Origin: Puniceicoccus vermicola
Lineage (GTDB): Bacteria > Verrucomicrobiota > Verrucomicrobiia > Opitutales > Puniceicoccaceae
Length of the DNA: 64,000 bases
Assembly (NCBI RefSeq): GCF_014230055.1
Contig: NZ_JACHVA010000033.1
Coordinates: 1-64,000, forward strand
Direction: 5' to 3'
Position 1 is the stretch's first letter, and each line of letters starts with the position of its first letter. Shown here one piece after another: positions 1 to 64,000 of this stretch. The notes beneath the pieces were generated by a model. It did not search any database. It saw only the letters and a program-made list of their open reading frames with translations, and had not been told where the DNA came from. Position numbers and translations under genes: made by a program.

Positions 1-738
1 AGGCGCATAATGGGTCCATCCCTCTTCTGCCACACATCTCTCCCGACTCGCCACCGCATAAGTCGTTGTCGTCCTTCCGAAAAGGCCGTCCGTAGGGTCG
101 GTGCATCCGGAAACCTTGCTTCGTGTATAAGTCTCTTTTAGATAAGTCGTCACTTCCTCCGGCGGCTCACTGCCTTGAACAAAGAATGGGGTGAATCCCG
201 GGCACGGAATCGAAAAAGAAACTCGCTGATAGAGAATGTTCAACCCGTCCGGATCGATCAACTCGTCGACGGGTTCCAATTCTTCCAAATCGTTATCGAA
301 GAACACCGTGCACTCGTTCTCATTTTCGGCGCTGCTTTCGGAAAGAACAAAGCAGTCTTGGCAGTTATAATCCTCGTTCCAGCATCCCTTTCCCGGACAG
401 CATTCTTGGCCCTCTTCGCAGCCGTCGACCCATTCGCATTCTTCCTCGTCCCAAACCGAACACTCGTCCGGCGGATCTTCATCGGGTATCATAATCTCTC
501 CCTGGCAACAGACTTCATCCGGATCAGGCTCCACGCACTGCCCCTCTCCACATGCGTTATAATGATCCCATGAATCCTCGGCCTCCGGCGTATCAACCTC
601 CGTTCCGCAATTGTTCCTATAGGTCGGGGTGGACCCACAGCTCACCAACGAAGAAACCACTTCGTCCAGAACAAATTTCGCCGACCCGAAAAGGGGAAAC
701 GCGCCAACGCAGCAAACAATGAGAAAAATCTTATTCAT
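1..738 (-). CDS. cysteine-rich exported protein (partial, C-terminus beyond window)
   Basis: I do not recognise this protein. From ATG 738 the minus strand stays open for all 246 codons to the window edge, so the C-terminus is missing. It starts MNKIFLIVCCVGAFPLFGSA, a typical Sec signal peptide, so the protein should be exported. About 20 cysteines follow, many close together in a strongly acidic stretch (residues ~60-135, e.g. CCQGE, EECEW, ECCPGKGCW), as expected of a disulfide-rich secreted or surface domain. The ATG overlaps the stop of the upstream HEAT-like gene by 8 bases, so the two are probably translated together. No metal-site or protease motif is evident. Reading frame seen directly; secretion inferred. 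Confidence 0.72.
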   Translation of the reverse strand, partial: MNKIFLIVCCVGAFPLFGSAKFVLDEVVSSLVSCGSTPTYRNNCGTEVDTPEAEDSWDHYNACGEGQCVEPDPDEVCCQGEIMIPDEDPPDECSVWDEEECEWVDGCEEGQECCPGKGCWNEDYNCQDCFVLSESSAENENECTVFFDNDLEELEPVDELIDPDGLNILYQRVSFSIPCPGFTPFFVQGSEPPEEVTTYLKETYTRSKVSGCTDPTDGLFGRTTTTYAVASRERCVAEEGWTHYAP

Positions 739-1819
739 CGCCTGAAATCGGGGACTGCTCGACAAAAGCACAGAGAAGGGCGAGTTTCACAAATGGTTGC
801 TGTTCATCCTGAAGCCGTTTGTAGGCTTCCTCCGACTTTCCCGTGAGCAGCAGGTAAAAAGCGCTGCGTAGTCGTTCTTGCCATTTATCCGAATACGAAA
901 AGAACTCCATCACTTGCTCGGTCTGTGGATCCCCCCGTTGAGCAAGGGCTTCCACCGCGAACATTTTCTCGTCGTGTTGCCCATCCCGAACCATCCGGTA
1001 AAGTCTTTGGCGAAATAGCTGATCCCGCACCAACGGATCTTTCTTCGAATTCTCAAAGCCCTTTCCCTCGACTTCGGCTACCCGCTCGGTTTCGACCATT
1101 CCTTCGCGCGACCAAATCCTCAGTTGATCCATCTCGATCGCCGCTCGAAGCGATTCACGGTCCTCCCGACCGTTTGCTTTGTTCTTCAACTCGCGAACAT
1201 ACATGTTCACTCGCTCGGGAGATTCCCAATACACGAGGGCCGATACCGCACCCGACCGGCCAGCCGGATCAGCCTCCTCACGATAAGCCTTTCGGAGGAT
1301 TTTGAGAATTCTCGCCTTCTGCTCGGGGGTCGCCGAATCCGGATGAATATCCCTTACGCTTCGGTATGCTCGTTGGCGATAGGTAGGATCCGAAGACTGC
1401 GCAAAATCGATGATCGTGTCGAAAGACTCCTGATCCCCCAGAAGCACAAGATAGTGAATCGCGCTAAAACGAAGGTGACTGCCAACCCAGGAATCACCCT
1501 TCCTGCTTGAAAGTCTTTTTCGCAATGCCGGCTCCAGACCTTGAGGAAGACTGTAAGACATGAACATGATCGCATGGGTTGCGAGAACTGGATCGCCATC
1601 CGCCACGATTCGATAAATGATCTTCCGTCCAGCCAACTTTTTCTCTTCCAAGGTGGGTGCTTCGAGAACTGAACTCACATCCAACTCAGACCGTTGCATT
1701 TGGATCGATTTCTCCCGGACGTCCTCTTTGATCTCGGGATTTTCCTCAAAATACTCTTCCGCCGATTGATTCGTCTGCGCGGATAAATGAGCAAAAAGCA
1801 AAATTGAGACTGAGACCAA
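731..1819 (-). CDS. exported protein with HEAT-like helical repeats
   Basis: A 362-residue protein with a hydrophobic N-terminus (SILLFAHLSAQ) that looks like a signal peptide ending near residue 15. The rest is rich in charged helices, with recurring pairs such as DPVLATHAIMFM, SHLRFSAIHYLVLLGD and EKMFAVEALAQRGD, typical of HEAT/armadillo-type repeats that form protein-binding solenoids. No catalytic motif is seen. The first usual start is TTG 1819, but that removes the only positive residue of the signal. An ATA codon 9 bases upstream, placed just after a GAGGA sequence, would give MRNLVSVSILLF and may be the true start. The gene is translationally coupled to the downstream cysteine-rich gene, so the two products may interact; that is inference. 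Confidence 0.62.
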   Translation of the reverse strand: MVSVSILLFAHLSAQTNQSAEEYFEENPEIKEDVREKSIQMQRSELDVSSVLEAPTLEEKKLAGRKIIYRIVADGDPVLATHAIMFMSYSLPQGLEPALRKRLSSRKGDSWVGSHLRFSAIHYLVLLGDQESFDTIIDFAQSSDPTYRQRAYRSVRDIHPDSATPEQKARILKILRKAYREEADPAGRSGAVSALVYWESPERVNMYVRELKNKANGREDRESLRAAIEMDQLRIWSREGMVETERVAEVEGKGFENSKKDPLVRDQLFRQRLYRMVRDGQHDEKMFAVEALAQRGDPQTEQVMEFFSYSDKWQERLRSAFYLLLTGKSEEAYKRLQDEQQPFVKLALLCAFVEQSPISGDE

Positions 1820-1968
1820 GTTTCGTATCGTTCCTCAGTCGGAGCTGGATGCTCCAAAAATGTCAACCTGCGTTTTGATAAATGTTCACAATTGAGGGAA
1901 TTCCCCAGTTGCCTAATTCTCATCGGATCGGAGTTGCGCCAGCCGCCACCTCGCGAGATGTTGGGAGG

Positions 1969-2421
1969 GTGACCGAAAAGACCGACAGGCACGATACGCT
2001 GCAGACGATTTACAAAGAGCGCCTGCTCCAACTGTTCCGCAATCCTTTAGGGACGGAAACGCCGGACGCTGCGGCCATCCGTGGCTGGGCGAAGAATCGC
2101 AGCTGCGGGGACGAGGTGGCGTTCTACTCCCTCCTCTCCGAGAACGGCGTCGCGCAGTGCTGGCATGATACCGCCGGATGCGCGATCTCGACCGCGACTT
2201 CCTCCCTGCTGGTCGAAGCGTTGGCCGGAAAAAGCCGGGAAGACGCCCGCAAACTTCTCGACCAAATCCGGGCCATGGTCTTCGAAGGGAAAGAGGTCGA
2301 TGTCGACGACGATGTGAAAATCCTCTCTGCCGTGCACGATCTCCGCACCCGTCACGAATGCGTCGGGGTCGCCCTCAAAGCTGCTGAAGAATCTCTCGAA
2401 CCGAAAGGGTCGACCGAATGA
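1969..2421 (+). CDS. SufU/IscU-type iron-sulfur cluster scaffold protein
   Basis: Resembles the U-type scaffold family, which assembles Fe-S clusters or, in SufU, accepts sulfur from the cysteine desulfurase SufS. The three expected cysteines sit in order in family-like contexts: RSCGDEV, TAGCAISTATSSLL and RHECVGVAL; the Asp after the first one is also kept. The N-terminus (DTLQTIYKERLLQLFRNP) aligns with the usual first helix, so GTG 1969 gives a family-length start. ATG 1882 would add 29 residues with no family resemblance. The gene ends in an ATGA overlap with a P1B metal ATPase, an unusual pairing that hints at metal handling. No SufS, SufB or SufC lies in the window. Confidence 0.8.
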   Translation: MTEKTDRHDTLQTIYKERLLQLFRNPLGTETPDAAAIRGWAKNRSCGDEVAFYSLLSENGVAQCWHDTAGCAISTATSSLLVEALAGKSREDARKLLDQIRAMVFEGKEVDVDDDVKILSAVHDLRTRHECVGVALKAAEESLEPKGSTE

Positions 2422-4376
2422 ACGTGGGCTGCTCGGTCTGCGCCCCAGGCTCTCCCGAGGAGAATTCTGAATCGTCGGACTCCATCTTTTGGATCCGGCT
2501 CGGGATTTCCCTCGTGCTTGCGGGCCAAAGCATGGTCTTCGGCCTTGCGATCAACATCGCCAGCCCAGTCTACGGCTCCGCCACGTATTGGACCCTGCAC
2601 GGAGCCCTTTTCGCCTCCGCCATGGTGGTCATCGCCCTCCTTGGCCCGCGGCTCGGCCGCGAATCCTGGGCCGCCTTCCGCGCCGGAAAGATCACGGTCG
2701 AGGCTCTCTTTCTCGTCACCTGCGCTGGAGCCCTCATCGGCTCCCTGCTCGCCTCCATCACTGGCACCGGGTCCGTCTACTACGAGGTGGTCGCGATCGT
2801 TCTCTCCGTCTACACCGTGGGGAAACGGGCGGGAACGCTATCGCGTAACAAAGTTCTTCAGGAGATCAACCGCTACCGGGAAACCTTCGAATCGGCTCGC
2901 GAGATTTTGGAGGGCGGCGAAGTTCGGGTTACCCGCGTCGAGTTTCTTCGGCCCGGTGCCCGGGTCCGCATCGACCCCGGAGAAGCGGTCCCGGTCGACG
3001 GAATCATCCTGGAGGGAACCGGCTATCTCGAACAGTCGCAGCTCACCGGTGAGCCCGTCCCCATCATCGGACGCCCCGGAGGGCCGATCCATGCGGGCTC
3101 TTGGTCGGTCGACGGAACCTTCACCGTCGAAACCCGCAAACCAGTCGGCGAGCGCCAGATCGACCAGATTCTCGCTTGGGTCGAACAAGCCCGCGAACGT
3201 CCGTCACGGCTTCAGCATTGGGCCGACAACACCATCCGCTGGTTTTTCCCGCTCGTTCTGACCATCTCGGCCCTCACCTTTACCGGATGGTTCTTGTTCG
3301 GCTCCGGTGGATGGGCCGCGGCTCTCTTCAACGCTATGGCTGTCCTTCTGGTGTCATGCCCCTGTGCCTTGGGACTCGCCACCCCCATCGCGATCTGGAA
3401 AGGCCTTTTCCGGCTCTCGGAAAAAGGGCTGCTCTGCCGCCACGGCGAGGCCTTCGACGCCTTTGCCCGCACCCACCGTATCTTTTTCGACAAGACCGGG
3501 ACCCTGAGCTCGGCCCACCTGGTCGTCCGCGACTTCCAAACTTTTGAGGATTCTCCCACCGACCCAGCCACTCTCCGCAACTGGGTAGCCAGCGCCGAGA
3601 AGGGACAGGAACATCCCATCGCCCGGGCCCTGACCGGTCTCGTCGATGAGCCTTCCGCCGAGATCACCGACCGCCACATCCTCCCGGGAAAAGGAATCTC
3701 CGCGACGGTTCGCGAGAACGGGCGCAACTACTCGCTGCAGATCGGCACCCCCGGCAACCAGAAGTCCGATGCCGCAACTCCCGCCCTTCCTGAGAAGGTC
3801 ATCCTCGTCCAGGTCGACGGCCATGACGCCGCTGAAATCCGGGTCGAGGAAAACCTCCGCAACGAGACCGAAGAATGCCTGCATGGACTCCGCGACCGGG
3901 GAATCAATGTCGACATCCTCTCCGGCGACCCCAATCCCCGCTGGAAGAATATTTCCGGAATCTCCGTCCAAGAATCCCTCCGTCCCGAAGAAAAACGCGC
4001 GCGGGTCCAAGAATCCGTCGAGCTCGGCGAGGAGCCGATTTTCGTCGGCGACGGCATCAACGACACCCCCGCCATGGCCGCGGGCGCAGCCTCCGTCTCG
4101 ATCGGCGAAGGGGCCTCTCTACCCCGCGGGACTTCCGACGCGGTTCTCCTCGGCAATGATCTGACCACCCTCCTCCGCGGCATCGACCTCGCCCGCCGCG
4201 TTCATCGCGGCGTGGAAACCAATGTTCGCTTTGCGGTCATCTACAACATCATCGGCATCCTGCTCGCCGCGGCCGGTATTCTTCACCCCATCGCCGCGGC
4301 TCTTCTCATGCTGGGTTCCAGCGCCACCGTATCCATCCGCGCTCTCCTCACCGCCGAATTTCCCACGCCAAAGTGA
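2418..4376 (+). CDS. heavy-metal translocating P1B-type ATPase
   Basis: An inner-membrane pump that exports a soft metal ion at the cost of ATP. Landmarks in order: TGEPVPI actuator loop (~residue 210), the ion-site motif SCPCALGLATP (~313), the phosphorylation loop DKTGTLSS (~357), the HP motif EHPIARAL (~395) and the hinge GDGINDTPAMA (~544). The CPC motif is that of Cu+/Ag+ or Zn2+/Cd2+ pumps. At 652 residues it lacks the usual N-terminal HMA domain; only a short leader with a CSVC motif (residues 5-8) could bind metal there. Its start overlaps the scaffold gene by ATGA and its stop overlaps the glycosyltransferase start by GTGA, so the three are one transcript. Metal specificity is not settled by sequence alone; copper is the likelier substrate. 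Confidence 0.93.
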   Translation: MNVGCSVCAPGSPEENSESSDSIFWIRLGISLVLAGQSMVFGLAINIASPVYGSATYWTLHGALFASAMVVIALLGPRLGRESWAAFRAGKITVEALFLVTCAGALIGSLLASITGTGSVYYEVVAIVLSVYTVGKRAGTLSRNKVLQEINRYRETFESAREILEGGEVRVTRVEFLRPGARVRIDPGEAVPVDGIILEGTGYLEQSQLTGEPVPIIGRPGGPIHAGSWSVDGTFTVETRKPVGERQIDQILAWVEQARERPSRLQHWADNTIRWFFPLVLTISALTFTGWFLFGSGGWAAALFNAMAVLLVSCPCALGLATPIAIWKGLFRLSEKGLLCRHGEAFDAFARTHRIFFDKTGTLSSAHLVVRDFQTFEDSPTDPATLRNWVASAEKGQEHPIARALTGLVDEPSAEITDRHILPGKGISATVRENGRNYSLQIGTPGNQKSDAATPALPEKVILVQVDGHDAAEIRVEENLRNETEECLHGLRDRGINVDILSGDPNPRWKNISGISVQESLRPEEKRARVQESVELGEEPIFVGDGINDTPAMAAGAASVSIGEGASLPRGTSDAVLLGNDLTTLLRGIDLARRVHRGVETNVRFAVIYNIIGILLAAAGILHPIAAALLMLGSSATVSIRALLTAEFPTPK

Positions 4377-5524
4377 AAATCACCCTCGTCACCGAAACCT
4401 TCCCCCCCGAGATCAACGGAGTCGCCATGACTCTCGAAAAACTCGCCCTCGGCCTCTCCCGCCTCGGTCACCAAGTCTCGGTCATCCGTCCCCGGCAAAA
4501 GGAGGAACCCGAGCCCCGCCCCGAATTTGCCGAAATCCCCGTGGCTGGCATCGCCCTTCCCGGCTATTCGGAGCTGAACATGGGCCTGCCCGTCTTTCAC
4601 AAGATTGACGAACTCTGGCGCGAATCCCGGCCCGACGCCGTCTACCTCGCCACCGAAGGCCCCCTTGGGATCGCTGCCCTTCTCGTCGCCCTCGTCCGCG
4701 GGATCTTGCCCGTCTCCGGCTTCCACACCAACTTCCACGAATATATGCGCCACTATAAGTTGCAGTGGATGGAGCAGATCGCCGAGCAATACCTACGCAC
4801 GGTACACAACTCCACTTGGCGCACCTTCGGCCCCTCCCGGGACCTCCTCGGCCGCCTTGAAGAAGCCGGCTTTCGCAACCTTCGCCTCCTGGAGCGAGGC
4901 GTCGACACCACACTCTTCACCCCCGAACGCCGATCCGAAGAGTTGCGCAAATCCTGGGGAGCCCCCCCCGACTCGCCCGTATTTTTGACCGTCGGCCGGG
5001 TCGCCTCGGAAAAAAACATGCAGCTGCTATTTCGAGCCTGGGAAAAGATTCGTACCCAGCGCCCCGACGCCCGCCTCGTCATCGTCGGCGACGGCCCCGA
5101 GCGCAAAGCCCTGGAAAAGGCTTGGCCCGACGCTCTCTTCGCCGGGGCTCGACGAGGAGACGACTTGGCCGCCCACTACGCCTCGGCCGACTTTTTCCTC
5201 TTCCCGAGCATTACCGAAACCTTTGGCAACGTCGTTACCGAAGCCCTCGCCAGCGGCCTCGTCGTTCTCGCCTTCGACTACGCTGCCCCCGGTAAATTTA
5301 TCCAGCACGAAGAGAACGGATTCATCGTCCCCTTCAAGAACGAGGAAGCCTTCCTCACCGTCGCGGACTGCCTCACGCCATCGGATCAAGACTGGTCAGC
5401 GATGCGCGAAGCCGCCCGCGAAACCGGACTCCAACTCTCCTGGGAGGCGGTCCTCGAACGATTCGTGAAAGATCTCCGCGAAGCCATCGCCCAACAGAAA
5501 GCCGACGGGCTCCAGCAAATCTAA
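4373..5524 (+). CDS. GT4-family glycosyltransferase (MgtA/SqdX-like)
   Basis: A retaining GT-B glycosyltransferase resembling the alpha-mannosyltransferase and sulfoquinovosyltransferase group, which act on lipid acceptors. The start MKITLVTETFPPEINGVA is typical of that group. The donor-binding half has GRVASEKNMQLL (~residue 207) and the family signature PSITETFGNVVTEALASG (~275), with two glutamates seven residues apart. Translation starts at GTG 4373, inside the stop of the ATPase gene. The acceptor and sugar cannot be told from the sequence; a glycolipid or envelope role is inferred from the family only. Confidence 0.88.
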   Translation: MKITLVTETFPPEINGVAMTLEKLALGLSRLGHQVSVIRPRQKEEPEPRPEFAEIPVAGIALPGYSELNMGLPVFHKIDELWRESRPDAVYLATEGPLGIAALLVALVRGILPVSGFHTNFHEYMRHYKLQWMEQIAEQYLRTVHNSTWRTFGPSRDLLGRLEEAGFRNLRLLERGVDTTLFTPERRSEELRKSWGAPPDSPVFLTVGRVASEKNMQLLFRAWEKIRTQRPDARLVIVGDGPERKALEKAWPDALFAGARRGDDLAAHYASADFFLFPSITETFGNVVTEALASGLVVLAFDYAAPGKFIQHEENGFIVPFKNEEAFLTVADCLTPSDQDWSAMREAARETGLQLSWEAVLERFVKDLREAIAQQKADGLQQI

Positions 5525-5535
5525 CCAAGGCCTGG

Positions 5536-5898
5536 ATGATCGAGATTCTCGTCATCATCATTGTCCTCGGCGCGGCGCTCCTCCTCCCATGGATCAGCCA
5601 ATGGGATCCTGAGCTCCTCCTGCTGCTCATCACCGGCATCCTCAATCTCATCAACCTCGGGATGACGATAATCAACATCGTCCAGGCCATCCGCAAAGAC
5701 CCCCGGTTTCTCAATTCAGGAATCCTCGGGTCCGTCCAACTCCTCATCGGCTGCGCCCTTCTCCTCGCCTTCCTCCTCACCCTAGGCCCCCGAATCGAAA
5801 CATGGCTCTGCGGCGCACCGTACATGTTCGGGGGAATCGTCGTTCTCGGGATCTACGGAACACGCTCCATTCCACAGAGCCGAAGAACTAAAGAATAG
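5536..5898 (+). CDS. small multi-pass membrane protein
   Basis: A 120-residue protein of unknown function with about four hydrophobic segments: residues 2-20, 27-50, 65-85 and 95-108. It ends in a basic tail (SRRTKE). It follows the glycosyltransferase by 11 bases in the same direction and probably ends that operon. There are no charged residues inside the membrane segments that would suggest transport, and no recognised domain. It could be a membrane partner of the glycosyltransferase, but nothing in the sequence shows that. Confidence 0.65.
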   Translation: MIEILVIIIVLGAALLLPWISQWDPELLLLLITGILNLINLGMTIINIVQAIRKDPRFLNSGILGSVQLLIGCALLLAFLLTLGPRIETWLCGAPYMFGGIVVLGIYGTRSIPQSRRTKE

Positions 5899-6124
5899 TT
5901 CATCAATTCTCGTAGATTCGAGAAATGGGCGTGGAATCTGAGATCGACGAGAAAACACTGGAAATTCTCCCACAACAAGCTCATATTCGGAGCACAAAAC
6001 CCAAAGACCGAGCAGACTTCCCAAATTCCAGCGGATAGTTACGAATTTGGCACAGTTCGTGGATCGACTTCAAACTCAGGCAACCTTCCCATCGAAGACT
6101 CCCACTTCGCATTCGGTTCCCGAA

Positions 6125-9100
6125 ATGAAAAGACGAATCCTACAGACGAGCACACTTTCCGACGAAAGAGCATCTTTCGCCGATCAAAGCGGATTTGCCC
6201 TCATCATTTCATTAGGAATGCTATCGTTAGTCCTTCTACTTCTTGTCGTTCTATCGAGCCAATTGCAAATTCACCTCTCTGAAGCGTCTATCTCAAGCTC
6301 AACGATCAAAGCCAAAGAATCCGCAAAACTCGGCTTTCTGGTAGCCTTGGGCGAACTTCAGAAGAGCGCCGGCCCGGATCAACGCGTCACTGCACGATCC
6401 GATATCTTTTACAGCGATCAGAGCAACATCCCCTTTCCGAATGAGACCGCTGCAGAGAACCGATTCTGGACCGGAGTCTGGGATACCACACGAGAGAACC
6501 AATACGAGTCTTCCTCACTCTCTCCCACTTGGCTCGTCTCGGGCGACACCCCCACTCCGTCAAGTGCGACTACGTCTAGAGATATTCTCCTAATGCCCGG
6601 ATACCTACCGGCTGGCACCACAGATTATTCTGACCCCGGAGCTTTCTATCCCGTCCGCGTCGAACCCGAAATCATGGATTCGGAGGGAATTCGATTCGCT
6701 TGGTGGATAGGAGATGAAGGGACCAAAGCTTCCATCGCCATCCAAGATGAACTCATTGAGGAAGTGTCAAAACTCCCTCCTAACGGCACCTATCTCGACT
6801 ACGGCCGCTATTCGAACCGAATTCTGCGCCAAGACCACAATCCAACCTTCTCCTATCCTCTACTTTATCAATATAGCACGGCGACCAGCGAAGAACTCGA
6901 AGCAATCGATAAGCAACTGGGAAGAGAGACAATCTTACGCGCTGCCGACCTCCTAACAGACAACGAGAAAGAGATCCTCTCTGCTCATGCTCTCCACGAT
7001 CTAACAACCAGCAACCGTTTTGTACTCTCGAATCCCATCGAGGGTGGACTCAAAAAAGACCTTAGCTACCTAAAGACCGTTAATCCCGAGACCATCTCAG
7101 AATCAGATATATTCAACCACTTTGGAAAAACCGCCAACCCTTTGACTCCGCAGGTAGTCAATTTTTTTCAGACCCAGAGCGATCCTTCCTTAACCCAAGC
7201 AGTTAAAGGACAAGCACTGATCATACCTCAAAGCAAGTTGGCCGAAACTCGTGCCCTTACATCCCGATTTACCTTCGCTCCTATCATTACCGAGTTTCAA
7301 CTTTCCTGCGGAGTGGCTGCCGCCGGTGGAAATCTGGCTAACACAACGAGCCAGCCGAGCGATCTCTATCTAATATATAAAGTCTATCTTGATATCTGGA
7401 ATCCTTTCACAGCCCCCATGAGACTCGGGGATCCAATCGCCGCAGCAGAACCTAATTCATCGGATATCCGAATCACCGTCGAAGGCCTTCCCACTGCGAA
7501 GATCGAGAACAAGAATACTGCCGACATCGTAACGACCCCATTGCCCGATATCTCAATTCTATGGAGTGAACTTCAATCGGGCAAAACCCTCAAGCCGGGG
7601 ATGAATTTTCACCTGACCTTCCCGACTGACACTGGAGGAGACAACTCTACCGGAGCAATTCAACAGGCGTTGGTGTTTCCGGTAACCAAAGCACCGGTCC
7701 AATTGAACGGAAGTCGAAGCGACGATTACACAGGCCGATTCTCCTTCGGATCAGACCCGATCCAGGTGACCTTCACCGCTATTGATGGAAATGGAAACGA
7801 AAGCGAGTTCTGCCGAGCCACCCTTCGGAATTACCCAAACTTCACGATCGACTATAAATACAATTCATACACGAACCGATCCAGCTGGTTCAAGCGAGTC
7901 GTCACAAGCGAAGATGGAGCGTGGGGCATGAATAACGAATCCCTGGAGGTAAATGGCTATGTCTTCGGCTTCCGATTCCGACTTCTCGACGAACAGGAAA
8001 GTATCGGAGATTCCAATGACCTATCGCGCATCCTCAGCGAGACTGACATTCGGAACCAAGTCATCGATGTTGATTTGAATACCTGGGATATTGGCGACGC
8101 ATGGAGCGGTGAAGACGCAGTCCCCTACGACTTTACCAGTAGCTACCAAGAAGTGGATCCTGGTTACTTCGAGCCCTCATACGGATTCAAAAGTGATGAA
8201 TTTTTCTACTACGGGGGGAGCGGACGACAAGACCGGATCGCTCGAGTTTACGAGATTCCGATATCCGGAATATCCTCCATCAGTGAACTGCGACTCATTG
8301 AGTTTGATGGTTACGCAAGCAACGCCGTTGGAAATCCATGGGGAGACGACTTGAATCAGTTTTTTGATGCATTTTTTCTTTCCAACTTACCAGATCCCTC
8401 GACAGCAATGTGGGATGGAGATTCGCCCTTAAGAAATCCTAGAATCAAACAACACAACGGAACTCCATCTCTTATCGATCCAAACACTGCCGAAAACCTG
8501 CTCCTCCATAACGGATTCAACCTCAACTCAACGTCGCCCGAGGCTTGGACAGCAGCCATAACCGGGCGCTCATTCGAATCCGGAACGTTCAACTTTCGAT
8601 ACGAGAGTCCCGACAGTGCGAATTGGGCCGATGACCCACCGTGGGGGACCTTGAATCAACCTCTCCAGAACGTCATTTTCTCATATGCACAGTCGGCCCC
8701 GTTCAACTCAATCGAAAGGCCCGACAACCCACGGTATGAGTTGCTCACATTGGACACGCAAGACGACTATCCCTCTGCTTTCAGCACAAAATCCCGTGAA
8801 CTCAACACTGACCGACAGCACCCGGCGTTCATTCAGGGTCTCAGAGAAATGAAAGACGACGATCTGGAAGATCTCGGGATCGAGGTCGTAGAAGCACTAC
8901 GGCGTTTTGCAGCCACTCAGAACCGACCTCCATTAAGTATGGCCGAATTTCTCAATGAAGGAATTCTCCAAGAAGCTATTGATCAAGTTCCGACCATCAA
9001 TGATCGGGAAAACGGGTATGATCGTATTCCCCGATACTCCCCCGCCAGTATCAACCAGGGAAGTCTGATTTCACAGATCGGAGAATATTCTCAAGTCCGC

Positions 9101-9289
9101 TCTGACACCTTCACAGTACGATCTTACGGGGCCAATATTTCACATGACCGATCTGGAGAAAACGCATTCTACTGCGAAGCCATAGTCCAGAGGGAGATAG
9201 AGGAGATCGATGACAATGGCGGGCCGTTTGGCCGAAAATTCAAAATCCTCTCTTTTCATTGGATCCCCAAACCCGCTGAGAAACTATGA
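6125..9289 (+). CDS. giant pseudopilin-like protein (resembles Verru_Chthon cassette protein A)
   Basis: A 1054-residue protein that begins with a short basic leader, then DQSGFALIISLGMLSLVLLLLVV, like a type III (prepilin) signal in which cleavage would follow the Gly before Phe. The segment after it, GELQKSAGPDQRVTAR, is a phrase I associate with large pseudopilin-like proteins of Verrucomicrobia (Verru_Chthon cassette A type). The remaining ~950 residues look like a large exported beta-rich domain. ATG 6125 is preferred; a TTG at 6047 would add 26 residues before the signal. The stop overlaps the next gene by ATGA. A prepilin peptidase is encoded at 55191-56138. Function is unknown; display on a type II/IV-like filament is inference. 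Confidence 0.75.
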   Translation: MKRRILQTSTLSDERASFADQSGFALIISLGMLSLVLLLLVVLSSQLQIHLSEASISSSTIKAKESAKLGFLVALGELQKSAGPDQRVTARSDIFYSDQSNIPFPNETAAENRFWTGVWDTTRENQYESSSLSPTWLVSGDTPTPSSATTSRDILLMPGYLPAGTTDYSDPGAFYPVRVEPEIMDSEGIRFAWWIGDEGTKASIAIQDELIEEVSKLPPNGTYLDYGRYSNRILRQDHNPTFSYPLLYQYSTATSEELEAIDKQLGRETILRAADLLTDNEKEILSAHALHDLTTSNRFVLSNPIEGGLKKDLSYLKTVNPETISESDIFNHFGKTANPLTPQVVNFFQTQSDPSLTQAVKGQALIIPQSKLAETRALTSRFTFAPIITEFQLSCGVAAAGGNLANTTSQPSDLYLIYKVYLDIWNPFTAPMRLGDPIAAAEPNSSDIRITVEGLPTAKIENKNTADIVTTPLPDISILWSELQSGKTLKPGMNFHLTFPTDTGGDNSTGAIQQALVFPVTKAPVQLNGSRSDDYTGRFSFGSDPIQVTFTAIDGNGNESEFCRATLRNYPNFTIDYKYNSYTNRSSWFKRVVTSEDGAWGMNNESLEVNGYVFGFRFRLLDEQESIGDSNDLSRILSETDIRNQVIDVDLNTWDIGDAWSGEDAVPYDFTSSYQEVDPGYFEPSYGFKSDEFFYYGGSGRQDRIARVYEIPISGISSISELRLIEFDGYASNAVGNPWGDDLNQFFDAFFLSNLPDPSTAMWDGDSPLRNPRIKQHNGTPSLIDPNTAENLLLHNGFNLNSTSPEAWTAAITGRSFESGTFNFRYESPDSANWADDPPWGTLNQPLQNVIFSYAQSAPFNSIERPDNPRYELLTLDTQDDYPSAFSTKSRELNTDRQHPAFIQGLREMKDDDLEDLGIEVVEALRRFAATQNRPPLSMAEFLNEGILQEAIDQVPTINDRENGYDRIPRYSPASINQGSLISQIGEYSQVRSDTFTVRSYGANISHDRSGENAFYCEAIVQREIEEIDDNGGPFGRKFKILSFHWIPKPAEKL

Positions 9290-9990
9290 TTCCTCGCTCA
9301 TCATTCTGGATCCTACCCCTATTTCTCCTAGGGATCTGTGCATTTTCCCTGACTAGCACAGCTCAGGAAGGGAGCTATGAGTTCGAATTCCGAGTCTTTG
9401 GACTTCATCCGGGGAATTACAAAGGTATTTACTACCTAAATCCTGACGGCGACCCAGAAGCACTCCAGTTTGATAGGAGACAGAGATCGGTCTTCTATCA
9501 CTTTCGGGCAGACTTCCCCGTTCAACCACTTCGCTTCTTCAGGATTATTGATGACGGAGGAGAAGGCTATTTCCAAACTGTAGCAGAGATCACCCCCAAC
9601 CCGTCCTGGTCGGAAGTGCTTCTTCTTTTCACAGATCCTCCTCAATCCGAAATGCTAAAAGTCTATCCAGCGGAGGATGATGAAGAGGAATTCCCTTTCG
9701 GCAGTCTTCGAGTCATCAACTTGACCTCGATTCCGCTGGGAGGAAGCATCGACAAACAAACCGAGAACATCGCCCCGGGCCAATGGACCGACGCATTCTC
9801 GATTCAACGCCCAGGGAAGGTGGACGTCCTATTCGCCGCGGCGACCTCGGATTCAGTCCACCTCGTCTACCGCAAAAGTATGCCACTCTGGAAAGACAGC
9901 AGGACTCTTCTCATCCTCCGCCCCCCAGCAAGGTCAGGATCAATCCGAATTGGAGCGACCACCCTACAAGACTTCGAGAGCCAGAACTAA
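9286..9990 (+). CDS. exported protein coupled to the giant pseudopilin-like protein
   Basis: A 234-residue protein with a clear signal peptide (MIPRSSFWILPLFLLGICAF, cleavage probably near STAQ). The mature part is acidic in the middle (EDDEEEFPFG) and appears beta-rich, with segments such as GSLRVINLTSIPLGGSI and GQWTDAFSI. No known domain is recognised. Its ATG overlaps the stop of the pseudopilin-like gene, so it is co-translated and likely acts with it. Possible roles are a periplasmic partner or a surface component; neither is shown. Confidence 0.7.
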   Translation: MIPRSSFWILPLFLLGICAFSLTSTAQEGSYEFEFRVFGLHPGNYKGIYYLNPDGDPEALQFDRRQRSVFYHFRADFPVQPLRFFRIIDDGGEGYFQTVAEITPNPSWSEVLLLFTDPPQSEMLKVYPAEDDEEEFPFGSLRVINLTSIPLGGSIDKQTENIAPGQWTDAFSIQRPGKVDVLFAAATSDSVHLVYRKSMPLWKDSRTLLILRPPARSGSIRIGATTLQDFESQN

Positions 9991-10000
9991 TCTCGATCAA

Positions 10001-10024
10001 GTAGGCCCCACGGGGCGCGGCCCC
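10001..10024. repeat. GTAG-headed GC palindrome, candidate REP-like element
   Basis: GTAG is followed by GCCCC-AC-GGGGC, and the same GGGGC block also pairs with GCCCC six bases on (GGGGC-GCG-GCCCC), so two hairpins compete for the central block. REP elements mobilised by RAYT transposases are short palindromes preceded by a conserved tetranucleotide such as GTAG, and this one lies 53 bases from the end of such a gene. No second copy was found beside the other transposase, so it could equally be a simple terminator-like hairpin. Confidence 0.35.
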
Positions 10025-10076
10025 GGAAATTTCAGTTATTCCAAACTCTTTTCGAGAAGACACGAAAACAGAGCCG

Positions 10077-11033
10077 TCACCCAAACAACCCCTTGCGCAA
10101 GCCAGTACCAATAGACAGCCCTTTCCAGTCACTCCCACGCAACGGATGAGGTCTTCGCGCTCGCTTCCCTTCCGGTTCGTTTTCTAGAAACTTGTTCACA
10201 AAGTCTTCCGATCCCAGCACCATCCCGTCCGAAAAATAGCGAACCCGGCACCGCAAAACCACCGAAAGAGGCAACTTCCCCTTCTCCTCTTGCAAAACCC
10301 GCACCGCTTCTTCGTGGGAAATCGATGCTTTCCCTTCTTTCTCACCATCACCAGCCCCATACAAAGTCTGCCGATACCCCGCCAGGTCCTTATCCACAAC
10401 AGAAAGCCCGGCCCGAGCCAACCGCCCGCCCCCAAGCGCCTCCGCATACCCACAAAATCGATAATCCTTAGGATCCGCAACCAACCCCGCCCGAACCGCG
10501 TTCAAGTCGATATAGGCCGCTACCGTTCTGAGTGCCCACCGACCCCCTTCCACCAGCACACTCTTAAAACGTGCCGACCAAAGCGGCCCAAACCGATCCC
10601 GCGACCGATTGAACCAAAGCGTAAAACGGAGCTTCAGAGTCCGCATAAACTCCGAAACATCATGCATCCGGCGGGTCAGTTCCTTACGCAACTCCCTCCC
10701 ATCAAGAAAGTTATCCTTCAAATGCCCCTCCAAAACCTCAGCAGGCATTGGATTCCAAGGAGTAGGCTTAGGATACAGCTTGCGATACCGACGAACCAAC
10801 TCCGCATCCGGAACCTCCGTCCCTGCTGGTGGCACCTCCACCAAAATATGAAAATGGTTCTTCATCACCGCATAAGTAACCACCCGAACCCCGGAAAACT
10901 CAGCAACCTGCCATATCATTTTCCGCAAAACCTCCCGCTCCCGGTCGCCAAAGAGAGCCTCCCCATTCACCGTCCGACTCATTAGATGATGATACGACAA
11001 CCGATCCGATTCTCTGCGTCTTAATTTGCCCAT
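10077..11033 (-). mobile_element. REP-associated tyrosine transposase (Y1/IS200-like), copy 1
   Basis: A single-strand DNA transposase of the TnpA_REP/RAYT type. The HUH metal-binding motif is KNHFHILVEV (~residue 60). The N-terminal SYHHLMSRTVNGEALF and the later RDRFGPLWSARFKSVLV with AAYIDLNAVRAGLV are typical of the family; the predicted catalytic Tyr lies in the last of these (AAYIDLN). The product is about 95% identical to the copy at 36451-37407. The two agree from this ATG onward but not upstream, which fixes the start here rather than 21 bases earlier. Flanks are unrelated apart from a short motif 30 bases upstream. No terminal inverted repeats or target duplications were found, as is usual for RAYTs. 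Confidence 0.9.
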
Positions 11034-11062
11034 CCCCAAACCAACCCCGCCCACTGAGCACC

Positions 11063-11090
11063 GTCAAACATATTTAGAACAGTTATATAA
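11063..11090 (+). promoter_or_regulatory. repeated motif GTCAA-N8-AGAACAG with TATATAA, upstream of accB
   Basis: GTCAA (11063-11067), eight bases, AGAACAG (11076-11082), then TTATATAA. It is one of five copies in the window. Read as a promoter it would have a weak -35 at CGTCAA and a -10 at TATATA with a 16-base spacer, leaving a ~180-base leader before accB. It also lies 30 bases from the ATG of the divergent transposase gene. Confidence 0.55.
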
Positions 11091-11270
11091 ATTCGAATCA
11101 TTCCGACAATCGAATCTTTTATCGACATCCCTCATTCCGGCGTCCAAAAACCATGGCCGGTTCAAATTCTCTAAAGGGTTGCAGATAAGGACGGAAGCCT
11201 CCTACTATCCACCTTTGCAGCGATTTGCCGAACCATTAAACAATTCAATAAACCCAACAAAGGAAACGCT

Positions 11271-11738
11271 TTGGACATCGATCAGATCGAAAAACTCGTC
11301 GAACTCATGAAGGACAGTGACCTGTCTTCCATGGAAATCGAAGAGGAGACCTTTCGTATTCGTCTCGCTCGCGAGAAAGAAATCATCGCCGTACACGGTG
11401 GTGGTGGCGCAAGTGCTCCCGCACCTCTGCCGAGCCCGGCTACCAGTGCTCCGGCTGCTGCTGGAGGAGCTTCTGCTCCCGAGCCCGAGGAAAAGGGAAT
11501 TGTTTACGTGAAATCTCCCATGGTGGGAACTTTCTACCGTGCTCCTTCGCCGGACAGCCCTCCCTTTGCGGAAGAGGGTGGTAAGGTTAAAGCCGACTCC
11601 GTCGTTTGCATTATCGAAGCGATGAAAGTCATGAACGAAATCCAATCCGAAGTGAGTGGAAAGATCGTCGAGATTCTCGTGGAGAACGGCGAACCTGTCG
11701 AATTTGGACAGGCCCTGATGAAGGTAAAGGAAGGCTAA
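11271..11738 (+). CDS. accB: acetyl-CoA carboxylase biotin carboxyl carrier protein
   Basis: Carries the biotin that is carboxylated by AccC and then donates CO2 to acetyl-CoA in the first step of fatty acid synthesis. The C-terminal biotinyl domain has the signature EAMKVMNEI (Lys ~120) and [19 protein letters not shown] before it. The N-terminal helix ([18 protein letters not shown]) and an Ala/Pro linker (~45-75) match the usual layout, and 155 residues is the usual length. Translation starts at TTG 11271 with AGGA seven bases before it. It is 10 bases from accC and forms an operon with it; accA and accD are not in the window. Confidence 0.95.
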
Positions 11739-11748
11739 TCGCCGAGGT

Positions 11749-13137
11749 ATGCTAAAAAAAATCCTCATCGCCAACCGCGGGGAAATTGCCCTTCGAGTGA
11801 TTCGTGCCTGCCGAGAGCTGGGCATTGAGACTCTCGCGGTTTACTCTGAAGCCGACGAACAGTCGATCCACTGTCAGGTGGCTGACGATGCTATCTGCAT
11901 CGGACCGGCCGCCAGTTCCGAGAGCTATCTGAAGGCCGACCGGATCCTCAGTGCGGCCGAGCTCGCCAACGTCGACGCGATTCACCCTGGGTACGGATTC
12001 CTGTCCGAGAATGCTGATTTCGCCGAACAGTGCGAAAGCTGCAACATCAAGTTCATCGGGCCTTCCTCCAACACGATCCGGATCATGGGCGACAAGGCCT
12101 TGGCCCGGGAAACCGTGAAGGCTGCCAAGGTTCCGACCGTTCCGGGGAGTGCTGGGGCGATTCAGGACGACAAGGAGGCGCTGAAATTGGCCAAAGAGAT
12201 CGGATTTCCGGTTATCATTAAAGCCGTTTCCGGTGGGGGTGGACGCGGAATGCGCGTGGCTCACAATGCCGTCGCCTTTCAACGGGAATTCGAAAGTGCC
12301 CGCAACGAAGCCGAAAAGGCTTTCGGGGACGCTTCCGTCTACGTCGAGAAGTTCATTCAGGATCCGCGCCACATCGAGTTTCAGATTCTCGCCGACGAGC
12401 ACGGCAAGATCGTCCACCTCGGTGAGCGCGATTGCTCTGTGCAACGCCGTCACCAAAAGGTGATCGAAGAGGCTCCTTCTCCTTTCCTCTCTTCCGACCT
12501 CCGTCGCAAGATGGGCCGGGCCGCGGTCAAGGCTGCTGAAGCGGCGAACTACCAGAATGCTGGTACAATCGAGTTCCTCGTCGATAAAAACGGAGATTTC
12601 TACTTCATCGAGATGAACACCCGGATTCAGGTGGAGCATCCAGTTACGGAAATCGTCACTGGAATCGACCTGATCAAGAAGCAGATTCAAATCGCTTCGG
12701 GCGAGCCCCTCGGAATCGAACAGAAGCAGGTCCGCATCAGTGGCAAACACGCCATTGAGTGCCGTATTTGCGCCGAAGATCCGTCCCGTAATTTTGCCCC
12801 TTCACCGGGTGAGATCAAACTCTACTTCCCTCCCGGTGGCCCTGGGGTTCGCGTAGATTCTCATGTGTATTCCGGCTATCCGGTCCCCCCTCATTACGAC
12901 TCCATGATCGGAAAACTGATCACGTACGGAGAAACTCGTGAGGAGGCAATTGTCCACATGAACCGGGCACTGAAGGAATATCTGATCCGCGGCATCAACA
13001 CCAACATTCCCTTCCTCCAAGCAATTGTCAGCGACCCGGTATTCCGCCAGGGGCAAACGACGACCCGCTACGTGGAAGAATTCCTGGCCCGGACTCCTCG
13101 GTACCTTCTCTCTCCCACTCAACCCGATAAAGTATAA
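11749..13137 (+). CDS. accC: acetyl-CoA carboxylase biotin carboxylase subunit
   Basis: Uses ATP and bicarbonate to carboxylate biotin on AccB. The ATP-grasp fold is plain: N-terminal [23 protein letters not shown], the glycine-rich loop SGGGGRGMR (~residue 163), [19 protein letters not shown] (~228), and [14 protein letters not shown] (~287) with the metal- and bicarbonate-binding residues. The length of 462 is close to the usual ~450. It directly follows accB and is followed five bases later by an Asp23/Gls24 gene, probably in the same transcript. Confidence 0.97.
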
Positions 13138-13142
13138 ACGCT

Positions 13143-13574
13143 ATGGAACAACCGAACTCATCCGATAACGAATCCACTGTCCCATTTGTCTCCGAGGAGA
13201 GTTCGACTCTTGGCGAGATTCGGATCAACCATAGCGTCGTCGCCAACATCGTTCGAATCGCGACCCTGAGCGTCCCTGGAGTTCACTCCGTGGGCGGTGG
13301 CCGATTCGAGGGCATTACCGAGATGTTTGCCAAGCGTGAAGGCGAACGGGGTGTGCGCGTCAGCGAAGACGAAGGCGGGACCTACGAGATCGACATCCGC
13401 GTCATTCTGGATTTCGGAGTTGAGCTGGCCCGCACGGGCGGACAGATCCAGCAGACCGTTCGCGAAGAAGTTTCGAAGATGACGAGCAAAGATGTCGCTC
13501 GGGTAGATATTACCATCGACGGCGTCCATGTTCCTGAAGAACCAAAGCAAGAATCGGGACAGTGGACTGGCTAA
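13143..13574 (+). CDS. Asp23/Gls24 (alkaline shock) family protein
   Basis: A 143-residue protein matching the Asp23 family: GEIRINHSVVANIVRIATLSVPGV at residues ~24-47, then YEIDIRVILDFGVELARTG and VREEVSKMTSKDVARVDITIDGV. In Gram-positive bacteria Asp23 is a cytoplasmic, membrane-associated protein linked to envelope stress and anchored by AmaP. Here it lies five bases after accC and 11 bases before a gene for a membrane protein with AmaP-like features, so the pair appears conserved in a Gram-negative. Whether it responds to alkaline stress cannot be told from the sequence. Confidence 0.9.
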   Translation: MEQPNSSDNESTVPFVSEESSTLGEIRINHSVVANIVRIATLSVPGVHSVGGGRFEGITEMFAKREGERGVRVSEDEGGTYEIDIRVILDFGVELARTGGQIQQTVREEVSKMTSKDVARVDITIDGVHVPEEPKQESGQWTG

Positions 13575-13585
13575 AACCATAAGCC

Positions 13586-14356
13586 ATGGAGGAAAAAATC
13601 AAAAGCTGGTTCACCGAGTTGGTGGGCACCGACTTCCAGTTTCTGGCGCAGAGAGAGTTCCAGTTTATCGTGGGGGCCGCTCTGGCGCTCCTTATCATCC
13701 TCCTCATAATTCGGTACCGCCCCGGACGTCGGATCCGCGCCTTCCGAGGGGAAACGGGCCGGGTGGACATTTCCCGCCATGCCATCCACGAACTGGTTCG
13801 TTCTGCATGCGAGCAGATGCCGGAAGTGTACAAATCCTCGATCAAAATCAAGGTTCGCCGGAAACTGAGCATCACGGTTCGCATTCGACTCGAAAGCAAA
13901 GCTTATCTACGGGATACAGCTTCATTCCTACAGGCCCACCTCAAGGACTCACTGGAAAACAATTTGGGAATCCAGAAGGTCGGGAAAATTGAGATTCTAG
14001 TCACGGGGATCCGCAATGGGTCCAGCCCCAAGGTCGATCTCAACGAGAGCGCTCGCAAAGAAAAATCCGAACCGCAAAAAGATCGACCTCAAAAGGTGGA
14101 GTCCGCGCCCGAACCATCGGAAGCATCCCCACAACCGGCAGTTTCTCACACCGAAGAAGAGCCGACTCCAAAACCTCATGCAGAAGTAGTCCCGGACCCT
14201 TCCACTCAGAAAAAGGAAGTGGCCGCGATCGTGAAACCGGACCCTTCCGCACCGCCTCCGGAGAAAAACGCTGAGAGCGAATCCGAGGAAAAGGATGCCC
14301 CCCACCCCGAATCAAAAAAAAACGGCCCCACCTTCTTTAATAAGAAGAAAATTTAG
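13586..14356 (+). CDS. AmaP-like membrane anchor with long charged tail
   Basis: One membrane helix (residues ~28-44, VGAALALLIILLIIRY) is followed by a domain with VDISRHAIHELVRSACEQMPEV and KIKVRRKLSITVRIRLES, which resembles the AmaP/Asp23-like fold (DUF322-related). From about residue 155 to the end the protein is low-complexity, rich in Pro, Glu, Lys and Ser, and likely disordered. Its place right after the Asp23/Gls24 gene supports a role as that protein's membrane anchor; the match is by layout and motif feel, not strong identity. Confidence 0.72.
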   Translation: MEEKIKSWFTELVGTDFQFLAQREFQFIVGAALALLIILLIIRYRPGRRIRAFRGETGRVDISRHAIHELVRSACEQMPEVYKSSIKIKVRRKLSITVRIRLESKAYLRDTASFLQAHLKDSLENNLGIQKVGKIEILVTGIRNGSSPKVDLNESARKEKSEPQKDRPQKVESAPEPSEASPQPAVSHTEEEPTPKPHAEVVPDPSTQKKEVAAIVKPDPSAPPPEKNAESESEEKDAPHPESKKNGPTFFNKKKI

Positions 14357-14437
14357 ATCTTAAATCTTCTAAGCCTGCCAATGCCAGTCTCGGCATAGAT
14401 TCAACCTTCCTTCCCTCGAAAACCCAAACGATTCGGC

Positions 14438-16306
14438 ATGAAGCCCTGCACGGACGACGAATCACTGATCGAACTCGAAAAGAGCATCCAGAATCCCCTT
14501 GCGCGTAAAGGGTATGGTCTGGTCTCGCCAATGCTTGAGCGATTAATCGGCATCCGCGCCGTCAACCAGCTCTACGACAGCAGCCGGCGGAGCTCCCCGG
14601 AGACCTTTTTCCAAAACACCCTCCGAAGCTTGGGAGTCAGCTATCGGTTTAGCGAACAGGAAGCCGCTCGCATCCCTCCCGACGGTCCCGTCTTCGTCAT
14701 CTCCAACCATCCTTTCGGCGGGTTGGACGGGATCATCCTCGGCGACTTCCTCCAATCCATCCGCAAAGACAGTAAGCTCCTCGCAAACTATCTTCTCTTG
14801 CGAATGAGTGAGATGGAGCCCCTCGTCTACGGAATCGATCCTTTCGGCGGGACAAAAGCTGCCCGCTACAATGCCCGCTCGGTGAAAGAATCGCTGCGCT
14901 GGGTCCGGGATGGACACCTCCTCGCCACCTTCCCCGCCGGCGAAGTCTCCCACTTCCGCCTCAAGCAGAAGCGGGTCACAGACTCCGATTGGAATCCCGT
15001 TTCCGCGAAGTTGATCCAAAAATCCGGCGCCTGCGTCGTCCCCATCTTCTTCTACGGGGGCAACAGCTTTTTCTTTAACCTTATGGGGACGATCCATCCC
15101 CGCCTGAGAACGTTGCTCCTGGCCCGAGAACTGACGAATAAACGCGGGCGCGAAGTTTCTCTAAAGATCGGCTCCCCCATTTCGGCTGGCAAGATTGCAA
15201 AGTTCACCGACGAAAAGGACCTCCTCGATTTTCTGCGGCTGCGCACCTATCTACTGGGAGGATCCGAGAGGCGCCCGCGGGGACCACTTCGTATTCGACC
15301 CAATATTCGCTTGGCGATTCCCCAAAAGCAAAAGCCAGTAGACCCCGACCACGACCCATTGATCGAACCAGTTCCCAAGAAAAAACTGGTGGGTGAAATC
15401 GAACGCCTCGCCGAAGGCAGCCTCATTTTCGAGCGCAAGCAATTCCGCGTCTACGTCGTAAAAGGCTCGGACGCTCCCAACATCCTCCTCGAGATTGGTC
15501 GTTTGCGGGAGCTCACCTTCCGCGACGTCAGCGAGGGCACCGGAAAGCCCTACGATACCGACCACTTCGACCTGGACTACCTTCAACTCTTTCTCTGGAA
15601 CGCCGAAGAACAAGAAATCGTCGGCGGCTACCGGATGGGCCAAACCGATGCCATCCTCCCGAAGAAGCGAAAACGTGGCTTCTACACCAGTACGCTCTTC
15701 CGGTTCCGCACCGCTTTCCTTGAAAGCATGGACCCGGCCATGGAACTTGGCCGCTCCTTCATCATCCCATCCTACCAGCGCAAGTTTGCGACCCTCTCTT
15801 TACTCTGGCAGGGGATCGGAGCCTTCATCTCAGCGAACCCCCGCTATCGCTACCTTTTCGGCCCGGTCAGCATCAACTGCGAGTATGAAACCATCTCCAA
15901 GGACCTGATCATTCACTTCCTGCGCGGCAACAACTTCGATCCGTTGCTCTCCGGAAAGGTAAAGGCAAAAACCCCGCCCGAAAAAAGTCGTCTTCTCAGC
16001 AAAGAGGAAAAAGCCGCGATCGCGCGCGGGGTCAAAGACATCGACGACGTTTCGGCCCTGATTGCCGAGATCGAGCCCGACCAAAAGGGAGTGCCCACAT
16101 TACTGAGACACTACGTAAAGTTGAATGCCCGTTTCCTGAGCTTCAACGTCGATGCGGATTTCTCCGATGTTCTCGACGGCCTCATGGTCGTCGACCTCTT
16201 GGAGACCGATGAGAAAACCCTCCGTTTCTTCATGGGGGGAGAGGAGCAAACGAAACGCTTCTACAGGCAACACCGCAAAGAAGTGGAGCTCGCCGAGCAA
16301 ATATAA
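14438..16306 (+). CDS. fused PlsC-like and hemolysin/OlsB-like acyltransferase (OlsF-like)
   Basis: Two acyltransferases in one 622-residue chain. The N-terminal half is PlsC/lysophospholipid acyltransferase-like, with ISNHPFGGLDGIILGD (~residue 87, the HX4D motif) and LATFPAGEVSHF (~165). The C-terminal half (~310-590) is of the hemolysin/OlsB acetyltransferase-like type, with LRELTFRDVSEGTGKPYDTD, QEIVGGYRMGQ and MELGRSFIIPSYQRK. This order matches OlsF, which makes ornithine or glutamine lipids by N-acylation followed by O-acylation. A role in phosphorus-free aminolipids fits but is inferred; the amino acid substrate is unknown. It lies ~80 bases after the AmaP-like gene. Confidence 0.8.
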   Translation: MKPCTDDESLIELEKSIQNPLARKGYGLVSPMLERLIGIRAVNQLYDSSRRSSPETFFQNTLRSLGVSYRFSEQEAARIPPDGPVFVISNHPFGGLDGIILGDFLQSIRKDSKLLANYLLLRMSEMEPLVYGIDPFGGTKAARYNARSVKESLRWVRDGHLLATFPAGEVSHFRLKQKRVTDSDWNPVSAKLIQKSGACVVPIFFYGGNSFFFNLMGTIHPRLRTLLLARELTNKRGREVSLKIGSPISAGKIAKFTDEKDLLDFLRLRTYLLGGSERRPRGPLRIRPNIRLAIPQKQKPVDPDHDPLIEPVPKKKLVGEIERLAEGSLIFERKQFRVYVVKGSDAPNILLEIGRLRELTFRDVSEGTGKPYDTDHFDLDYLQLFLWNAEEQEIVGGYRMGQTDAILPKKRKRGFYTSTLFRFRTAFLESMDPAMELGRSFIIPSYQRKFATLSLLWQGIGAFISANPRYRYLFGPVSINCEYETISKDLIIHFLRGNNFDPLLSGKVKAKTPPEKSRLLSKEEKAAIARGVKDIDDVSALIAEIEPDQKGVPTLLRHYVKLNARFLSFNVDADFSDVLDGLMVVDLLETDEKTLRFFMGGEEQTKRFYRQHRKEVELAEQI

Positions 16307-16367
16307 GAGAAATCCGACTTCGGAGACTTCAGACTCTGGTTTGACCACCAAGCAATTTGCCCAGTAA

Positions 16368-18206
16368 ATTACCCCTATCCGAACATTCCTAACAGTTTTC
16401 GCAGCCACCTTTTCCCTGGCGGCTCTTCTTCCTGCACAATCGCTTTCCAGCGCACTCGGCGGAAACAGCAGTCCCACCAATCCTCCCGAGCAAAGGCAAC
16501 AAGAACCGGGATTCACGGATCTTCTGGATTCTTCCGGGCGCTATCTTTCCCAGAGAGTCCGTGATCTTTTCGGTGCGACCGGAAACCTGGCCGAATGGGA
16601 TTCCAACGAGAGTCCGCGCGCCACCATTTTCACCTACGTTGAAGGAATGAACGCTCTCATCTATGGCGGGAGCGAAAATACCGAACGAGTTCAGCAGACC
16701 CTCCCGCCAGGATTTCCTCCGCTCGGACCGGAGAGCATTGCCCTGAAACGAGTATTCGACCGATTGGGCACGCTGGACAAAGTGGACTTCCCTGACGCGA
16801 GTAATCTGGTCGACTCATCCCTCGATTCGTTCGAGGTCTTCCCCTACGCCGTTGATCATGAATGGATCTGGCAGATTCTCAGCGAAGCTCCGGAGCACCG
16901 CATTGAGCTCAGCAAAACCGACTCGGGGTGGAGGTTTTCCGAAGAGACTCTCGTCAACGCCCCCGCGCTCCTGCAATCACTACGCAACATTCCGCCCGTT
17001 TTTAACCACTCGGGTGAAACCGAGCTCATTGAGAGGGTCTTCGTCCCCATGCTCAACAATTCCCCCTGGTGGAGTTGGCTCGTCATGGCTATTTCGATTC
17101 CACCCGCCTTTTTCATCGGAAAACTGACACGGAAAGGAGTCCTTCATTTAGGAGACCGGATCGAGAAAAAGACACGCCCTCTGATCGGGTCAATGTTCCG
17201 GAGTGTAGCCTCCGCCTCTGCGATCATTGTCGGAACCATCATATTTGTCATCGGCGGCTCTTTCATCGAGCTGTCCCCTGCCCTTTCCGGTCTGTATTGG
17301 GACTTCGTCCGGGCGATTCTTCTCGTCGCCCTCGTCTTTCTGCTCCTCGGCATCACCGACATCGTTGCGACTCTCATCCGCAAGAAGATCGGATCAAAGA
17401 ATCCGGAATACGGAGAGATGACGGTCACGATTATTCAGAGAGTCGTCCGATCCTTCATCTTCGTCATTCTGATCATATTCCTGCTCGAGAACGTCCTCGG
17501 TTTTCACATCGGTGCGCTCATCACCGGAATCGGAATCATCGGACTAGCGATTTCTCTCGCGGGGAAGGAAACGGCACAGAATCTCTTTGGCGCTATTTCA
17601 ATTTTTATCAACCGGCCTTTCGCGGTCGGCGATTGGGTCCGATTCCGGGGAGACATTGGGGAAGTGGTCGACGTGAGGATGCAGGCGACCCGGATTCGCA
17701 TCCTTTCGGGGGAGATGAAAATCGTCCCCAACATGCAGTTCATTTCCAAGGAAGTTGATAATCTTTCCATGCGCCCCTACATCCGGCGCGAGATGAATCT
17801 AAGCCTTCCCTACGGCACACCCCCTGACAAAGTTGAGAAAGCGATCGAGGTGCTAAAGGGAATTCTGGAAGACGATGAGATTGCCCAAAATGGCCGTTTC
17901 GTGGCCAAGGACGATCCGTCAAAGAACCCCTCCCCCCACGTTTCTTTCAGCGAATACGGCTCCTATTACCTCAATCTACAAGTCTACTACTGGTACTTCA
18001 TTGGCGAAACGGGAGAAGAGCTCGATCGCCGAAACGATCGAGGATGGTTCAGCTACCTGGATCACTGTACCCTCGTGAACCAGCGAATCCTGCGTGCCTT
18101 CGCGGAAAACGACATCGAATTTGCATTCCCGACCCAGACCATAGAACTGGAGAAAAAGACTCCTCCCGAATCGGAGGATTCGCAAGAATCCGAAACCCAC
18201 CAATAA
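16368..18206 (+). CDS. large MscS-family mechanosensitive channel with signal peptide and periplasmic domain
   Basis: A channel that opens under membrane tension. The MscS core is clear: GIGIIGLAISLAGKETAQNLFGAI (~pore helix TM3), INRPFAVGDWVRFRGDIGEVVDV and IVPNMQFISKEVDN. The first ATG is 16647, but the same frame upstream encodes a good signal peptide (TFLTVFAATFSLAALLPAQS) and a periplasmic domain back to a stop codon at 16365-16367. No ATG, GTG or TTG exists between that stop and the signal; ATT 16368 (or ATC 16377) is the only suitable start. Length from ATT is 612 residues. A sequencing error would be the alternative explanation. Confidence 0.82.
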   Translation: MTPIRTFLTVFAATFSLAALLPAQSLSSALGGNSSPTNPPEQRQQEPGFTDLLDSSGRYLSQRVRDLFGATGNLAEWDSNESPRATIFTYVEGMNALIYGGSENTERVQQTLPPGFPPLGPESIALKRVFDRLGTLDKVDFPDASNLVDSSLDSFEVFPYAVDHEWIWQILSEAPEHRIELSKTDSGWRFSEETLVNAPALLQSLRNIPPVFNHSGETELIERVFVPMLNNSPWWSWLVMAISIPPAFFIGKLTRKGVLHLGDRIEKKTRPLIGSMFRSVASASAIIVGTIIFVIGGSFIELSPALSGLYWDFVRAILLVALVFLLLGITDIVATLIRKKIGSKNPEYGEMTVTIIQRVVRSFIFVILIIFLLENVLGFHIGALITGIGIIGLAISLAGKETAQNLFGAISIFINRPFAVGDWVRFRGDIGEVVDVRMQATRIRILSGEMKIVPNMQFISKEVDNLSMRPYIRREMNLSLPYGTPPDKVEKAIEVLKGILEDDEIAQNGRFVAKDDPSKNPSPHVSFSEYGSYYLNLQVYYWYFIGETGEELDRRNDRGWFSYLDHCTLVNQRILRAFAENDIEFAFPTQTIELEKKTPPESEDSQESETHQ

Positions 18207-18233
18207 AAACGGCGCCCCGAATCGGGACGCCGT
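18204..18233 (-). terminator. hairpin terminator for the barrel-protein gene
   Basis: Stem ACGGCGCCCCGA/TCGGGACGCCGT (12 bp with one mismatch, 1-base loop as drawn) between two convergent genes. Read on the minus strand it is followed by a run of five T, so it best serves the minus-strand gene; it may also stop the MscS transcript. Confidence 0.7.
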
Positions 18234-18258
18234 CGTAAAAAAACATCAGCCGCGAGGC

Positions 18259-18735
18259 TTAGAAATAATACCGAATCCCGACGGCTGCATTCAGCTCAAT
18301 TTCCGTATCGGGAATGAGGTCAAGGATCGGAACAATTTCGGCGAAAACGTCGATCGGGCTCTCGGGGAAAATGTAGGAAACACCGATTGGAACGCGGACT
18401 CCGAAAACCGAATCACCTCCTCCATCGTCTTCTTCGTAGCGAAAACGCCCTCCGATGCCGTAGTAGAGCGGAAGCGAACCCTTCATGGTCGCGGTCTCAA
18501 GGATCTCAAAATTGTGGAAAAGGTAATCCGCATGCATTTGGAAGGAATCTTCCCCGGAGAAGGACCAACCCACTCCGCCGTCAATCGCCGTTTTATCATT
18601 GATCCAGCTCTTTATGCTGATGCCTGTCGGATCCCCCGCCATGATTCCTACACCAATACCCGACAAAGGCACCTGGCTCGCAACCGCCGCGGCCGTAATA
18701 AAAAAGAGTGTTTTTGAGGTTATCCGATTTTTCAT
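18259..18735 (-). CDS. small outer-membrane beta-barrel-like protein
   Basis: A 158-residue exported protein with signal MKNRITSKTLFFITAAAVAS. The mature part alternates polar and hydrophobic residues in strands (GIGVGIMAGDPTGISIKSWI, YYGIGGRFRYEE, VFGVRVPIGVSYIF) and ends in IRYYF, the terminal Phe typical of outer-membrane barrels. By length it would give about six to eight strands. The hairpin just downstream ends its transcript. Function unknown; similar small barrels have structural or adhesion roles. Confidence 0.72.
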   Translation of the reverse strand: MKNRITSKTLFFITAAAVASQVPLSGIGVGIMAGDPTGISIKSWINDKTAIDGGVGWSFSGEDSFQMHADYLFHNFEILETATMKGSLPLYYGIGGRFRYEEDDGGGDSVFGVRVPIGVSYIFPESPIDVFAEIVPILDLIPDTEIELNAAVGIRYYF

Positions 18736-18886
18736 AGGACATCACTACTTGTCCCTGTTCAGGAATTCCAGTCCTAAAACGCTTTTCACAAAAGCCATAT
18801 CGAGTCGGGGAAAATACGGCTCCCGCAACGTACTTGTTACGCTTCTCCCCCTTGCCGATTTCGGCATTTCCCATACTCTTAGTCAG

Positions 18887-20056
18887 ATGGGGAAAGAAGA
18901 ATCGATCGCTGGGAAAAAGAAAGCACACAATCGTCCTTCCGCAGGAAAATCGCGCGCCGAACTACACGAAAGATTAGAGCGGGCGGGCCTGCCACCCGGA
19001 GAAGATCTGCCCACAATCGACAGCGCCTTTGATCGACAATGTCATACGGTCTTCGACGTAAGGCGTTTCTCTGCAAACGAGCTGCGGGAAGACCGCACCG
19101 ACGATCCATTCGAGACAAAAAAGCTTCTCGAAGACAGCGAAGGGATGGCGACCTGGATTCACGTCAGTGGCGTTCACGCTGTCGAGAAACTGCAAAAACT
19201 TGGAGAGCTCCTTGACCTCCATCCTCTCACCGTAGAAGACGTCATGAATCTATGGGCACGACCACGTGTCGACATCAACAAAAAGGAACTCTTTTTCACC
19301 GGAAAGGCGGTCAATATTGATTCAGAAACTTCCCACCCGAAAAGCCAGCAGATCTCGATCGTTCTCCGGGAAGATCTGCTTGTTTCCTTCTCCGAAAACG
19401 AGGAGGAACTCTTTCGCTCCGTCATCGCCCGCCTCCAAATCCCGAACAGCCGCATTCGCTCCTCGGGTGCCTCCTTTCTCGCCTATTCCTTGATCGACAC
19501 CCTCGTCGACCGGCTCCTCATTCTCACCGAGGCCGTCGAAGAAATCGTGGTCGACATGGAGGAACAAATGCTCGGCGAAAGCGCCACCGACGACCCGATT
19601 CCCATCGGCGAAATCTACCGTCGTAAAAGGCAAGTTCTTCGCCTCAACCGCATCGCCTTTCCTTTGCGCGACGCCATTCACGACCTCCACGATCTTTCCT
19701 CGGAAATCCTGGATTCCTCACTCGGAATCTACCTCCGCGACCTTCTCGATCATGCACGCCGGGCCGCCGAGCGCGTCGAGCACGCAAGAGGCATGCTCCA
19801 TGACCTCCAAGATTTCCACTCCGCAAGACAGGACAACCGCATCAACCGAACCATGCAGCTACTGACGGTCATTGGAACGATCTTCGTCCCCCTCACCTTT
19901 GTGGCCGGAGTCTACGGGATGAACTTCAACCCACAGACAAGTCCTTGGAATATGCCCTTGCTCGACAACTACTGGGGATACCCGATCTGCATGGCGGGGA
20001 TGTTCCTCTTCGCAATCGCGATGGTGATCTATTTCCGCAAAAAAAAGTGGCTATGA
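18887..20056 (+). CDS. corA: CorA-family magnesium/divalent cation channel
   Basis: Inner-membrane Mg2+ channel. The C-terminus has two membrane helices joined by the selectivity motif YGMNFNPQTSPWNMP (~residue 343); the first helix is TVIGTIFVPLTFVAGV. The N-terminal cytosolic domain shows the usual DLHPLTVEDVMN and VDINKKELFFTGKAV. ATG 18887 gives 389 residues; longer in-frame extensions would run over the divergent barrel gene and are rejected. The N-terminal ~30 residues are Lys/Ser-rich and probably disordered. Its last 6 bases overlap the convergent MscS gene. Confidence 0.93.
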   Translation: MGKEESIAGKKKAHNRPSAGKSRAELHERLERAGLPPGEDLPTIDSAFDRQCHTVFDVRRFSANELREDRTDDPFETKKLLEDSEGMATWIHVSGVHAVEKLQKLGELLDLHPLTVEDVMNLWARPRVDINKKELFFTGKAVNIDSETSHPKSQQISIVLREDLLVSFSENEEELFRSVIARLQIPNSRIRSSGASFLAYSLIDTLVDRLLILTEAVEEIVVDMEEQMLGESATDDPIPIGEIYRRKRQVLRLNRIAFPLRDAIHDLHDLSSEILDSSLGIYLRDLLDHARRAAERVEHARGMLHDLQDFHSARQDNRINRTMQLLTVIGTIFVPLTFVAGVYGMNFNPQTSPWNMPLLDNYWGYPICMAGMFLFAIAMVIYFRKKKWL

Positions 20057-20932
20057 GGTCCGGGCCCCCGGGGAGGTATGCAACTCATAGGAATGAGTGC
20101 GGATCCCCCGTGCCGCCAATTCTTCGATAATCCGGCCCGCTACCTCAACTTTGAGATTCCAGGCATCGGCCGGAGTATGGGTCCACATCGCCAGCCAGCA
20201 CTGAATCGACTCCTTCTCCATTTCCATGATCCAGAATTTGGGATCATCGTCCCCCACGAGCAAATGGCTCTTGCGACCAGCCTGAATCGCCACCTCGCGA
20301 ACCAGCTTCATATCGGATTGATAAGAAACGTAGAACTGAATCTTCGCCCAGATCAAATTCTCCCGATTGCTGTAGTTGATCACCTCTTTCGTCAACATGG
20401 AGCTATTGGGCACAACGTATCGGCGCCAATCCCACAACTTGATGATCGTGTGAGTCGGGGTAATATCCTCAATCGTCCCATATTGCTCATCGAGAAGAAT
20501 GGTATCCCCAGTGCGAAATTGCTTGGAAAACGTCACCACATAGCCGGCGATCACATTCTCAAGAAAGGGACGAGCCGCGATCCCGACAAGAACCGCACCA
20601 GCCGCACCGAACACCGAAATGAGTCCCGTCGAAAACCCGTCGAGGAAAGGCGCTGAGGCCAGTCCCAACCAGACAAGGACCAAAACCGAAAGAAGCGTTC
20701 TTCGGATAATAGAAAAGCGATAACCGAGGCTCTCAAGCGCCTGATCGCGAGAGTCCTCCGTATGATTCTTCTGGGGAGCTTCCGAACGGAGAGGTTCGAA
20801 CCGTTTCAGACGCTGGATTCGGGCCGCCCTCTTCCGCTCAGTCCGAGTAAGAATGGTCGTAAGAAGAAACCATCCCCCCATCCCCGCCGCGATTACGGCG
20901 GCGAAATACAGAAAGTCGTCAATTTTCTCCAT
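20051..20932 (-). CDS. small MscS-family mechanosensitive channel
   Basis: A 293-residue channel. One N-terminal helix (residues ~8-26) is followed by a charged linker and two helices around 82-130 that include GAAGAVLVGIAARPFLENVIAGYVV, the Gly/Ala-rich pore helix. The beta domain has FRTGDTILLDEQYGTIEDITPTHTIIKLWDWRRYVVPNSSM, as in MscS. It is the last gene of the psd-pssA-cutA operon and overlaps cutA by 14 bases. This is the second MscS homologue in the window, and it is much shorter than the first. Confidence 0.9.
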   Translation of the reverse strand: MEKIDDFLYFAAVIAAGMGGWFLLTTILTRTERKRAARIQRLKRFEPLRSEAPQKNHTEDSRDQALESLGYRFSIIRRTLLSVLVLVWLGLASAPFLDGFSTGLISVFGAAGAVLVGIAARPFLENVIAGYVVTFSKQFRTGDTILLDEQYGTIEDITPTHTIIKLWDWRRYVVPNSSMLTKEVINYSNRENLIWAKIQFYVSYQSDMKLVREVAIQAGRKSHLLVGDDDPKFWIMEMEKESIQCWLAMWTHTPADAWNLKVEVAGRIIEELAARGIRTHSYELHTSPGARTS

Positions 20933-21257
20933 AAAGCTTCACCTCCGCGAAAACCCACTTCGCGTAGTCACCTGCCGCCCCTGTCGCCGTTACCCAAACC
21001 CACTGCGGAGTTTCATAGGGATGAGCATTTTTGAAAAATGATTCCACTTCGTGCGCCCCCGACTCCGTGGTTTTCACCCACAATCGAACTTCCTCCTCGG
21101 AACAAATCTCCCCTTTCCAGCGAAAAACAGACCTCACTCCCGGGTCCATCTGAACGCAGGCCGCAAGATTCTCCTCCAGCAGACGCCCGGCTAGCGCTTC
21201 CGCATCCGAGACAGAGGAAACCGTCGTCCAACCGATAGAAACATCACTCGACGCCAC
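20919..21257 (-). CDS. cutA: CutA1 divalent-cation tolerance protein
   Basis: A small trimeric cytosolic protein of the CutA family, linked by genetics to copper tolerance although its biochemical role is unclear. Family signatures: VSDAEALAGRLLEENLAACVQMDPGVRSVFRWKGE (residues ~16-50, with the conserved Cys), EEEVRLWVKTTE and NAHPYETPQWVW. Full length at 112 residues. It overlaps pssA by 14 bases upstream and mscS by 14 downstream, so all are translated from one message. Confidence 0.93.
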   Translation of the reverse strand: MASSDVSIGWTTVSSVSDAEALAGRLLEENLAACVQMDPGVRSVFRWKGEICSEEEVRLWVKTTESGAHEVESFFKNAHPYETPQWVWVTATGAAGDYAKWVFAEVKLYGEN

Positions 21258-22083
21258 TCTCCTTCTCCTTGTTTTCCTCGGGATCGGATGAGGCTTGGGT
21301 TGGTTCTAATTCGATCTCCGGTGCGTCGGCATCCTTTTTCCTCCGGCCCTTCAACAGCCCATAAGTCAAGTATCCCGTGAAGAGGACCGCCGGCATCCAC
21401 TGCCAATTCATCAGAGTGAAAACGATCACCACGATCACCACGAGAAAACGGGCCATCGAATGCTCCATCCTCCAGTTCACCGCTTTGAAGCTCGGATAGC
21501 TCACCCGGCTGAACATCATAAAGGAGAGGAAGAGCATCAAGACCGGAAGCGCATATTTCCACGCTCCAATCCGGACATCACCCTCCTGAAGCCAAAGCAT
21601 CATCAAGGTCAACGACGCGGTCAGACCGGCCGCTGCTGGTATCGGAAATCCTTCAAAGCTGCGACTCGCCGCTCCTTTATCCTCAGCCGCGACACAGTTG
21701 AAGCGCGCCAAACGCAACGCTCCACAGGCCAGATAAACAAAGGCCACCATCCACCCGGCCCGATCGAACTCTGCCAACACGATCTGGAAGACCAGAAGAG
21801 CCGGAGCAATCCCAAACGAAATTAAATCCGCCAAGGAGTCGAACTCTCGCCCGAAAGGACTCTCGAACCCTCCCAGTCGAGCGACCCTGCCGTCGAGCAG
21901 ATCAAAAAGAAACGCTCCCAGGATGAAAAGAATCGCTCGGTGATAAAACCCTGAGGAAGGAAAACCCGTTTTCTGCTGCAAGGCCCCCTCGAGAATACTC
22001 AGGATGGCTGCGAAACCGCAGAATAAATTTCCTGCCGTCATCAAATTCGGCAGCAGATAGATCTTCGGCTCGTTCTTGCTCAT
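21244..22083 (-). CDS. pssA: CDP-diacylglycerol-serine O-phosphatidyltransferase
   Basis: Makes phosphatidylserine from CDP-diacylglycerol and serine in the inner membrane. The CDP-alcohol phosphotransferase motif is intact: DLLDGRVARLGGFESPFGRE then DSLADL (~residues 60-85; DG-x2-AR-x8-G-x3-D-x3-D). Several further membrane helices follow (~90-245), then a charged tail ending in EENKEKE. The start overlaps the psd stop by ATGA; the two genes supply consecutive steps of phosphatidylethanolamine synthesis. Confidence 0.95.
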   Translation of the reverse strand: MSKNEPKIYLLPNLMTAGNLFCGFAAILSILEGALQQKTGFPSSGFYHRAILFILGAFLFDLLDGRVARLGGFESPFGREFDSLADLISFGIAPALLVFQIVLAEFDRAGWMVAFVYLACGALRLARFNCVAAEDKGAASRSFEGFPIPAAAGLTASLTLMMLWLQEGDVRIGAWKYALPVLMLFLSFMMFSRVSYPSFKAVNWRMEHSMARFLVVIVVIVFTLMNWQWMPAVLFTGYLTYGLLKGRRKKDADAPEIELEPTQASSDPEENKEKESGVE

Positions 22084-22724
22084 GATTGTTCCTCCTTTTG
22101 CGGAAATTCCGCGATTACGGTAATACCTCCCTCAACTTTATCTCCTTTCGAAACCAGCACTCGGGTGCCTGCTGGCAAGAAAACCTCCGTCCGCGAGCCG
22201 AACCGGATCATTCCGAATCGATCGCCCTTCTTCAGAGAATCGCCCGGCTTGGACCAGGCAACAATCCGGCGTGCAATTGCCCCGGTAATTTGCCGAACCG
22301 CGACTTTTCGTTCCGGACCTTGAATTAACCAAGCCCGAAATGCATTCAACGAAGAGGCATCCGGATGACGGGCATCAAGATACTTGCCGTTCTTTTCCTC
22401 AGTAAAAATAACCTCCCCTTCAATCGGTGTCCGATTTACGTGGACATTAAATACCGAAAGAAACACCCCGATCCGAATCGGCAGATCCTCATAAGGACCC
22501 TCCGTCTGCTCGACAATGTCAGCCACCACTCCATCGGCGGCCGAAACAATCGCCAGCGGATCCCCCGGAATCTCCCGCTTTGGATCCCGGAAAAAGTAGA
22601 GGGAGAAAACGATCAACCCGATAAAAAGCGGTCCGACCCAAGGGAAAAATAGGAACGAGACTACGGTGAAGAGAAAGAGAAGACCGAATATCCATCGACC
22701 CTCGTATAGAGTTTGCCAGCGCAT
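22080..22724 (-). CDS. psd: phosphatidylserine decarboxylase (short proenzyme type)
   Basis: Converts phosphatidylserine to phosphatidylethanolamine with a pyruvoyl group formed by self-cleavage. The cleavage region is MIRFGSRTEVFLPAG (~residue 172); the Ser of the GS pair would become pyruvoyl. Other family segments are ADGVVADIVEQTEG, IRIGVFLSVFNVHVNRTP and IARRIVAW. Two N-terminal membrane helices lie at ~12-48. At 214 residues it is the short (archaeal/type II-like) form rather than the E. coli form. First gene of the psd-pssA-cutA-mscS operon. Confidence 0.93.
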   Translation of the reverse strand: MRWQTLYEGRWIFGLLFLFTVVSFLFFPWVGPLFIGLIVFSLYFFRDPKREIPGDPLAIVSAADGVVADIVEQTEGPYEDLPIRIGVFLSVFNVHVNRTPIEGEVIFTEEKNGKYLDARHPDASSLNAFRAWLIQGPERKVAVRQITGAIARRIVAWSKPGDSLKKGDRFGMIRFGSRTEVFLPAGTRVLVSKGDKVEGGITVIAEFPQKEEQS

Positions 22725-23090
22725 AAGTTCTTCTAAGTGTTCCCATCCCGCACCCAGGATGCAAACCTGTTCGCTCCAAACAGCGTCAGCTTAGGCTCCC
22801 GGCACCTTCAACCGGGCATTTCATCACGAAGACAAATGTCATCGGTATATCATCTTTCTCCTTCAACTCTGCTCATCCACGGTGTCAACGTTTTTTAGAA
22901 CAGAGATCTTATACACAAGTGATCTACGGGAGAAACCGAAATGATGGTATTTCGTTCCCGCCCTGCGAAAGTTTTGTTCACTGGATCGCGAAACGCTTGG
23001 AAGAAGCGCTAATAGCAGGCCCGAGGGATTTGCGGGAAAACGGTATTAGTGTTGAACGGACGGATATTTTGCCATTTCGTAAAAACTTCC
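22725..23090. other. divergent intergenic region between psd and pdhA
   Basis: About 366 bases with no convincing gene. It holds a CCCGG-N9-CCGGG inverted repeat near 22799-22817 and one copy of the GTCAA/AGAACAG motif pointing to pdhA. Between that motif and pdhA lie ~180 bases of possible 5' leader. A GTG 42 bases before the pdhA ATG could extend that protein by 14 residues that lack family resemblance. Confidence 0.5.
22884..22914 (+). promoter_or_regulatory. repeated motif GTCAA-N8-AGAACAG with TTATAC, upstream of pdhA
   Basis: GTCAA (22884-22888), eight bases ending in a T run, AGAACAG (22897-22903), then TTATAC (22909-22914). Same layout as the copy before accB. As a sigma-70 promoter the spacing to TTATAC (20 bases) is too long, so part of the match may be a regulator site rather than the promoter itself. 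Confidence 0.5.
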
Positions 23091-24185
23091 ATGGCCACCA
23101 AAAAGACAACTCGCTCACCCTCCGGTCCAGTCGAGAAAGCCGCCAAGGCTAAGATCAACTCGTCTCTCTCAGACGAGGAGAAGATCAAACTCTTGGAGGA
23201 AATGATTCGCGTACGCCGGTTTGAGGAACGATCTCTCCGCTCATATCAGCAGGGTAAAATCGGGGGATTCCTCCACCTATATATCGGGCAGGAATCTGTT
23301 GCGACCGGCAGCCTGTCCGTTTTGGACAAGAACGATCACTTCATTACCGCCTATCGTGATCACGGTCACGCTCTTGCTTGCGGAATGTCGATGAACGAGT
23401 GCATGGCCGAGCTCTACGGGAAGGCAACTGGATGCTCGCGCGGTAAGGGTGGTTCGATGCACTTCTTCGCTCCTGACAAGAATTACTGGGGAGGACACGG
23501 AATTGTCGCTGGCCAAACTCCTCTCGGCCTCGGCCTCGCCTACGCGCTGAAGTATCAAGGTATCGACGGTTGCGCTCTCTGCTACCTCGGAGATGGTGCC
23601 GTCAACCAAGGCGTTTTCCACGAATCTCTGAACCTCGCTTCTCTCTGGGATATTCCGATTGTCTACATCATCGAGAACAACGGTTACTCGATGGGAACCA
23701 GCGAAGCGCGTTCCAGTAAATTTACCGACAGCTTGGCCAAACGGGCCGAAGCCTACGATATGGCTTGGGAGAGTGTGGTCGCCAATCACGTCTACGTGGT
23801 CCGCGAAACTACCGACCGCTGGGTCCGCTACGCCAAAGAAAAGTCCCGTCCGGTTCTCTTGGAACTCAAGACTTACCGCTACCGCGGGCACTCCGTGGCC
23901 GACGCGAATTCGGAAAAATACCGGACGAAGGAAGAGATCCAGAAATATCAGGAAACGATGGATCCCATCAACGTCTTCCGCAAAACCCTGACCGAAGAGG
24001 GAGTCATCGACGACGAGAAGGTGAAGGAAATCGAGAAAAACGCCAAGGAGGAGGCCAATGCGGCTGCGAAGTTCGCCGACGAGAGCGAATTCCCCGGTGT
24101 CGAAACCATCACTGAAAACGTCTACTGGGAAACCGACAATCCGGACCAGCGCGAGAGCGAAGGCCGCATGTTCTTCCACTCCTAA
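23091..24185 (+). CDS. pdhA: pyruvate dehydrogenase E1 component, alpha subunit
   Basis: With PdhB it decarboxylates pyruvate using thiamine diphosphate and passes acetyl to lipoyl-E2. Family features: MIRVRRFEERSLRSYQQGKIGGFLHLYIGQE (~residues 34-64), RGKGGSMHFF (~130) and the thiamine diphosphate motif GDGAVNQGVFHESLNLASLWDIPIVYIIENN (~165-200), then YRYRGHSVADAN (~265). ATG 23091 gives a 364-residue chain with a Lys/Ser-rich lead of ~25 residues. First gene of pdhA-pdhB-pdhC; the E3 subunit is not in the window. Confidence 0.95.
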   Translation: MATKKTTRSPSGPVEKAAKAKINSSLSDEEKIKLLEEMIRVRRFEERSLRSYQQGKIGGFLHLYIGQESVATGSLSVLDKNDHFITAYRDHGHALACGMSMNECMAELYGKATGCSRGKGGSMHFFAPDKNYWGGHGIVAGQTPLGLGLAYALKYQGIDGCALCYLGDGAVNQGVFHESLNLASLWDIPIVYIIENNGYSMGTSEARSSKFTDSLAKRAEAYDMAWESVVANHVYVVRETTDRWVRYAKEKSRPVLLELKTYRYRGHSVADANSEKYRTKEEIQKYQETMDPINVFRKTLTEEGVIDDEKVKEIEKNAKEEANAAAKFADESEFPGVETITENVYWETDNPDQRESEGRMFFHS

Positions 24186-24206
24186 TCCACTTTTCTCACT
24201 TTCGTC

Positions 24207-25190
24207 ATGCCAGAAATAACTTATCGCGAAGCCGTCAAGCAGGCCCTCATTGAGGAACTGGAGCGAGACGACAAAGTCGTCGTAATGGGCGAGGAAGTCG
24301 CTCAATACAACGGAGCCTACAAGGTCACCGAAGGTCTTTATGACCAATTTGGAGACAAACGCATCATCGACACCCCGATCAGCGAGGCCGGATTCATCGG
24401 TCTGGGAATCGGTGCCTCCATGCTCGGTATGCGCCCGGTGATGGAGCTCATGTTCTGGAGCTTTTCCTACGTGGCCTTCGACCAGATCGTCAACAATGCG
24501 GCCATGGTCCGCTACATGTCCGGAGGACTGATCAACGTACCGATCGTCATCCGCGGCCCCGCTAACGGAGGCACGAATGTGGGGGCTACACACTCCCACA
24601 CACCGGAAAACTTCATCGCTTACACGCCCGGTCTGAAGGTGGTTTGCCCGTCAAACGCCTACGATGCCAAAGGTCTCATGAAGAGCGCTATCCGCGACAA
24701 CGACCCGGTCTACGTCATGGAAAACACTCTTCTCTATGGACAAAAATGGGAAGTCCCCGAAGAGGAATACGTAATCCCTCTCGGAAAAGCCGACATCAAG
24801 CGGGAAGGCACCGACTTGACGATCGTCTCGCACGGTCGTTCGGTCATCACGTCCCTCGAAGCGGCTAAGGCCCTCGCCGAAGACGGTATCGAGGTGGAAG
24901 TCGTCGACCTCCGCTCAATTCGTCCGCTCGACATCGACACCGTGCTCGAATCGGTCCGCAAGACCAACCGAGTCCTCCTCGTCGATGAGAACAAACCGTT
25001 CTGTGCTACGAGCTCGCAGATCTCTCACATGATTCAACTGGAGGCCTTCGACTATCTCGACGCTCCGATTCAGCGAGTCACATCGATCGATGCGCCGGCC
25101 ATTTACTCGGACCCATTGGAAAAGGAACAGCTGCCCAATGCCGCCCGCGTCGAAAAAGCGGCTCGTGCGATCCTTGACCAAGTCTCCTAA
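24207..25190 (+). CDS. pdhB: pyruvate dehydrogenase E1 component, beta subunit
   Basis: Partner of PdhA; together they form the thiamine diphosphate site. Standard start MPEITYREAVKQALIEELERDDKVVVMGEEVAQYNGAY, then DTPISEAGFIGLGIGASMLGMRPVMELMFWSF and the C-terminal transketolase-like part ADIKREGTDLTIVSHGRSV with VVDLRSIRPLD. Length (327) is usual. It starts 21 bases after pdhA and is followed by pdhC. Confidence 0.96.
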   Translation: MPEITYREAVKQALIEELERDDKVVVMGEEVAQYNGAYKVTEGLYDQFGDKRIIDTPISEAGFIGLGIGASMLGMRPVMELMFWSFSYVAFDQIVNNAAMVRYMSGGLINVPIVIRGPANGGTNVGATHSHTPENFIAYTPGLKVVCPSNAYDAKGLMKSAIRDNDPVYVMENTLLYGQKWEVPEEEYVIPLGKADIKREGTDLTIVSHGRSVITSLEAAKALAEDGIEVEVVDLRSIRPLDIDTVLESVRKTNRVLLVDENKPFCATSSQISHMIQLEAFDYLDAPIQRVTSIDAPAIYSDPLEKEQLPNAARVEKAARAILDQVS

Positions 25191-25242
25191 CTACGCGACT
25201 GCCCTCCATCCCACCAAAACCTGAAAACACAGAATAATTCCC

Positions 25243-26562
25243 ATGGCTGAAATCATCGAAATGCCCAAACTCAGCGATACCATGACGACCGGCACCCTGG
25301 TCAAATGGTTGAAGAAAGAGGGAGAGACCGTTACCAACGGCGACAAGCTCGCTGAAGTCGAGACGGACAAAGCTACGATGGAGCTGGAGAACTTCGACGA
25401 AGGCGTAATCCTGAAGTGCTACGTCTCCGAAGGGGATCAGGTCGAAGTCGGAGCCCCTGTCTGCGCCATCGGCGAGAAAGGTGAAGACGCCCCGGAAGTG
25501 GAAGGAAGCTCCTCCGGAGGCAGCTCCAAGAGCGAGTCCAAAGAGGAAGAGTCGAAAGATGAAAGCTCCGACGAAAAGGACGAGGCTCCCGCTGAAGAAG
25601 AAAAGGAAGAAAGCCAGGAATCCGCACCTGAGTCGGACGAATCCGACGACGACACGCGCATCAAGGCCTCTCCTCTAGCCCGCAAAATCGCCAAGGAAAA
25701 CGGCGTTAAACTCGGTGCAGTCGAGGGCAGTGGCCCCCGTGGCCGAGTGGTGAAGGCCGACGTTCTGAAAGCCATGGAATCGGGTAGCGCCCAGCAATCC
25801 GAAGCGCCAGCAGCAGCCGCAGCCTCCTTCGGAGCTCCCGCCAGTGGATCCTTCCCCGAAGGCGAAGAGGTCAAACTCTCCGGCATGCGCTCGGCGATTG
25901 CCCGCCGCCTTCTTGAGTCCAAGACCACGATCCCCCATTTCTACTTGGAGATCGAGGTCGACATGGCTCCTCTCATCGCTCTGCGCAAGAGCGTCAACGA
26001 AGGGCTTGCCGATCTGGCTCCCGAAGCAGGTGGTGCGAAGTTCTCCGTCAATGACTTGATCCTCAAAGCCAGCGCCGAAGCCTTGCGCCGAGTCCCGGCG
26101 GTAAACGCTTCCTGGGGCGAAACAAAGATCATTCGCCACGGTGGAGTGCATCTCGCCTTTGCGGTTGCGGTCGAAGAAGGGCTCGTCACTCCAGTCGTTC
26201 GCGATGCCCATGCGAAGACTCTTCGCCAGATCTCTGCCGAAGCCAAAGAGCTCGCCATCAAAGCGAAGAAAAAGAAGCTCAAGCCCGACGAAATGTCCGG
26301 CAGCACCTTCACGGTCACCAACCTCGGCATGTTTGGCATCAACGCTTTCTTCGGGATCATCAACCCACCGAACGCCGCCATTCTCTCTGTCGGATCAACC
26401 GTCTCTAAGCCGGTCGTCGATAAGAACGGTCAGATCGTAGTCGGACAACGGATGAATATCGGCATCAGCGCCGATCACCGAGTCGTGGATGGAGCCATCG
26501 CCGCCCAGTATCTCGCGGCCCTCAAGGAAATCCTCGAGGCACCCGCATTGATGCTGGTCTAA
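25243..26562 (+). CDS. pdhC: pyruvate dehydrogenase E2, dihydrolipoamide acetyltransferase
   Basis: Core of the complex; transfers acetyl from lipoyl-Lys to CoA. One lipoyl domain at residues 1-80 with VETDKATMELENF (lipoyl Lys ~46), then an acidic Ser/Glu linker (~84-138), an E3-binding domain ASPLARKIAKENGVKLGAVEGSGPRGRV (~146-175), an Ala-rich linker and the catalytic domain ending ISADHRVVDGAIAAQYLAALKE with the active-site His and Asp. The linker is unusually acidic compared with Ala/Pro linkers in many species. Third gene of the pdh operon. Confidence 0.96.
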   Translation: MAEIIEMPKLSDTMTTGTLVKWLKKEGETVTNGDKLAEVETDKATMELENFDEGVILKCYVSEGDQVEVGAPVCAIGEKGEDAPEVEGSSSGGSSKSESKEEESKDESSDEKDEAPAEEEKEESQESAPESDESDDDTRIKASPLARKIAKENGVKLGAVEGSGPRGRVVKADVLKAMESGSAQQSEAPAAAAASFGAPASGSFPEGEEVKLSGMRSAIARRLLESKTTIPHFYLEIEVDMAPLIALRKSVNEGLADLAPEAGGAKFSVNDLILKASAEALRRVPAVNASWGETKIIRHGGVHLAFAVAVEEGLVTPVVRDAHAKTLRQISAEAKELAIKAKKKKLKPDEMSGSTFTVTNLGMFGINAFFGIINPPNAAILSVGSTVSKPVVDKNGQIVVGQRMNIGISADHRVVDGAIAAQYLAALKEILEAPALMLV

Positions 26563-26570
26563 TTCCGGAA

Positions 26571-27653
26571 ATGCCTTTTTCCGGCGCCGACTCCCTGCAG
26601 GCCGCCCTCGAGACCTATCGCGAGTTTGCCGCCGCAGAAAACGCGAAACTCGGCGAACGCCTGCAGGAGCGCGCCGGAAATTCCACTCTGGTTGATCATC
26701 TCACCGCAGAGCTTTCTCACGAAGGAAAGCACCTGCGGCCCGCCCTGACGCTGGCCTCCCATTTCGTTTTTTCCGGAGGCAACGTTCCCAATCGTGAGTG
26801 CCTTGCTGCGGCTCATGCTCTTGAAGTATTCCACAGCTTCGTGCTCATCCACGATGATGTGATCGATGCTTCGCCCCAGCGGCGTAATAGGCCCACCCTT
26901 CACTGCCGCATCGAGAAAGATCTGAATGTGCCGCACTCGACTGCTGGTCATTTAGCCATCGTTCTCGGAGACATCCTCTTCGGCTACGCCATCAATCTTC
27001 TCAGCAGTCCCGATATCGATCATGGCCTGATCGGACCTCTACAACAGTATTTGGCGACTGTGACCGAAGACACTGGTCTTGGCGAAGCTCGCGAGCTCAC
27101 CTTTCTCGACAAACCACTCGGCGAAGTGACTCTCGATGATATCTCCGAGGTCTATTTTCTGAAAACCACACGCTACACGATCGAGGCCCCTCTTTGGCTG
27201 GGAGCTCGCGCAGCGGGGATTCCTGCGGAAGAGTTGAGTGCATTGACCGAATTTGCCCGACCCATCGGGCTCGGTTTTCAGATGGAGAATGATCTCCACG
27301 AGGCCTCGCTGCCCCTAGAGAAATTCGAGCGCCTTGCCTACGATTTCCAAACCGGAGTAAAAACCCTCTTTCTCCGCAGACTGTATGACGACCTACGCCC
27401 ACCTCTTCAGGATGAGCTGATCAGCGTCCTAAACCGGTGCCAGCAAGACCGCTCTGCACTCACCCGCCTTCACGAGCTGATCCATTCGACCCAAACCCTC
27501 GCGACCATGCATCGAGAGGTTGACGCGTGCTTCGACGAAGCTCGGGACTGGATCCCGGGTTCTCCCTACAGCGAAGCCCAAAAGGTGGGCCTCTCTCAAC
27601 TCGCTCAGTTTATCTCAACCCAGCGGAAACACTCCGAGGCCCCCAAGGGATAA
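26571..27653 (+). CDS. polyprenyl (isoprenyl) diphosphate synthase with altered second Asp motif
   Basis: A prenyl elongase that condenses isopentenyl diphosphate with an allylic diphosphate. The first Asp-rich motif is intact (HDDVID, residues 94-99, followed by RRNRPTLH), as are GKHLRPALT and LKTTRYTIEAPLWLGA. The second motif, normally FQxxDDxxD, reads FQMENDLHE (236-244), replacing two of the three aspartates. Phe90, five residues before the first motif, is at a site that limits chain length, so a C15-C20 product is more likely than a long quinone tail. It starts nine bases after pdhC. A phytoene desaturase lies 3 kb on, so a carotenoid role is possible. Confidence 0.85.
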   Translation: MPFSGADSLQAALETYREFAAAENAKLGERLQERAGNSTLVDHLTAELSHEGKHLRPALTLASHFVFSGGNVPNRECLAAAHALEVFHSFVLIHDDVIDASPQRRNRPTLHCRIEKDLNVPHSTAGHLAIVLGDILFGYAINLLSSPDIDHGLIGPLQQYLATVTEDTGLGEARELTFLDKPLGEVTLDDISEVYFLKTTRYTIEAPLWLGARAAGIPAEELSALTEFARPIGLGFQMENDLHEASLPLEKFERLAYDFQTGVKTLFLRRLYDDLRPPLQDELISVLNRCQQDRSALTRLHELIHSTQTLATMHREVDACFDEARDWIPGSPYSEAQKVGLSQLAQFISTQRKHSEAPKG

Positions 27654-27665
27654 TCGTCGCAGACT

Positions 27666-27683
27666 CCTCTCCCGAAAGAGAGG
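27666..27683. terminator. possible weak hairpin terminator between convergent genes
   Basis: CCTCTC-N6-GAGAGG, a perfect 6-bp stem between the convergent prenyl synthase and ybaB genes. No T run follows on either strand, so it would not be a standard intrinsic terminator. Confidence 0.3.
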
Positions 27684-27695
27684 AAAGGTGCAGGC

Positions 27696-28004
27696 CTACA
27701 TCAAACCAGGGAAATTCATTCCCCCGGAGATTGACGACATCGCTTCGTCGCTCTCCGACTTAGCCTTCTCTTGAGCTTCTTGGATCGCTTCGAGAAGCGT
27801 TTCGCGCACAAAACTGACTTCTTCCTTGAGGAACTCGGGGTCAAAATCGACATCCTGAACGATGCCCTGCCCGTTGATCTTAACGGTCACCGCGCCTCCA
27901 CCACTGGAGACCTCGATTACCTTCTCTGCGAGTTCTTCCTGCATGGCCTCCATCTGCTTTTGCATTTTGGCCGCCTGCTTCAAAAGTTTTCCTACTCCTG
28001 CCAT
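27696..28004 (-). CDS. YbaB/EbfC family nucleoid-associated protein
   Basis: A 102-residue DNA-binding protein of the YbaB/EbfC family, thought to bind DNA as a dimer. Recognised by LLKQAAKMQKQMEAMQEELAE (~7-27), VSSGGGAVTVKINGQGIVQDVDFDPE (~33-58) and the C-terminal helix ending SSISGGMNFPGLM. The family often sits next to dnaX and recR; neither is here. Confidence 0.93.
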   Translation of the reverse strand: MAGVGKLLKQAAKMQKQMEAMQEELAEKVIEVSSGGGAVTVKINGQGIVQDVDFDPEFLKEEVSFVRETLLEAIQEAQEKAKSESDEAMSSISGGMNFPGLM

Positions 28005-28192
28005 AAGTTGCCAAGCATTCGCTATGAATTTCCCGAAAGCAAGCCCCAGATTGCCAAGACTCGTTCCATATTATCGAGCTCCTATTTTTATTCTCAGGAC
28101 AGGAACGGTTGGGCCTCCGATTTCATCCGATAAAGACAGATCATAAACCTCACCATTGTCCTCCTGAGATCTTCGAAACCGCCCACGATTTT

Positions 28193-28226
28193 TGTTGAAA
28201 CATCAACATATCCTGATTTGTTGATG
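28193..28226 (+). promoter_or_regulatory. inverted repeats at the metF start (operator or leader hairpin)
   Basis: Three copies of one half-site: TGTTGA (28193-28198), TCAACA (28203-28208) and TGTTGA (28219-28224). The last two extend to a perfect 8-bp inverted repeat CATCAACA-N10-TGTTGATG that ends four bases before the metF ATG. It may be an operator for a methionine-pathway regulator or an RNA hairpin that hides the ribosome site. No regulator gene lies nearby. Confidence 0.5.
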
Positions 28227-28230
28227 GGTA

Positions 28231-29151
28231 ATGAATTTTTTCCGCGAAATTTGGAGCTCCGGTCGCCCGGTATGCTCCGTAGAGTTTTTCCCTCCAAAGA
28301 ATCAGGAGACCGAAAAACAGTTCCATCTGACAGCCGAGCGACTCAAGGCTTATCGTCCCGATTTTGTGTCGATGACCTATGGTGCCGGCGGCAGCAGCCG
28401 GGATCGTTCGATCGGGTTTGGTCTGCAGTTGAGGGAAAATTTCGGCTACGAGGTGCTCCCTCACCTCACTTGCGTAGGTCACTCTCGAGACGAAATGCGG
28501 TCTATTTTGGACGATTTCGAGGAATCAGGATTTCAGGGGATCATGGCTCTCCGGGGAGACCCGCCCCAAGGGCTCACCGAGTTCAAGCCACACCCGGATG
28601 GACTCCGTTATGCCTCCGATCTAGTTCAATTTATCCGCGAAACCCATCCCTCCTTTGCTACCGGAGTCGCGGGATACCCCGAGAAGCATCCTGAATCCCC
28701 GAACGCAGACGAAGATCTGCGGCATCTGGTCAGCAAGGTCTCAGCCGGGGGAGACTTCATCACGACCCAGCTCTTTTTCGAGAATCAGGATTACTTTCGC
28801 TTTGTCGAAAGATGCCGGGCGGCCGGCATCACTGTCCCCATTCTTCCCGGAATTCTCACTGCCGTTTCGTGGAAGCAAGTATCCCGCTTCTGCGACATGT
28901 GCGGCTCGAGGATCCCTCCCGCACTCGCCTCCCAGCTCGAGGAAGCGGCCGGAGATTCTGAAGCAGAAGCTGAGGTCGGCATCAACTGGGCGAAAAATCA
29001 GGTCATCGAACTCTTGCAAGCTGGTGCGCCGGGCTTCCACCTCTACATTCTCAACCGATCAAAACCAGCGTTGGAGTTGATGCGCCGCCTCGACCAAGAG
29101 CTGGGCGCTGACTTCCGGTCAATTCCTCGCGACGACAGCTCCGTCCTCTAG
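28231..29151 (+). CDS. metF: methylenetetrahydrofolate reductase
   Basis: An FAD enzyme that makes 5-methyltetrahydrofolate for methionine synthesis. Family landmarks: VEFFPPKNQETEKQF (~16-30, catalytic Glu region), DFVSMTYGAGGSSRDRS (~45-61), HLTCVGHSRDEM (~76), GIMALRGDPPQG (~102) and GGDFITTQLFFEN (~173). It has 306 residues, full length for a bacterial MetF. It stands alone as a single gene, with a distinctive inverted repeat right at its start suggesting specific control. Confidence 0.95.
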   Translation: MNFFREIWSSGRPVCSVEFFPPKNQETEKQFHLTAERLKAYRPDFVSMTYGAGGSSRDRSIGFGLQLRENFGYEVLPHLTCVGHSRDEMRSILDDFEESGFQGIMALRGDPPQGLTEFKPHPDGLRYASDLVQFIRETHPSFATGVAGYPEKHPESPNADEDLRHLVSKVSAGGDFITTQLFFENQDYFRFVERCRAAGITVPILPGILTAVSWKQVSRFCDMCGSRIPPALASQLEEAAGDSEAEAEVGINWAKNQVIELLQAGAPGFHLYILNRSKPALELMRRLDQELGADFRSIPRDDSSVL

Positions 29152-29189
29152 TCCAGCGATCTCGGCAGAGGTCCGGTGTTGTTGGTTTT

Positions 29190-29211
29190 CGCAAATCCGG
29201 AAGGATTGGCG
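29190..29211. terminator. hairpin between convergent metF and SGNH hydrolase genes
   Basis: CGCAAATCC-GGAA-GGATTGGCG: nine base pairs with one mismatch and a GGAA loop. Position between two convergent stops suits a terminator, but no T run follows it. Confidence 0.35.
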
Positions 29212-29238
29212 TGCCGAATCGAACCGGCCCCAAGGAGC

Positions 29239-29865
29239 TTAGATTGCCGCAAGAAAGGCGTCCGCGAGAATCTGGTGTCCGACTAGATTCGGATGCACGC
29301 GATCGCCGCAAAGACTCTGCGTCGGTCTTTTTGCCAGATACTTATCGAAAGCCGCCTGGGTATCCACAAAGCGCGCTCCGGACTTCTCGGCAATCTCTCG
29401 AACGATCGCACCATACTGATCCATCTTCGCCCTCATCGGATCCTGCAGGTGTGTCTCGAGGAAGAAAGGAGTCATCAGGAAGATCCCTTTGACCTCCTTT
29501 GCAGTCTCCTCGACCAACTTCGCCAAAATCGACTGAAATTGCTCCGGACCCACCTGATCCTCAAGCTCCTCCCGGTCAAACTGGCGCCAGACATCATTGA
29601 TCCCAATCATGATCGAAACCCAGTCCGGCTTGAGGTCGGTGACATCCGACTTCCACCTCGCCTCAAGATCGGTGACCCGGTTCCCGCTGATCCCGGCGTT
29701 CAAGACCGAAACTACGGTCTCCGGAAAGCGAGCTCCCAGAGCAGAATTCACGAGGGATACATACCCCGCTCCCAAACCCTCTCGTTCGCCTACTGGGCGG
29801 GCTTGGCCGCAATCCGTAATCGAATCTCCGATAAAAAGAAGAGTGTCTCCTGTTTCAAAAACCAT
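29239..29865 (-). CDS. SGNH/GDSL-family hydrolase
   Basis: A 208-residue esterase or deacetylase of the SGNH fold. All blocks are present: LLFIGDSITDCGQ (nucleophile Ser ~15), NAGISGNRVTDLEARW (~57), MIGINDVWRQF (~86, the Asn) and GDRVHPNLVGHQI (~186, Asp and His). No signal peptide, so it acts in the cytosol unless exported otherwise. Related proteins include rhamnogalacturonan acetylesterases and sugar-acetyl esterases, so removal of acetyl groups from sugars is one possibility. It lies ~70 bases after the FMN reductase gene. Confidence 0.9.
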   Translation of the reverse strand: MVFETGDTLLFIGDSITDCGQARPVGEREGLGAGYVSLVNSALGARFPETVVSVLNAGISGNRVTDLEARWKSDVTDLKPDWVSIMIGINDVWRQFDREELEDQVGPEQFQSILAKLVEETAKEVKGIFLMTPFFLETHLQDPMRAKMDQYGAIVREIAEKSGARFVDTQAAFDKYLAKRPTQSLCGDRVHPNLVGHQILADAFLAAI

Positions 29866-29934
29866 CCCTTCATCAAATACTTTCCCGCCTCGATTACCAG
29901 CGGAAAAAGACTAGGCTTATACTAGAATCGAGAA

Positions 29935-30513
29935 TTAGCCTTTCAGCTTCTGAGTCGAAGCGACCAGACTCTCGACTACGGTTCGGACCCCTTTGACGAC
30001 GTTCTCGTCCTGAATTTTGCCCTCTTCGTCAAACACATCGAAGGCATTCGGAATAGCTTTCTGCTCGGGAATGACCAGAACTCCTATATTCCCGAGAATA
30101 TCGCGAACGTGGACCAGCGCTCGCATCCCACCGAGACCACTGGGAGAGGCCGAGACCAATCCCGCAACTTTACCGCGAAACTGCGCCGTCATCTCCTCTC
30201 CTTCGGTTGGCCGCGAAACCCAATCGATCAGGTTCTTCAGGAATGGAGTGATCGAGGAGTTATACTCCGGACTGGCAATGAGAAGCGCGTCGTGCTCGGC
30301 GAAGATTTTCTTCAATCTCAGAGCCTCCTCGGGCAATCCATTTTCCTCGAGGTCCTGATTGTAGAGCGGCAAACTCACCTCCGCCGCATCCAAAAGCGTC
30401 GAGACTCCTCCCGCATCTTGAATCATTTGGTGGGCTGCCGCAGCCAGTTTCCGGTTTAGAGACTCTTTTCGCGCACTCCCCGCGAAAACCAGAATACGTG
30501 GTGTATTATCCAT
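29935..30513 (-). CDS. NADPH-dependent FMN reductase family protein
   Basis: A 192-residue flavodoxin-like protein. The FMN phosphate loop is AGSARKESLNRKLA (~10-24) and the second signature is IASPEYNSSITPFLKNLIDWVSR (~78-100). Members reduce flavin, quinones, chromate or azo dyes; the substrate here is unknown. It follows crtI by 30 bases, so it may supply reduced flavin or handle redox stress alongside carotenoid synthesis; that link is inference. Confidence 0.9.
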   Translation of the reverse strand: MDNTPRILVFAGSARKESLNRKLAAAAHQMIQDAGGVSTLLDAAEVSLPLYNQDLEENGLPEEALRLKKIFAEHDALLIASPEYNSSITPFLKNLIDWVSRPTEGEEMTAQFRGKVAGLVSASPSGLGGMRALVHVRDILGNIGVLVIPEQKAIPNAFDVFDEEGKIQDENVVKGVRTVVESLVASTQKLKG

Positions 30514-30543
30514 ACATCAATTAATCCCAAATCCGCCCAACTT

Positions 30544-32049
30544 TCAACGTTGGGCCTCAATCGGATGAATAAATTGATCGAGAACTTTAGCACTGCTGAT
30601 CACCCCTGGTAGACCGGCACCTGGATGGGTTCCAGCCCCCACAAAATAGAGGCTCTCCACATCCTCGCTCTTATTGTGGGGTCGGAACCAGGCACTCTGA
30701 GTCAGCGTTGGCTCAAATTGAAATGCCGAGCCAGTGTAAGCATCCAGTTCCGTCTCGAAGTCCTTGGGAGTGAATATTAAGCGCGATTTCAGGTGCTTTC
30801 GGAGATCAGGGACCAAATGGTCTTTTTCCAAAGAAGCCAGAATCCGATCAGCATATTCTTCCTTAATATCATCCCAATCCTGACCCCCTCGCAAATTCGG
30901 GACCGGACTCAAAACGTAAAAACACTCACACCCCGGAGGGGCTAAAGAGGCATCCGTTCTCGTCGGGGCGTGAAGGTAGAGCGAAAAATCTTCGGCCACG
31001 ATCTTCCGATCAAAAATATCTTCGAGAAGCCCCTCATACCGCGGCCCCAGAACGATCGAATGGTGCGGCAGATGTTCATAGGTCCGATCCGTTCCAAAGT
31101 AGATGACGAAGAGGGACATCGCGTAGTTCATTTTCTCGAGCTTGCGATCCGTCCACTTCCGGCGATGCCGAGGATGAATCAACTTTCGATAGGTGTTGGC
31201 GACATCACCATTCGAAATGACGACCTCGGCAGAGAATTCACGGTCGTCTTCCAAGCGGACTCCTGTTGCCTTACCAGACTCAACCAGAATCTCATCCACT
31301 CTGGCATTGAGCTCGACCTTCCCTCCGATGTCCTCGAACAGTCGCACCAACCCCTGCACAAGAGCGCCCGTTCCTCCCATGGCGAAATGAACCCCCCAGG
31401 TCTTTTCCAGGTAGTGGATCATCGAATAGATCGCACTGGAACGCAGCGGATTCCCACCAATTAAGAGCGGCTCGAAGGAAAATACCTGCCGCAACTGAGG
31501 ATGCCGGATAAAGGAAGAGACCCTTTTGAAGACCGATTGATCAGCCCTGAGCCGTATCAGATCCGGGGCCACTTTAATCATTTCGGAAAAACGATCAAAG
31601 GAATGGTCAGCGAGATCCGTGAAGGCCCGATCAAAGACTTTCGCGCTGTAATCCCGAAACCGACGGTAGCCTTCTACGTCCTCCGGAGAGAACTTCGCAA
31701 TCTCCGCTTCCAGCTTCTCCTGTTCCCCCCGGTAGTCAAAGACCCCTCCATCCGCAAAATAGATCCGATAAAAAGGGTCGCAGGGGACGAGGGTCACATA
31801 GTCCTGGATCGATTTCCCCGCGACCTCGGCCAATTCATCCAAAACAAAGGGAACGGTGACGATGGTGGGTCCAGCATCATAGGTAAACCCTTGATCCTCG
31901 TAAACATAGGCTCGCCCACCGGGCTTATCCCGCATCTCCAGGAGGGTCACGTCATACCCTTTCGCCTGTGTCCGGATGGCCGCAGCCAATCCCCCAAAAC
32001 CACTACCGATAACGATTGCTTTTCCCGAACCTGGCGACTCTCCCATCAT
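30544..32049 (-). CDS. crtI: phytoene desaturase (CrtI family)
   Basis: A flavin-dependent desaturase/isomerase of carotenoid synthesis. N-terminal dinucleotide fold KAIVIGSGFGGLAAAIRTQAKG (~9-30), then DKPGGRAYVYEDQGFTYDAGPTIV (~42-65), and the C-terminal FAD signature FVGAGTHPGAGLPGVISSAKVLD. At 501 residues it is full length. No crtB or cyclase is in the window. Family members also include carotenoid oxygenating and isomerising enzymes, so the exact reaction is not certain. First gene of a short minus-strand group with the FMN reductase and SGNH hydrolase. Confidence 0.88.
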   Translation of the reverse strand: MMGESPGSGKAIVIGSGFGGLAAAIRTQAKGYDVTLLEMRDKPGGRAYVYEDQGFTYDAGPTIVTVPFVLDELAEVAGKSIQDYVTLVPCDPFYRIYFADGGVFDYRGEQEKLEAEIAKFSPEDVEGYRRFRDYSAKVFDRAFTDLADHSFDRFSEMIKVAPDLIRLRADQSVFKRVSSFIRHPQLRQVFSFEPLLIGGNPLRSSAIYSMIHYLEKTWGVHFAMGGTGALVQGLVRLFEDIGGKVELNARVDEILVESGKATGVRLEDDREFSAEVVISNGDVANTYRKLIHPRHRRKWTDRKLEKMNYAMSLFVIYFGTDRTYEHLPHHSIVLGPRYEGLLEDIFDRKIVAEDFSLYLHAPTRTDASLAPPGCECFYVLSPVPNLRGGQDWDDIKEEYADRILASLEKDHLVPDLRKHLKSRLIFTPKDFETELDAYTGSAFQFEPTLTQSAWFRPHNKSEDVESLYFVGAGTHPGAGLPGVISSAKVLDQFIHPIEAQR

Positions 32050-32183
32050 CTTGAGGTAGCCTAGGAAACGGAACCTTTCAACTCACGGTTGGAAAATAAG
32101 CTCCGTTCTAATGCGAAAAACAACATTGGCTAACAGGTTCCCTGTGACTCCCGGCAGGCTACCCGTTCTTCGCCGCAAACTAA

Positions 32184-32963
32184 TTAATTCAGCAGGGCTT
32201 TTTTCCGGCGTCGCAGTGGAAGCATCCAGCGCAATCCATGCGAACGGAGAGCGGCCTTCTTTTCCCGCTCGCGGCGGATGAGATCGAGAATCCCTTCGAG
32301 AAGCCAAGCCTGCTCCTCTGGCGTCAGGCGGAAATCGAGCCAGAGTTCAACCATCTCGCAACGCTTTTCCAAACAACGTGCTTTGAAATCCCTCAACTCC
32401 GGCGAACGACAAGTGGCCTCCGCCATTTTCTGGCGCTGTTTCTTCGAAAGGTCTCGGCAGAGATGCGTGCTGACTTCACGAAGCACCTTTTTCTCATCTT
32501 CCGTTAGGTTGATGAAATGGAGACCGATCAAATCGCAACGGATACGAAGAAGATCGCGGGCCATTACTGACCGGGAAACGCCAAAAGCTTTCGCCGCCGA
32601 TTCCACCGACCAGTTGCCAATCTCAACGGCAAGGGCGATCACTCGATCCTGTGCGGACAATTGCCCCAGCGCCGCAATTCGCGGATCCGGCGAGAGCAAC
32701 CCTGCACCGAGGTCTCGAGAGACCAAGGTTTCCACCAAGGCGGCTTCAAATTCTCCGATCTTCGAATACGATCCCAGGTCTTCCCAAAGGCGGAAGAACA
32801 CTTGTTGCGTCGCATTCATCGCTTCCGTGACTTGGAGCGGAGCCGAAACTCGGAAATACCCAAAGACCAGCGCCTCGTAGCGCTTGATCACCGCTAGGTA
32901 ATCTTCCTCAGAGCCGGAACGGGCGCGGGTGTACGATCTGCGTATATCAGAATTCATCAGCAA
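32184..32963 (-). CDS. sigma-70-like (ECF-type) protein with C-terminal extension
   Basis: A 259-residue protein whose first ~160 residues look like an ECF sigma factor. Region 2-like: YLAVIKRYEALVFGYFRVSA ... ATQQVFFRLWEDLGSY (~residues 23-65). Region 4-like helix-turn-helix: SVESAAKAFGVSRSVMARDLLRIR (~118-141). The remaining ~100 residues (LTEDEKKVLREVSTHLCRDLSKKQRQKM ... LTPEEQAWLLEGI) are helical and charged; they may act as a built-in anti-sigma or regulatory domain. It follows the unknown gene at 32995 by 31 bases, a candidate partner. Sigma identity is by pattern, without strong family identity. Confidence 0.62.
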   Translation of the reverse strand: MLMNSDIRRSYTRARSGSEEDYLAVIKRYEALVFGYFRVSAPLQVTEAMNATQQVFFRLWEDLGSYSKIGEFEAALVETLVSRDLGAGLLSPDPRIAALGQLSAQDRVIALAVEIGNWSVESAAKAFGVSRSVMARDLLRIRCDLIGLHFINLTEDEKKVLREVSTHLCRDLSKKQRQKMAEATCRSPELRDFKARCLEKRCEMVELWLDFRLTPEEQAWLLEGILDLIRREREKKAALRSHGLRWMLPLRRRKKALLN

Positions 32964-32994
32964 TAGATGGTTTGGAGTTCAGAACAAGAGCTGC

Positions 32995-33690
32995 CTACTC
33001 CCGATCAGTTGGGCGTCGGCGTGCCTCATCCCGGCACTCGTAAATCACCCGGAGGGCGATTTCACGAAGATCAAAAAGAGCCCCTCGAAGGATCCGGTCG
33101 ATCGCGCGAACTTTGCGCGAGCGCCCTCCCTCGGGCTCAGGAAGAATGGAAAGAGAGCGATTGATTTCGCAAAGCATGGCTTTGAAGTGGCAAACAGCCA
33201 ACTCTACATCCCCCATCTCGACGGCTTGGGTCGCGAGAATCGCGGCCAATTCACCCTCGTGAAGAGTGCGCCCGAGCATCCAGGAAATTTGCGGGTCCGT
33301 CGGAGCCAAGCCCGCATTCAAGAGTGACTCCCACTCCCGGCGGATGATCAGATACAGACCCCGGGTCGCCAAGAATACTGGGTGCTGGTGAACGGTAAAG
33401 GGATCAAAGTCGGACGAACCCCGCTTCTCTGATTCGGGAATATCCGGTTGGGATTCCGCTGCGAAAGAGGAGTCCTCGATTGACCAATCTCCGCTGTCCC
33501 AACCCATATGCCGGGCAACCTGATCCAGACGGTCATAACTCGGTTTCGCGCCCACATACAGCTGCACGAAACGTTCGATTTCACCGTCCGATTCGTTCAG
33601 ATAACGCTGCCAGTCAAACTCCTTCCACACGGGCTCCGGGACGTCTTCCCAGTCATTATCGTCGTAGAAATCCGAAAAATCGTCGTTCAT
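32995..33690 (-). CDS. acidic soluble protein of unknown function, partner of sigma-like gene
   Basis: I do not recognise this 231-residue protein. The N-terminus is very acidic (MNDDFSDFYDDNDWEDV), the middle has a Ser/Asp-rich linker (~75-105), and the C-terminal half is helical with conserved-looking segments (HPVFLATRGLYLIIRREWESLL, EGELAAILATQAVEMGDVELAVCHFKAML). No membrane segment. ATG 33690 is chosen because GGGAGGGAG lies just before it; an upstream GTG/TTG-type extension is less likely. It is co-transcribed with the sigma-like gene and could modulate it. Confidence 0.65.
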   Translation of the reverse strand: MNDDFSDFYDDNDWEDVPEPVWKEFDWQRYLNESDGEIERFVQLYVGAKPSYDRLDQVARHMGWDSGDWSIEDSSFAAESQPDIPESEKRGSSDFDPFTVHQHPVFLATRGLYLIIRREWESLLNAGLAPTDPQISWMLGRTLHEGELAAILATQAVEMGDVELAVCHFKAMLCEINRSLSILPEPEGGRSRKVRAIDRILRGALFDLREIALRVIYECRDEARRRPTDRE

Positions 33691-33830
33691 TCGACTCCCT
33701 CCCTTGTTTGTGTGGAGATGGCCCCAATAAAGAGGCCGGAAGAATCGCAAAAGGCCAAGACCGGCCGGTTGCCAGAGATCAAACTCATTACCACAACAAG
33801 ATATTCAGACCATGGGTCCATGCAATAGAA

Positions 33831-33858
33831 TTTAGACGATTGTGAGTTTTCGTCTAAA
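33831..33858. repeat. perfect inverted repeat at the leuA stop codon
   Basis: TTTAGACGA-N10-TCGTCTAAA, a perfect 9-bp inverted repeat whose right arm includes the leuA stop codon. As RNA it could be a leuA terminator, but the stem is AT-rich and only a short T-rich stretch follows. As DNA its 28-bp span suits a dimeric repressor site ~140 bases upstream of the sigma-like operon. Confidence 0.5.
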
Positions 33859-35539
33859 CTGCTTTCCGAGCGCGATTTACCGCACTCAGCAAAGCCAGAA
33901 GACCCGCTTCTTCGATATTTGTATCGAGTCCGCAGCCATAAAACCGCTGTCCGTCTTGCCGCTCAAGGACGATATAGGCGGCAGAAGAGGTCGCCGAACC
34001 GTGCCCAATTGCGTGCTGTTCGTAATCCTGAAGGCGGAAATCTTTCCACCCCTGATTCTCCATTGCGTGAACAAAGGCGTTGATCGGCCCATTTCCCTCT
34101 CCTTTGAGGGAGACTTCCTGACCATCCTCACTGACGACGCCGACATACTGGTAGCGGCTCTTCTCCGCCCCCGAACGAGTAATTTCGTGCGAGACCAGAC
34201 GAAGAGGCGACTCGACGTTGACAAATTCCTCGCGGAAGATGTCGTAAATGTCCTGCCCGGCTAACTCCACGCCTCGCGAGTCGGCAATATGGTTCACCCG
34301 CGCGCCCACCTCTGGCTGCATGGGCTTCGGCAACTTGAAACCAAAATCACGGGAGAGCACGTGGGCCACGCCCCCCTTCCCGCTTTGGCTGTTGATCCGA
34401 ATGATCGCCTCGTAATTCCGCCCGATATCGTGCGGATCGATGGTGAGGTAAGGAACGTCCCAAATCATTTCATCCGGGTTTTCCGATTTGTCCCGCAGGT
34501 CGAAACCTTTCTTGATGGCATCTTGGTGCGAGCCGGAAAAAGCGGTGAACACCAAGTCACCTCCGTAGGGATGACGAGGATGAACCTCCATCCGGGTATT
34601 GGCTTCATAGACCTCCCGAATGCGATCGAGATCCTCTAAATTCAATTGCGGAACCACGCCCTGCGAATAGAGATTCAAAGCAACGGTCACGATGTCGAGG
34701 TTTCCGGTACGCTCCCCGTTTCCAAAAAGCGTGCCTTCAACACGTTCCGCACCAGCCATCAGCCCCAGCTCCGTCGCCGCAACCCCGGTTCCCCGGTCGT
34801 TGTGGGTGTGCAAGCTGATGATCACGGAATCACGGCGGGAAATATTCCGGCAAAACCATTCAATTTGGTCGGCATGGATATTCGGAGTGGCCACTTCGAC
34901 TGTCCCCGGGAGATTCAAAATCATCTTCCGTTCAGGGGTCGGCTGAATCACATCACAAACCGCCTCACAAACCTCCAAAGCGTAGTCCATCTCGGTGCTG
35001 GAGAAACTCTCCGGCGAATACTGAACCCGGATATCCGAACCCTGCATTCTGGGCAGCCAACCACTGACCCGTTTAGCTCCGTTAATCGCAATGGCTTTCA
35101 CCTCTTCCTTCGAGAGATTAAAAGTAATCCGGCGCTGGGAAGGAGAGACGGAATTATACAAGTGCAGGACCGCCCGATTCACTCCCCGCAAGGATTCAAA
35201 GGTCTTATCGATCAGGTGATCCCGCGCTTGGACCAAAACTTGAATGGTCACATCGTCGGGGATGCGATCCTCATCGATCAACTTCCGCATGAAATCGTAT
35301 TCCACCTGAGAGGCCGCTGGAAAACCAACTTCAATCTCTTTGAAACCAATCTCCACAAGAAGTTCGAACATCCTAAGCTTTTCGGTCACGCTCATGGGAA
35401 TCGCGAGTGCCTGATTCCCATCGCGCAAGTCCACGGAGCACCAGATCGGGGCATGTTCGATCCTCCGATCCGGCCACTGCCGGTCTGGCAAGTCAATCGC
35501 CTCGAACGGGCGATACTTCTTGTGCGGTTCTTTTAACAT
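33854..35539 (-). CDS. leuA: 2-isopropylmalate synthase (long LeuA type)
   Basis: First committed step of leucine synthesis: acetyl-CoA plus 2-ketoisovalerate. The catalytic TIM barrel begins APIWCSVDLRDGNQALA (~25-41), with EIEVGFPAASQVEYDF and SLHTHNDRGTGVAATELG (metal His pair). From about residue 440 the C-terminal LeuA regulatory domain is present (GHGSATSSAAYIVLE), so feedback inhibition by leucine is likely. ATG 35539 (MLKEPHKKYRPF) is used; a longer start adds 24 unrelated residues. Length 561 and the wording fit the long form typical of actinobacteria and fungi. No other leu gene is in the window. Confidence 0.94.
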   Translation of the reverse strand: MLKEPHKKYRPFEAIDLPDRQWPDRRIEHAPIWCSVDLRDGNQALAIPMSVTEKLRMFELLVEIGFKEIEVGFPAASQVEYDFMRKLIDEDRIPDDVTIQVLVQARDHLIDKTFESLRGVNRAVLHLYNSVSPSQRRITFNLSKEEVKAIAINGAKRVSGWLPRMQGSDIRVQYSPESFSSTEMDYALEVCEAVCDVIQPTPERKMILNLPGTVEVATPNIHADQIEWFCRNISRRDSVIISLHTHNDRGTGVAATELGLMAGAERVEGTLFGNGERTGNLDIVTVALNLYSQGVVPQLNLEDLDRIREVYEANTRMEVHPRHPYGGDLVFTAFSGSHQDAIKKGFDLRDKSENPDEMIWDVPYLTIDPHDIGRNYEAIIRINSQSGKGGVAHVLSRDFGFKLPKPMQPEVGARVNHIADSRGVELAGQDIYDIFREEFVNVESPLRLVSHEITRSGAEKSRYQYVGVVSEDGQEVSLKGEGNGPINAFVHAMENQGWKDFRLQDYEQHAIGHGSATSSAAYIVLERQDGQRFYGCGLDTNIEEAGLLALLSAVNRARKAV

Positions 35540-35680
35540 GGAAAACCGAACAAAATGGACGAGAACCGGGCAGGGTTCAAGACTACAATCAACACCCGAA
35601 AAACGGAGCATTCTCTCATTTTCAGGGACCGCTCTCGGTCAGGTTAGAAGAATCAATCCAACCGACCACAGAGATTTCAC

Positions 35681-36385
35681 TCACTCGAGATACAGCATGC
35701 GACCGCAGGAATCACAGGTGACCACCTTAAATGCCTGGACCGCGGCATCGACATCATTGCTCACTCGCAAATGACACCCGCCACAAGTGTGGTCCGCAAG
35801 AGGCACCACTACCGGAGGACGCTTGATCTGCTTCCAGAGAGCATCATACTGGGCGAGAAGCCCGGCATCCACCTCACTGCGCCGACTCTGAATATCTTCC
35901 TCCATCCCAGAAAGTTGATCGCGAAATCTCACCTCATCGGCATCGATCCGCGCTAGAGTTTTCCGGTGCCCCTCCATCAGCTTATCCACTTCCGCTTCAT
36001 TCTTTGCAAAAGCCGCCTTCTCCTCTTCGATTTGGTCGAGAAGTAGAATTTCCTTCTCTTCGATTTCGTCGATCTTGGCTTTCAGCGAATCGATCTCGTG
36101 ATTGAGCGCTTGGTACTCCTCATTCTTACGAACCTCCAACTGTTGGTTCTTCAGCTTGACGATCTTCTCTTGTGCCGCCTCAGCGTCTGACTCCATCCGC
36201 TCGCGAAGCACCTCCGACTCCCGGACCTGATTCCGAGCCGCCTCGAGCTGTTGCTGCTCCTCAGCCATCTCCTTCTCCACCCGAGCACGCTCCTGTGGGA
36301 ATGACTGAAGGCTGAGAACAGCCTTGCGAAGATCAAGATCACGCGACTGCAACGCGAGGAGAGGGATCATCTGATTACTCGGCAT
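35681..36385 (-). CDS. coiled-coil protein with C-terminal C4 zinc ribbon (CT398/DUF164-like)
   Basis: A 234-residue protein with a long antiparallel coiled coil (~residues 10-170, heptad-rich in Glu, Lys, Leu) and a C-terminal zinc ribbon with all four cysteines: CGGCHLR and CDSCGR. This layout matches the DUF164 zinc-ribbon family (chlamydial CT398, helicobacter HP0958), members of which bind flagellar or secretion proteins, sigma-54 or RNA. ATG 36385 (MPSNQMIPLL) is preferred. The gene stands between leuA and transposase copy 2. Confidence 0.85.
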   Translation of the reverse strand: MPSNQMIPLLALQSRDLDLRKAVLSLQSFPQERARVEKEMAEEQQQLEAARNQVRESEVLRERMESDAEAAQEKIVKLKNQQLEVRKNEEYQALNHEIDSLKAKIDEIEEKEILLLDQIEEEKAAFAKNEAEVDKLMEGHRKTLARIDADEVRFRDQLSGMEEDIQSRRSEVDAGLLAQYDALWKQIKRPPVVVPLADHTCGGCHLRVSNDVDAAVQAFKVVTCDSCGRMLYLE

Positions 36386-36450
36386 GCGGGAAGAATCATC
36401 CCGCACCAGAACAAAATCTGCCAGAACGGAATTCCCCAAGTTTCATTTTT

Positions 36451-37407
36451 TTATTCAAAGAGTCTTTGGCGTAATCCAGTCCCCACGGCGAGCCCCTTCC
36501 AGTCGCTCCCCCGCAATGGGTGAGGTCTTCGCGTCCGCTTCCCTTCCGTTTCGTGTTCTAGGAACTTGTTCACAAAGTCCTCTGATCCCAGCACCATCCC
36601 GTCCGAAAAATACCTCACCCGGCACCGCAAAACCACCGAAAGAGGCAACTTCCCCTTCTCCTCCTGCAAAACCCGAACCGCTTCTTCGTGGGAAATAGAT
36701 GCTTTCCCCTCTTTCTCTCCATCGCCAGCCCCATACAAAGTCTGCCGATACCCAGCCAGATCCTTATCCACAGCAGAGAGCCCGGCTCGAGCCAGTCGCC
36801 CACCCCCAAGAGCCTCAGCATACCCACAAAACCGATAATCCTTAGGATCCGAAACCAACCCCGCCCGAACTGCATTCAGGTCAATATAGGCCGCCACGGT
36901 CCGCAGAGCCCAACGATCCCCTTCGACCAAAACACTCTTAAATCGAGCCGACCAAAGCGGCCCAAACCGATCCCTAGAACGGTTAAACCAAAGTGTATAC
37001 CGAAGCTTCAAAGTCCGCATAAACTCCGAAACATCATGCATCCGCCGAGTAAGCTCCTTGCGCAACTCCCTCCCATCAAGAAAGTTATCCTTCAGATGCC
37101 CCTCTAAAACTTCGGCAGGCATTGGATTCCAGGGAGTAGGCTTAGGATAAAGCTTCCGATACCGACGAACCAACTCAGCATCCGAAACCTCAGTCCCCGC
37201 CGGTGGCACCTCCACCAAAATATGGAAATGGTTCTTCATCACCGCATAAGTAACCACCCGAACCCCGGAAAACTCAGCTACCTGCCAGATCATCTTCCGC
37301 AACACCTCCCTCTCCCGATCCCCAAAGAGAGCCTCTCCATTCACTGTCCGGCTCATCAGATGGTGATATGACAATTGATTCGATTCCTTGAGTCTGCGTC
37401 TGCCCAT
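36451..37407 (-). mobile_element. REP-associated tyrosine transposase (Y1/IS200-like), copy 2
   Basis: Second copy of the RAYT-type transposase seen at 10077-11033. After SYHHLMSRTVNGEALF the two proteins differ at about 13 of ~300 positions, most of them near the C-terminus. HUH motif KNHFHILVEV and the AAYIDLNAVRAGLV segment with the presumed catalytic Tyr are both intact, so it looks functional. Flanking DNA is unrelated to copy 1 except that the motif at 37438 lies at the same 30-base distance. RAYTs are usually single copy, so two recent copies 26 kb apart are unusual. It lies between the zinc-ribbon and SpoU-methyltransferase genes without breaking either. Confidence 0.9.
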
Positions 37408-37437
37408 AGGGCTAAATTCAACCACCAATCTAGGTTA

Positions 37438-37468
37438 GTCAAATACTTTTAGAACAGTTATATAAAAT
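37438..37468 (+). promoter_or_regulatory. repeated motif GTCAA-N8-AGAACAG with TATATAA beside transposase copy 2
   Basis: GTCAA (37438-37442), eight bases, AGAACAG (37451-37457) and TTATATAAAAT. The block AGAACAGTTATATAAA is identical to that beside copy 1, while the 30 bases between motif and start codon have diverged. In this orientation it would transcribe toward the 3' end of the convergent methyltransferase gene, so here it is either carried by the element or acts on the transposase. Confidence 0.5.
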
Positions 37469-37498
37469 ACGCTAAAGATAGCTAACCGAGATACGAAA

Positions 37499-38311
37499 TT
37501 AGGTTTCTACCCCTACCCGTCGACGCCACTCATAGAGCAGCAAGGCTCCAGAAACTGATACATTCAGGGAATCGATGCCTTCCTCCATGGGAATACTCAC
37601 TCTTTCGACTTCGGGTAAATCCCATTCTTTGGGGAGGCCGGCGTGTTCTTCGCCGAGGACAATGACTGGCGGGTTTGACCATGATGAGGTCCAGAGGTTG
37701 CCTTCTCCCCCTTTGTCTGCGGCGATTACGGTTAGATTTCTTTGGCGAAAAGTTTCCATCGCTTCTGCTGGAGACGCGGTCCATCCGGGGAGGCGGAAGA
37801 CTAATCCTCGGGAGGCTCGGATTACTTGGGGATTTTCGAAATCTACCGCTGGGTCGCAGAGGATGATTCCCTCGGCGCCGACGGCGAAGGCGGTGCGGAT
37901 TAGGGCACCTAAATTTCCCGGCTTTTCGAGTCGGTTGGTGACGAGGATCGGGCCGGTGCAAGTCTCGGGAAGAGCCAGATTGCGGTTGGGGCAGATCCCT
38001 ACTCCGATGACTCCGTCCGGCTTTTCGCGCACCGAAACTTTCTGGAAAGCTGTCTTGGAAAGGAGTCGGAGCGGGATGTCACTCTCCATGCTGACCTTTT
38101 CCCATTGAGCGAGAGTGTCATCCTCCAGACTCTCTGAGATGAGGATCTCTTCAAAATCCACTCCGCCCTCCACGGCTTGCTCAATTTCGTAGGCTCCATC
38201 AATCAGGAATCGGCCGGTCTCCCTCCGACGCTTTCCAACGTGCAATTTTACCCATCCGCGAACTTTTGGGTTCGCCGGGCTTTGGATCGGCTCAAGATAC
38301 TTGGCCATCAT
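37499..38311 (-). CDS. SpoU/TrmH-family RNA 2'-O-methyltransferase
   Basis: Methylates a ribose in rRNA or tRNA using S-adenosylmethionine in a trefoil-knot fold. The three motifs are clear: RLEKPGNLGALIRTAFAVGA (~residue 127), VIVLGEEHAGLPKEW (~214) and VSIPMEEGIDSLNVSVSGALLLYEW (~235). An N-terminal substrate-binding domain precedes them (NPKVRGWVKLHVGKRRRETGRFLIDG). Length 270 fits RlmB/TsnR-like members, but the target base is unknown. Its start overlaps the end of lspA by ~20 bases. Confidence 0.92.
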   Translation of the reverse strand: MMAKYLEPIQSPANPKVRGWVKLHVGKRRRETGRFLIDGAYEIEQAVEGGVDFEEILISESLEDDTLAQWEKVSMESDIPLRLLSKTAFQKVSVREKPDGVIGVGICPNRNLALPETCTGPILVTNRLEKPGNLGALIRTAFAVGAEGIILCDPAVDFENPQVIRASRGLVFRLPGWTASPAEAMETFRQRNLTVIAADKGGEGNLWTSSWSNPPVIVLGEEHAGLPKEWDLPEVERVSIPMEEGIDSLNVSVSGALLLYEWRRRVGVET

Positions 38312-38867
38312 TCACATCCTTCTCCGCCTTTTTCGCGGGAAAGAAACAGATCACGATGTAAATGCCCACTCCACAGGTGATCCCCATGTCGGCTACGTTG
38401 AAGGCAGGCCAGCGGTAGGGTTCGATCCCCAAAGCGGAAATTCCGGGTAGGTGGAAATCGAGAAAATCGACCACATGCCCATAAATCATCCGATCGAGGA
38501 GATTGCCGAGGATGCCGCCGACGATCATTCCAAAGCTGAACTGCATCGGTCCGCGTTTCAGTTCCAAGGCACCACGATAGAAATAAATCGCGGTGAGGGC
38601 AACAACTGCCACCAGGACCAAGACAATGCGGTAGCCGCTGAGGATCCCCCATGCCGCGCCCTGGTTTCCGATGTGGACTAGTTGGAAAAAGTCCGGAATG
38701 ACCACGACCGGAGAAACTTCCCCGGGGCCCCGGCTAGGGAAATAAGTTCCGAAGGGAAGAATCGCATCGATCCACAGCTTCGTGCCTTGGTCCAGAAGCA
38801 GGACTCCCAGAGCCATTCCCCAAAAGAGGCGATAGGCCCGAAAACCTCCGGACGCCCTAACCGGCAT
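38292..38867 (-). CDS. lspA: lipoprotein signal peptidase II
   Basis: Inner-membrane aspartic protease that removes prolipoprotein signals. Four membrane helices; signatures DQGTKLWID (~26), HIGNQGAAWG (~65), GILGNLLDRMIYGHVVDFLDF (~118, first catalytic Asp) and FNVADMGITCG (~155, second catalytic Asp). Length 191. The order ileS, dksA-like, lspA is found in other phyla such as Bacteroidetes and Chlamydiae and supports the call. Confidence 0.95.
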   Translation of the reverse strand: MPVRASGGFRAYRLFWGMALGVLLLDQGTKLWIDAILPFGTYFPSRGPGEVSPVVVIPDFFQLVHIGNQGAAWGILSGYRIVLVLVAVVALTAIYFYRGALELKRGPMQFSFGMIVGGILGNLLDRMIYGHVVDFLDFHLPGISALGIEPYRWPAFNVADMGITCGVGIYIVICFFPAKKAEKDVNDGQVS

Positions 38868-38887
38868 CGGAGGTGGATTCGGCGAGA

Positions 38888-39805
38888 CTACTCATCTGAA
38901 TCGTCGTCAGAAAGGACGGGAGTGTCTTCCCCATCGAAACCTTGGATCCCGGCTTTCTGCACGGTGCGCTTGCGACCGCGCTCCACTTCCATTTGCCCTT
39001 CTACCGAATAACGGGTGAAGGGAACGGCGCGCAGTCTCTCACGGCTGATCGGTTTCCCGGTAATTTCGCAAATCCCATACGAGCCGTCACGAATCCGGCG
39101 AATGGCTTCGTCGATTTCGTAAAGGGCTTCCTGCTCACTCGAGACCATGCTCAGGGCAAAATCACGGTCGAAACTGTCGGTTCCGGCGTCCGCCATGTGC
39201 TGTCCGTAGCTCGAAAGGTCTCCCGAATCTTCCTTATTTGATCGGTGCAGAGTCTCCTCGGAGTGACGATGAAGACCTTCGTAAACCTCTTGGTGCAACT
39301 CGACGAGAGCGCGAAAATAGGGAAGGAACTTTTTCGGGATATCTTCCTCGCTGGACTTGTCCGCCTTATCTTCTTCGTTCGAAGCGGTTGGATCAAAACC
39401 AAGAAGGTCCGCAACGGAGGCGGCACCAAAGCTCTGCTTCGGGCGGGCTGGTGCCTGTGGAGTGGGTTCTGGAGCTTTCGCGGTCTCGGGTGCAGGCGCT
39501 GGTTTCTTTGGAGCGACTACGGGCTCACTCGGAGCCGTCTTCCGGGTTTTCAGATAATCCCGGAGGTCCTTCATGCTGAAGACCACCGGCTGTCCTTTGC
39601 GGGAATCTTCTTCTTCGCGCTTGCGGCCCCGCTTGCGGAGAGCTTCCGTCACCCGCCGGGTCACCTCTTCTGCAGCAACGCCGACCTTCTTTTCGGTGGA
39701 AGCTTCCGATTCTGAGGAGGCCTTCGACGTGCTCTTCGCTTTCGAAGTCGATTTGCGTGCGGCTTTCTTTGCCGTCTTACCCGTGGCTTTCTTTTTGGCA
39801 GGCAT
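38888..39805 (-). CDS. DksA/TraR-like protein with lost zinc ligands and histone-like basic tail
   Basis: The C-terminal domain (~215-280) follows the DksA/TraR pattern: EQEALYEIDEAIRRIRDGSYGICEITGKPISRERL. In DksA four cysteines bind zinc as C-x2-C-x17-C-x2-C. Here the same spacing reads C246, T249, S267, G270, so three of four ligands are gone and zinc is probably not bound. The N-terminus (residues 1-30, MPAKKKATGKTAKKAARKST) is Lys/Ala/Ser-rich like histone H1 tails, followed by an Ala/Pro linker (~95-125). ATG 39805 is chosen. It may bind RNA polymerase or DNA; its place between ileS and lspA is the usual one for this family. Confidence 0.85.
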   Translation of the reverse strand: MPAKKKATGKTAKKAARKSTSKAKSTSKASSESEASTEKKVGVAAEEVTRRVTEALRKRGRKREEEDSRKGQPVVFSMKDLRDYLKTRKTAPSEPVVAPKKPAPAPETAKAPEPTPQAPARPKQSFGAASVADLLGFDPTASNEEDKADKSSEEDIPKKFLPYFRALVELHQEVYEGLHRHSEETLHRSNKEDSGDLSSYGQHMADAGTDSFDRDFALSMVSSEQEALYEIDEAIRRIRDGSYGICEITGKPISRERLRAVPFTRYSVEGQMEVERGRKRTVQKAGIQGFDGEDTPVLSDDDSDE

Positions 39806-39842
39806 ATTAATCAAAAGAGATGAGAGTTATTTCGAAAAATTT

Positions 39843-42617
39843 CTAGGCTGTTTGTTTGGTTTTGCGGAGAGCCTCAGCACAACGCTCTGAGACCTCACCC
39901 CATTCATCCGTCTGAACAAGACTCGGCACCCAGCGCCAAGTGCGCGGACAACGCACACCATCAGCATGAGATGCTTCAACTGTCAATGAGCCTTCTCCAG
40001 CTTCCAATTCAACTGCAGAGACGATAAAGAACTCCGGAAGCCATTCCCGATAGGATTCAAGAAGTTTAAATTCATCACTTCCGGCGTCTCCCGAGATCTT
40101 CACCTTGGCGTCGAGGCTCGAGGCAATCTCCTTCTGCTTCCGCTTTTCTTCGAGCGCATCGTTCACATTCTCTGCCTTCCAGCGGAGAATTTTATCAACA
40201 TCGACTGCAGCTGCACTGTGAAGGAAGGCTGATGGCGCTTCCGGCCAACCCGCCAGCTGGACCGGCTTTCCCCCGTATTCCTGACCGTCATGCAGATAGG
40301 CGTACGATTCGTCGGCCGTGAAAGAGAGAATCGGATTCAGGATCCGGCAGAGGGAATCACAGATCCGGAAAAGAACGGTCTGCGAGGAGCGACGGCGGGC
40401 ATCATTCGGTGCCAGCGTATACAAGCGGTCCTTGAGGATATCGTGGTAACTGGCCGACAAGGTCTGCGCACAGAAACGACTGATTTCCTGATAGACGCGG
40501 TGGAACGCGAAGCACTCATAGGCATCGTCCACAGTCTCAATCAATTCCGCGAGGCGGGCGAGAGCCCACTGATCGAGCGGATCCAGATCCTCGTCAGCGA
40601 CAGTATTCGTCTTCGGATCGAAATCGTAGAGATTCCCGATCTGGAAGCGCAGGGTGTTGCGGACATTCCGATAGGTCTGGGAAACGTTTTTGAGAATTTC
40701 CCCCGAGACCGGAATGTCATTGCGATAATCCTCGGAGCTGATCCAGAGGCGGACGATGTCGGCGCCAAATTCCTGAACAAAGCTGTCCGCGGTCTGCGGT
40801 TTGCCATCGCTCTTGGAAATTTTCCGTCCATCCTGCCCGACGACAAACCCGTGGGTGAGAATTTTCTTATAGGGTGGCTGCCCATCGGCAATCATCCCTG
40901 TCCAAAGCGAAGACTGGAACCATCCGCGATGCTGATCGCTTCCCTCGATATAGAGGTCCGCCGGCCAGGACATGTCCCGCTGCTTCAGAACTGCACGGTG
41001 ACTGCAGCCGGAATCGATCCAGACATCCAACGTATCGGTGCCGGGCCGCAGGGCCTCGGGACTCCATCCCTCAGGGAGGTCGATTCCTTCCAAGAGCTCG
41101 GAAGCCGAATGCTGGAACCAGAGACTGCACCCTTCGGATTCAACCTTATCGGCAAGGCCACGGATCACCGCGGGATCGATGAAGGCTTCCCCATCCTCAT
41201 TGAAGAAGGCCGGGATCGGCACGCCCCAGGTCCGTTGGCGGCTGATGCACCAGTCGGGGCGGGATTCCACCGCACCACGGATGCGGTTCTCTCCCCAAGT
41301 CGGCTCCCACTTGACGGACCCGATCGCTTCGAGGGCTCTCTCGCGGAGTCCACCCTTGTCGAGCGAGACAAACCACTGGTCCATCGCCCGGAAAACGACC
41401 GGAGTCTTGGACCGCCAGCAATGAGGATAGGAGTGAACGTAGGGCTCTTTAGCGAGCAGCACGCCCTTCTCTTTTAAAATCTCCAAGACAGCACTGTTGG
41501 CCGGCGACTTTCCTTTTTTCTCAAGAACGGAGAGCCCGACCAGATCTGCTGGCACCCGACCATCATCGACGTAGCAGCCGTTGTCATCCAGCGGGCAATA
41601 AATCTCCAGGCCGTTCTGGAGGCCGGAAACATAGTCGTCGATCCCGTGCCCAGGAGCGGTGTGGACGCACCCCGTTCCGGTCGTGGCCGTGACATATTCA
41701 GCGGCGATGATGGGCGATGGGCGGTCGATAAATGGATGGCGAGCCTCGCGTCCGGCAAACTCGGCCCCGTCGATCGTTTCTTCAATCGAGTAATCGGTGA
41801 GAGCGCACTTCTCGGCAACCTCTTCGACGCGGGTTTCCGCGATCCAGTAAGCATGTCCTCCGGAGACGACCTTCGCGTAGCGGAGTCGAGGGTGCACCGC
41901 GACCGCCAGGTTGGCCGGCAAAGTCCAGGGGGTCGTCGTCCAGATCACTACCGATTCGGCCTCTCCCAGCGGGAATGCGACATAGATCGAGGGGCTCGTG
42001 TGCTCCTGGTATTCGATCTCCGCCTCCGCAAGAGCGGTCTGGCAGGGAATCGACCAATATACCGGCTTCTTGCTGCGGTAGACGAGATCGTTGGCGACAA
42101 ACTCCGCAAAGGTCCGAAGGATAGCTGCCTCGTAATTCGGATTCATCGTCCGATACTCGTGCTCCCAATCGGCCTGAACCCCCAGGCGCTCAAACTGCCC
42201 GCGCTGTTTTTCGATAAAGCTCTTGCTGAACTCCTCGCACGCCTTGCGCATTTCGACCGGAGTCAACTCGCGACCCTCGTCCTTCATCTGGCGGGCGACC
42301 TTGTGCTCGATCGGCAGACCGTGGCAATCCCAGCCTGGGATGTAGGGGGAACGGCGGCCCTTCATCGACTGGAATCGGACGATCGTATCCTTCAGGATCT
42401 TGTTGAGGGCGGTGCCGATATGGACGTCTCCGTTGGTGAACGGAGGACCGTCGTGGAGAAGGAATTCTTCTTCGGAGGCGGCGTTCGACTCCTGCATCCT
42501 TCCGTACAAATCGATCTTTTTCCAGTGTTGGATTCGTTCCGGCTCACGCTTGACGAGACCAGCTCGCATGGGAAAGTCGGTTTTAGGAAGGTTTAGCGTA
42601 TCTTTGAGGGAATTCAC
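39843..42617 (-). CDS. ileS: isoleucyl-tRNA synthetase
   Basis: Charges tRNA-Ile and edits valine. Class I motifs: HIGH-like PFTNGDVHIGTALNK (~residue 58) and KMSKS-like DGRKISKSDGKP (~605), with the editing domain between (TATTGTGCVHTAPGHGIDDY, ~305). Length 924 is that of the bacterial form. The C-terminal zinc site, normally C-x2-C...C-x2-C, reads CPRT (C890, T893) and CAEA (C913, A916), so two of four cysteines are missing. Translation starts at GTG 42617. It heads the ileS, dksA-like, lspA, SpoU-methyltransferase operon. Confidence 0.97.
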   Translation of the reverse strand: MNSLKDTLNLPKTDFPMRAGLVKREPERIQHWKKIDLYGRMQESNAASEEEFLLHDGPPFTNGDVHIGTALNKILKDTIVRFQSMKGRRSPYIPGWDCHGLPIEHKVARQMKDEGRELTPVEMRKACEEFSKSFIEKQRGQFERLGVQADWEHEYRTMNPNYEAAILRTFAEFVANDLVYRSKKPVYWSIPCQTALAEAEIEYQEHTSPSIYVAFPLGEAESVVIWTTTPWTLPANLAVAVHPRLRYAKVVSGGHAYWIAETRVEEVAEKCALTDYSIEETIDGAEFAGREARHPFIDRPSPIIAAEYVTATTGTGCVHTAPGHGIDDYVSGLQNGLEIYCPLDDNGCYVDDGRVPADLVGLSVLEKKGKSPANSAVLEILKEKGVLLAKEPYVHSYPHCWRSKTPVVFRAMDQWFVSLDKGGLRERALEAIGSVKWEPTWGENRIRGAVESRPDWCISRQRTWGVPIPAFFNEDGEAFIDPAVIRGLADKVESEGCSLWFQHSASELLEGIDLPEGWSPEALRPGTDTLDVWIDSGCSHRAVLKQRDMSWPADLYIEGSDQHRGWFQSSLWTGMIADGQPPYKKILTHGFVVGQDGRKISKSDGKPQTADSFVQEFGADIVRLWISSEDYRNDIPVSGEILKNVSQTYRNVRNTLRFQIGNLYDFDPKTNTVADEDLDPLDQWALARLAELIETVDDAYECFAFHRVYQEISRFCAQTLSASYHDILKDRLYTLAPNDARRRSSQTVLFRICDSLCRILNPILSFTADESYAYLHDGQEYGGKPVQLAGWPEAPSAFLHSAAAVDVDKILRWKAENVNDALEEKRKQKEIASSLDAKVKISGDAGSDEFKLLESYREWLPEFFIVSAVELEAGEGSLTVEASHADGVRCPRTWRWVPSLVQTDEWGEVSERCAEALRKTKQTA

Positions 42618-42766
42618 GGTCCACTTGGTTCGGGCGAAAGGCGCGAGAGTTTGGAGCTTTCGGGTTCGCAGTCAAGGTCGCGCTTTCGATAAGGGTCACA
42701 TTCCGTCTTGCAGAATCTCTTGCTTTCATGGTCTGGCTCAGGAACGATGAGCCCTCTTTCTCACAC

Positions 42767-43813
42767 ATGACCACCTTATCTGCCGTCATCAACGTCGCCA
42801 ACCTTCCCGGATTGGTTCTCGCCCTTATTATCATCGGAGGCCTCTGCTTCCTCATGGTAGGCGGAGACTGGCTTTGTCGCGGCTCCGCCAGTTTGGCGAT
42901 CCGGCTGAACGTGGCTCCCGTGGTCGTCGGCCTCACCGTCGTCTCGATCGCCACCTCCACCCCGGAACTTTTTACCGCCCTCGTCGGAGTCGTCCGCGAC
43001 CAGCCCGGCCTTGCGATCGGAAACGTCCTCGGCAGCAACGCGGCCAACATGGGGCTAATTCTCGGAGCGGCAGCCCTCATCACCCCCATCAGCGTCCACT
43101 ACCGGTTGATCCGCTGGGAAATTCCCATTCTTCTTGGGGTCACCGTTCTTTTCGCCGTTCTGGTCTACCTCGGTTCGGGGATCACCCGGGTCGGAGGAAT
43201 CATCCTCCTCTGCGTAACGGCGGGCTACCTCATCTTCATCGTTCAGACCTCGAAAGGCTCTCGGATTGAGAAAGAGATCGAAGAAGAGATCCCCTCACCG
43301 ATCCAGAGCATCTGGCTCTGCGCCGGCCTAATTGTCGTCGGAACCTTTTTTCTTTGGCTCGGAGCCGACCTCTTGGTCGATGCGGCCACGGAATCTGCCC
43401 TCCGCATGGGAGTGAGCGAAACCCTCGTCGGGATCACCGTCGTCGCGATCGGCACCAGCCTCCCCGAGCTCGGAGCGACTATCGCAGCCGCCGTCCGCAA
43501 GCAGAGCGGTATCATCGTCGGCAATATCATCGGCTCGAATCTTTTTAATCTCATGCTGATTTGCGGAGTCGTCGGAACTGCGCTTCCCTTCCCGGTCGAC
43601 CCAATGCTCATGCGACTCGAGATACCAATGCTGATCGTCTTCACCGGGATATTTGCCTGGTTTGTGGTCTCTCAGCGCAAAGTTTCCCGTATGGAAGGAG
43701 GGCTCCTCATCGCTCTCTACGCCGCCTTTATCATTTTCTCCAGTGTTTCGCAGACCGGCGGATTCGAGGCCGCGGCCAACGAAGTCGAATCTGCCATTGA
43801 AGCTCTTCCCTAA
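42767..43813 (+). CDS. calcium/sodium exchanger (YrbG/CaxA family)
   Basis: An inner-membrane antiporter with two inverted repeats of five helices. Each repeat has the alpha motif: VGLTVVSIATSTPELFTALVG (~residue 48) and VGITVVAIGTSLPELGATIAAAV (~220), the signature of K+-independent or K+-dependent Na+/Ca2+ exchangers. The loop between them is acidic (KEIEEEIPS, ~165). ATG 42767 gives a normal first helix. The stop overlaps the S55 gene by TAATG, so the two are coupled. Cation specificity is not certain. Confidence 0.92.
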   Translation: MTTLSAVINVANLPGLVLALIIIGGLCFLMVGGDWLCRGSASLAIRLNVAPVVVGLTVVSIATSTPELFTALVGVVRDQPGLAIGNVLGSNAANMGLILGAAALITPISVHYRLIRWEIPILLGVTVLFAVLVYLGSGITRVGGIILLCVTAGYLIFIVQTSKGSRIEKEIEEEIPSPIQSIWLCAGLIVVGTFFLWLGADLLVDAATESALRMGVSETLVGITVVAIGTSLPELGATIAAAVRKQSGIIVGNIIGSNLFNLMLICGVVGTALPFPVDPMLMRLEIPMLIVFTGIFAWFVVSQRKVSRMEGGLLIALYAAFIIFSSVSQTGGFEAAANEVESAIEALP

Positions 43814-45579
43814 TGACCCGGAAACTCTCTCTCCTATTCCTGCTACTGGCGGTCGCCGCTAGTCTCACCCAAACCTACGCCGAAGAGACCATCCCTCTCG
43901 AGGAAATCCAACCCGGCGATTCGGGAGAATGGAGAACCGTGGTTTCCGGATCGGAGGTCGAAAGCTTCCCGCTCACCGTCGTGGGCATTCTCGACTCCTT
44001 CGCGGGCGCGGGTGTCCCCGTCATCCTCTGTCGGGCCAGTGATTCGATCAATACCGCCACCGGACCCGTCTCCGGAATGAGCGGCAGCCCCGTCTACATC
44101 AAGGGCCGCCTAGCGGGAGCCTACGCCTACGGATTCCCATGGTCCAAGGATAAGACCCTCATCGGGGTCACGCCCATCGGAAAGATGGAGCCCCTCTTCA
44201 ACTACCCCGACATCCCCTATCGCGACGCTCTCAACGCCCCCATCGCGAACTCGGAAACAACCGCGTCCCTCGGTCTTCCCAACAATTTTGCCTCCATCCG
44301 GACCAGCACGGAATCCACCACCTCGCCGCGTCCCCTTCCGATTCCCCTACTCGCCTCCGGGATCTCGGCGAAGACCCTCGATGCGATTCAGCCCTGGCTT
44401 GAAAAGAATAATCTCTTCGTCACGGCCGGCGCCGGAGGGCGCACCCAGAAAACCGACGCCGACTTCGAAGCGGGCTCCCCCCTCGCTGTAATTTTGGCCT
44501 CGGGGGATCTCACCCTCGGCGGGGTCGGCACGATCACCCGCCGCGAAGGAGACCGCGTCATCGCCTTTGGCCACCCGATGCTCAGCGCCGGCTCTGTGGA
44601 GCTTCCCATCGGCAGCGCGGAGGTCGTCGATGTCGTCTCGAGCTATCGCATTAGTTTTAAACTTTCCAATATCGGGGAAGTCGCCGGAACTCTCTGGCAA
44701 GACAGCACCACTGGAATCCAGGCTGAGCTGGGCCGGATCCCCTACATGATCCCGATCACGATCCATTCGGACGCTGCGATCAAGAATCCGATCGAGGGCA
44801 AGTTGGCGGAACACCGCGATCTCACTCCTTCGATGGCGCTCACCTATGCCGCCGAGGGAATCCTAACATCCCGCGAGGGACCCGACGAAGCAACCGTCCG
44901 CGGCCAGCTTTCTATCGATATCGACGGCTACGACGAGCCACTCGAGTTCTCCCGCGTCGGCGTTGGCTTCACTGGAGCCATCGATCTGCTCTTCACCTTT
45001 TCCGACTACCTCAACGCCGTAGTCAAAGGCTCTCAGGAATTCCCCCGCCTCAAAAATATCTCCTACGATTTCAAAACGGAGAACGAAGAAAAAAGGCAGC
45101 TTCTCCACAGCATCCGCCTCGAGAGCTCCCGCATTCAGGCCGACAAACCCGTCGAGCTGACCATCGTCACCCGCAAGCGAAACGGCGAGCTCGCCCACCA
45201 CACCGTCGAAGTCCCCCTCCCCGACGCCCCCGACGGCTCCTCTTTTTCCCTATTCGTCGCCGATGCGGACACTCTGCGCTCCTTCGACCAGATTGCCACC
45301 TACAACCCGACCCGCTCCCTAGACCAACTCATCACGGAGCTACGGCAGATCAAGGACAACGGATCGATCTATGTGCAGCTCCTCCGCCCTTCTCCCGGCC
45401 TCCGCCTCGACGGACGCAACCTCGAGGAACTCCCACCGTCAGTCCTCCGACTTTATCAATCTTCACTTGAGAAACCCGGCGAAAAGATGCTCAGGGAAAG
45501 CATCGTCTGGGAAACCGCCATTCCCGTGCCGGGAGAATTCTCCGGCAGCTCCCGCATCCAATTTACCACGGAACCCTAA
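43813..45579 (+). CDS. exported SpoIVB-type (S55) peptidase-domain protein
   Basis: A 588-residue exported protein (signal RKLSLLFLLLAVAASLTQTYA). The S55 serine motif TGPVSGMSGSPVYIKGRL is at ~84-100 (likely nucleophile Ser90) and a second motif RVIAFGHPMLSAG (~249-260) carries the His. In SpoIVB the His precedes the Ser, so the order here is reversed. After ~300 the chain is a beta-rich C-terminal region. In sporulating Firmicutes SpoIVB signals to an intramembrane protease; here, in a Gram-negative without sporulation genes in view, a periplasmic processing or sensing role is inference. It overlaps the exchanger gene and lies three bases from the beta-propeller gene. Confidence 0.82.
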   Translation: MTRKLSLLFLLLAVAASLTQTYAEETIPLEEIQPGDSGEWRTVVSGSEVESFPLTVVGILDSFAGAGVPVILCRASDSINTATGPVSGMSGSPVYIKGRLAGAYAYGFPWSKDKTLIGVTPIGKMEPLFNYPDIPYRDALNAPIANSETTASLGLPNNFASIRTSTESTTSPRPLPIPLLASGISAKTLDAIQPWLEKNNLFVTAGAGGRTQKTDADFEAGSPLAVILASGDLTLGGVGTITRREGDRVIAFGHPMLSAGSVELPIGSAEVVDVVSSYRISFKLSNIGEVAGTLWQDSTTGIQAELGRIPYMIPITIHSDAAIKNPIEGKLAEHRDLTPSMALTYAAEGILTSREGPDEATVRGQLSIDIDGYDEPLEFSRVGVGFTGAIDLLFTFSDYLNAVVKGSQEFPRLKNISYDFKTENEEKRQLLHSIRLESSRIQADKPVELTIVTRKRNGELAHHTVEVPLPDAPDGSSFSLFVADADTLRSFDQIATYNPTRSLDQLITELRQIKDNGSIYVQLLRPSPGLRLDGRNLEELPPSVLRLYQSSLEKPGEKMLRESIVWETAIPVPGEFSGSSRIQFTTEP

Positions 45580-45582
45580 ACC

Positions 45583-47724
45583 ATGAAGCGAAGCTTTTTA
45601 CTCTCCTTCCTCCTCTCATCGACCAGCCTCTTCGGCGTCAAGACTGACAGCCACGTCTTCGAGGGGTATCCGACACTCTCCGACGGAGAGCTGCAGGGAG
45701 TCGCCGTTCACTGGGACGGAGGCATCGGGGTCGGTCCCTCGCTCGACGAAGGCATCCGCCCACCCCAAGGAGCAGTTATTTGGGATCTCGCCCAAACGGA
45801 AGACGGATTCCTATACATCGCTACCGGCGGGCCCGGAGCCGTCTACAAGATGGAAATCGCGAGCGGCGAAATGAAGAAAGTTCTCGATCCGGACGAACCG
45901 CTTCTCCGCGCCATCCACGTCGACGCCGACGGAAACCTCTACGCGGGAACCTCTCCCGAAGGACGAGTCTACCGGGTCAATGCAGACGACGGATTTCCCG
46001 AAATCTACGCGGATCTTGAATCGCTCTACATCTGGTCGATCGAAGACGATCCGGAGAATGAAGGCGCTCTCCTGATCGCCGCTGGCGCCCCCGGGCGTAT
46101 CTATCGCCTGCCGAAGGACTTCGCCCCAGGCGACGAGCCCGAGATCGTTCTGGATACGAACGCCGTCCACGTCTCGACCTTCGCCTTTTCTCCCGACGGG
46201 ACACTCTACTACGCCACCGGCCCCGGAGGCCACCTTCTCCGAAAACGCTCTGGCGGAAAACCGGAAACTCTCGTCGAACTTGGACAGGGCGAAGTGCGGG
46301 AGATCTTCCCCAAAGACGACGGCAGCGTCCGCATCGCCGTCTATCGCTCCGACAGTTCCGACACGAGTTCCAGTTCCAACTCAAGCGACAATGATAGCGA
46401 CAGCGCCTCCCCAGATGGACTGCCCTCGGGGATCTTCGACGTCGGCTCAGACGGTTTTGTCGAGATTCTCCTCGCGGGCTCCGACGAGAAAATCTTCTCA
46501 GCCACTCTTCTCGACAACGAGCTCCTCATCGGCAGTGACTCGCGGGGCCGAGTCTACCGTTTCCAGGATCGGTTCGACTGGAGCCTACTCGCCGAGAGCG
46601 AAGACGGCGGTGAAGTTTCAAAAATTGAAGCCATCGATGACAAGAATGCCTGGGTCGCCACCAGCAATCCCGCCACCATTCATCGTCTCAGCTACGACCC
46701 GACCGCCAAGGGCGTCTTCATCAGCGAAGTTTACGACGCGGGCCAGAAAGTTCGCTGGGGAACTCTGATTCCCGTCGGCATTCAGCTGGATTCCATCCAG
46801 TGGGAAACCCGCACGGGCAACCGGAGCCGACCCGACGATTCGTGGAGCGAGTGGGAGGCACTGAAAGAACAAAAAGTCGCCAGCCAACCCGGACGGTTCT
46901 TTCAATATCGGGCCAACTTCGAAACTCCCGAGGCAGTCGTGAGACGCATCGAACTCTTCTACCAACTTCCCAACGAAGCCCCGATTTTCCGACGAGTGGA
47001 GGGCATTCCCCTTCGACTCGAAAGCCTTCCCATGCCGCCACAAGCTCCCCCGAGATCAACCCTACCACAACTCTTTAGCCAAAACGACAACGACAAGTCC
47101 TCCCCTTCAATGCCACAGCCATTTGTCATCCATGAAGACAGCGGCTGGCTCTCGATCGTCTGGGAGGCAGTCGACCCGAATGACGACGAGCTGCGCTACC
47201 GCGTCTATCTTCGTCGGCTCGACCAAGAGGACTGGTTCCTCCTCGCCGAAGACCTCAAGGATCCCTTTTTCTCGCTCAACATCGCCGGATTCGATCCTGG
47301 ATTTTACGAGCCCCGCATTCAGGCCAGCGATCGGATGAGCAATCCCCCCAACCTCGCCAAGACATCCGAGACGCGTGGCAACTTGATCCTCATCGACAAC
47401 CAACCGCCGACGATCATCCCGCCCACTCCCGAAAATCCTCTGCAGTTTACCGTCTCGGACAACTTCAGCATTATCTCGTCGGTCACCTTCCGCCTCGAAG
47501 GCTCGGAATCCCGGGCGCTCCTTCCCACCGACGGTATTTTCGACAGTAAGAAGAAAACATTCAAACTCCCCGAGGAAGCCCAAGAGCCAGGCGCCACCCT
47601 CCATATCGAAGCCGCCGACGCCCGTGGCAATCGTGCAGCTTGGACCGGACTGGTCACTGCCCCCGAGAAAACCGATTCCGCATCGGATGAGGAACCGAAG
47701 CCTGAATCCTCGCCCGCGAGCTAA
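45583..47724 (+). CDS. exported beta-propeller protein with Ser/Asp-rich insertion
   Basis: A 713-residue exported protein (signal MKRSFLLSFLLSSTSLFG). Residues ~60-380 hold repeats of propeller type, e.g. GFLYIATGGPGAVYKM, GNLYAGTSPEGRVYRV, LIAAGAPGRIYRL, LYYATGPGGHLLRK and LIGSDSRGRVYRF. A low-complexity Ser/Asp insertion (~255-280, SDTSSSSNSSDNDSDS) splits the repeats. After ~400 come beta-sandwich-like segments similar to fibronectin III (WDPNDDELRYRVYLRRLD type). No enzyme motif. Its three-base gap from the S55 gene suggests the two proteins act together, the propeller perhaps binding substrate or partner. Confidence 0.78.
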   Translation: MKRSFLLSFLLSSTSLFGVKTDSHVFEGYPTLSDGELQGVAVHWDGGIGVGPSLDEGIRPPQGAVIWDLAQTEDGFLYIATGGPGAVYKMEIASGEMKKVLDPDEPLLRAIHVDADGNLYAGTSPEGRVYRVNADDGFPEIYADLESLYIWSIEDDPENEGALLIAAGAPGRIYRLPKDFAPGDEPEIVLDTNAVHVSTFAFSPDGTLYYATGPGGHLLRKRSGGKPETLVELGQGEVREIFPKDDGSVRIAVYRSDSSDTSSSSNSSDNDSDSASPDGLPSGIFDVGSDGFVEILLAGSDEKIFSATLLDNELLIGSDSRGRVYRFQDRFDWSLLAESEDGGEVSKIEAIDDKNAWVATSNPATIHRLSYDPTAKGVFISEVYDAGQKVRWGTLIPVGIQLDSIQWETRTGNRSRPDDSWSEWEALKEQKVASQPGRFFQYRANFETPEAVVRRIELFYQLPNEAPIFRRVEGIPLRLESLPMPPQAPPRSTLPQLFSQNDNDKSSPSMPQPFVIHEDSGWLSIVWEAVDPNDDELRYRVYLRRLDQEDWFLLAEDLKDPFFSLNIAGFDPGFYEPRIQASDRMSNPPNLAKTSETRGNLILIDNQPPTIIPPTPENPLQFTVSDNFSIISSVTFRLEGSESRALLPTDGIFDSKKKTFKLPEEAQEPGATLHIEAADARGNRAAWTGLVTAPEKTDSASDEEPKPESSPAS

Positions 47725-47782
47725 AACACAGATTTCGGCCGTAATAAAAATACCGCTACCGGCCGCACAGCAGACCTAGTCC

Positions 47783-49528
47783 ATGGACATCCACGGTTTC
47801 GTTTACTTCACGACGATCCTTCTCGGGATCGCGGTATTGGCGATCTCCTTCACCTCTCATATCGGGTTTGGGGCAATCATCGGCTTCATCGCAGCGGGGA
47901 TTTTCGTCGGACCCTCCGTCCTCTCCATTAGCTCGGAAGGGAGCGAGCTCCGGGAATTCGCCGAACTCGGCGTCGTACTCCTCCTCTTCACCATTGGCCT
48001 CGAAATGCAGCCACGAAAACTCTGGTCCATGCGAAGGCTCGTTTTCGGACTGGGGGCCATGCAGGTCGTCATCACGGGGCTAGCGCTCGCAGGCGTTCTG
48101 GGAGCCGTTGGATCTCCGTGGAATGCCGCTCTCATCGGGGGAATGGGACTCGCCCTTTCCTCGACCGCCTTTGTCCTGCCCATTCTCGGCGAAAAGGGTG
48201 AGTTGCAATCTCCTCACGGAAGAGCTGCCTTCGGCGTATTGCTGTTTCAGGATCTCGCGATCGTCCCGCTGCTTGCGATCGTCCCCCTCATCGCATCGAG
48301 AAGCCACACCACCTCATCGGAAAGCGGTGAAGAAATCCTTTTCGCAGTCGGCGAGGCAACGATGGCCCTCCTCTTCCTCGTCTTTACCGCCCGCTATATC
48401 ATCCCGCGACTTCTGGGTCTTCTCACCCGGCATCGCAACCGCAAAGCTTTCGCCGGCCTCGTCATGTTTTCGGTTTTTGGGAGTGCCTATCTCATGGATT
48501 CGGTAGGTCTCTCCATGGCCTTAGGCACGTTTCTCCTCGGCATGCTCCTCTCCGCCTCAGAATACCGCCACCAGATTGAGGCCATCGTCGATCCCTTCAA
48601 AGGATTTCTTCTCGCCCTCTTCTTCATCGCCGTTGGGATGTCGATGGACATCAACCTCTTTTTTGAGGATCCGGTCGGGATCGTCGCTGTCGCCCTACTA
48701 TTGATCGCTGGGAAGATATTGGTGCTTTTCTTCATCTCCTTGATTCTCGGTCAGGGTCGGGCGGTCTCTGCTCGCGTCGCGATTCTCCTGGGGCAATCGG
48801 GAGAGTTTGGATTCGTCCTTTTCGGGGCGGCATTTGCTCATGGGCTTATGCTCGACGCCGGATTTAACCGGGCAGTCTTGATTATCTCGCTAACAATGGT
48901 ACTCACCCCGTTTCTCGCGCGGATTTCCAACTGGGCCGGAATCAAGCTTACTCCGGAGTTGGTGGGGCCCAACCTATCGAAGGAGCACCGCGAGGCAGTC
49001 CCGCCTGAGGAGACAAACCATGTCATTCTCGCCGGGTACGGTCGAGTCGGCACCACGATCGGCCGGATGCTCACCGAGGCAAAGATTCCCTTCATCGCCT
49101 TCGACCTCGATCCGATGCGAGTCCAGCGGGCCCGCGAAAAGGGGCTCAATGTCTTCTACGGCGACGTCGGGGACGAGCTAGTGCTCTCCTCGGGCGGAAT
49201 CGGCAAGGCGAGCTGCATGGTCATCACCGCCCAAGACTCCCATTCTACCGAAAAGATACTCGAAGCGGTTCACAATACCTACAAAGACCTCCGAGTTTTC
49301 GCCCGCGCCCGCTTTCTCTCCGAAGCCGACGAGTTCGTGAAGGCCGGAGCCACCTTGGCCATCCCCGACACTCTCGAATCCAGCTTGCGCCTCGGGGAGA
49401 TCGTCCTGGAAGCGGCTGGATCCCCTCCCGACGAAGCCAGCCGCATCTCCAAGTTCTTCCGTGACAACGGATACAGCGCCCTTCGCGCGAACCCCAGCGT
49501 GAAGCACGGCCCTTTTTTCGGAAAATAG
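47783..49528 (+). CDS. CPA2-family K+/H+ or Na+/H+ antiporter with RCK domain (KefB-like)
   Basis: About twelve membrane helices in residues 1-385 with family segments IGFIAAGIFVGPS, ELGVVLLLFTIGLEM and LALSSTAFVLPIL. A cytosolic RCK/TrkA-N domain follows with HVILAGYGRVGTTIGRML (~412, NAD-binding loop) and DLDPMRVQRAREKGLNVFYGD, then a C-terminal segment to residue 581. Members exchange K+ or Na+ for H+ and respond to glutathione adducts or osmotic stress. It ends the exchanger, S55 and propeller cluster and may share its message. Confidence 0.92.
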   Translation: MDIHGFVYFTTILLGIAVLAISFTSHIGFGAIIGFIAAGIFVGPSVLSISSEGSELREFAELGVVLLLFTIGLEMQPRKLWSMRRLVFGLGAMQVVITGLALAGVLGAVGSPWNAALIGGMGLALSSTAFVLPILGEKGELQSPHGRAAFGVLLFQDLAIVPLLAIVPLIASRSHTTSSESGEEILFAVGEATMALLFLVFTARYIIPRLLGLLTRHRNRKAFAGLVMFSVFGSAYLMDSVGLSMALGTFLLGMLLSASEYRHQIEAIVDPFKGFLLALFFIAVGMSMDINLFFEDPVGIVAVALLLIAGKILVLFFISLILGQGRAVSARVAILLGQSGEFGFVLFGAAFAHGLMLDAGFNRAVLIISLTMVLTPFLARISNWAGIKLTPELVGPNLSKEHREAVPPEETNHVILAGYGRVGTTIGRMLTEAKIPFIAFDLDPMRVQRAREKGLNVFYGDVGDELVLSSGGIGKASCMVITAQDSHSTEKILEAVHNTYKDLRVFARARFLSEADEFVKAGATLAIPDTLESSLRLGEIVLEAAGSPPDEASRISKFFRDNGYSALRANPSVKHGPFFGK

Positions 49529-49577
49529 ACCGAGGCTTGGCCCCCGAGCCCGAAAGGCACCCGCTTCTTTCAAGACA

Positions 49578-49620
49578 CAAAAAAAGCCACCCGATTCCGA
49601 CAGGCCGGAAACGGGTGGCT
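49578..49620 (-). terminator. strong hairpin terminator for dps
   Basis: A 15-bp stem with one mismatch, arms at 49585-49599 and 49606-49620 (AGCCACCCG... / ...CGGGTGGCT). On the minus strand it is followed by a run of seven T, so it ends the dps transcript; it may also act for the convergent antiporter gene, though no T run follows on that strand. Confidence 0.85.
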
Positions 49621-49634
49621 GGAAAAATCAAAAT

Positions 49635-50093
49635 TTAGCTCTTCAGGAAGCTGCGGAGCATCCAGCAGGTCTTTTCGTGGACCTGAATCCGAGCGATCAT
49701 CATATCCTCGGTCTCCTTGTCATCGGCTTCAGCGGCGGCATCCCGGGCCTCACCTGCGTGGCGAATGAGGATCTCGTTCAGATTGACGAGGCTCTCGACC
49801 ATTTTCTTGGAACCGGCGTCTTCTTCCAGCTCTTGAAAACCGGCCATGCGAGCGAGCGACGAAAGTCCTCCGGGCGAATAGGCGCCTAATGCGCGGATCC
49901 GCTCCGCGATATCGTCAATCGCCGAGAAGAGCTCGGTGTATTGCTCTTCGAAAGCGTTATGGAGCGCGAAGAAATTCGGACCTTCGACATTCCAGTGGCA
50001 GAGGTGGGTATGCCCCATAAGAGCATAGCTATCCGCTACAACCTGCCGGAGTGCGTCAACTACTTGGGTTTTTGTCTGCGTGTGAGTATCCAT
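49635..50093 (-). CDS. dps: Dps-family ferritin-like DNA-protection protein
   Basis: A 152-residue four-helix protein that stores iron and can bind and protect DNA. Ferroxidase site segments: LMGHTHLCHWNVEGPNFFALHNAFEEQYTELFSAIDDIAERI (~25-66), with the His, Asp and Glu ligands shared between subunits. The N-terminus is short (MDTHTQTKTQ), with little of the basic tail found in E. coli Dps, so DNA binding may be weak. Single gene with its own promoter and terminator. ATG 50093 lies only eight bases after the -10 box, so the mRNA may have no leader. Confidence 0.93.
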   Translation of the reverse strand: MDTHTQTKTQVVDALRQVVADSYALMGHTHLCHWNVEGPNFFALHNAFEEQYTELFSAIDDIAERIRALGAYSPGGLSSLARMAGFQELEEDAGSKKMVESLVNLNEILIRHAGEARDAAAEADDKETEDMMIARIQVHEKTCWMLRSFLKS

Positions 50094-50101
50094 AGGAATT
50101 C

Positions 50102-50129
50102 AGTATAGGAGAGCCTCGCCTCAGTGCAA
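50102..50129 (-). promoter_or_regulatory. sigma-70 type promoter of dps
   Basis: On the minus strand TTGCAC, a 16-base spacer and TATACT, a good match to -35 and -10 boxes. The -10 ends eight bases before the dps ATG, which predicts transcription starting at or next to the start codon. Confidence 0.7.
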
Positions 50130-50189
50130 GGGCGAGAGGGGAATAGAAAGGTTTTGCATGGATCGATTTCGAAGCCAACTGTAGTCGGC

Positions 50190-50960
50190 ATGAGCAATAA
50201 TCCCGCACCGGAGGGCGGCCAAAGCCGTCAGATCAACCTCCAGGATCTCGTCAACCAGTTTATGGGCGGCCTGCAAAGGCATTTCGACATGCTGGCCTTC
50301 AACCTCGCCTCGCGCGAAAAAGCCTCGGAGGAGGACTATGACCGGATCTCCAAATCGGTCTACATCATGCCAGCGTCCCGGGCGCATCAGAATTTTGAGC
50401 AGACCCAGGCCTACGCCCGCGACCTGCTCATCCGGCAGGTCGTCGGGGATTCCATGAACCTGGCCGTCACCTGCCTCAACAATTCCCACCTCTTCCTTGC
50501 CCTCGGCAAGGCGCACCACGACCTAGACGGCGACCAACAGCAGATCCAGCAACAGGCCCAAGAGTCCCAGAAGACTTTTGTCCAGGCTCCGCTCGACCAG
50601 AAATTCGACCGACTGGAGAAGGACTACGATATTCGCTGCGACCTCGAGGACAGCCTCATCTCGCTCGGATTCATCGCCCAGGGCTTCATGCGTCAGAAGA
50701 CCCAAGTCGAAGCCTCCCAGACGGACGATAATGGAGAGCTGGTTGTGGAATTGAAGGCCGTCGACCCCGAATCTATCATCGACAAGGACCTCGCGCCGAT
50801 CCAGCCCTCCATGATTGAAGAACGGAAGGTCTTCCGGGAAGGCGATAAGATCTTCTTCACCGACCGCGAGCTCCAGCTCATCTTGGTGACAGTCGGCTCC
50901 TTCGCCCAAAAACTCTTCCATTCCGTCGCCCAATACGCCCAGCGGATGAAGAAGGAATAA
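50190..50960 (+). CDS. helical soluble protein of unknown function
   Basis: I do not recognise this 256-residue protein. It is helical and highly charged, with a Gln-rich segment (~residues 112-128, DGDQQQIQQQAQESQ). Other segments are INLQDLVNQFMGGLQRHFDML (~15-35), LIRQVVGDSMNLAVTCLNNSHLF and ELQLILVTVGSFAQKLFHSVAQYAQ near the end. No membrane helix or signal peptide. ATG 50190 is preferred because an upstream TTG/ATG extension runs over the dps promoter. It is 12 bases before thpR and likely shares its transcript. Confidence 0.6.
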   Translation: MSNNPAPEGGQSRQINLQDLVNQFMGGLQRHFDMLAFNLASREKASEEDYDRISKSVYIMPASRAHQNFEQTQAYARDLLIRQVVGDSMNLAVTCLNNSHLFLALGKAHHDLDGDQQQIQQQAQESQKTFVQAPLDQKFDRLEKDYDIRCDLEDSLISLGFIAQGFMRQKTQVEASQTDDNGELVVELKAVDPESIIDKDLAPIQPSMIEERKVFREGDKIFFTDRELQLILVTVGSFAQKLFHSVAQYAQRMKKE

Positions 50961-50972
50961 CGGCCCGATCCG

Positions 50973-51518
50973 ATGGAGAGACTCTTCGTCGCAATCGGCC
51001 TACCCGATTACGTCAATCAGGCCTTGGCGGCTCTCCAGGAGCCAACCCGAGGAATCCGCTGGTCTCTGCCGGAGAATTATCACCTGACCCTCTTCTTCCT
51101 CGGTGAGGTAGATCCTTTGCACACCCCGGCGATTCGTGCGGCCATTCGACAGATCCAAGTCCACTCCTTCATCCTTCCGATCGGAGGAGTCGGGCATTTC
51201 CCGCCCCGTGGGCAACCGAGTGTCCTCTGGGCGGGAATTGGCAGCGGACACCCTCACCTTTTCCAACTTCAGCATCATCTGACGGACCTACTCTTCAATC
51301 TTGGGTTCGATCCGGGCGACCGCGCGTGGAAGCCCCACATCACTCTTGCCCGCTGCAGTGGAGTCTCCCCCGAGACTGTCCGCCAGTTCGAGAAAAGGCA
51401 CGCCGAGTTCGAGACCGCTCCAGCCCGTGTCGATCAGTTCAGTCTGCTCTCCTCCGAACGGCGGGGGCCACGGCATTTTTATTCCGTGGTCGAGTCGTTT
51501 CCGCTTCTCAGCGAGTAG
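50973..51518 (+). CDS. thpR: RNA 2',3'-cyclic phosphodiesterase (2H family)
   Basis: A 181-residue 2H phosphoesterase with the two HxT motifs NYHLTLFFLGEV (~residue 32) and WKPHITLARCSG (~121). The start MERLFVAIGLPDYVNQAL is typical of the LigT/ThpR family, which opens cyclic phosphates on RNA ends. Full length. It is convergent with ackA, with six bases between the stops. Confidence 0.93.
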   Translation: MERLFVAIGLPDYVNQALAALQEPTRGIRWSLPENYHLTLFFLGEVDPLHTPAIRAAIRQIQVHSFILPIGGVGHFPPRGQPSVLWAGIGSGHPHLFQLQHHLTDLLFNLGFDPGDRAWKPHITLARCSGVSPETVRQFEKRHAEFETAPARVDQFSLLSSERRGPRHFYSVVESFPLLSE

Positions 51519-51524
51519 CGCCGA

Positions 51525-52718
51525 TCAATCGCCAAGGAGGCGGTAGGCATCCCGGGCGATTTCCCCTTCTTCATCGGTCGGAATCACCAAGATCTCGATC
51601 TTCGCATTAGCCGCACCAATCAAGCCCTCGACTCCGCGAATGTTCTGATTGCGGTCCGGATCGATTTCGACGCCTAGCTCCGACAACCGCTCGGTGCTCT
51701 TGGCCCGGATGTTCGAGCCATACTCACCGATCCCTCCCGTGAAGACAATTCCGTCACAACCGTTCAAAACGGCGAGGAAGCTGCCGATATATTTACGGAT
51801 GCGATAGCAAAAGACATCAATTGCCAACTGGGCAGATTCGCTACCTTCGGCAGCGTGCTTCTCCAACTCTCGCATGTCATTGGAAATACCGGACAAACCA
51901 AGAAGCCCGGACTCCCGATTAATGAGTCGGTCGATGTCTTCGAAGGACCATCCAGATCGACCTAGATGCAAAAGAATCGCCGGATCAAGATCACCACTTC
52001 TCGTTCCCATTACCATTCCTTCTAACGGCGTTAGGCCCATCGAAGTGTCGAGACAGCGGCCATTTTCAATCGCCGCCATTGAGCATCCATTTCCCAGGTG
52101 ACAGGTAATCCAACGGCTCGCCAAAGGGTCTTTTCCGGTGAGCTCAGCCGCGCGTCGCGCCACAAAGCGATGCGACGTTCCGTGAAATCCATAACGCCGA
52201 ATTTTCTCCTCCTTGTAGAGTTTCTCCGGCAGAGCGTAGCGATAGGCTTCAGCAGGTATCGTCTGGTGAAAGGCCGTATCGAAGCAGACCACTTGAGGAC
52301 GTTCGGGAGCGATCGCGCGGGCGGCCTCGATCCCGATCAGATTCGGGGGATTGTGAAGGGGAGCGAGATCGCTGCAGGCGCGAATCCCCTCCATCACCTG
52401 ATCATCAACCACAACACTATCTGAGTATTTCTCGCCCCCGTGCACGACCCGGTGACCAAATCCGTCTATCTCCGACAGATCCGATACCGCTCCTTTCTCA
52501 TCATCCGCAAGGAAGGCTAGAATTGATTGCAACGCCTCCTGATGATCTTTCGCGGAAACATCTGCATCAATCTTTCCCCGAACCGTCTCCTGATGCCCTT
52601 TTGGCTTTTCCTCTCCGATTCGCTCGATCAGCCCCGTGGCGTGGACTTCTCTCTCCGGCATGGAAATGAGCTTGTACTTTACAGAAGAACTTCCGCAGTT
52701 GATCACCAGTATATTCAT
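51525..52718 (-). CDS. ackA: acetate kinase
   Basis: Makes ATP and acetate from acetyl phosphate. Signatures: LVINCGSSSVKYKLI (~5-18), FGHRVVHGGEKYSDS (~80), GFHGTSHRFVARRAAEL (~170) and GLTPLEGMVMGTRSGDLDP (~210). Length 397 after choosing ATG 52718; a start 15 bases upstream is possible. No phosphotransacetylase gene is adjacent. It follows tsaD by ~80 bases and may be read from the same message or its own promoter. Confidence 0.95.
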   Translation of the reverse strand: MNILVINCGSSSVKYKLISMPEREVHATGLIERIGEEKPKGHQETVRGKIDADVSAKDHQEALQSILAFLADDEKGAVSDLSEIDGFGHRVVHGGEKYSDSVVVDDQVMEGIRACSDLAPLHNPPNLIGIEAARAIAPERPQVVCFDTAFHQTIPAEAYRYALPEKLYKEEKIRRYGFHGTSHRFVARRAAELTGKDPLASRWITCHLGNGCSMAAIENGRCLDTSMGLTPLEGMVMGTRSGDLDPAILLHLGRSGWSFEDIDRLINRESGLLGLSGISNDMRELEKHAAEGSESAQLAIDVFCYRIRKYIGSFLAVLNGCDGIVFTGGIGEYGSNIRAKSTERLSELGVEIDPDRNQNIRGVEGLIGAANAKIEILVIPTDEEGEIARDAYRLLGD

Positions 52719-52796
52719 GTGACGATTGGCCATTTCTCTTCACCATGTAAATTACACGCCAATCGAGCCAGACGTTTTTTGCAAAACCTGTGAAAC

Positions 52797-53831
52797 CTAG
52801 TCGGTCAGAGGCAGAGAAGGCTCAAATCCCAGGCGATCCCCGGCTAGGGAAACCGTCCCCGGATTTGCATAGGCAGCAAAAGCAATCATGGCCGCATTGT
52901 CCCCCGTGACCTTCGGCTCGGCCACTAGTCCCGGCAATCGAGTCTTCCCCGCCAATGCAGAAAAGCGTTCTCGCAGGGCCTTGTTGTTGGCCACCCCGCC
53001 GGACAAGCCCAGGCTCCGGATTCCACTTTCCGACTTCAGCACCTGCCTCATTTTCCGTACTAACGCGTCCACTACCGCTTCTTGATAGGAAGCACAGAGA
53101 TTCCCGAACGAGTCCCGGATCTCCTCAGGAGCCATCTTTTCCAATCGGTAACGCAAACTGGTCTTCAAGCCGCTGAAACTGAAGGCGCGCTCCTTGGGAT
53201 CCGCAAAGGCCCGTGGAAAACGAAAGGCACTGACGTCACCGCCCTCCGCCCGGCGTTCAATCTCCGGGCCACCCGGATACGGGAGTCCCATCAATTTTGC
53301 ACCCTTATCCAAAGCCTCTCCGGCCGCATCATCACGGGTCTCCGCCAGAATCTCGATTGAGCGGTCCCGCTCCAACCGAAACAGGATGGTATTTCCGCCG
53401 CTGACAAGGAGTCCGAGGTGAGGAAGCAGATTCGCCAGTCGCTCCTCAAACGAATCCGGGTCCTCCGCGTGAACGGGGATAAAGGGTGACCAAGCGTGGC
53501 CCGCGAGATGATTCACTCCGACCAAGGGACAGTCATGATACAGCGAAAACCCCTTGGCCGCGGCAATCCCGATAGCGAGGCAACCTGCAAGCCCAGGACC
53601 CCGGGTGACTGCCACTTGATCAATCGAAGCGAAGTCCACCTTTTCTCGCAGGGATTCGAAGAGCCGGGGAAAATGTTCGAGGTGCTCACGGGCAGCCAGA
53701 TCCGGCACCACACCTCCAAACTCACGATGCAGCACCAGCTGGCTGTGAATCAGCGAACACTCTAGCCCTTTCGCAGGATCAAAGAGGGCCAAAGCCGACT
53801 CGTCACACGAACTTTCGACTCCGAGAATCAT
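52797..53831 (-). CDS. tsaD: tRNA threonylcarbamoyladenosine transferase (TsaD)
   Basis: Adds threonylcarbamoyl to A37 of tRNAs that read ANN codons; works with TsaB, TsaC and TsaE. ASKHA-fold signatures: ILGVESSCDESALALFD (1-17), the iron-binding NHLAGHAW (~107-114), GLLVSGGNTILFRL (~140) and LSGGVANNKALRERF (~275). Length 344 is usual. Its start overlaps the ctpA stop by ATGA. Confidence 0.96.
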   Translation of the reverse strand: MILGVESSCDESALALFDPAKGLECSLIHSQLVLHREFGGVVPDLAAREHLEHFPRLFESLREKVDFASIDQVAVTRGPGLAGCLAIGIAAAKGFSLYHDCPLVGVNHLAGHAWSPFIPVHAEDPDSFEERLANLLPHLGLLVSGGNTILFRLERDRSIEILAETRDDAAGEALDKGAKLMGLPYPGGPEIERRAEGGDVSAFRFPRAFADPKERAFSFSGLKTSLRYRLEKMAPEEIRDSFGNLCASYQEAVVDALVRKMRQVLKSESGIRSLGLSGGVANNKALRERFSALAGKTRLPGLVAEPKVTGDNAAMIAFAAYANPGTVSLAGDRLGFEPSLPLTD

Positions 53832-55159
53832 GACTCTCCTTCGTCGATCTCGGCTTCCGAATTCATTTCCGACCGCAACAACTCGATCGCTTTCTCCAAG
53901 GCCTCGTCGGGGATGGGGGAAAACCCGAACTTATCTTCGAAGGCCTCATCGGACAATCCGAAGTCGTGCTGGGATTGAATGGAAAGGCGCAATATGTCTT
54001 CTTCGTCGATTTCGACCAACTCATCCGGTTCGAGTCCCACCCCTTCGATGGCTCTCCCGTCCGGGAGGATGTAACGGGCTGTGGTCATCGAAACTCCGTC
54101 GCCACCACTGAACTGATACACCGATTGGACCGATCCCTTACCATAGGAAACTTCACCGACCACCTTGGCTCTCCCCAAAGCCTGCAAGACTCCAGCCATA
54201 ATCTCCGAAGCGGAGGCGCTGAAGCGGTTTTGCAACAGGACGACGGGGAGATCCTCCGGAACCATCGCCGGCTGCTCGGTATAAAACTCTTCAATCACTC
54301 CGAGGCCGCGACCGCGCACGGTGAGAAATTCCACGCCCGCCGGGACAAATAATTCAATATTGCCACGAGCCGCGTCGAGCAAACCACCCGGGTTGTTGCG
54401 CAGATCGATGACGAGGCCTTCCATGCCCTCACTGAGCAGCCCTTGAATCGCCTGTTCCAATTCGACCGCCGTTCGTTGCCCAAAAACTCCTACGGAGAGA
54501 TAACCGATGTGATCCGGAAGCATTTCAATGTCCCGCACACTTTCAAAGGAAAGGAGTCGACGCTCGATCGTCTTCTGAATCACATCTTCCTCGCCAGCAC
54601 GCCGAACCCCGACCTCGACTTCCGTTCCCGCCTCGCCACGCAGTTGATTCACGATCTCCCCTACACCGGCTTCCTCAACGTCCTCTCCATCGACCTCGAC
54701 AATCCAGTCCCCGGGCAGGATCCCGGCTTCGCGAGCCGCTCCGTCAGGATTCAGGTCCATGACGAAGACCCGGCCATCAATCTCGCGGACCTCTGCCCCG
54801 ATGCCCGCATAGGATTGCCGGGTCGGGATCGAGTAATCCTCAAATTCATTTCCCGAGAGATAGGTCGAGTAGGAATCGAGCCCCCCAATCAGGCCGTGCA
54901 GGGCATTGTCCCCGAGCTGATCAAAGCCCGACTTGTCCTCGCTTACATAGCTTTCCTCCGCGAGAAGCATCACGTAGCCGACTTTCCCCATGTTTCGCCA
55001 AAAAGACAGGGTAAAGACCCCATCCAAGTGTGGTGCGCGTAGATACAGGAAGGTCAGCTGACCGATCACAAAGACCAGCAGAAAGATTACGATGATTTTT
55101 CGGAAGCGCACAGAGAGAGTCTTAGAGCAAAATAAGGTGAGGGCAAATCCCCCTCTCAT
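53828..55159 (-). CDS. C-terminal processing serine protease (S41, CtpA/Prc type)
   Basis: An exported protease anchored by one N-terminal helix (KIIVIFLLVFVIGQLTFLYL, ~20-40). A PDZ domain follows (SYAGIGAEVREIDGRVFVMD, ~115-190) and then the S41 catalytic domain: GLVIDLRNNPGGLLDAA (~245), the Ser in NRFSASASEIMAGVLQ (~310) and the Lys in GEVSYGKGSVQ (~335), forming the Ser-Lys dyad. ATG 55159 is used over a TTG one codon before. The acidic C-terminus may regulate it. Substrates could include envelope proteins or pseudopilins; the link is inference. Confidence 0.93.
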   Translation of the reverse strand: MRGGFALTLFCSKTLSVRFRKIIVIFLLVFVIGQLTFLYLRAPHLDGVFTLSFWRNMGKVGYVMLLAEESYVSEDKSGFDQLGDNALHGLIGGLDSYSTYLSGNEFEDYSIPTRQSYAGIGAEVREIDGRVFVMDLNPDGAAREAGILPGDWIVEVDGEDVEEAGVGEIVNQLRGEAGTEVEVGVRRAGEEDVIQKTIERRLLSFESVRDIEMLPDHIGYLSVGVFGQRTAVELEQAIQGLLSEGMEGLVIDLRNNPGGLLDAARGNIELFVPAGVEFLTVRGRGLGVIEEFYTEQPAMVPEDLPVVLLQNRFSASASEIMAGVLQALGRAKVVGEVSYGKGSVQSVYQFSGGDGVSMTTARYILPDGRAIEGVGLEPDELVEIDEEDILRLSIQSQHDFGLSDEAFEDKFGFSPIPDEALEKAIELLRSEMNSEAEIDEGES

Positions 55160-55190
55160 CAACGTCGGGATGCATGAATGATCAGACCGC

Positions 55191-56138
55191 CTAAATCACT
55201 TGGCGCAATAAATCTCCCACTTCTGCGAACCAATCCCGAACCGGTTGTTCGAGCCAGAGAACATAGAGGCCAATCGCCGCGCAGAGCATCGGCCCAAAGG
55301 GCACCGCAGTGCCGAATCCAATCGGCCCTTCTTCACCATCGTCCTCGCCGACCGGCGTTTCTTCACCAGGCTCTGATTTTTCGGCAGCCGGAACCTGGGG
55401 TGCCTCCCCTTTCATTCGCTGCCAAATCAAGATGGGTAGCAGGAGGACCGTTCCGATCAAGGCCCCTGCAAAGAGTGAAAACACCGCGCCCTGCCAACCG
55501 CAAAAAGCCCCGAAGCATCCAGCCAACTTCACATCCCCCTGGCCCAGTGCCTCCTTGCGGAATACGATTTCCGCCAAGGCTCCGAACCAATAAAGAACCG
55601 AGGACCCCACCAAGGCACCCACGACTGCGGAGGAAATCCCCGAGAAAGTCGCAATCCCCCCCGGGTTCGCGAACCCGTGCATTTCCGGCACCAAAGCCGA
55701 TAGAAAAACGCCGAGGAACATTCCGCCGACCGAAAAGCGGTCGGGGATGATAAAATGGTCCAAGTCGATGAATACCGCGGGAACCAGCAATGCGAAGAAC
55801 GCCCAATAGCAGAGAGCCACCGGAATCGGCTGACTCATCCATGCCAACAGGAACAGGAGGGCAGTCAGGAACTCAACAAACGGATAGCGGATGCTGAATT
55901 TGCGCCCGCAGCAGCGAGCCTTTCCGCGAAGGAGAAGCCAACTGAGAATCGGGATATTGTCATACCAGGCAATTGGCTTCCCGCATGCGCAACGGGAGCC
56001 AGGGAAGACGACAGACTTCCCCTCCGGAATGCGATAGATGCAAACGTTGAGAAAACTCCCGACGATGGATCCAAAAACGAAGGCGAGAATCCAACCAAAC
56101 CAGGGGAAGCTTTCAAAGACTTGGGCAGCTGCAGACAT
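55191..56138 (-). CDS. prepilin peptidase (A24, PilD/GspO type)
   Basis: Inner-membrane aspartic protease and N-methylase for type IV prepilins and pseudopilins. Signature GSIVGSFLNVCIYRIPEG (~22-40), a zinc-type cysteine quartet (CACG and CCGR, ~49-77), and catalytic aspartates in LDHFIIPDRFSVGG and GQGDVKLAGCFGAF. The C-terminal part has an acidic insertion (~255-280) and one extra helix. It could process the pseudopilin-like protein at 6125-9289. It lies between hisG and ctpA on the same strand. Confidence 0.93.
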   Translation of the reverse strand: MSAAAQVFESFPWFGWILAFVFGSIVGSFLNVCIYRIPEGKSVVFPGSRCACGKPIAWYDNIPILSWLLLRGKARCCGRKFSIRYPFVEFLTALLFLLAWMSQPIPVALCYWAFFALLVPAVFIDLDHFIIPDRFSVGGMFLGVFLSALVPEMHGFANPGGIATFSGISSAVVGALVGSSVLYWFGALAEIVFRKEALGQGDVKLAGCFGAFCGWQGAVFSLFAGALIGTVLLLPILIWQRMKGEAPQVPAAEKSEPGEETPVGEDDGEEGPIGFGTAVPFGPMLCAAIGLYVLWLEQPVRDWFAEVGDLLRQVI

Positions 56139-56251
56139 CCCTCAGTCTTTACCGCGGGACCGCCGCTGCGGTCGATGCCAAAAACCGACCGCCGCCCACC
56201 CGACCGGCGCAGAGATTCCTCCGCCGGTCGAGCAGAACGCGTCAAAGCGCC

Positions 56252-57136
56252 TTAGTAAATTACCTTGTTGAGCGGATACTCGATGATCCCCTCGGCTCCG
56301 GCATCCTTCAGCTGCGGAATGATTTCACGCACCACCTTCTCGTCGAGAATGGTCTCCACCGCGACCCAATCGTCGGCAGTCAGCGGCGAAATTGTCGGCT
56401 GGCGCAGGGAAGGAAGGTCTTTGAGAAGTGCTTCCAAGCGCGAGCGCTCGATGTTCAACTTCAGGCCCACTTTGTTCTGGGCTTCCAGAGCGGAGGTCAG
56501 CAGAAGCGCGATGTCTTCGATCTTCTTGCGCTTTACCGGATCTTCCCAAGCCGTCTTGTTGGCGATGAGCTTCGTATTCGTGTAAAGGAGAGTGTCGACG
56601 ATGCGCAACTTGTTGGCCCGCAGCGAGCTACCAGTCTCGGTAAGATCAACAATCGCATCGACCAAATCCGGAACCTTGACCTCGGTGGCACCCCAGGAGA
56701 ATTCCACATCCGCGGTCACACCGTGTTTCTCGAGAAACTTACGGGTCATCCCCACCACCTCGGTAGCGATGCGCTTGCCTTCCAGATCCTTGACCGTGTG
56801 GATATCGGACGCCTCCGGCACCGCGAGCACCCAGCGGGAGCGGACCGTCGAGGCCTTGCTGTAAATCAGGTCACAGACTTCGACGATGTCCGAACCGTTT
56901 TCCTCGATCCAGTCGAGACCGGTAAGACCACAATCGAAGAACCCATGCTCCACATAACGGCTTACCTCCTGGGCCCGGACAAAGCTGCCTTCGAGTTCCG
57001 GATCATCAATCGACGGACGATAGGATCGGGAGCTGACCTGGATACGGAATCCAGCCATTCCGAAAAGGCGGATGGTCGCGTCCTGAAGACTTCCTTTTGG
57101 AAGCCCCAGGTTGAGGACGGGTTTTGTTTCGCTCAT
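56252..57136 (-). CDS. hisG: ATP phosphoribosyltransferase (long HisG form)
   Basis: First step of histidine synthesis from ATP and PRPP. N-terminal [25 protein letters not shown], then [14 protein letters not shown] and the PRPP-binding [21 protein letters not shown] (~145-165). A C-terminal regulatory domain is present ([40 protein letters not shown]), so the enzyme is feedback inhibited without HisZ. ATG 57136 is preferred to a TTG 33 bases upstream. Other his genes are not in the window. Confidence 0.95.
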
Positions 57137-57186
57137 CCTCCCAGCATAAGACTCCCAGCCCTGACTCAAGAGAAAATCAGTATCTT

Positions 57187-57221
57187 ATTGTAAAAACCGC
57201 TGGACGGTTGTAAAAATCGCT
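57187..57221 (+). promoter_or_regulatory. direct repeat upstream of the response regulator gene
   Basis: Two near-identical 15-base copies, TTGTAAAAA(C/T)CGCT with one extra base before each, spaced 20 bases start to start. OmpR-family regulators bind direct repeats about two helical turns apart, so this may be an autoregulatory site ~58 bases before the gene start. Confidence 0.55.
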
Positions 57222-57278
57222 CGCTTTTAACGATCATCTATCACCAAATTGAAACTTATTCGCATTTAGACGCGCCTC

Positions 57279-58022
57279 ATGGACACCACTTCGAAACCCC
57301 TTATCTTGATCGTTGAAGACGACGAGGACATTGCCAATGTCACCGCCGAACATCTCGTGGAAGCGGGAATGCATGCGCAAATTTTCAACCGGGTCACGAA
57401 AGCGGAAGAGTATCTCAAAAAGAATCACGTCAACCTCGTCCTCCTCGACATCAACCTCCCGGACGCCGACGGCTTCACACTTTTGGACAGCATTCGAAGT
57501 AGTGAAACACAGGTACCAGTGATTTTTGTGACGGGTGCGAATTCTGAAACCACCAAAGTCCGCGGACTGGATGTGGGAGCCGACGACTACGTCACCAAAC
57601 CTTTCAGCGCCAGCGAGCTCGTTGCCCGCATTCGGGCTGTCCTTCGACGCACTGACACCCGGCACGACCTGAACCTGACTCCGAACTTTACGGTATCGGA
57701 CAAACCCTTCGACTTCCTTGGCGCCACGATTAACGGCGCACGGATGGAAATCATCTTTCCCGATCAGGAGAAGGAAACTCTCGGCCGCAAGGAACTCGGT
57801 ATTCTTGCCCACCTCGTAGAGAACAAAGGGAAAATTATTCCCCGCAAAAGCATGATCCACGCCGTCTGGGGACCACACGCCAATGTGAAAAGTCGCTCGC
57901 TGGATCAATACATCGTGAAAGTCCGTGACCTCCTCAAGCGTCACGGTTGCGACGATGGACCCTTCCGCACCGTTCACGGCGTCGGCTTCATCTACGATCC
58001 CGACGGCGAGAATCCCGCGTAA
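57279..58022 (+). CDS. OmpR/PhoB-family response regulator
   Basis: A 247-residue two-domain regulator. Receiver (residues ~7-120) with acidic pocket EDDED, the phosphoacceptor Asp in VLLDINLPDADG, Thr in FVTGAN and Lys in VTKPFSASE. The C-terminal winged helix (~165-240) has GRKELGILAHLVENKGKIIPRKSMIHAVWG and SLDQYIVKVRDLLKRHG. No histidine kinase lies beside it, so it is an orphan in this window. The kinase and target genes are unknown. Confidence 0.93.
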   Translation: MDTTSKPLILIVEDDEDIANVTAEHLVEAGMHAQIFNRVTKAEEYLKKNHVNLVLLDINLPDADGFTLLDSIRSSETQVPVIFVTGANSETTKVRGLDVGADDYVTKPFSASELVARIRAVLRRTDTRHDLNLTPNFTVSDKPFDFLGATINGARMEIIFPDQEKETLGRKELGILAHLVENKGKIIPRKSMIHAVWGPHANVKSRSLDQYIVKVRDLLKRHGCDDGPFRTVHGVGFIYDPDGENPA

Positions 58023-58034
58023 GGTTCGCCTTCG

Positions 58035-58901
58035 CTAAGCGCCAAAGCGCTTTTCCACCTCGGCTGCGGTGGACTTCATCTCCATCTCGGAGAAAAATTC
58101 CTTCAGCCCCTCGACATCGGCTTCAACAGGATCGAGGGAGACCGGATGCGTCTCGGTCAACCGGGTCAGTTTCTGGTTACGGAGTAGATTTTCTTTCTCT
58201 TCGCCCACTTTGGCTTGAAACCGCGGCGGCTTGAGGCGACCGGAATTCTGAATGATCCCTTCCAAAGTTCCGTAAGAGCGGAGCCAGTTCGAAGCCGTCT
58301 TCGGCCCGACTCCGGCCAACCCCGGGATATTGTCCGAATTGTCCCCGACGAGAGCCAAGTAGTCGGCAATCTGATCTGGCCGCACCCCAAATTTTTCCTG
58401 AACGGCCGCCTCATCCAGAGTCCGCCAGCCCAATCGCGGATTGGCAGTCGGCGGCGGTAGCAGCTGGGCAACCTTCCCCCCAACGCATTGGGCAAGATCC
58501 TTATCCGCACTGACGATCAGCGACTCTTCTCCCTTCTCAGAAAGACTTCGCGCGGCCGAGGCGATGAGATCATCCGCCTCCACGCCACTGGATTCGATCA
58601 CCTCGATCCCCATCAACCGGGTCACGCGACGGATCTCCGGAAACTGCTGCCGCAAGGCCTCGGGCATCTCCGTCCGGTTGGCTTTATACTCCGGCAAGAG
58701 CGCCTCACGCTCACGATCCCCGTGGAGATCGAAAAAGGCGATCACTCCCGCTTCGGGGTAAAGGTCCCTCAACCGCCAGATCGTCTTCACCCACCCGTGC
58801 AAAGCATTGGTCGGAAACCCATCCGCACGCGTCAGCTCCGGAACGGCGTAAAAGCTGCGAAAGGCCAAATTGAATCCATCGAGAAGGAGAGTCTTACCCA
58901 T
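58035..58901 (-). CDS. stand-alone 5'-3' exonuclease (PolA N-terminal/flap type)
   Basis: A 288-residue nuclease like the N-terminal domain of DNA polymerase I. Metal-binding acidic residues appear in LLLDGFNLAFRSFY (Asp8), GVEADDLIASAAR (~112) and SADKDLAQCV (~137); the helix-hairpin-helix is VGDNSDNIPGLAGVGPKTASNWL (~185-207). It is not fused to a polymerase. A role in removing RNA primers or flaps is expected. The repeated GTCAA/AGAACAG motif lies 54 bases before the start. Confidence 0.92.
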   Translation of the reverse strand: MGKTLLLDGFNLAFRSFYAVPELTRADGFPTNALHGWVKTIWRLRDLYPEAGVIAFFDLHGDREREALLPEYKANRTEMPEALRQQFPEIRRVTRLMGIEVIESSGVEADDLIASAARSLSEKGEESLIVSADKDLAQCVGGKVAQLLPPPTANPRLGWRTLDEAAVQEKFGVRPDQIADYLALVGDNSDNIPGLAGVGPKTASNWLRSYGTLEGIIQNSGRLKPPRFQAKVGEEKENLLRNQKLTRLTETHPVSLDPVEADVEGLKEFFSEMEMKSTAAEVEKRFGA

Positions 58902-58954
58902 AGCCCCAAACCATGCCTGAACTTAGGCACCGAGGGCGACCGGAAAATCCATAC

Positions 58955-58982
58955 ACTATAGATCTGTTCTCTTTATATTGAC
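58955..58982 (-). promoter_or_regulatory. repeated motif GTCAA-N7-AGAACAG with TATAGT upstream of the exonuclease gene
   Basis: On the minus strand GTCAA (58982-58978), seven bases, AGAACAG (58970-58964), then TATAGT (58960-58955). As a promoter the TGTCAA to TATAGT spacer is 17 bases, an ideal length. It is the only copy on the minus strand and points to the minus-strand gene. Confidence 0.55.
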
Positions 58983-59082
58983 ATCGTAAGAATTCGGCTC
59001 TCTCGCCCAATAATGAGACGCCATGGAGATACCTAGATCCTAGCCCCTTGACAGCGCGGGCGCAGGGATCACTCTGTTTGCT

Positions 59083-61488
59083 GTGACTGCTGCAAAACGC
59101 TCTACGGAAACCACTCGGCATCAATCTTTTGAAGATGGGGAACGACGATTCCTCTACCTTCTCTTCAAACGAATCCGGGGGGCCAAGCGGCAGTTTTTTC
59201 TCCACTCGGACATCCAGGATCTGATCTCCGAGGTCTCCTCCGAAGCGGGAGATGACTTGCCCGAAGGCAGTCAACTCCTCGCCAACCTAAAAGGAGTCAT
59301 GAGTGCAGCCCACCGGGATCCTTGGCTCGTCGTCGAGTTTCGGCAATCGATCGGACGTTGGTATCATGGCCGCTTCCACCTCGACGACCTTTCCTTCGAG
59401 GAGATTCCCGTCAACGACTTCCTCGCCTTCCGCGAGAGCCTCGTCTGCGACAATGGATCTGCAGACGAGTGGCCGATCGAGTTCAACGCCCAGCCATTTC
59501 TGCACGATGTCCCGATCATGCGGGAAAAGCGGCAGATTGGGCGGGGTGTCGAATACCTGAACCGAACTCTGTCCCACCGGCTGTTCTCCAGTGCCGAGAA
59601 ACGAGTCCAAACTCTCTTCGACTTTCTGCAAATCCACCACCACCGCGGACGGCAATTGATGCTTTCGGACCGAATCCAAACTCCGGCCGAACTGCAGCAA
59701 GCGATTGAGGGGGCAGAGGAGTTTCTGGCCGACCAACCCGACGACAAGCTTTGGAAAGACATCCGGGCCGAACTCAATTCACTGGGACTTGAAGTTGGAT
59801 GGGGCGATACCGTTGCCCGGGTTCGTGAGACCGTGAACCTGCTCTCCGAGATCATCGATTCCCCGAACCCGTCCGACATTGAAGAGTTCCTCGGGCGAAT
59901 TCCGATGATCTTTAGCGTGGTGATTTTCAGTCCGCACGGCTACTTCGGCCAATCCAATGTTCTCGGCCTACCCGACACCGGAGGCCAAGTCGTCTATATT
60001 CTCGACCAAGTCAGGGCTCTGGAAAAAGAGATGCGCGAACGGCTGGAAAGCCAGGGGCTGGACACGGAACCCGACATTCTCGTCGTTACGAGACAGATTC
60101 CCGACGCCAAAGAAACCGGCTGCGATGTGAAGGAAGAAAGCATTAACGGCACCCGGAATGCCCGCATCATTCGCGTTCCTTTCACCGAAGAGAGCGGTGA
60201 AGTCGTTCCGCAGTGGATTTCCCGCTTTAAAGTATGGCCCTACCTTGAGCGCTTTACCATCGATTCCGAGCGTGCCATTCTAGCGGAACTGGGCAATAAG
60301 CCTGACCTCATCATTGGCAATTATTCCGACGGCAACCTGGTAGCCACTCTCCTCGCTGAGCGTCTCGGAGTGACCCAGTGCAACATTGCTCACGCCCTCG
60401 AGAAGACCAAATACCTCTTCTCCGACCTTTATTGGAAGGAAAACGAAGAGGATTACCATTTCTCCGCGCACTTCACGGCCGATCTCCTGGCCATGAACGC
60501 CGCTGATTTCATCATCACTTCCACCTATCAGGAGATCGCCGGAAACGCTTCCAGCGTAGGCCAATACGAGTCGTATTCCTCCTTCACCATGCCCGGCCTC
60601 TTCCGGGTTCCCAAGGGAATCGACGTCTTCGATCCCAAGTTCAACATCGTCTCGCCCGGAGCCGATGAGGAAGTCTATTTCCCCCACACCGATCAAGAAA
60701 ACCGTATCACCGGTCTCAAAAAGGAAATCGACACCCTCCTTTTCGGAGATTTCCCGGGAGCCGTCTCGCAATTCAAGGATCCCGACAAACCGATTATCTT
60801 CCTCATGTCGCGCCTCGACAAAGTGAAGAACGTAACGGGCTTCGTGGAATGGTACGCCAAAAACGATCGACTCCGGGAACTGGCAAACGTCTTCGTCATT
60901 GGCGGCAACACCGATTTCGACCAATCGAGCGACAGCGAGGAAAAGGAACAGATCCGGATCCTCTACGACCTGATCGAGCGCCACAACCTCCGCGGACAAC
61001 TCCGGTGGGTTCCCAAGCAATCGGATAAGGTCTTCAACGGCGAACTCTACCGCGTCCTCGCCGACCGAAAAGGCGTCTTCGTCCAACCCGCCCTCTTCGA
61101 AGCCTTTGGCCTGACCGTCATCGAAGCCATGACCTCCGGCCTCCCCACCTTCGCCACCATCTTCGGCGGCCCTCTCGAGATCATTGAAGACGGAAAAAGC
61201 GGCTTTCACATCGATCCCAATCACGGCGAAGATGTCGCCGAAAAACTCGCCGACTTCTTCGCCCGCTGCCAAGAGGATCCCGACCATTGGAATCAAGTTT
61301 CGCAGGGAGGAATCGAGCGCGTCGAAGCCCACTATACTTGGCGACTCTATGCATCCCGCCTCATGTCCCTCTCCCGAATCTACGGATTTTGGAAATTCGT
61401 GAGCAACTTGGACCGAGCCCGTTCCCGCGCATACGAACAACTCTTCTATCGCAGCGTCTTCCGCCCCATTGTCGATAAGATGAGCTAG
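59083..61488 (+). CDS. sucrose synthase
   Basis: A GT4 enzyme that makes or, more often, splits sucrose to give UDP- or ADP-glucose and fructose. Residues ~1-265 are the sucrose-synthase N-terminal regulatory domain; the catalytic part has FSPHGYFGQSNVLGLPDTGGQVVYILDQVRALE (~286-318), IAHALEKTKYLFSDLYWKE, and the donor motif FEAFGLTVIEAMTSGLPTFATIFGGP with glutamates seven residues apart. Length 801 is full size. GTG 59083 starts it. No sucrose-phosphate synthase or invertase is in the window. Sucrose may serve as osmolyte or carbon store. Confidence 0.94.
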   Translation: MTAAKRSTETTRHQSFEDGERRFLYLLFKRIRGAKRQFFLHSDIQDLISEVSSEAGDDLPEGSQLLANLKGVMSAAHRDPWLVVEFRQSIGRWYHGRFHLDDLSFEEIPVNDFLAFRESLVCDNGSADEWPIEFNAQPFLHDVPIMREKRQIGRGVEYLNRTLSHRLFSSAEKRVQTLFDFLQIHHHRGRQLMLSDRIQTPAELQQAIEGAEEFLADQPDDKLWKDIRAELNSLGLEVGWGDTVARVRETVNLLSEIIDSPNPSDIEEFLGRIPMIFSVVIFSPHGYFGQSNVLGLPDTGGQVVYILDQVRALEKEMRERLESQGLDTEPDILVVTRQIPDAKETGCDVKEESINGTRNARIIRVPFTEESGEVVPQWISRFKVWPYLERFTIDSERAILAELGNKPDLIIGNYSDGNLVATLLAERLGVTQCNIAHALEKTKYLFSDLYWKENEEDYHFSAHFTADLLAMNAADFIITSTYQEIAGNASSVGQYESYSSFTMPGLFRVPKGIDVFDPKFNIVSPGADEEVYFPHTDQENRITGLKKEIDTLLFGDFPGAVSQFKDPDKPIIFLMSRLDKVKNVTGFVEWYAKNDRLRELANVFVIGGNTDFDQSSDSEEKEQIRILYDLIERHNLRGQLRWVPKQSDKVFNGELYRVLADRKGVFVQPALFEAFGLTVIEAMTSGLPTFATIFGGPLEIIEDGKSGFHIDPNHGEDVAEKLADFFARCQEDPDHWNQVSQGGIERVEAHYTWRLYASRLMSLSRIYGFWKFVSNLDRARSRAYEQLFYRSVFRPIVDKMS

Positions 61489-61494
61489 TGAGGG

Positions 61495-61512
61495 CTTCGC
61501 CACCCAGCGAAG
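61495..61512 (+). terminator. possible hairpin after the sucrose synthase gene
   Basis: CTTCGC-CACCCA-GCGAAG, a perfect 6-bp stem seven bases after the stop codon. No T run follows, so termination is uncertain. Confidence 0.35.
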
Positions 61513-61653
61513 TAAAGTCGCAAAACGCTTATAATTAGCTAATTACAGAATTATCTCACACGGATTTATCTGCGTCTAAAAAAAGACTCCTGCCCTGACA
61601 TCTTCCCACGCCTCTGATCGGATTTCCGCGAAAAATGAGACCTCCCATTTTTC

Positions 61654-61681
61654 GTCAACCATTTTAGAACAGAGGTATTGA
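61654..61681 (+). promoter_or_regulatory. repeated motif GTCAA-N7-AGAACAG with TATTGA upstream of purB
   Basis: GTCAA (61654-61658), seven bases, AGAACAG (61666-61672), then TATTGA (61676-61681) at a 17-base spacing from the CGTCAA hexamer. The leader to purB ATG would be ~85 bases. Confidence 0.55.
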
Positions 61682-61773
61682 ATCTCTCCGAATCGGTTTG
61701 GCTGGACCTCATGAGCGCAATCTCCAGACTCGACGGTTCTCCATCGATTCTCTGTCCAACGAAGAAACCTTCC

Positions 61774-63195
61774 ATGATTCCAAACATTCTTGCTGAACGC
61801 TACGCATCCTCCGAAATGCGGGACATCTGGTCCCCCAGTGGAAAAGTTCGCTACGAACGTGAACTTTGGATTGCGGTCCTTAAGGCTCAAGACGAGCTCG
61901 GCCTGTCGGTTTCCCCGGGGGCGATTGAGGCCTATGAGAAGGTGATTGATCAGATTGACTTGGAGTCTATCCGCAAACGGGAGGCGGAGAGCCGCCACGA
62001 CGTGAAGGCTCGGATTGAGGAATTCTGTGGCTTGGCGGGCTTTGAAGAAATTCACCGGGGAATGACGAGTCGGGACCTGACCGAGAATGTGGAACAGCTG
62101 CAAGTGGCCCGCTCCCTCGAGGTGGTTCAGAAAAAGACGGCTGCCACTCTGGCTCAAATCGCAGCCAAGGCGGAAGAATTTGTCGGCCAGGTATTTCCGG
62201 GGCGCACCCATAACGTCCCGGCGCAGCCGACGACTTTCGGCAAGCGTCTGGCCATGTATGGGGAGGAGCTCCTTCACGCGGCACAAACTTTCTCTCGGAT
62301 CGCAGCCTCCTACCCCGTTCGCGGGATCAAGGGTGCGGTTGGGACTCAGCTGGATTTAAAAACTCTCTTCAGCGACGAGAAGGTCAAGGTGGACCAGCTC
62401 GAGGCGAGCGTCCTGAAACACCTCGGGTTTTCAAAATCCCTCCATGCGGTCGGCCAGGTCTACCCCCGCAGCCTCGATCATGAGGTCATCGCTGGCCTCG
62501 TCGGGATTGCTTCCGGACCCTCTAATCTCGCGCGCAGCCTCCGTTTAATGGCTGGCCACGAAACCGCTTCCGAAGGGTTTGCTCCCGGACAGACAGGCTC
62601 CTCTGCAATGCCACACAAGATGAATTCCCGTTCCTGCGAACGAGTGAACGGTTTCCTCGTCCTTCTTCGCGGTTACGAGACCATGGCAGCCGGTTTGGCC
62701 GGAGACCAATGGCATGAAGGCGATGTGTCCTGCTCGGTCGTTCGCCGCGTTGCCCTCCCGGACGCCTTTTTCTCTATCGACGGACTCTTCGAGACCTTCC
62801 TCACCGTCCTCGGACAAATGGAAGTCTACCCAGCGGTCATCGCGCGGGAGAACGCCGCCTACTTCCCCTTCCTCAGCTCCACGACTCTTCTGATGGAAGC
62901 AGTCCGGACCGGAACCGGGCGCGAAACCGCCCACAAGGCGATCAAGAAACACGCGATCTCTACGGTCAAGGATCTGCGCAGCGGCGAGATTACTCAAAAC
63001 AACTTTGCCGAACGCCTCGGTGCGGACTCCGACTTCCCGCTCGATACCGCTGACATTGAGAAGGTGATCACGGGTGCCGCCGATTTGATCGGCCTGGCCA
63101 AGGAGCAAGTCGGCGATTTCTCGACGCAGGTGAATGAGTTCCTCCGCCCGCTCAACCCAGAGTGGAAAGACTACCGTCCGGGCCAGATTCTCTGA
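61774..63195 (+). CDS. purB: adenylosuccinate lyase
   Basis: Works twice in purine synthesis, releasing fumarate from SAICAR and from adenylosuccinate. Signature GSSAMPHKMNSRSCERV (~residue 280, catalytic Ser loop); further segments are ESRHDVKARIEEF and HRGMTSRDLTENV (~75-105). ATG 61774 gives MIPNILAERYASSEM, a normal start; longer in-frame starts lack family resemblance and run into the promoter motif. Length 473. Convergent with argH. Confidence 0.95.
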   Translation: MIPNILAERYASSEMRDIWSPSGKVRYERELWIAVLKAQDELGLSVSPGAIEAYEKVIDQIDLESIRKREAESRHDVKARIEEFCGLAGFEEIHRGMTSRDLTENVEQLQVARSLEVVQKKTAATLAQIAAKAEEFVGQVFPGRTHNVPAQPTTFGKRLAMYGEELLHAAQTFSRIAASYPVRGIKGAVGTQLDLKTLFSDEKVKVDQLEASVLKHLGFSKSLHAVGQVYPRSLDHEVIAGLVGIASGPSNLARSLRLMAGHETASEGFAPGQTGSSAMPHKMNSRSCERVNGFLVLLRGYETMAAGLAGDQWHEGDVSCSVVRRVALPDAFFSIDGLFETFLTVLGQMEVYPAVIARENAAYFPFLSSTTLLMEAVRTGTGRETAHKAIKKHAISTVKDLRSGEITQNNFAERLGADSDFPLDTADIEKVITGAADLIGLAKEQVGDFSTQVNEFLRPLNPEWKDYRPGQIL

Positions 63196-63364
63196 GGCGC
63201 TGGAGTTTTCCGCGCCGCAAAGAACTTAAGCAGGGTTTCCCGTTCGAACCCAACCCCTCCGCTTCCGATGGAAGCACCTCCCCTGCGAGCAAGGGAGGAG
63301 TTGGTGAACTGGCGTCCGAGACCGGACGATCCCCAACTGGAGGAATCTGACGCTCGATCCAAAA

Positions 63365-64000
63365 TCAGTCAGCGAGTTTGGTCTTCCACTCGCCAATTGC
63401 TTTTCTCACCGGTTCGGGGCCGGGCATACCGGGTCCGGTCCGGCGGGCCATTCCTCGCTCAAGGCTGAAGACTTCGCGCCAGTCATCCTGTAATCCGTCG
63501 GCGGCCTTCCGAGCCTCCTCCTCGGGAAGCTCATTGATGGGAGTGTCCAGCTTTTCGGAAAGCGCGACCAAGGCACCCACTTGGTGGTGGGCCTGCCGGA
63601 AGGGAACTCCCTGTTCGACGAGATAATCGGCCAAATCGGTTGCTAGCAGAAGCGGATCCGAAACGGCCGCTTGGCAACGATCTTTTCGAAACTGGATTCC
63701 CGGCACCAAGTCCGACAACACATCCAAGCAATCCCGAAGGGTGCGGAAAGAATCGAAGAGCGGCGGTTTGTCCTCCTGAAGATCCCGGTTGTAGGTCAGC
63801 GGCAGGTTTTTCACCATGGATTGCAGGGTCACCAAATTGCCTTGAAGGCGGGCGGCCTTCCCGCGAATCAGCTCCAGCGCATCTGGATTTTTCTTCTGCG
63901 GCATCAAGCTGGAACCCGTGGTGTAGGCGTCGGGCAAAGCCACAAATCCAAACTCCGAGCTGTTCCAGAGGATGAAATCTTCAGCAAATCGAGAGAGGTG
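63365..64000 (-). CDS. argH: argininosuccinate lyase (partial, N-terminus beyond window)
   Basis: The C-terminal 211 residues of ArgH, the last enzyme of arginine synthesis, which releases fumarate. The frame is open to the window edge. The superfamily signature [22 protein letters not shown] sits near residue 25 of the part seen, preceded by [31 protein letters not shown] and [14 protein letters not shown] are also typical of the family. Upstream genes cannot be seen. The 170 bases to the purB stop hold only a weak CCTCCC/GGGAGG repeat (63277-63298). Confidence 0.95.

What the first reader, a model, noticed from the sequence alone, without database searches (positions are those of the whole stretch)
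43813..47724. S55-type protein with Ser motif before His motif, paired with a beta-propeller
GMSGSP at ~88-93 precedes GHP at ~253-255, the opposite of SpoIVB. This implies a circularly permuted protease or a repurposed domain. It is coupled by a one-base overlap to a Ca2+/Na+ exchanger and lies three bases before a large exported propeller. A periplasmic, calcium-dependent processing module is a possible reading.
Basis: partly seen in the sequence, partly recalled or inferred. Interest (0 to 1): 0.6.

Follow-up and report, generated by a model that had tools for sequence, protein, structure and literature searches.

The report
Permuted secreted protease with propeller partner
A secreted bacterial protease related to the sporulation enzyme SpoIVB carries its two halves in swapped order, and it is inherited together with one particular propeller-shaped secreted protein across at least five bacterial phyla, which points to an undescribed two-protein protease system.

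Summary
In detail: GMSGSP (residues 88-93) precedes FGHP (252-255) in a 588-aa exported protein (43813-45579) that overlaps a Na+/Ca2+ exchanger gene by one base and lies three bases before an exported propeller (45583-47724). The protein is a circular permutant of the SpoIVB (S55) protease domain. Its N-terminal barrel matches SpoIVB's C-terminal Ser barrel by sequence and fold. Its second barrel matches SpoIVB's His region (profile score 32 against at most 18.5 in 30 shuffles), and rejoining the halves in SpoIVB order gives one continuous match (115, controls at most 95). Ser90, His254 and Asp297 are invariant in 124-130 relatives. Every S55 hit sampled in Verrucomicrobiota, Myxococcota and KSB1 matched only the Ser half, as expected if all are permuted. 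The propeller gene is directly downstream in 91 of 93 distinct loci, mostly from four phyla. In a further phylum it can be unlinked, yet a full-length copy is usually still in the genome. The calcium link is not supported: the exchanger is adjacent only in the window's own family. I read this as a periplasmic or secreted serine protease working with a dedicated propeller partner. Substrate and activity are untested, and no model coordinates were available to measure the Ser-His distance.

The parts
42728..43813 (+). Na+/Ca2+ exchanger gene, overlaps the protease gene by one base; neighbour only, not part of the conserved module
   Evidence: PF01699 and TIGR00367; adjacent only in L001-L004
43813..45579 (+). 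permuted S55-type serine protease, 588 aa, with stop codon
43813..43884 (+). predicted signal peptide (about residues 1-24), by hydropathy only
   Evidence: sequence MTRKLSLLFLLLAVAASLTQTYA
43888..44232 (+). Ser barrel (residues 26-140), equivalent to SpoIVB's C-terminal barrel
   Evidence: VIA: model 23..136 to 9LNF 311..426, Z 6.8; DegQ 127..243, Z 8.7; hhalign E 6e-9
44074..44091 (+). GMSGSP, putative nucleophile Ser90 at 44080-44082
   Evidence: 130/130 relatives
44338..44448 (+). short strand-helix-strand between the barrels (about residues 176-212)
   Evidence: models
44452..44787 (+). His barrel (residues 214-325), equivalent to SpoIVB's first barrel
   Evidence: model pLDDT 90.4
44569..44577 (+). 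GHP, putative catalytic His254 at 44572-44574
   Evidence: 124/124
44701..44703 (+). Asp297, putative third triad residue; Asn290 in B. subtilis SpoIVB
   Evidence: 124/124; alignment
44824..45576 (+). conserved C-terminal region (residues 338-588), fold not identified
45583..47724 (+). exported beta-propeller with Ig/FN3-like C-terminal part (the latter judged by eye), the conserved partner
   Evidence: PF07494; pairing

Best explanation
The protein is an exported chymotrypsin-fold (PA clan) serine protease whose two barrels are in swapped order relative to SpoIVB: Ser barrel, flexible linker, His barrel, then a C-terminal region. Inferred: the barrels pack as in ordinary PA proteases, so that Ser90, His254 and Asp297 form the catalytic triad. 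It lacks the PDZ domain that regulates SpoIVB; the co-inherited exported propeller most likely does that job, as a sensor, substrate-recruiting subunit or inhibitor of the protease in the periplasm or at the cell surface. Shown by sequence: order, homology of both halves to S55, residue invariance, gene pairing and co-presence. Inferred: proteolytic activity, triad geometry, physical contact and the direction of regulation.
For: Ser half: hmmsearch of A1 against PDB finds SpoIVB 9LNF (E 9.9e-6); VIA aligns model 23..136 to 9LNF 311..426. His half: hhalign A2 to four SpoIVBs, E 2.4e-5, SpoIVB profile columns 113-199. Order: rejoined halves give one match to PF05580 profile 14-192 for the window (28.2 bits; native order 25.0; reversed-His control 19.4) and 15-201 for KSB1 L070 (46.2, 42.3, 30.4); hhalign 115.1 joined, 94.5 native, 30 shuffled controls at most 95.0; His half alone 32.3, controls at most 18.5. 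Catalytic residues: Ser90 130/130, His254 and Asp297 124/124; His254 in the beta3-beta4 loop and Asp297 at the end of beta5. Partner: 91 of 93 distinct loci adjacent; all 26 protease-bearing genomes among 52 relatives have the propeller and 25 of 26 without the protease lack it; unlinked full-length propeller in G734, G736, G738, G740 and G052, and none in six protease-less genomes of the phylum of G054; pairwise identities of the two proteins correlate at r 0.94.
Against: No coordinates were available, so the Ser90-His254-Asp297 geometry is not measured. The His-barrel model matches PA proteases only at Z up to 5.8, in the range the tool calls unspecific, and several rows align it to the second barrel rather than the first, so the fold search does not by itself identify it as barrel 1. 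No member has been assayed, as far as the papers searched show. G709 and G061 have the protease without a detectable full-length propeller.
Confidence: 0.7

Rival explanations
1. Pseudoprotease: the permuted S55 domain is a catalytically dead structural or binding module that works with the propeller.
For: No activity is known. SpoIVB itself shows an unusual triad in its crystal (PMC12502668).
Against: Ser90, His254 and Asp297 are invariant across phyla; dead proteases usually lose them.
Confidence: 0.1
2. No permutation: a lone Ser barrel followed by an unrelated beta domain with a chance GH motif.
For: HMMER alone gives the His half a sub-zero score against B. subtilis SpoIVB, and the fold search is unspecific.
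Against: Profile tests with shuffled or reversed controls, invariant FGH and Asp297, and the match to SpoIVB's GxxxxN290S region.
Confidence: 0.06
3. Calcium-dependent processing module of exchanger, protease and propeller.
For: One-base overlap with the exchanger in the window; exchanger also adjacent in three relatives.
Against: The exchanger is not next to the pair in the other lineages sampled.
Confidence: 0.04
4. An active permuted protease, but the propeller is its substrate rather than its regulator: the protease matures or releases the propeller protein.
For: Same pairing and co-presence data.
Against: Nothing decisive; no cleavage site was sought.
Confidence: 0.25

Closest known systems
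SpoIVB, MEROPS family S55 (PF05580, TIGR02860), PDB 9LNF
   Same: Both barrels are homologous by profile; GMSGSP and GH motifs; exported serine protease.
   Different: Barrel order swapped; no PDZ domain found; Asp297 where SpoIVBs have Asn or Ser; the position of SpoIVB Thr393 is nearly always Ala or Ser and that of Asp363 varies (Asp, Gly, His); extra C-terminal region; no sporulation context seen; paired with a propeller.
HtrA/Deg proteases (PA clan, DegQ, DegS)
   Same: Ser barrel fold (Z up to 8.7); periplasmic proteases with a regulatory module.
   Different: Normal barrel order, PDZ domains in the same chain.
Periplasmic sensor part of hybrid two-component systems (Reg_prop repeats with Y_Y_Y domain; from general knowledge)
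   Same: Reg_prop-type propeller followed by what looks like an Ig-like region.
   Different: No membrane segment or kinase part found; stands beside a protease gene.

Membership tests
S55 / SpoIVB (PF05580) | PF05580 score over the curated cut-off | tested here: inconclusive
   Window protein 21.8 bits, below 25; many relatives above it, on the Ser half only
S55 / SpoIVB (PF05580) | His region before Ser region in the chain | tested here: not met
   Opposite order in the relatives examined
S55 / SpoIVB (PF05580) | Homology of both halves to SpoIVB | tested here: met
S55 / SpoIVB (PF05580) | PDZ domain in the chain | tested here: not met
   No PDZ model hit in Pfam at E up to 1; a degenerate remnant is not excluded
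S55 / SpoIVB (PF05580) | Role in the sigma-K sporulation checkpoint | not tested
PA-clan serine protease | Two beta-barrels with Ser, His and Asp at the interface | tested here: inconclusive
   Ser barrel clear; His barrel unspecific Z 5.8; residues invariant; geometry not measured
PA-clan serine protease | Proteolytic activity | not testable with these tools
   needs bench work
Anti-phage defence protein | Match to a PADLOC model | tested here: not met
   no family at E up to 0.01 for protease or propeller

The most novel reading that the evidence does not exclude
A natural circular permutation of the chymotrypsin fold, fixed across several phyla with an intact Ser-His-Asp triad, working as a dedicated two-protein protease-propeller system that no paper in the library searched describes; most S55 annotations outside spore formers would then belong to it.
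Probability: 0.6. Interest if true: 0.75.

Novelty: new variant of a known kind. Interest (0 to 1): 0.62.

Why it matters
Swapping the two barrels of a chymotrypsin-fold protease would show that this fold tolerates permutation in nature; I found no described case in the papers searched. Proteins matching S55 in non-sporulating phyla should not be read as sporulation proteins. The invariant Asp297 at the place where SpoIVBs have Asn or Ser bears on the open question of SpoIVB's third catalytic residue (PMC12502668 found Asp363 about 24 A from His236 and proposed Thr393). The propeller gives a concrete, testable partner for an uncharacterised protease found in over a quarter of the Planctomycetota and Myxococcota genomes sampled.

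Tried and rejected
Distance Ser90-His254: models returned no coordinates. Profile comparison of the His half with B. subtilis SpoIVB alone was weak (hhalign probability 1%, P 0.05). TIGR02860 extended over both halves only for the Myxococcota member (profile 200-398), not for the window protein. Viral contigs held no SpoIVB relative. Neighbour survey by eye and with Pfam on selected genes found no third gene conserved across phyla; KSB1 alone adds a DHH/DHHA1 gene. Literature: no paper holds 'SpoIVB peptidase S55', and the papers found on circular permutation with chymotrypsin-like or trypsin-like proteases were, by title and abstract, about other subjects; most subscription journals are not in the library. 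In several VIA rows (DegQ, Deg2, Deg9) the aligned model range ends at 297-299; I did not interpret this.

Full report
What is there. The window lies in a genome whose closest named relative found is Opitutia bacterium UBA4506 (Verrucomicrobiota; 68% identity over the protease). ORF 43813-45579 encodes a 588-aa protein with a predicted signal peptide. Its Ser motif GMSGSP (88-93) precedes FGHP (252-255). The preceding Na+/Ca2+ exchanger gene overlaps it by one base, and an exported propeller gene starts three bases after its stop.

Relatives. One protein search of 52 genomes, nearly all of the same order, found 26 with the protein. A scan of named genomes found it in Opitutales, Limisphaerales, KSB1, Myxococcota and Planctomycetota. 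Sampled phylum by phylum with the profile or the Pfam model it occurs in 56 of 188 Myxococcota, 51 of 199 Planctomycetota, 61 of 82 KSB1, 26 of 194 Verrucomicrobiota by the Pfam model, which misses the window's own copy, and 21 of 40 genomes of a further, unnamed phylum. It is usually single copy.

Permutation. In SpoIVB the His region comes first (His236) and Ser378 later. Here the N-terminal part aligns with SpoIVB's C-terminal barrel. The second barrel aligns with SpoIVB's His region, with His254 on His236 and, Asp297 on Asn290. Putting the His half in front of the Ser half turns the PF05580 match into one stretch over most of the profile in all five diverse members tested. Native-order constructs give the Ser half alone or two separate stretches, and reversed-His controls, run for three members, score lower. 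Profile-profile comparison with four SpoIVBs scored 115.1 for the rejoined order against 94.5 native, with 30 column-shuffled controls at most 95.0; the His half alone scored 32.3 against at most 18.5. In Verrucomicrobiota, Myxococcota and KSB1 every PF05580 match fell at profile position 92 or later, mostly in open frames of 590 aa or more, so I saw no S55 protein of normal order there.

Active site. Across 130 relatives Ser90 is invariant; His254, Asp297 and Lys283 are invariant in the 124 that reach that far. The 130 include some genomes twice. Bias to note: the loci were found with patterns one of which contains GMSGS, and L112-L131 through the Ser half, so Ser90 is partly selected for. 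His254 and Asp297 were not in any pattern, and relatives found by whole-protein search show the same. The models place His254 in the beta3-beta4 loop and Asp297 at the end of beta5, as His57 and Asp102 in chymotrypsin (general knowledge of that fold). SpoIVB's Asp363 aligns with residue 77, which varies, and its Thr393 with residue 105, which is nearly always Ala or Ser. The four SpoIVBs have Asn or Ser at the Asp297 position.

Structure. The whole model has pLDDT 81.6 and pTM 0.80; the His barrel alone 90.4 and 0.86. The matches of the His barrel are nearly all PA-clan proteases (top rows V8, Esp and Spl proteases) but with Z up to 5.8 only and partly on the second barrel; SpoIVB is Foldseek's second hit, at E 0.13. 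This supports a PA-type barrel without proving which one.

Partner. Of distinct loci with enough downstream sequence, the propeller is directly downstream in 48 of 48 Verrucomicrobiota, 14 of 14 Myxococcota, 19 of 19 Planctomycetota, 9 of 9 KSB1 and 1 of 3 others. In the unnamed phylum of G054, 9 of 14 further loci are adjacent; in four of the other five genomes, and in G052, a full-length propeller lies elsewhere in the genome, whereas six genomes of the G054 phylum without the protease have only weak partial matches or none. Within the 52 relatives the propeller occurs in all 26 protease genomes; of the 26 others one (G047) has a fragment. Pairwise identities correlate at 0.94, which shared ancestry alone could also give. 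The exchanger is adjacent only in the window's genus and family.

Mechanism. I infer an exported protease with an intact triad, in which the propeller replaces the in-chain PDZ domain as sensor, adaptor or inhibitor. Whether the propeller is instead a substrate cannot be told from sequence.

Noticed in passing
L144-L150, L070, L082: In KSB1 a gene of about 330-356 aa follows the propeller directly in all nine loci examined; the three checked against Pfam are DHH/DHHA1 phosphoesterases.
   Followed up: partly
   Followed up: no
L152, L153, L154: Three plasmid records (Monoglobus, Subdoligranulum, Sedimentibacter) carry spoIVB, two of them next to spo0A; they may be chromosome pieces labelled as plasmids.
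   Followed up: no
L171:825-2469: In G776 the protease is split between two frames near the linker between the barrels; a frameshift or a naturally split enzyme.
   Followed up: partly
G023:C1:1361943-1364144: Propeller match with one in-frame TAG, either an assembly error or a broken gene.
   Followed up: no
window 39843-42617: An isoleucyl-tRNA synthetase gene on the opposite strand lies upstream in several Opitutales relatives too (for example L036, L060).
   Followed up: no
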